From Hymenochaete sp. R1 (taxonomy: Eukaryota; Basidiomycota; Agaricomycetes; Hymenochaetales; Hymenochaetaceae), in the NCBI GenBank assembly GCA_019400425.1, contig JAFREE010000321.1, positions 1-12,486 of the forward strand: 12,486 nucleotides of DNA, read 5' to 3'. Below, piece by piece: positions 1 through 12,486 of the stretch; within the stretch, counting starts at the first letter, position 1; every line of letters begins with the position of its first letter. Position numbers and translations under genes: made by a program. The notes beneath the pieces are model-generated. The model saw only the letters and a list, made by a program, of their open reading frames with translations. It ran no database searches and was not told the origin of the DNA.

Positions 1-991
1 GTTCTCGACAAGATCGGCAGGCCCCTCGAATTATTCCCTTCGACGTGGGTATTGGTCAATGCAATCTATTGTGCATTAATAGGTATGTTCTTCCACATAT
101 CTGATAGACAAAAGATGTTCATGCGGGAGTCTAGCTCATCAGGAAGCGGTGACCAAGGCGGGTATCCTTCATAGGGATATCTCAATTGGAAACATTCTCA
201 TTTTGTCCGATGGTACTGGTATTCTGATCGATTGGGAGCTGTCCAAAAGCATGGACGACAAAGTAGCAAGGACGCATGAACGAACGGTAGGTCACCTCGC
301 CGATGATTATGTTTTGAATATTATTGACGTTTCTCCTTCGTCTTATCAGGGAACTTGGCAATTCTTGTCGGTCGCGTTGGTGCGTGCACGTGCAGAAGAC
401 CTGTTAGTTGCGCATGAAGTTATCGACGATCTCGAGTCTTTCGTTCACGTCTTAGCCTGGATTTGTATCAGATGCGCTGCGAGCAAGATGACGGCCGCAG
501 CGCGGACCTCTTCTCTTAAAATATTCGATTTCGGCCCACAGGACTGGAGATTTAAAGAAGGTAGATTTCGGGAAGGTGCCCGAGCCATCACCTCGTTGAA
601 ACTAGGGCGAGATCAACTAAGTTCTCTTCTCGAAGAGCTGTGGATCGCTTTTGGTCACAGATACGACGATGTGCGTGAAGTTGACGGCAACTCTAGCCAA
701 GCGATGATCATGCGAGCAAAGCGCGAGAAGGAAAAGAAGGATAAGGAGTTGGAACCCCTTCAGACGCACCAATGGATTGTGGACACCATGAAAAATGCTA
801 CTCTAGACGCGGAGTGGGTGGATATCAAGAACGACGGATGTGTTGATCATCCATTACAAGGATCGCAGAGGTCATTGACAGCGAATCAATTGGTAATTAT
901 AAATAATAGAGAGCTCAAGAGGAAAAAGGACATGCCGTCTTATCAAGAAGAATACCGAAATGAAAAGCGATGTCGTTCCTCTACTGAGTAA
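1..991 (+). CDS. FunK1-type protein kinase, 3' part (5' end outside window)
   Basis: Exons I place at 1-82, 135-286 and 350-991, giving 291 residues in one open frame to the TAA at 989-991. Seen: an upstream helix reading GRPLELFPSTW, the catalytic loop LHRDISIGNILI (HRD with the paired Asn), then LIDWELSK where most kinases have DFG, then GTWQFLS after the second intron. HRDIS-GNI followed by LIDW and GTWQFM/LS is typical of the fungal FunK1 family, which is expanded in Agaricomycetes. The ATP-binding lobe lies left of the window. The C-terminal tail is charged, with basic stretches (RAKREKEKKDK, RELKRKKD). Intron 83-134 has GT-AG ends. Intron 287-349 is 63 nt, phase 0 and stop-free, so retention would insert 21 residues just before GTWQF. 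Substrate and role are unknown for most FunK1 members. No break is seen in the visible part. Confidence 0.85.
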
Positions 992-1786
992 TTTTTTTTT
1001 CATTACTTGTATTTTTTTTTCGCTTTTTATGGAGGCAGCCGTATGGACATTCTAGATTTGGATTCACGTTTCAACATACTCTGCAATCATGTATCATATC
1101 AATATGTCGTCTTGAATAGTGCACAATAATTTTCAGGATTTACATCACAGTACGACACTTCACACAAAATGACCGTCTGGCATGTGGACGTACCTCATTC
1201 AGAGTTCAGAGTCTACTTATACATGGCAAAGGCCTGGTTCAACTTCGTCACTTGGTTTGCCAGTCATGCACGAATCGTCAGAGTGAGCCACATAGCTACC
1301 TAATTCAAGTCATTTACGCGGTAGCATTTTTTAAAACTTTCTTTCCTACGCAAAACCTGCGTGCGCTGTAGATGGATGCTTCGAGTAGCTTGTTTTCTAG
1401 CAAGAATTTTCTTAAGTTGAGGCGCAAACTTTAGATAGGAAAACGTGAAGCGGCAAGCAAGATCCGAAATTTCCGGTGGGGGTTTCCGGATTGCTGAATA
1501 AGTGAGAGGGCACCGACAGCCTGAGTTTCTCACCGGAGCGTAAAGTGAGATTGGGAGAAGTTCTATTTTCTTCGCAGGGTGATATAATAAATTGCTAATA
1601 AATATTAACAATAAGAAAGGGAGCTCTATGCTTGGGTTCGCGAGTATTGAGATGGTATTCTTTCACCTGAGGACTACGAGACGAGCAGCAACTCGAGCCT
1701 TATTATGTGCACTCTTTATAGCACAATAAGCTATATGAACGGACTCGGGGTTTCAACACCGTACCAAGCCTTTAAGTTATACATGT
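992..1786. other. AT-rich intergenic stretch without a supportable gene
   Basis: This gap of about 795 bp separates the kinase stop from the stop of the unknown minus-strand gene, so it holds the 3' flanks of two convergent genes. It opens with two identical A-T9 tracts (991-1000 and 1011-1020) just after the kinase stop, possibly part of its 3' UTR. Short ORFs exist (1169-1303 plus; 1300-1611 minus), but neither shows family motifs or convincing splice-linked extensions. I see no tRNA, no transposon ends and no array of repeats. Confidence 0.6.
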
Positions 1787-2746
1787 CTACAGCGCTTCTT
1801 CGCTCACTTGTTCATCTGCTTTCCTCTTTTTATCCCACTTTCTACTTGCCCTAGTGCTTCCCTGTGCGGTGGGATCGATGCTAGTCCATAGAGGCTTGCC
1901 TTCACCCTGAGGATTGTTGTCGGGAGCTGTGTTTCTCTTGCTACGCCCCTTCCTCTTGTCTATCCCGGCCACGGTAATATTGTAGAACAGTGACGTCTTG
2001 TTGAAATCCTCTTCCAAATTGGTCATATCCATCCAAGAGGCTTTGAGTGCCGACGTCGCATACCGGAGTTCCGTTGTGGGTGATCGCGTGAGATCTGAGG
2101 TAGTACTGGTAGGCAAGCAAGAAATGATGAGCTCATGTAGCGCGTTGACGGAATCATGAGAGTCCTCGTGGAAATCCAACAATTTCTGTACCAAATTCGC
2201 CTTCACGTTCTCGTCTCCTTTCCAGCCAGATACTTCGGAGTCAGTCCAATCAGAGGCGTCCAGAGCCATTTTTGTCGCAGCGCGGAGTGCCGCTCTTCCC
2301 TCATGCAAGTACTTTCGAATACGTTGCCGAGCGGAATCCTTCCGACTCAATCCGACTTCGCCGACATTGTCTTCGACCTTGTAAAAGGATAGATATTCCT
2401 GAAGGAAGAATCGAAACACGTCAGATTTATGCGTTTCTATTGCTTGGTAGAGCTTGTTCAACTCCTTCTGAGACACCCCTGCATCAACCAACTCGGGCCA
2501 GTATCGGTTGGAAGCACTCTGATTTTTCTGTAGAGACGAGAGTCTCTTTGTAAGGGTTTCCCAGGACGACGTAAAAAAGTTACCTGGGCAATCAATAGCT
2601 TCTTCCTTCAGTTTTTCAACTACTTGCTCATTTGCGTCACGGGCGTTATTCCACCATCTCCATGCTATTTCTAGAGCGTCCTCTGGCTTCTTCGCGTTGC
2701 GTATACTGGTGCGCGGAACATCATGATCGTGGCGTACGTTCTCCAT
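1787..2746 (-). CDS. Hypothetical protein, intronless, unknown family
   Basis: A single open frame of 319 residues ends at the stop at 1787-1789. I chose the ATG at 2746 because its context GCCATGG is a strong eukaryotic start. The frame stays open upstream to 2803 but has no other ATG there. The N-terminal two thirds are helix-prone and charged, with many Trp, Leu and Lys/Glu (for example IAWRWWNNARD and FRFFLQEYLSFYKVED). The C-terminal 60 residues are basic and low in hydrophobics, with KRKGRSKRN and RKWDKKRKADEQ, which could be nuclear localisation signals. No membrane segment or signal peptide is visible. I do not recognise the family. Lack of introns among intron-rich neighbours suggests a lineage-specific or retrocopied gene, which is inference only. 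Confidence 0.7.
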   Translation of the reverse strand: MENVRHDHDVPRTSIRNAKKPEDALEIAWRWWNNARDANEQVVEKLKEEAIDCPGNFFTSSWETLTKRLSSLQKNQSASNRYWPELVDAGVSQKELNKLYQAIETHKSDVFRFFLQEYLSFYKVEDNVGEVGLSRKDSARQRIRKYLHEGRAALRAATKMALDASDWTDSEVSGWKGDENVKANLVQKLLDFHEDSHDSVNALHELIISCLPTSTTSDLTRSPTTELRYATSALKASWMDMTNLEEDFNKTSLFYNITVAGIDKRKGRSKRNTAPDNNPQGEGKPLWTSIDPTAQGSTRASRKWDKKRKADEQVSEEAL

Positions 2747-3014
2747 GGCGATGGAGTCACAAGTATAGAAACGGAAAGGATTGAGATGGATCTCACGGGC
2801 CAATGAGTTCGAGCTTTGGATGCGTTTAATACTGATTGAACCTGGAGCAAAGTTCTGCTGCGCAAAGAAAACAGCTCATTGCCGAAAACTGCATAAAGTT
2901 CGCAGTCCGCTTTGAAATTTCGATTTTAATAAAAATATTTTTGGAACTGAGGGCAGGTTTGTATGTGAGAAATCAAGTATTCCATTTCTCTTCACCAGCT
3001 TGTTTGAAGTAGCA

Positions 3015-4781
3015 TTAAATATCGGCTGATGCAAGGGACCACATGTAGTACACTCCTACGGAGAGAAATCATGAATTCCCGTTTTCCAACGTAATGAAAG
3101 GCTTACCTAAACTACGATAGGGTTTCCAGCTATCCGTCAGCTCTTCCATCTCCATTGGGGTCAGGATTGCTCCTCTGAAAAAAGGAAGCAAACTATAGAT
3201 AAGGAAGACAAGACTAAGAAAATTAGAGTACGCACTTGATTTTCTTCTTCCCGTCCAAGCGGGACTGCAGTTCTTTAACGTTCATTCCTTCTGGTAGCGG
3301 AGGAGCATCGTACGTTTGAGGCAGAGTCCTCCTCAACGTTCGATCGATTGACGGCGTAAACGCGGGAGGAGGAAGAGGGATTTCTTTACCCGAGTCACCA
3401 TTTATCTTCTTCGAAGCTTTTTTTGGCGTTGTAGGCACAGCAGATGGAGGGAAGACGGCTGCATCTGGCGTCTTCGCCCGATCGTCGAGTTCGGGTTCCT
3501 TGGCTTGCATTGCGACTTCAAATGCATCTTTGATTTCTACATCAGTAGTCTCTGCCTGGCTCTGGGATTGCGGTTTATCCGATTTAGCGGGAAGCTTCTT
3601 AGGAGAGATGGCGATCGCGTCTTTAGGAGAACGAGAGTGGAGAGAAAGAAACCAGCGTGCAACTCCTCTCTGGACTCCGAGGTCGCCTAGATATGGTGTG
3701 AATGAGCATGAACATGTGAAGCTTCGCTGAACTTACCGACTGGGAGTATGTTGGGTCGACGGAGCGAGAAAATAGCAAACATGTCGACTGTCCACTAAAC
3801 CGTTGTCATTTGTAGGGTACCCAATAATTGTAGAACACACTTACCTTTCCTATGCCACGTACAGCCGTAAGGAGCTCGTACAGTTCGTCATCGGTTGCTC
3901 CTTGGATCTTATCATTGGACAGACGCCCGTCGGCAAATCTCAGGGCTAGGTCTTGAACTGGCGAAAATGTCAGCCGTATTCGAATTCGAAGAGTATCGAC
4001 ATACCATATTCCGCCTTGCGTCCACTCAAACCAGCAGTCCGCAGAACGGTAACATCCGTGGCCGCAACCTGATGTGCAGTTGGGAATGAGTCTAACGCAT
4101 TTCTTGTATAATTTGTTACTTCTCAGCGACTCCGAGATTTTTTTTTAAAAAAAACTGTAGAATCGATCGTGCTCACTTTGCATCATCTGCTTTCTCCGGT
4201 AAGGAAGGATCGAACAAGCGCCTGAATCTATGTGTGATCGATTTAGCTGCAAGCCATGAAATTTGTTGCCCTCTAGTTGAAGTTAATGAGAATGGACGGA
4301 AGAGGTCGCTTAAAAAGACCGTGCCTCACAATATAGATGTTGTTAATGTTCTAGTACCTGTGATTCAGTAATGTAGCATGCTGTCAATATTATTATCTTT
4401 TCACCTAAATGGGTCCATCGTCTCAAGGTGTTCAAAGGGGCGACAGTCGAGTTTAGAGAAAATATCTTCAAATCTTGGATCAGCGGTGAATAGATGAGCC
4501 TTTGCATCGTCGAAAGAAAAAGAAAGGACGGCTGGCAGTGGTGGTGGAGGAGCGGGCCCAGGAGGAGGGATTACTGGAGCCACTGAAGTGTCGCCTCCAA
4601 CATTTTCTACGTCTAGGGCCTTGTTCACGCTGACATTTACGTTCTTGGTCTTTGCAGGCTTTCGCTTCTTCGTAGCATCTTGAACCGTTTTCGTATCTTG
4701 CGACCTGGCGACGACCTTTTTCAGAGGCTTTGCTATGGCTTCAGTTGATGCTTTGCGAGTCGCTGAGCGTAGCACAGGCAT
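3015..4781 (-). CDS. DNA-3-methyladenine glycosylase (HhH-GPD, AlkA/Mag family)
   Basis: Nine exons in transcript order: 4781-4405, 4350-4330, 4272-4177, 4102-4005, 3957-3845, 3794-3737, 3686-3236, 3174-3107, 3055-3015. They sum to 1323 nt (440 residues) with all phases consistent. The enzyme removes alkylated purines as the first step of base excision repair. Residues 1-85 are basic with a KKRKPAK nuclear signal, followed by a proline-rich linker (PPPGPAPPPP). The HhH-GPD domain follows: HLETMDPFR, TLTTSIL, GQQISWLAAKSI, helix-hairpin-helix RGIGKW (GIGK at 232-235), then PVGDLGVQRG, whose Asp256 is the expected catalytic residue. The C-terminal motif WKPYRSLGVYYMW is present. A Lys/Pro/Ser-rich insertion of about 120 residues separates the catalytic region from that C-terminus. 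The start is the ATG at 4781; the frame upstream has no earlier ATG. It shares a 247-bp promoter region with RSE1. Confidence 0.92.
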
Positions 4782-5028
4782 CAGGCTTCGCCTTCCAATA
4801 ATTCTGAGCAGTTTGGATGGAAAGACTTGGTGATAGTCGGGAAGAAAGATCGTTTTCTCCTTCAGCGCCGGCCGGTCAGAGACGGATTTTATAAATTGAA
4901 CATTCAATCGTGGGAATTTTTGCTGATAAATCTAATTTTCGTGACCGCGCCGACCGATAGTAGAGTAGAGTGAGCGCGCCCAAAGCACTTCGTCGACGTC
5001 GACGACACGACTCCGACGACGGACGACG
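4782..5028. promoter_or_regulatory. Shared divergent promoter region (glycosylase / RSE1)
   Basis: Only 247 bp separate the start codons of the two divergent genes, so both promoters and 5' UTRs must fit here. A TATAAAT element sits at 4890-4896, about 110 bp from the glycosylase ATG and about 135 bp from the RSE1 ATG. Its AT-rich surround reads similarly on both strands. The RSE1-proximal part (4988-5028) is rich in CGAC/GACG units and contains the 12-bp palindrome GTCGACGTCGAC (4992-5003) with a GACGTC core. The RSE1 ATG has A at -3. Promoter function is inferred from position. Confidence 0.55.
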
Positions 5029-8000
5029 ATGCATCTCTATAACCTCACCCTTCAACCACCAACGTCGGCAACGCACGCCATCGTTGGGAACTTCTCCGGA
5101 GCTAGGCAGCAAGAGATCATCGTCTCGCGCGGGACACGGCTCGAACTGTTGCGTCCAGATGTCACGACGGGTAAGGTCTCCACAGTAATTGCAGAAGACG
5201 TGTTTGGTTCGATCCGTTCTTTATCTGCGTTCAGGTTAACGGGCGGTTCAAAGGGTGAGCTTGCATGAATTGATTGTTCGGTATGTTTTGTTCACGAACT
5301 CGTATTTGTCTGGTGTCATTTGCAGACTATGCTATCATAGGCTCGGATTCCGGTCGCATCGTCATTCTCGAGTACAATCCGAGTACGACTAGTTTTGTCA
5401 AACTACATCAAGAGACGTATGGGAAGTCTGGTGCTCGACGCATTGTCCCGGGGCAATATCTTGCGACAGATCCGAGGGGGCGTAGTGTCATGATCGCGGG
5501 TGTCGAGAAGGCGAAGCTCGTATACATTCTCAACCGAGATGCGGCAGCCAACCTTACCATTTCATCACCGCTTGAAGCGCACAAGAACGCCTCGATTATA
5601 CACCATATAGTTGGTGTGGATGTTGGCTTTGAAAACCCTTTGTATGCAGCTCTGGAAGTCGATTATTCAGAGTCTGATCAGGATCCAACAGGCGAAGCAT
5701 TTAATAACGCTGAAAAGGTAAACTTTCATCATTTCTTCCTATCGTGCCGCAGACTAACTCATGAAACTGTAGATGCTTACCTTTTACGAGTTGGACCTCG
5801 GTCTGAACCACGTTGTACGGAAATGGAGTGAGCCGACCGATCCGCGAGCTAACTTACTGGTGCAAGTTCCTGGTGGTCAACTTGCGTCATCAGACCGATT
5901 CGATGGACCTTCTGGAGTCCTTATCTGTTGCGAAGATCACATCATTTACCGAAATATGGATGGCCCTCAGCATCGTGTCCCTATACCTCGTCGTCAACAT
6001 CCTTTAGAAAATAAGGAAAGGGGTGTTCTCATTGTTGCAGCAGTGATGCATAAAATGAAGGCGAGTCACGAAGCGTTCTTATAGCTACGCAAACGTCTAA
6101 CGCAATCTCACTAGGGCGCTTTTTTCTTCCTCCTTCAAAGCGAAGACGGTGATCTATTCAAGGTCACCATCGATCATGAAAACGAGAACGTCAATGACCT
6201 TAGAATCAAGTACTTCGATACCGTTCCTGCAGCATCAAGTCTGTGTATCCTCAAGTCAGGTTTCCTTTTTGTTGCATCAGAATTCGGTAACCAGTAAGTA
6301 CGCGATTTGCATCAAAGGAACTCGTCGTGTTCCTGACTCACGCCTGCCAGCTATCTTTATCAGTTTCAAAAACTCGGTGATGATGGCAACGAACCCGAAT
6401 TTTCTTCCTCTGACCATCCTAACTTCGGGATGAGGGACCCTTCAATGCCTTTATCGCACGTCCATTTCCGTCCCCGACCACTGGACAACCTCATTCTCGC
6501 CGATGAACTCGAGTCCCTTGACCCTATCATCGACTCAAAAGTGATGAACATTCTTCCGAATAGTGATGCGCCCCAAATTTTTGCAGCCTGTGGGCGAGGA
6601 CCTCGAAGCACTTTCAGAACCCTTCGACACGGTCTGGAGGTCGAAGAGGTTGTCAGCTCTGACTTGCCTGGTATTCCAAACGCCGTCTGGACGACAAAAA
6701 TCAAAGAAGATGACGCTTACGACTCTTACATTATTCTTTCCTTCGTTAATGGAACTTTAGTACTTTCTATTGGTGAAACGATCGAGGAGGTTCAGGATAC
6801 GGGCTTTCTGTCATCGGCCCCGACACTCGCAGTGCAGCAAATTGGATCTAACGCACTACTTCAGGTGCATCCACAAGGCATCCGTCATGTCTTATCCGAC
6901 AGGAGAGTAAATGAATGGCGAGTTCCCCAAAACCGGACGATCGTAGCTGCGACAACAAACAAGCGTCAGGTCGTAGTAGCTTTGAGTTCGGCTGAGCTCG
7001 TTTACTTTGAGCTCGATCTCGAAGGCCAATTGAACGAGTATCAGGACAGGAAGGCGATGGGGAGCACCGTTCTTGCTCTGAGCGTTGGCGAGGTCCCTGA
7101 AGGTCGCCAGCGAACACCCTATCTGGCTGTTGGGTGTGAAGATCAAACCGTGCGAATCGTCTCTCTTGACCCGGAGAGCACTTTGGAAACGATAAGTTTG
7201 CAAGCGTTGACGGCTCCGCCTGCGGCGATTTGTATTGCGGACATGCTGGATTCTAGTATCGATAAGTTCCAGCCGACGATGTTCGTGAATATCGGGCTAC
7301 AGAACGGCGTGCTATTGAGGACGGTTTTAGACCCTGTAAATGGTCAATTAACGGATACGCGGACGAGGTAATTAAGATAATTACCGTGAGTAATGAGGCT
7401 GATACTTTCGGTAGATTTTTGGGAACACGGCCTGTGAAGCTCATGCGAGTACAAGTGCAGAAGAACCCGTCCATCTTAGCTCTTTCTTCCCGCTCTTGGC
7501 TTAACTATACCCACCAGCAACTCCTCCATTTCACACCACTCATCTTTGAAACGCTTGATCATGCATGGGGTTTCTCGGCGGAGCTCTGTCCTGAAGGTCT
7601 GATCGGCATTGCTGGCAGTTTGCTTCGGTAAGTTTGAATTTATGTTTGAGTGGTCTGTGATGAGAACATGGGATCGTAATGCCATTCGCATTGACGAGAA
7701 ACTTTTTTATATTGTACCAATTGTTCCTACTGAGCTTTAATGCTTTGTCGTTTGTTTTGGTCTTTTTGGTCACTTTTGACACTCTTGCATTACAGTATAT
7801 TCCAGATCCCGAAGTTAGGAACAAAACTAAAGCAAGATTCGATGCCTTTGTCGTACACGCCGCGTAAATTTATTCCTCATCCCGCAAATCGCTTTTTCTA
7901 TATGATCGAAGCTGATCATCGCGTTGCTGGTGATGAGGCCGTACGGCTGAGCATTGATGACTTAGTGAGTTTGTCTTTTTGTTTTCATTACTGGCTTCAT

Positions 8001-9281
8001 GCTCATGTTCCGATAGAGGCAGAAGGGTACTAGAATAGACGACGAAGTCGTCAACCTTCCTATAGAACAATTCGGACGTCCGAAGGCCGCCGCAGGAACC
8101 TGGGGTTCCTGCATCAGAATCATCGATCCTGTTGAGAATAAGACTATTCGTGTTATTCACCTCGATAATAACGAAGCAGCCTTTTCTGTTGCAGTCGTCA
8201 CATTTGCTGCGCGAAGCGCTGAACAATTCCTATGTGTTGGAACTGCGTCGTCGACTTTCTTGGCTCCACGATCGTGCCAGAGCGGATACATCCGCACGTA
8301 TGCATTTACGGAGGAGGGTTCGAACTTGGAACTTATCCACAAGGTGAAGCTTTCCCGCCATTTTTCTGAACGCTTGATTGACAGTTTGTGTTTTAATCAG
8401 ACAGAAACAGATGACGTACCAACAGCACTCATGGCTTTTCAAGGTCGCCTCTGCGCGGGCGTGGGCAAGTCCCTTCGTCTCTATGAAATTGGAAAGAAAA
8501 AGCTTCTGCGAAAAGTCGAGACTAAGGTAAGAATGCACACATCTTAGTCCACTTCAACTCGCTGACAAAAGTGTAGACATTCGGATCTGCCATTATGACG
8601 CTTAATACTCAAGGCTCGCGTATAATCATCGGCGACATGCAAGAATCCGTCGTCTACGCTGTCTACAAGGCGCCAGAAAACCGACTCCTTCTCTTTGCCG
8701 ATGATACGCAACCGCGCTGGATCACCGCTACGGTTATGGTCGATTATATGACTATCGCCGCTGGCGACAAGTTTGGCAATATCTTTGTTAATCGGATGGA
8801 CACGAAGGAGTCGGATCAGGTGGACGATGATCCAACGGGTGCGGGAATCCTCCATGAAAAGAGTATCTTGATGGGTGCACCACATAAGACGAGGTTGATG
8901 TCGCACTTCCACGTGGGCGATATTGTGACGAGTATTCATAAGGTGTCGCTCGTCGCAGGAGGAAGGGAGGTTCTTCTCTATACTTGTCTTCACGGGACAA
9001 TTGGTATCCTCGTTCCCTTCGCCTCGAAAGAGGACGTCGACTTCATCTCGACGCTTGAGCAACATATGCGCTCGGAGAAGCTCAGTCTCGTAGGAAGGGA
9101 TCACCTCGCATGGAGAGGATACTACGTTCCTGTAAAAGCTGTTGTCGATGGGGATCTTTGCGAGCAGTTTGCAAGATTACCAGCGCCGAAGCAATCGTCG
9201 ATCGCCGGGGAACTGGATCGCACAGTGGGAGAGGTATTGAAGAAGTTAGAGCAATTGAGGGTCACTGCAAGTGGGTTCTGA
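5029..9281 (+). CDS. RSE1: Pre-mRNA-splicing factor RSE1 (SF3b subunit 3, SF3B3/SAP130)
   Basis: Ten exons: 5029-5254, 5326-5717, 5773-6060, 6115-6293, 6351-7367, 7415-7627, 7796-7964, 8017-8343, 8401-8526, 8577-9281. They total 3642 nt, or 1213 residues, close to human SF3B3 (1217). The protein is a beta-propeller scaffold of the SF3b complex in U2 snRNP and helps hold the branch-site machinery. Diagnostic stretches are MHLYNLTLQ at the start, [44 protein letters not shown], and [20 protein letters not shown] (MMS1-type N-terminal propellers, roughly residues 75-580). The CPSF_A-type C-terminus (about 850-1180) has [31 protein letters not shown] and [11 protein letters not shown]. Intron 3 (6061-6114) starts with GC, not GT. 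Intron 8 (8344-8400) is 57 nt, phase 0 and stop-free. Intron 6 (7628-7795) is unusually long and holds a snoRNA candidate. All exon phases match; no damage is seen. Confidence 0.97.
7657..7733 (+). ncRNA. Intronic box C/D snoRNA candidate, predicted guide for 18S rRNA A541 (yeast numbering)
   Basis: Lies within RSE1 intron 6. Seen: box C GTGATGA at 7657-7663 (perfect RUGAUGA) and box D CTGA at 7730-7733, 66 nt apart, a normal size for the class. Immediately upstream of box D, CCAATTGTTCCT (7717-7728) is complementary over 12 bp to AGGAACAATTGG, a highly conserved stretch of fungal 18S rRNA upstream of the 530 loop. The fifth nucleotide before box D is T7725; it pairs with the A that counts to yeast 18S A541, a known 2'-O-methylated site (yeast snR41; human counterpart SNORD62). 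A possible D' element is TTGA at 7691-7694. The terminal stem is weak: UUGAG (7646-7650) with UUUAA (7736-7740) includes G-U pairs. The RNA would be released from the spliced intron. Exact ends are uncertain by several nucleotides. Confidence 0.82.
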
Positions 9282-9558
9282 GTATCAGTGGCCGGTGTAC
9301 GCTTCAATCTTCTGTTTGGCACCATAGCATCTTGTCCATTTATGCATTATATTATATTCGTGTGGGATTAAAAACTACTTCAATGCAATACTCGTGCTGT
9401 TCTTGCCAGACGTGTCGCGAGTTTGTTCGTCTCTTACTGGCTCAGCTCTCGTATCACTACGAAACAGAGTCACATCCTCGATCTTGTACACTACTAACGA
9501 TGCTGTTCATTGAACCCCAGATCCAAATTTCCGCAGTGTCCGAGCAGGAAGGGCACTA
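9282..9558. other. Convergent 3' flank between RSE1 and the MoCF-domain gene
   Basis: These 277 bp separate the RSE1 stop from the stop of the opposite gene, so both 3' UTRs must lie here or overlap. A T/A-rich segment near 9339-9375 (TTATATTATATT) is a plausible 3'-end signal region for RSE1; no exact AATAAA is present. An open frame crossing the RSE1 stop in another frame has no family motif and is not called. Confidence 0.5.
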
Positions 9559-11010
9559 TCACAACTGACTCCCATCCTTCTTTTCTTCTCCAACTCTCGC
9601 AGCCAGCACGACCTCTCCTTGCAACTCCTTGACAACCTGCACAAGGTGACGAACGCGTAAATTAATAAGTCGTTTTATAGACAAAGGGCGCTCACCTCTT
9701 GCCCCAGTTCTCGTACTCGCTGCTCGTCTTTCCCAATCAGACTCACGTATACGCCTTTCTGGAATAAAGGATACGACCCGACGCGCACGCCTTCTGCATT
9801 GACACACTTTTGGAGCGTAGTCAGATACGGGGCGATGTTCGATTCTGGCATCCTAGTAATATATTAGACGAAACCGAAAAGTAGAGTGCGATTCATGCGA
9901 CGTACTTCGTGAATATTTGATGTCGGAAGGGTCGTTCATTCGGAGGCGGGAGTGCGAGGTAGGGTGCAAGTCCGTTGAGGAGTTTTAGGAAGAGACTCGG
10001 AATGCCTGGGAAGATGCATAATTTGCCTTCCAATCTAACAACGGGCTAAGGAGATAATTAGGTCAAAACTATTATTGAAAAAGAAGTGATGAATGTAGAC
10101 AAAACTTACGACCCATAAGTCTCCACTGATGAAAATAGCTTCGGCGTTCGCGGAGAACAGAGCCATCCGTTCTCTGGCCGTCCGCTGTTCTTCCGTTTGT
10201 TTTTGCACATCGATACGGTGTTTCGACATTTCTGTCATTCGACGCAAGGTCTCTTCATGATGCACAAGTGGCTGATTAAAGGCGACCGCTAAGGATTGAT
10301 AGGTGATGTCTTTGGTATGATAAGAGCATCGTTGGTTAGATGCCATACTTCATTTCATCATGTGCCACGCACCGTCATGGGTTGGACCAATACCACCGGA
10401 GGTGATGACGAAATCATAGTTCTTCACCAGACGTCGACTGGCCTCTACGCTAAGAAACCCAGACAGAATTTAGCGTTTACCAGCACCCCAAGAGCACCAC
10501 TGACGTACATTTCATCCTCGTCATCTGCAATGACCTCAATGCGTTTCCTGCCGCAAGCCAGAGTCTCAGATGCCACGCATCATTCTCCCCGATAATCACG
10601 AAGTACTTGCAGTTCAATTCCATGCTCAAAGCAGAACTTAGCAAACGAGTTTGAGTTGGTGTCCTGCGTCTTGCCGTTCAAAATCTCGTCACTGGCATGC
10701 AGGGCTTATTCAGCGTCCAAAGCATATGACACAAGGCGATCCAAAATACACACCCAATGATTAGGCATGCTGCTGTCTTAATCCAGCTCCCATCTTTGGG
10801 TGCCGAAGGTATTGGAGTGACTTCGAAGTTGTACGTCTGAGTAAGCGCACTTTGCGATTTCTCGCCTGGGGCTGGTGTGGCTGAGGACATGTGTCGGCTG
10901 ATTGAAAGATTTTGTCTGCTCGCGTGAACAGGCTTCGTGATAGCTTGCAATTGCCTGTGAAGGTGTGTACGTCGTGAGAGCTGGTTGAGGCGAGTGAAAG
11001 TTGGGAGCAT
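9559..11010 (-). CDS. MoCF (MoaB/Mog/CinA-like) domain protein
   Basis: Eight exons in transcript order: 11010-10754, 10691-10611, 10547-10509, 10449-10373, 10309-10110, 10045-9906, 9852-9696, 9636-9559. They total 1029 nt, or 342 residues. The domain starts at [20 protein letters not shown] (about residues 80-98), then [17 protein letters not shown], then the nucleotide/pterin-binding loop [16 protein letters not shown] (142-157), then ISGDLWV and [10 protein letters not shown]. The C-terminal part resembles the extension in CinA and in the N-terminal domain of human FLAD1, so a nucleotide hydrolase or pterin-related role is possible but unproven. Intron 2 (10610-10548) begins with GCAAGT. 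The start is uncertain: ATG 11010 opens an Arg/His/Ser-rich, acid-poor leader that looks mitochondrial; ATG 11076 has the best context; ATG 10890 (MSSATP) would give a 302-residue protein without the leader. A TATATA element lies near 11181-11187. Confidence 0.9.
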
Positions 11011-11238
11011 GGAGTCTTCAAAGTGGACGGAAGCTGAGCTAAACTGGTCGCGTGCTGGTTGCGCGACCGCATCCATCCCCTCCACGCGCCACACCCACGA
11101 ATGCGCGCGTCGAATTGAAAGCGTATAAACATTGTCGAAAAATGAGACAATTTAGATGAAAGGATTGTTCTGCAGCTGTAATATATACACATGAGGGTGC
11201 CAGATGTCCGAAAGTTCGCAATAATGTTTCGAACGATA

Positions 11239-11733
11239 TTAGGAGTGGAATCTAATGAACTGCTTTGGTCTGCTGTCCCAATCTACCTCCGCCTTGAAAA
11301 CACTAGCTTCACACGAGAAATACCATTTGGCTTCCCTCGCCTCAGGCACGAGCTCCCTCCTAACCCTTTGCACCCGATTCAAGGTCATTCTCCTTTCATG
11401 CGATTTCTTCGGTGCCTCATGAGCGTGGATCGCCAAAACGTACGCACGCTCCTTCGTAGGAGAATCAGGATTCCACGCCAGCATAGGCCCAATACAATCA
11501 TATTCTCGTCGCAAATATTCCGTTACGCGATCCATTACACGCTCGGTTTCGTCTTCGCCGGGCCGTTCATCGGCAAAAATGTTCGCTCCGAAGGGAGAAT
11601 CATCTATGACGCTCGGAGGATCGAAGAATGAGAGGGAGTCGTTGATGCGTTTGATAACGTCGAAGTCAATTTCGATGCCATAGACCCAGTAGACTTTGGA
11701 TTTAGGGCGGCACATGAAGGTATAATAGGACAT
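11239..11733 (-). CDS. Hypothetical protein, unknown family
   Basis: An open frame of 164 residues from the ATG at 11733 (G at -3) to the stop at 11239. It is rich in charged and aromatic residues (CRPKSKVYWVYGIEID near the start, FDVIKRINDSLSFFDPP following) with no signal peptide or membrane span. I do not recognise the family. The frame may extend through an upstream exon. A good GT-AG intron (GTACGT to CTAG, 11819-11749) would join SYNYKPSSSAHQ in frame to PVYDYEMSYY. That upstream exon is open back to about 11969 but has no ATG of its own, so a further start exon would be needed. The ATG at 11733 is therefore a conservative start. Confidence 0.65.
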   Translation of the reverse strand: MSYYTFMCRPKSKVYWVYGIEIDFDVIKRINDSLSFFDPPSVIDDSPFGANIFADERPGEDETERVMDRVTEYLRREYDCIGPMLAWNPDSPTKERAYVLAIHAHEAPKKSHERRMTLNRVQRVRRELVPEAREAKWYFSCEASVFKAEVDWDSRPKQFIRFHS

Positions 11734-11819
11734 TTCGTAGTCGTAGACGGGCCTAGACGACAGGGTGCAAATAGATATTCGATTGAGAAGGATCTTGAAG
11801 TAAAGGACAAGACGTACTG

Positions 11820-12252
11820 ATGAGCACTCGATGAAGGCTTATAATTATACGAAGCAGAAGCAAAGGCTTCGTCGTTACTTATACAAGCCTGAGGCGCTTC
11901 ATGAGGTAAATGAGTGCATCGTGAGGCAATGACCTGCCGTCGAAGCGAGGTCCGAAGCTCCAACTTCACGATGCCTCGACGTGGTGTTCACAATAGTAAA
12001 AGATGTGAGAAATGAAATTGAGATGCCAGTTTTCATATCTCAGAGATCGCTTTATTTAGGCTGATCTCGCCTGCAAGAGCGGAAACTCTGGTTGGAGTGA
12101 AGCCGTGAATATCAAAAGGAAGCGATGTCAGATTTGGAAGTGGAACGTACACGTGATGATATCCGACGTGTACGCGTCGGCCAAGCTACTTCTCATACAA
12201 ATGAAATAATAATAATAACACATATACTCTCGGGAATGGGAAGACAGAGCTT
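11820..12252. other. Upstream region of the unknown gene, with no complete gene
   Basis: About 430 bp between the possible upstream exon of the gene ending at 11239 and the basic-tail reading frame at the right edge. It contains an inverted repeat at 12146-12174 and a short AAT repeat (about 12205-12217). Part of 11820-11969 may be coding on the minus strand. Nothing else is recognised. Confidence 0.45.
12146..12174. repeat. 9-bp perfect inverted repeat with E-box
   Basis: CGTACACGT (12146-12154) and ACGTGTACG (12166-12174) are exact reverse complements separated by 11 bp, so the arm centres lie 20 bp apart, about two helical turns. A CACGTG E-box lies at 12150-12155. The right arm also sits in an overlapping near-palindrome of 18 bp (12163-12180, CCGACG...CGTCGG). 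It lies upstream of the minus-strand gene at 11239-11733 and just downstream of the gene at the right edge. A paired binding site for a dimeric regulator is possible but inferred. Confidence 0.6.
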
Positions 12253-12435
12253 CTATTTTCGCTTCTTTGTCGTCTTCCCCGCCACTGCCTTCCCAGACGT
12301 TGCTCGAGTGTTTTGCCCATCTGCAGCGACATTAACTGCATCGTTCAATGCACTGGCCGCCTTACGCTTCCCCCTCGTGGTCGATCTCCCTGAATCCCCG
12401 TCCCCATTTGGGCCGTCATTGCTAAAGTGTATCAT
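12253..12435 (-). CDS. Basic C-terminal tail, probable last exon of a gene off the right edge
   Basis: The frame ends at the stop at 12253 and encodes a Lys/Arg/Ala/Gly-rich tail with RGKRKAAS and the terminus KTTKKRK, which look like nuclear localisation signals. It could begin at the ATG at 12435 as a 60-residue peptide. More likely it is a terminal exon: a TTTAG acceptor at 12426-12422 would start the exon at 12421, with a GTACAT donor about 53 bp upstream, inside the window. No domain is visible, so the product cannot be named. Confidence 0.45.
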   Translation of the reverse strand: MIHFSNDGPNGDGDSGRSTTRGKRKAASALNDAVNVAADGQNTRATSGKAVAGKTTKKRK

Positions 12436-12486
12436 ACTTTTGTGGGTTAACCCAGCCGATATGTATCATGTACTCGGGGGTGATCG

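Follow-up and report, generated by a model that had tools for sequence, protein, structure and literature searches.

The window analysed here, positions 1 to 12,486 of contig JAFREE010000321.1 of Hymenochaete sp. R1, carries the gene for RSE1, the orthologue of SF3B3, and within the sixth intron of that gene lies a putative box C/D snoRNA. The gene model was built from splice signals, continuity of the frame and comparison with SF3B3, and is as such a prediction. The features that the following paragraphs refer to are these:

5029..9281, + strand: RSE1 (SF3B3 orthologue), the host gene, with nine exons and eight introns, 1232 amino acids, open reading frame intact
7628..7795, + strand: predicted RSE1 intron 6, GTAAGT...TTACAG, 168 nt, with the snoRNA inside it and the frame reading across the junction
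7652..7654, + strand: possible 5' arm of a terminal stem, GGU, from duplex folding with 6-nt flanks; partner 7734-7736 GCU
7657..7733, + strand: predicted snoRNA core from box C to box D, 77 nt, from the sequence
7657..7663, + strand: box C, GTGATGA, perfect against the consensus RUGAUGA and the same in the copy on contig C192
7691..7697, + strand: possible degenerate box C', TTGACGA, by inspection only, in the part of the element on which the Rfam snR41 model begins to align
7717..7728, + strand: guide CCAATTGTTCCT, 12 bp with 18S AGGAACAATTGG, position 7725 opposite A541 (box D + 5) on the anchor given below
7730..7733, + strand: box D, CTGA, perfect and the same in the C192 copy
7734..7736, + strand: GCU, which may form the 3' arm of that stem, from duplex folding with 6-nt flanks; partner 7652-7654

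The spliced translation of RSE1 holds a single stop codon, the terminal one, and a 313-aa piece encoded at 6430-7371, when compared with the PDB, matches Rse1/SF3B3 chains with E values down to 4.5e-119. A protein search returned 352 relatives, 120 of which were listed; among the matches listed with names the near ones are Agaricomycetes, Hypholoma (83%) and Moniliophthora (82%) being examples. In viral contigs, seven stretches fit the RSE1-relative pattern and none of them was confirmed. According to the gene model the other seven introns measure 71, 55, 54, 57, 47, 52 and 50 nt, which makes intron 6 between 2.4 and 3.6 times as long as the rest. The sequence-only reading of this DNA had placed the element in RSE1 intron 6 and had called that intron two to three times longer than the others, and this is borne out by 168 nt versus 47-71 nt. 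Intron 3 (6061-6114) is modelled as a GC-AG intron (GCGAGT...CTAG), in the window as well as in the C192 copy.

Box C/D snoRNAs are stable small RNAs that bind Snu13, Nop56, Nop58 and fibrillarin. The element in intron 6 has the layout of this class: a box C (RUGAUGA) and a box D (CUGA), located where the sequence-only reading had reported perfect copies of both, stand at its ends and tens of nucleotides apart, and its antisense stretch, which lies upstream of box D and within the 10-21 nt usual upstream of D or D', puts its target opposite nucleotide 5 when judged against yeast 18S. Going by inferred ends, the mature RNA would probably measure some 80-90 nt. Inspection of the element revealed no clear D' box and no second guide. 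The possible terminal stem amounts to 3 bp, two of which are G-U, and is no stronger than chance flanks would yield: with flanks of 6 nt, 40% of 500 random pairs did as well, and in the window element longer flanks favour a different pairing.

Letter for letter, the guide at 7717-7728 is the reverse complement of AGGAACAATTGG, a stretch contained in the probe TACCTTAACGAGGAACAATTGGAGGGCAAGTC that PMC8044721 gives for yeast 18S, and the earlier claim that the 12 nt beside box D match conserved 18S rRNA thus holds exactly against this yeast probe. The fifth nucleotide from box D (7725, T) lies opposite the first A of GGAAC, while N1 (7729, A) lies opposite a G and is unpaired. We take the first G of GTGCCAGC to be yeast G562, and on this assumed anchor the A facing 7725 is A541, the very position to which the rule of box D plus five had been said to lead; the same anchor puts U578 16 bases further on. 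Since the Gm562 and Um578 of the methylation table in PMC5199042 agree with this count, the anchor is consistent, and the same table assigns Am541 to snR41. As for the fungus itself, neither a 129-nt 18S fragment nor an 18-nt exact target pattern retrieved 18S rDNA from the assembly, an empty answer that shows little, very common words being skipped in such a search. Most likely the assembly lacks the rDNA; alternatively, the 18S target may be altered in this fungus. A 29-nt 18S pattern gave no matches in viral contigs.

The whole assembly (27.8 Mb, 336 contigs) was searched for a pattern consisting of box C, 40-70 nt, the guide and box D. In its exact form this pattern occurs at two places, namely this locus and its syntenic copy on contig C192, and the reversed-pattern controls gave none; the shorter pattern CAATTGTTCCNNCTGA, which lacks box C, marks the same two places, with the controls again at zero. 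Another clear A541 guide in the genome, with no transcript from this one, would, by the sequence-only reading's own account, have counted against it; among perfectly matched guides at this distance from a CTGA, the form that the search covered, none turned up beyond these two places. One strict pattern for a separate guide to 18S G1126 likewise gave no match in the assembly, a result that says little.

Contig C192 (6331-16630) shares synteny with the window over roughly 1968-12410; the alignment falls into four pieces with identities of 91.6-93.5%, and going by it the copy is an allele, a haplotig or a recent duplicate. Outside the aligned part, the plus strand of the window encodes at 149-991 an incomplete protein kinase of the fungal type (PF17667 in Pfam, E 3.1e-16). 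Within the snoRNA core 6 of 77 nt differ between the two copies, and boxes and guide carry no changes. With 23 of the 77 core positions in boxes and guide, the chance of sparing all of them is about 1 in 9 (0.11-0.12); all six differences fall within 7664-7703, and the value of 0.02 computed for this clustering uses a boundary that was picked with the data already in view. Identity between copy and window is 92.3% in the core and 92.1% in the region; taken as a whole, the core thus shows no conservation beyond that of its surroundings, and the copy lends weak support only. At 7652-7654, C192 has AGC, and the changes at 7652 and 7654 both keep the 3-bp pairing; with 6-nt flanks, 11% of 500 random flank controls are as good as the resulting terminal stem. 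In C192 the GT of the intron-6 5' splice site is replaced by AT, and five small deletions (2, 4, 1, 1 and 2 nt), none of them a multiple of three, interrupt the exons of RSE1 there. As such, the RSE1 of C192 looks damaged, either as a decaying allele or duplicate, or through an error of the assembly at that place.

The lost splice site and the frameshifts of the copy, together with the weak terminal stem, would fit an element that descends from a working A541 guide and is no longer processed or used, the site being guided by another RNA or by none. In the window itself, however, the RSE1 frame and both splice sites of intron 6 are intact, the boxes and the guide are unchanged in either copy, and no second A541 guide with an exact match and this CTGA spacing was found in the assembly. 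A relic of this kind is unlikely on such evidence, and a working guide remains the reading that we prefer.

Nothing in the window attains the gathering score of any Rfam family. At low stringency the best match is snR41 (RF01218), at 25.0 bits (E 0.036) for the window and 28.2 bits (E 0.0072) for the C192 copy, the gathering cut-off being 50 bits. When the genome was searched with RF01218 at E up to 10, with 55 of 1973 first-look candidates scored, only the window (E 0.78) and the copy (E 0.12) were among the matches listed. Of the 14 prokaryote genomes used as controls, 9 also give sub-cut-off matches in this search, and the snR41 score by itself therefore lies within chance; the weight of the search is that its best two places both coincide with the element. 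In the comparison with an Rfam covariance model that had been proposed along with the sequence-only reading, the best snR41 match does fall on the element but, at 25.0 of 50 bits, stays below the gathering score. In the alignment UACCAAUUGUUCC.ACUGA is shared, and the second half of this RNA is laid on the first half of the model; judged by this, the element is not a full-length snR41 and is not filed under RF01218. Matches to snoU83D, snoU83B, snR75 and SNORD39 in the intron region were put down to chance, all of them having low scores, none near its cut-off and none tied to the guide. Elsewhere in the assembly, the classical snoRNA family RF00309 (snosnR60_Z15) is listed once above its cut-off, on the minus strand of C266 at 25762-25860 (48.3 bits), with 0 of 14 controls above the cut-off and five giving matches below it. 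Low Rfam scores are unsurprising in basidiomycetes, given that a Pleurotus survey by Rfam is described in PMC5040776 as yielding only seven snoRNAs.

A pair of boxes C and D alone is weak evidence, as such pairs are common by chance. Both strands of the window together have two RTGATGA...CTGA pairs, where 300 dinucleotide shuffles average 0.84; a plus-strand pair arose in 129 of 20000 shuffles of intron 6. A minus-strand pair at 5732, opposite the RSE1 coding strand, was set aside, its rate being that expected by chance. Under equal base frequencies, the rough expectation per window is 2.7e-4 for a box pair whose 12-nt guide fits perfectly and in register to any one of 5400 rRNA positions, an assumed total, and 5e-8 for a pair whose guide fits one given site in this way. 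It is thus the guide in register, and not the boxes by themselves, that lifts the element above chance. The pattern of box C, guide and box D also matches three stretches in prokaryote genome contigs and one in viral contigs, and these four were rejected as snoRNAs: on inspection they look like coding DNA, and at gathering score Rfam finds no snoRNA in them, its only matches being two tRNAs, both in one stretch (L008). Frequent box pairs, these four coding-like matches and the sub-cut-off snR41 matches of the prokaryote controls notwithstanding, it is extremely unlikely that chance brought RTGATGA, CTGA and a 12-nt complement of 18S together in an ordinary long intron, considering the small expectation for any rRNA position and the far smaller one for a known site, the unusual length of the intron, the exact D+5 register and the absence of reversed-pattern matches from the assembly.

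The working guide that we favour has several known counterparts. As in the group of A541 guides that snR41-I and Nc CD13 form in filamentous fungi, the element is intronic with a single D guide of about 12 bp, its target having been read on yeast 18S. Table 1 of PMC2780460 gives Neurospora crassa Nc CD13 as an intronic RNA of 84 nt whose guide lies at box D and matches its one listed target, 18S-Am538, by 12/0, and names S. pombe snR41-I, yeast snR41, plant snR41Y and human U62A/B as homologues. By that table's description, the element here is CD13-like in its intronic position, single D guide, 12/0 match and equivalent target, with a 77-nt core versus 84 nt, although CD13 belongs to an ascomycete. 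The guide is also the same as that of S. cerevisiae snR41 (RF01218), with UACCAAUUGUUCCgACUGA as the model consensus and UACCAAUUGUUCCUACUGA here, but in the Rfam model it belongs to the RNA's first half, whereas in our element it lies by box D. Moreover, snR41 of budding yeast is a double guide, serving Am541 and Gm1126 in the table of PMC5199042, while in the element here no G1126 guide was seen on inspection against the 18S stretch concerned; in Neurospora, the counterpart for that other target is given as a separate RNA, CD9, at 18S-Gm1122 (PMC2780460). Chicken GGgCD14 (U62A/B, SNORD62), as entered in PMC2653536 with snR41 as its counterpart, is intronic in the host LOC417177 and has a 12-nt guide for 18S-A-551. 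Going by that entry, the element here resembles U62A/B in its equivalent 18S target, 12-nt guide and intron location; the host gene differs, as does the side of the guide, which for chicken is given as 5' and which we read as D', versus D here. The snR41-snR70-snR51 cluster is described as intronic in Basidiomycota (PMC3596301), and as the cluster member in Neurospora is CD9 according to PMC2780460, the RSE1 element is probably a different gene from the snR41 member of that cluster.

The two sites served by yeast snR41 (PMC5199042) and the possible box C' seen on inspection at 7691-7697 would both suit a working snoRNA with its main role at another target, or with a second site reached through the D' side, but there is no clear D' box and the would-be D' guide differs between the copies at 7673 and 7679, which leaves such a role the slightest of probabilities.

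The host gene itself also has a parallel. Introns of human and chicken SF3B3 carry SNORD111/111B, for which 28S G3923 is given as the human target (PMC6124571, PMC2653536). These are likewise box C/D RNAs in the orthologue of RSE1, but with a 28S target and a different guide; a splicing factor as host is thus not new, SF3B3 already being one, even though the guide is another. The predicted snoRNA in RSE1 is unreported in the titles and abstract openings among the openly licensed papers listed, though 'The fungal snoRNAome' (Canzler et al. 2018, cited in PMC8476143) may already list it.

Taken together, RSE1 intron 6 very probably harbours a box C/D snoRNA by which the adenosine equivalent to A541 is marked out for methylation, working like snR41-I, CD13 and U62. 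Host, intron, boxes, guide and target position all agree, no further exact guide at this CTGA spacing came up in the assembly and CD13 is of the same design, which supports the interpretation that the sequence-only reading had put forward, that of an A541 box C/D guide in RSE1 intron 6. In the mechanism that we propose, the RSE1 pre-mRNA would be spliced, after which the intron-6 lariat would be debranched and trimmed by exonucleases, with C/D proteins on boxes C and D protecting the core. The 12 nt before box D would pair with 18S, and fibrillarin would 2'-O-methylate the adenosine equivalent to yeast A541, with one guide as in Neurospora CD13, S. pombe snR41-I and U62, and unlike the double-guide snR41 of budding yeast. 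We infer this processing, protein binding and methylation from what the DNA displays, namely the sequence with its boxes, the predicted intron, the complementarity to yeast 18S, the D+5 register and, within the assembly, an exact motif confined to this locus and one syntenic copy.

The sequence-only reading had proposed that a U2 snRNP subunit gene as host might couple splicing-factor and ribosome-modification output. It could further be imagined that snoRNAs recur in RSE1/SF3B3 of both fungi and animals because guides housed in a U2 snRNP gene set up a feedback, where the level of RSE1 would act on the splicing of intron 6, this on the release of the guide, and the guide in turn on 18S methylation. 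We regard this as very unlikely; if true, it would link splicing capacity to ribosome quality. Apart from any such loop, the predicted element, taken with animal SNORD111, places snoRNAs in RSE1/SF3B3 in two kingdoms, and whether this reflects independent colonisation or an old association thereby becomes checkable. In kind the finding is ordinary, both the mark and the type of guide being known already from yeast, other fungi and animals, and knowledge of rRNA methylation is unchanged by it. It does add a well-supported predicted A541 guide in an Agaricomycete, one that Rfam's current model misses at its cut-off, and with it an Agaricomycete example of the single-guide, D-side, intronic form known for Neurospora. 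Its interest lies in being a clean example in this fungal group, and in what would be a second kind of snoRNA in RSE1/SF3B3.
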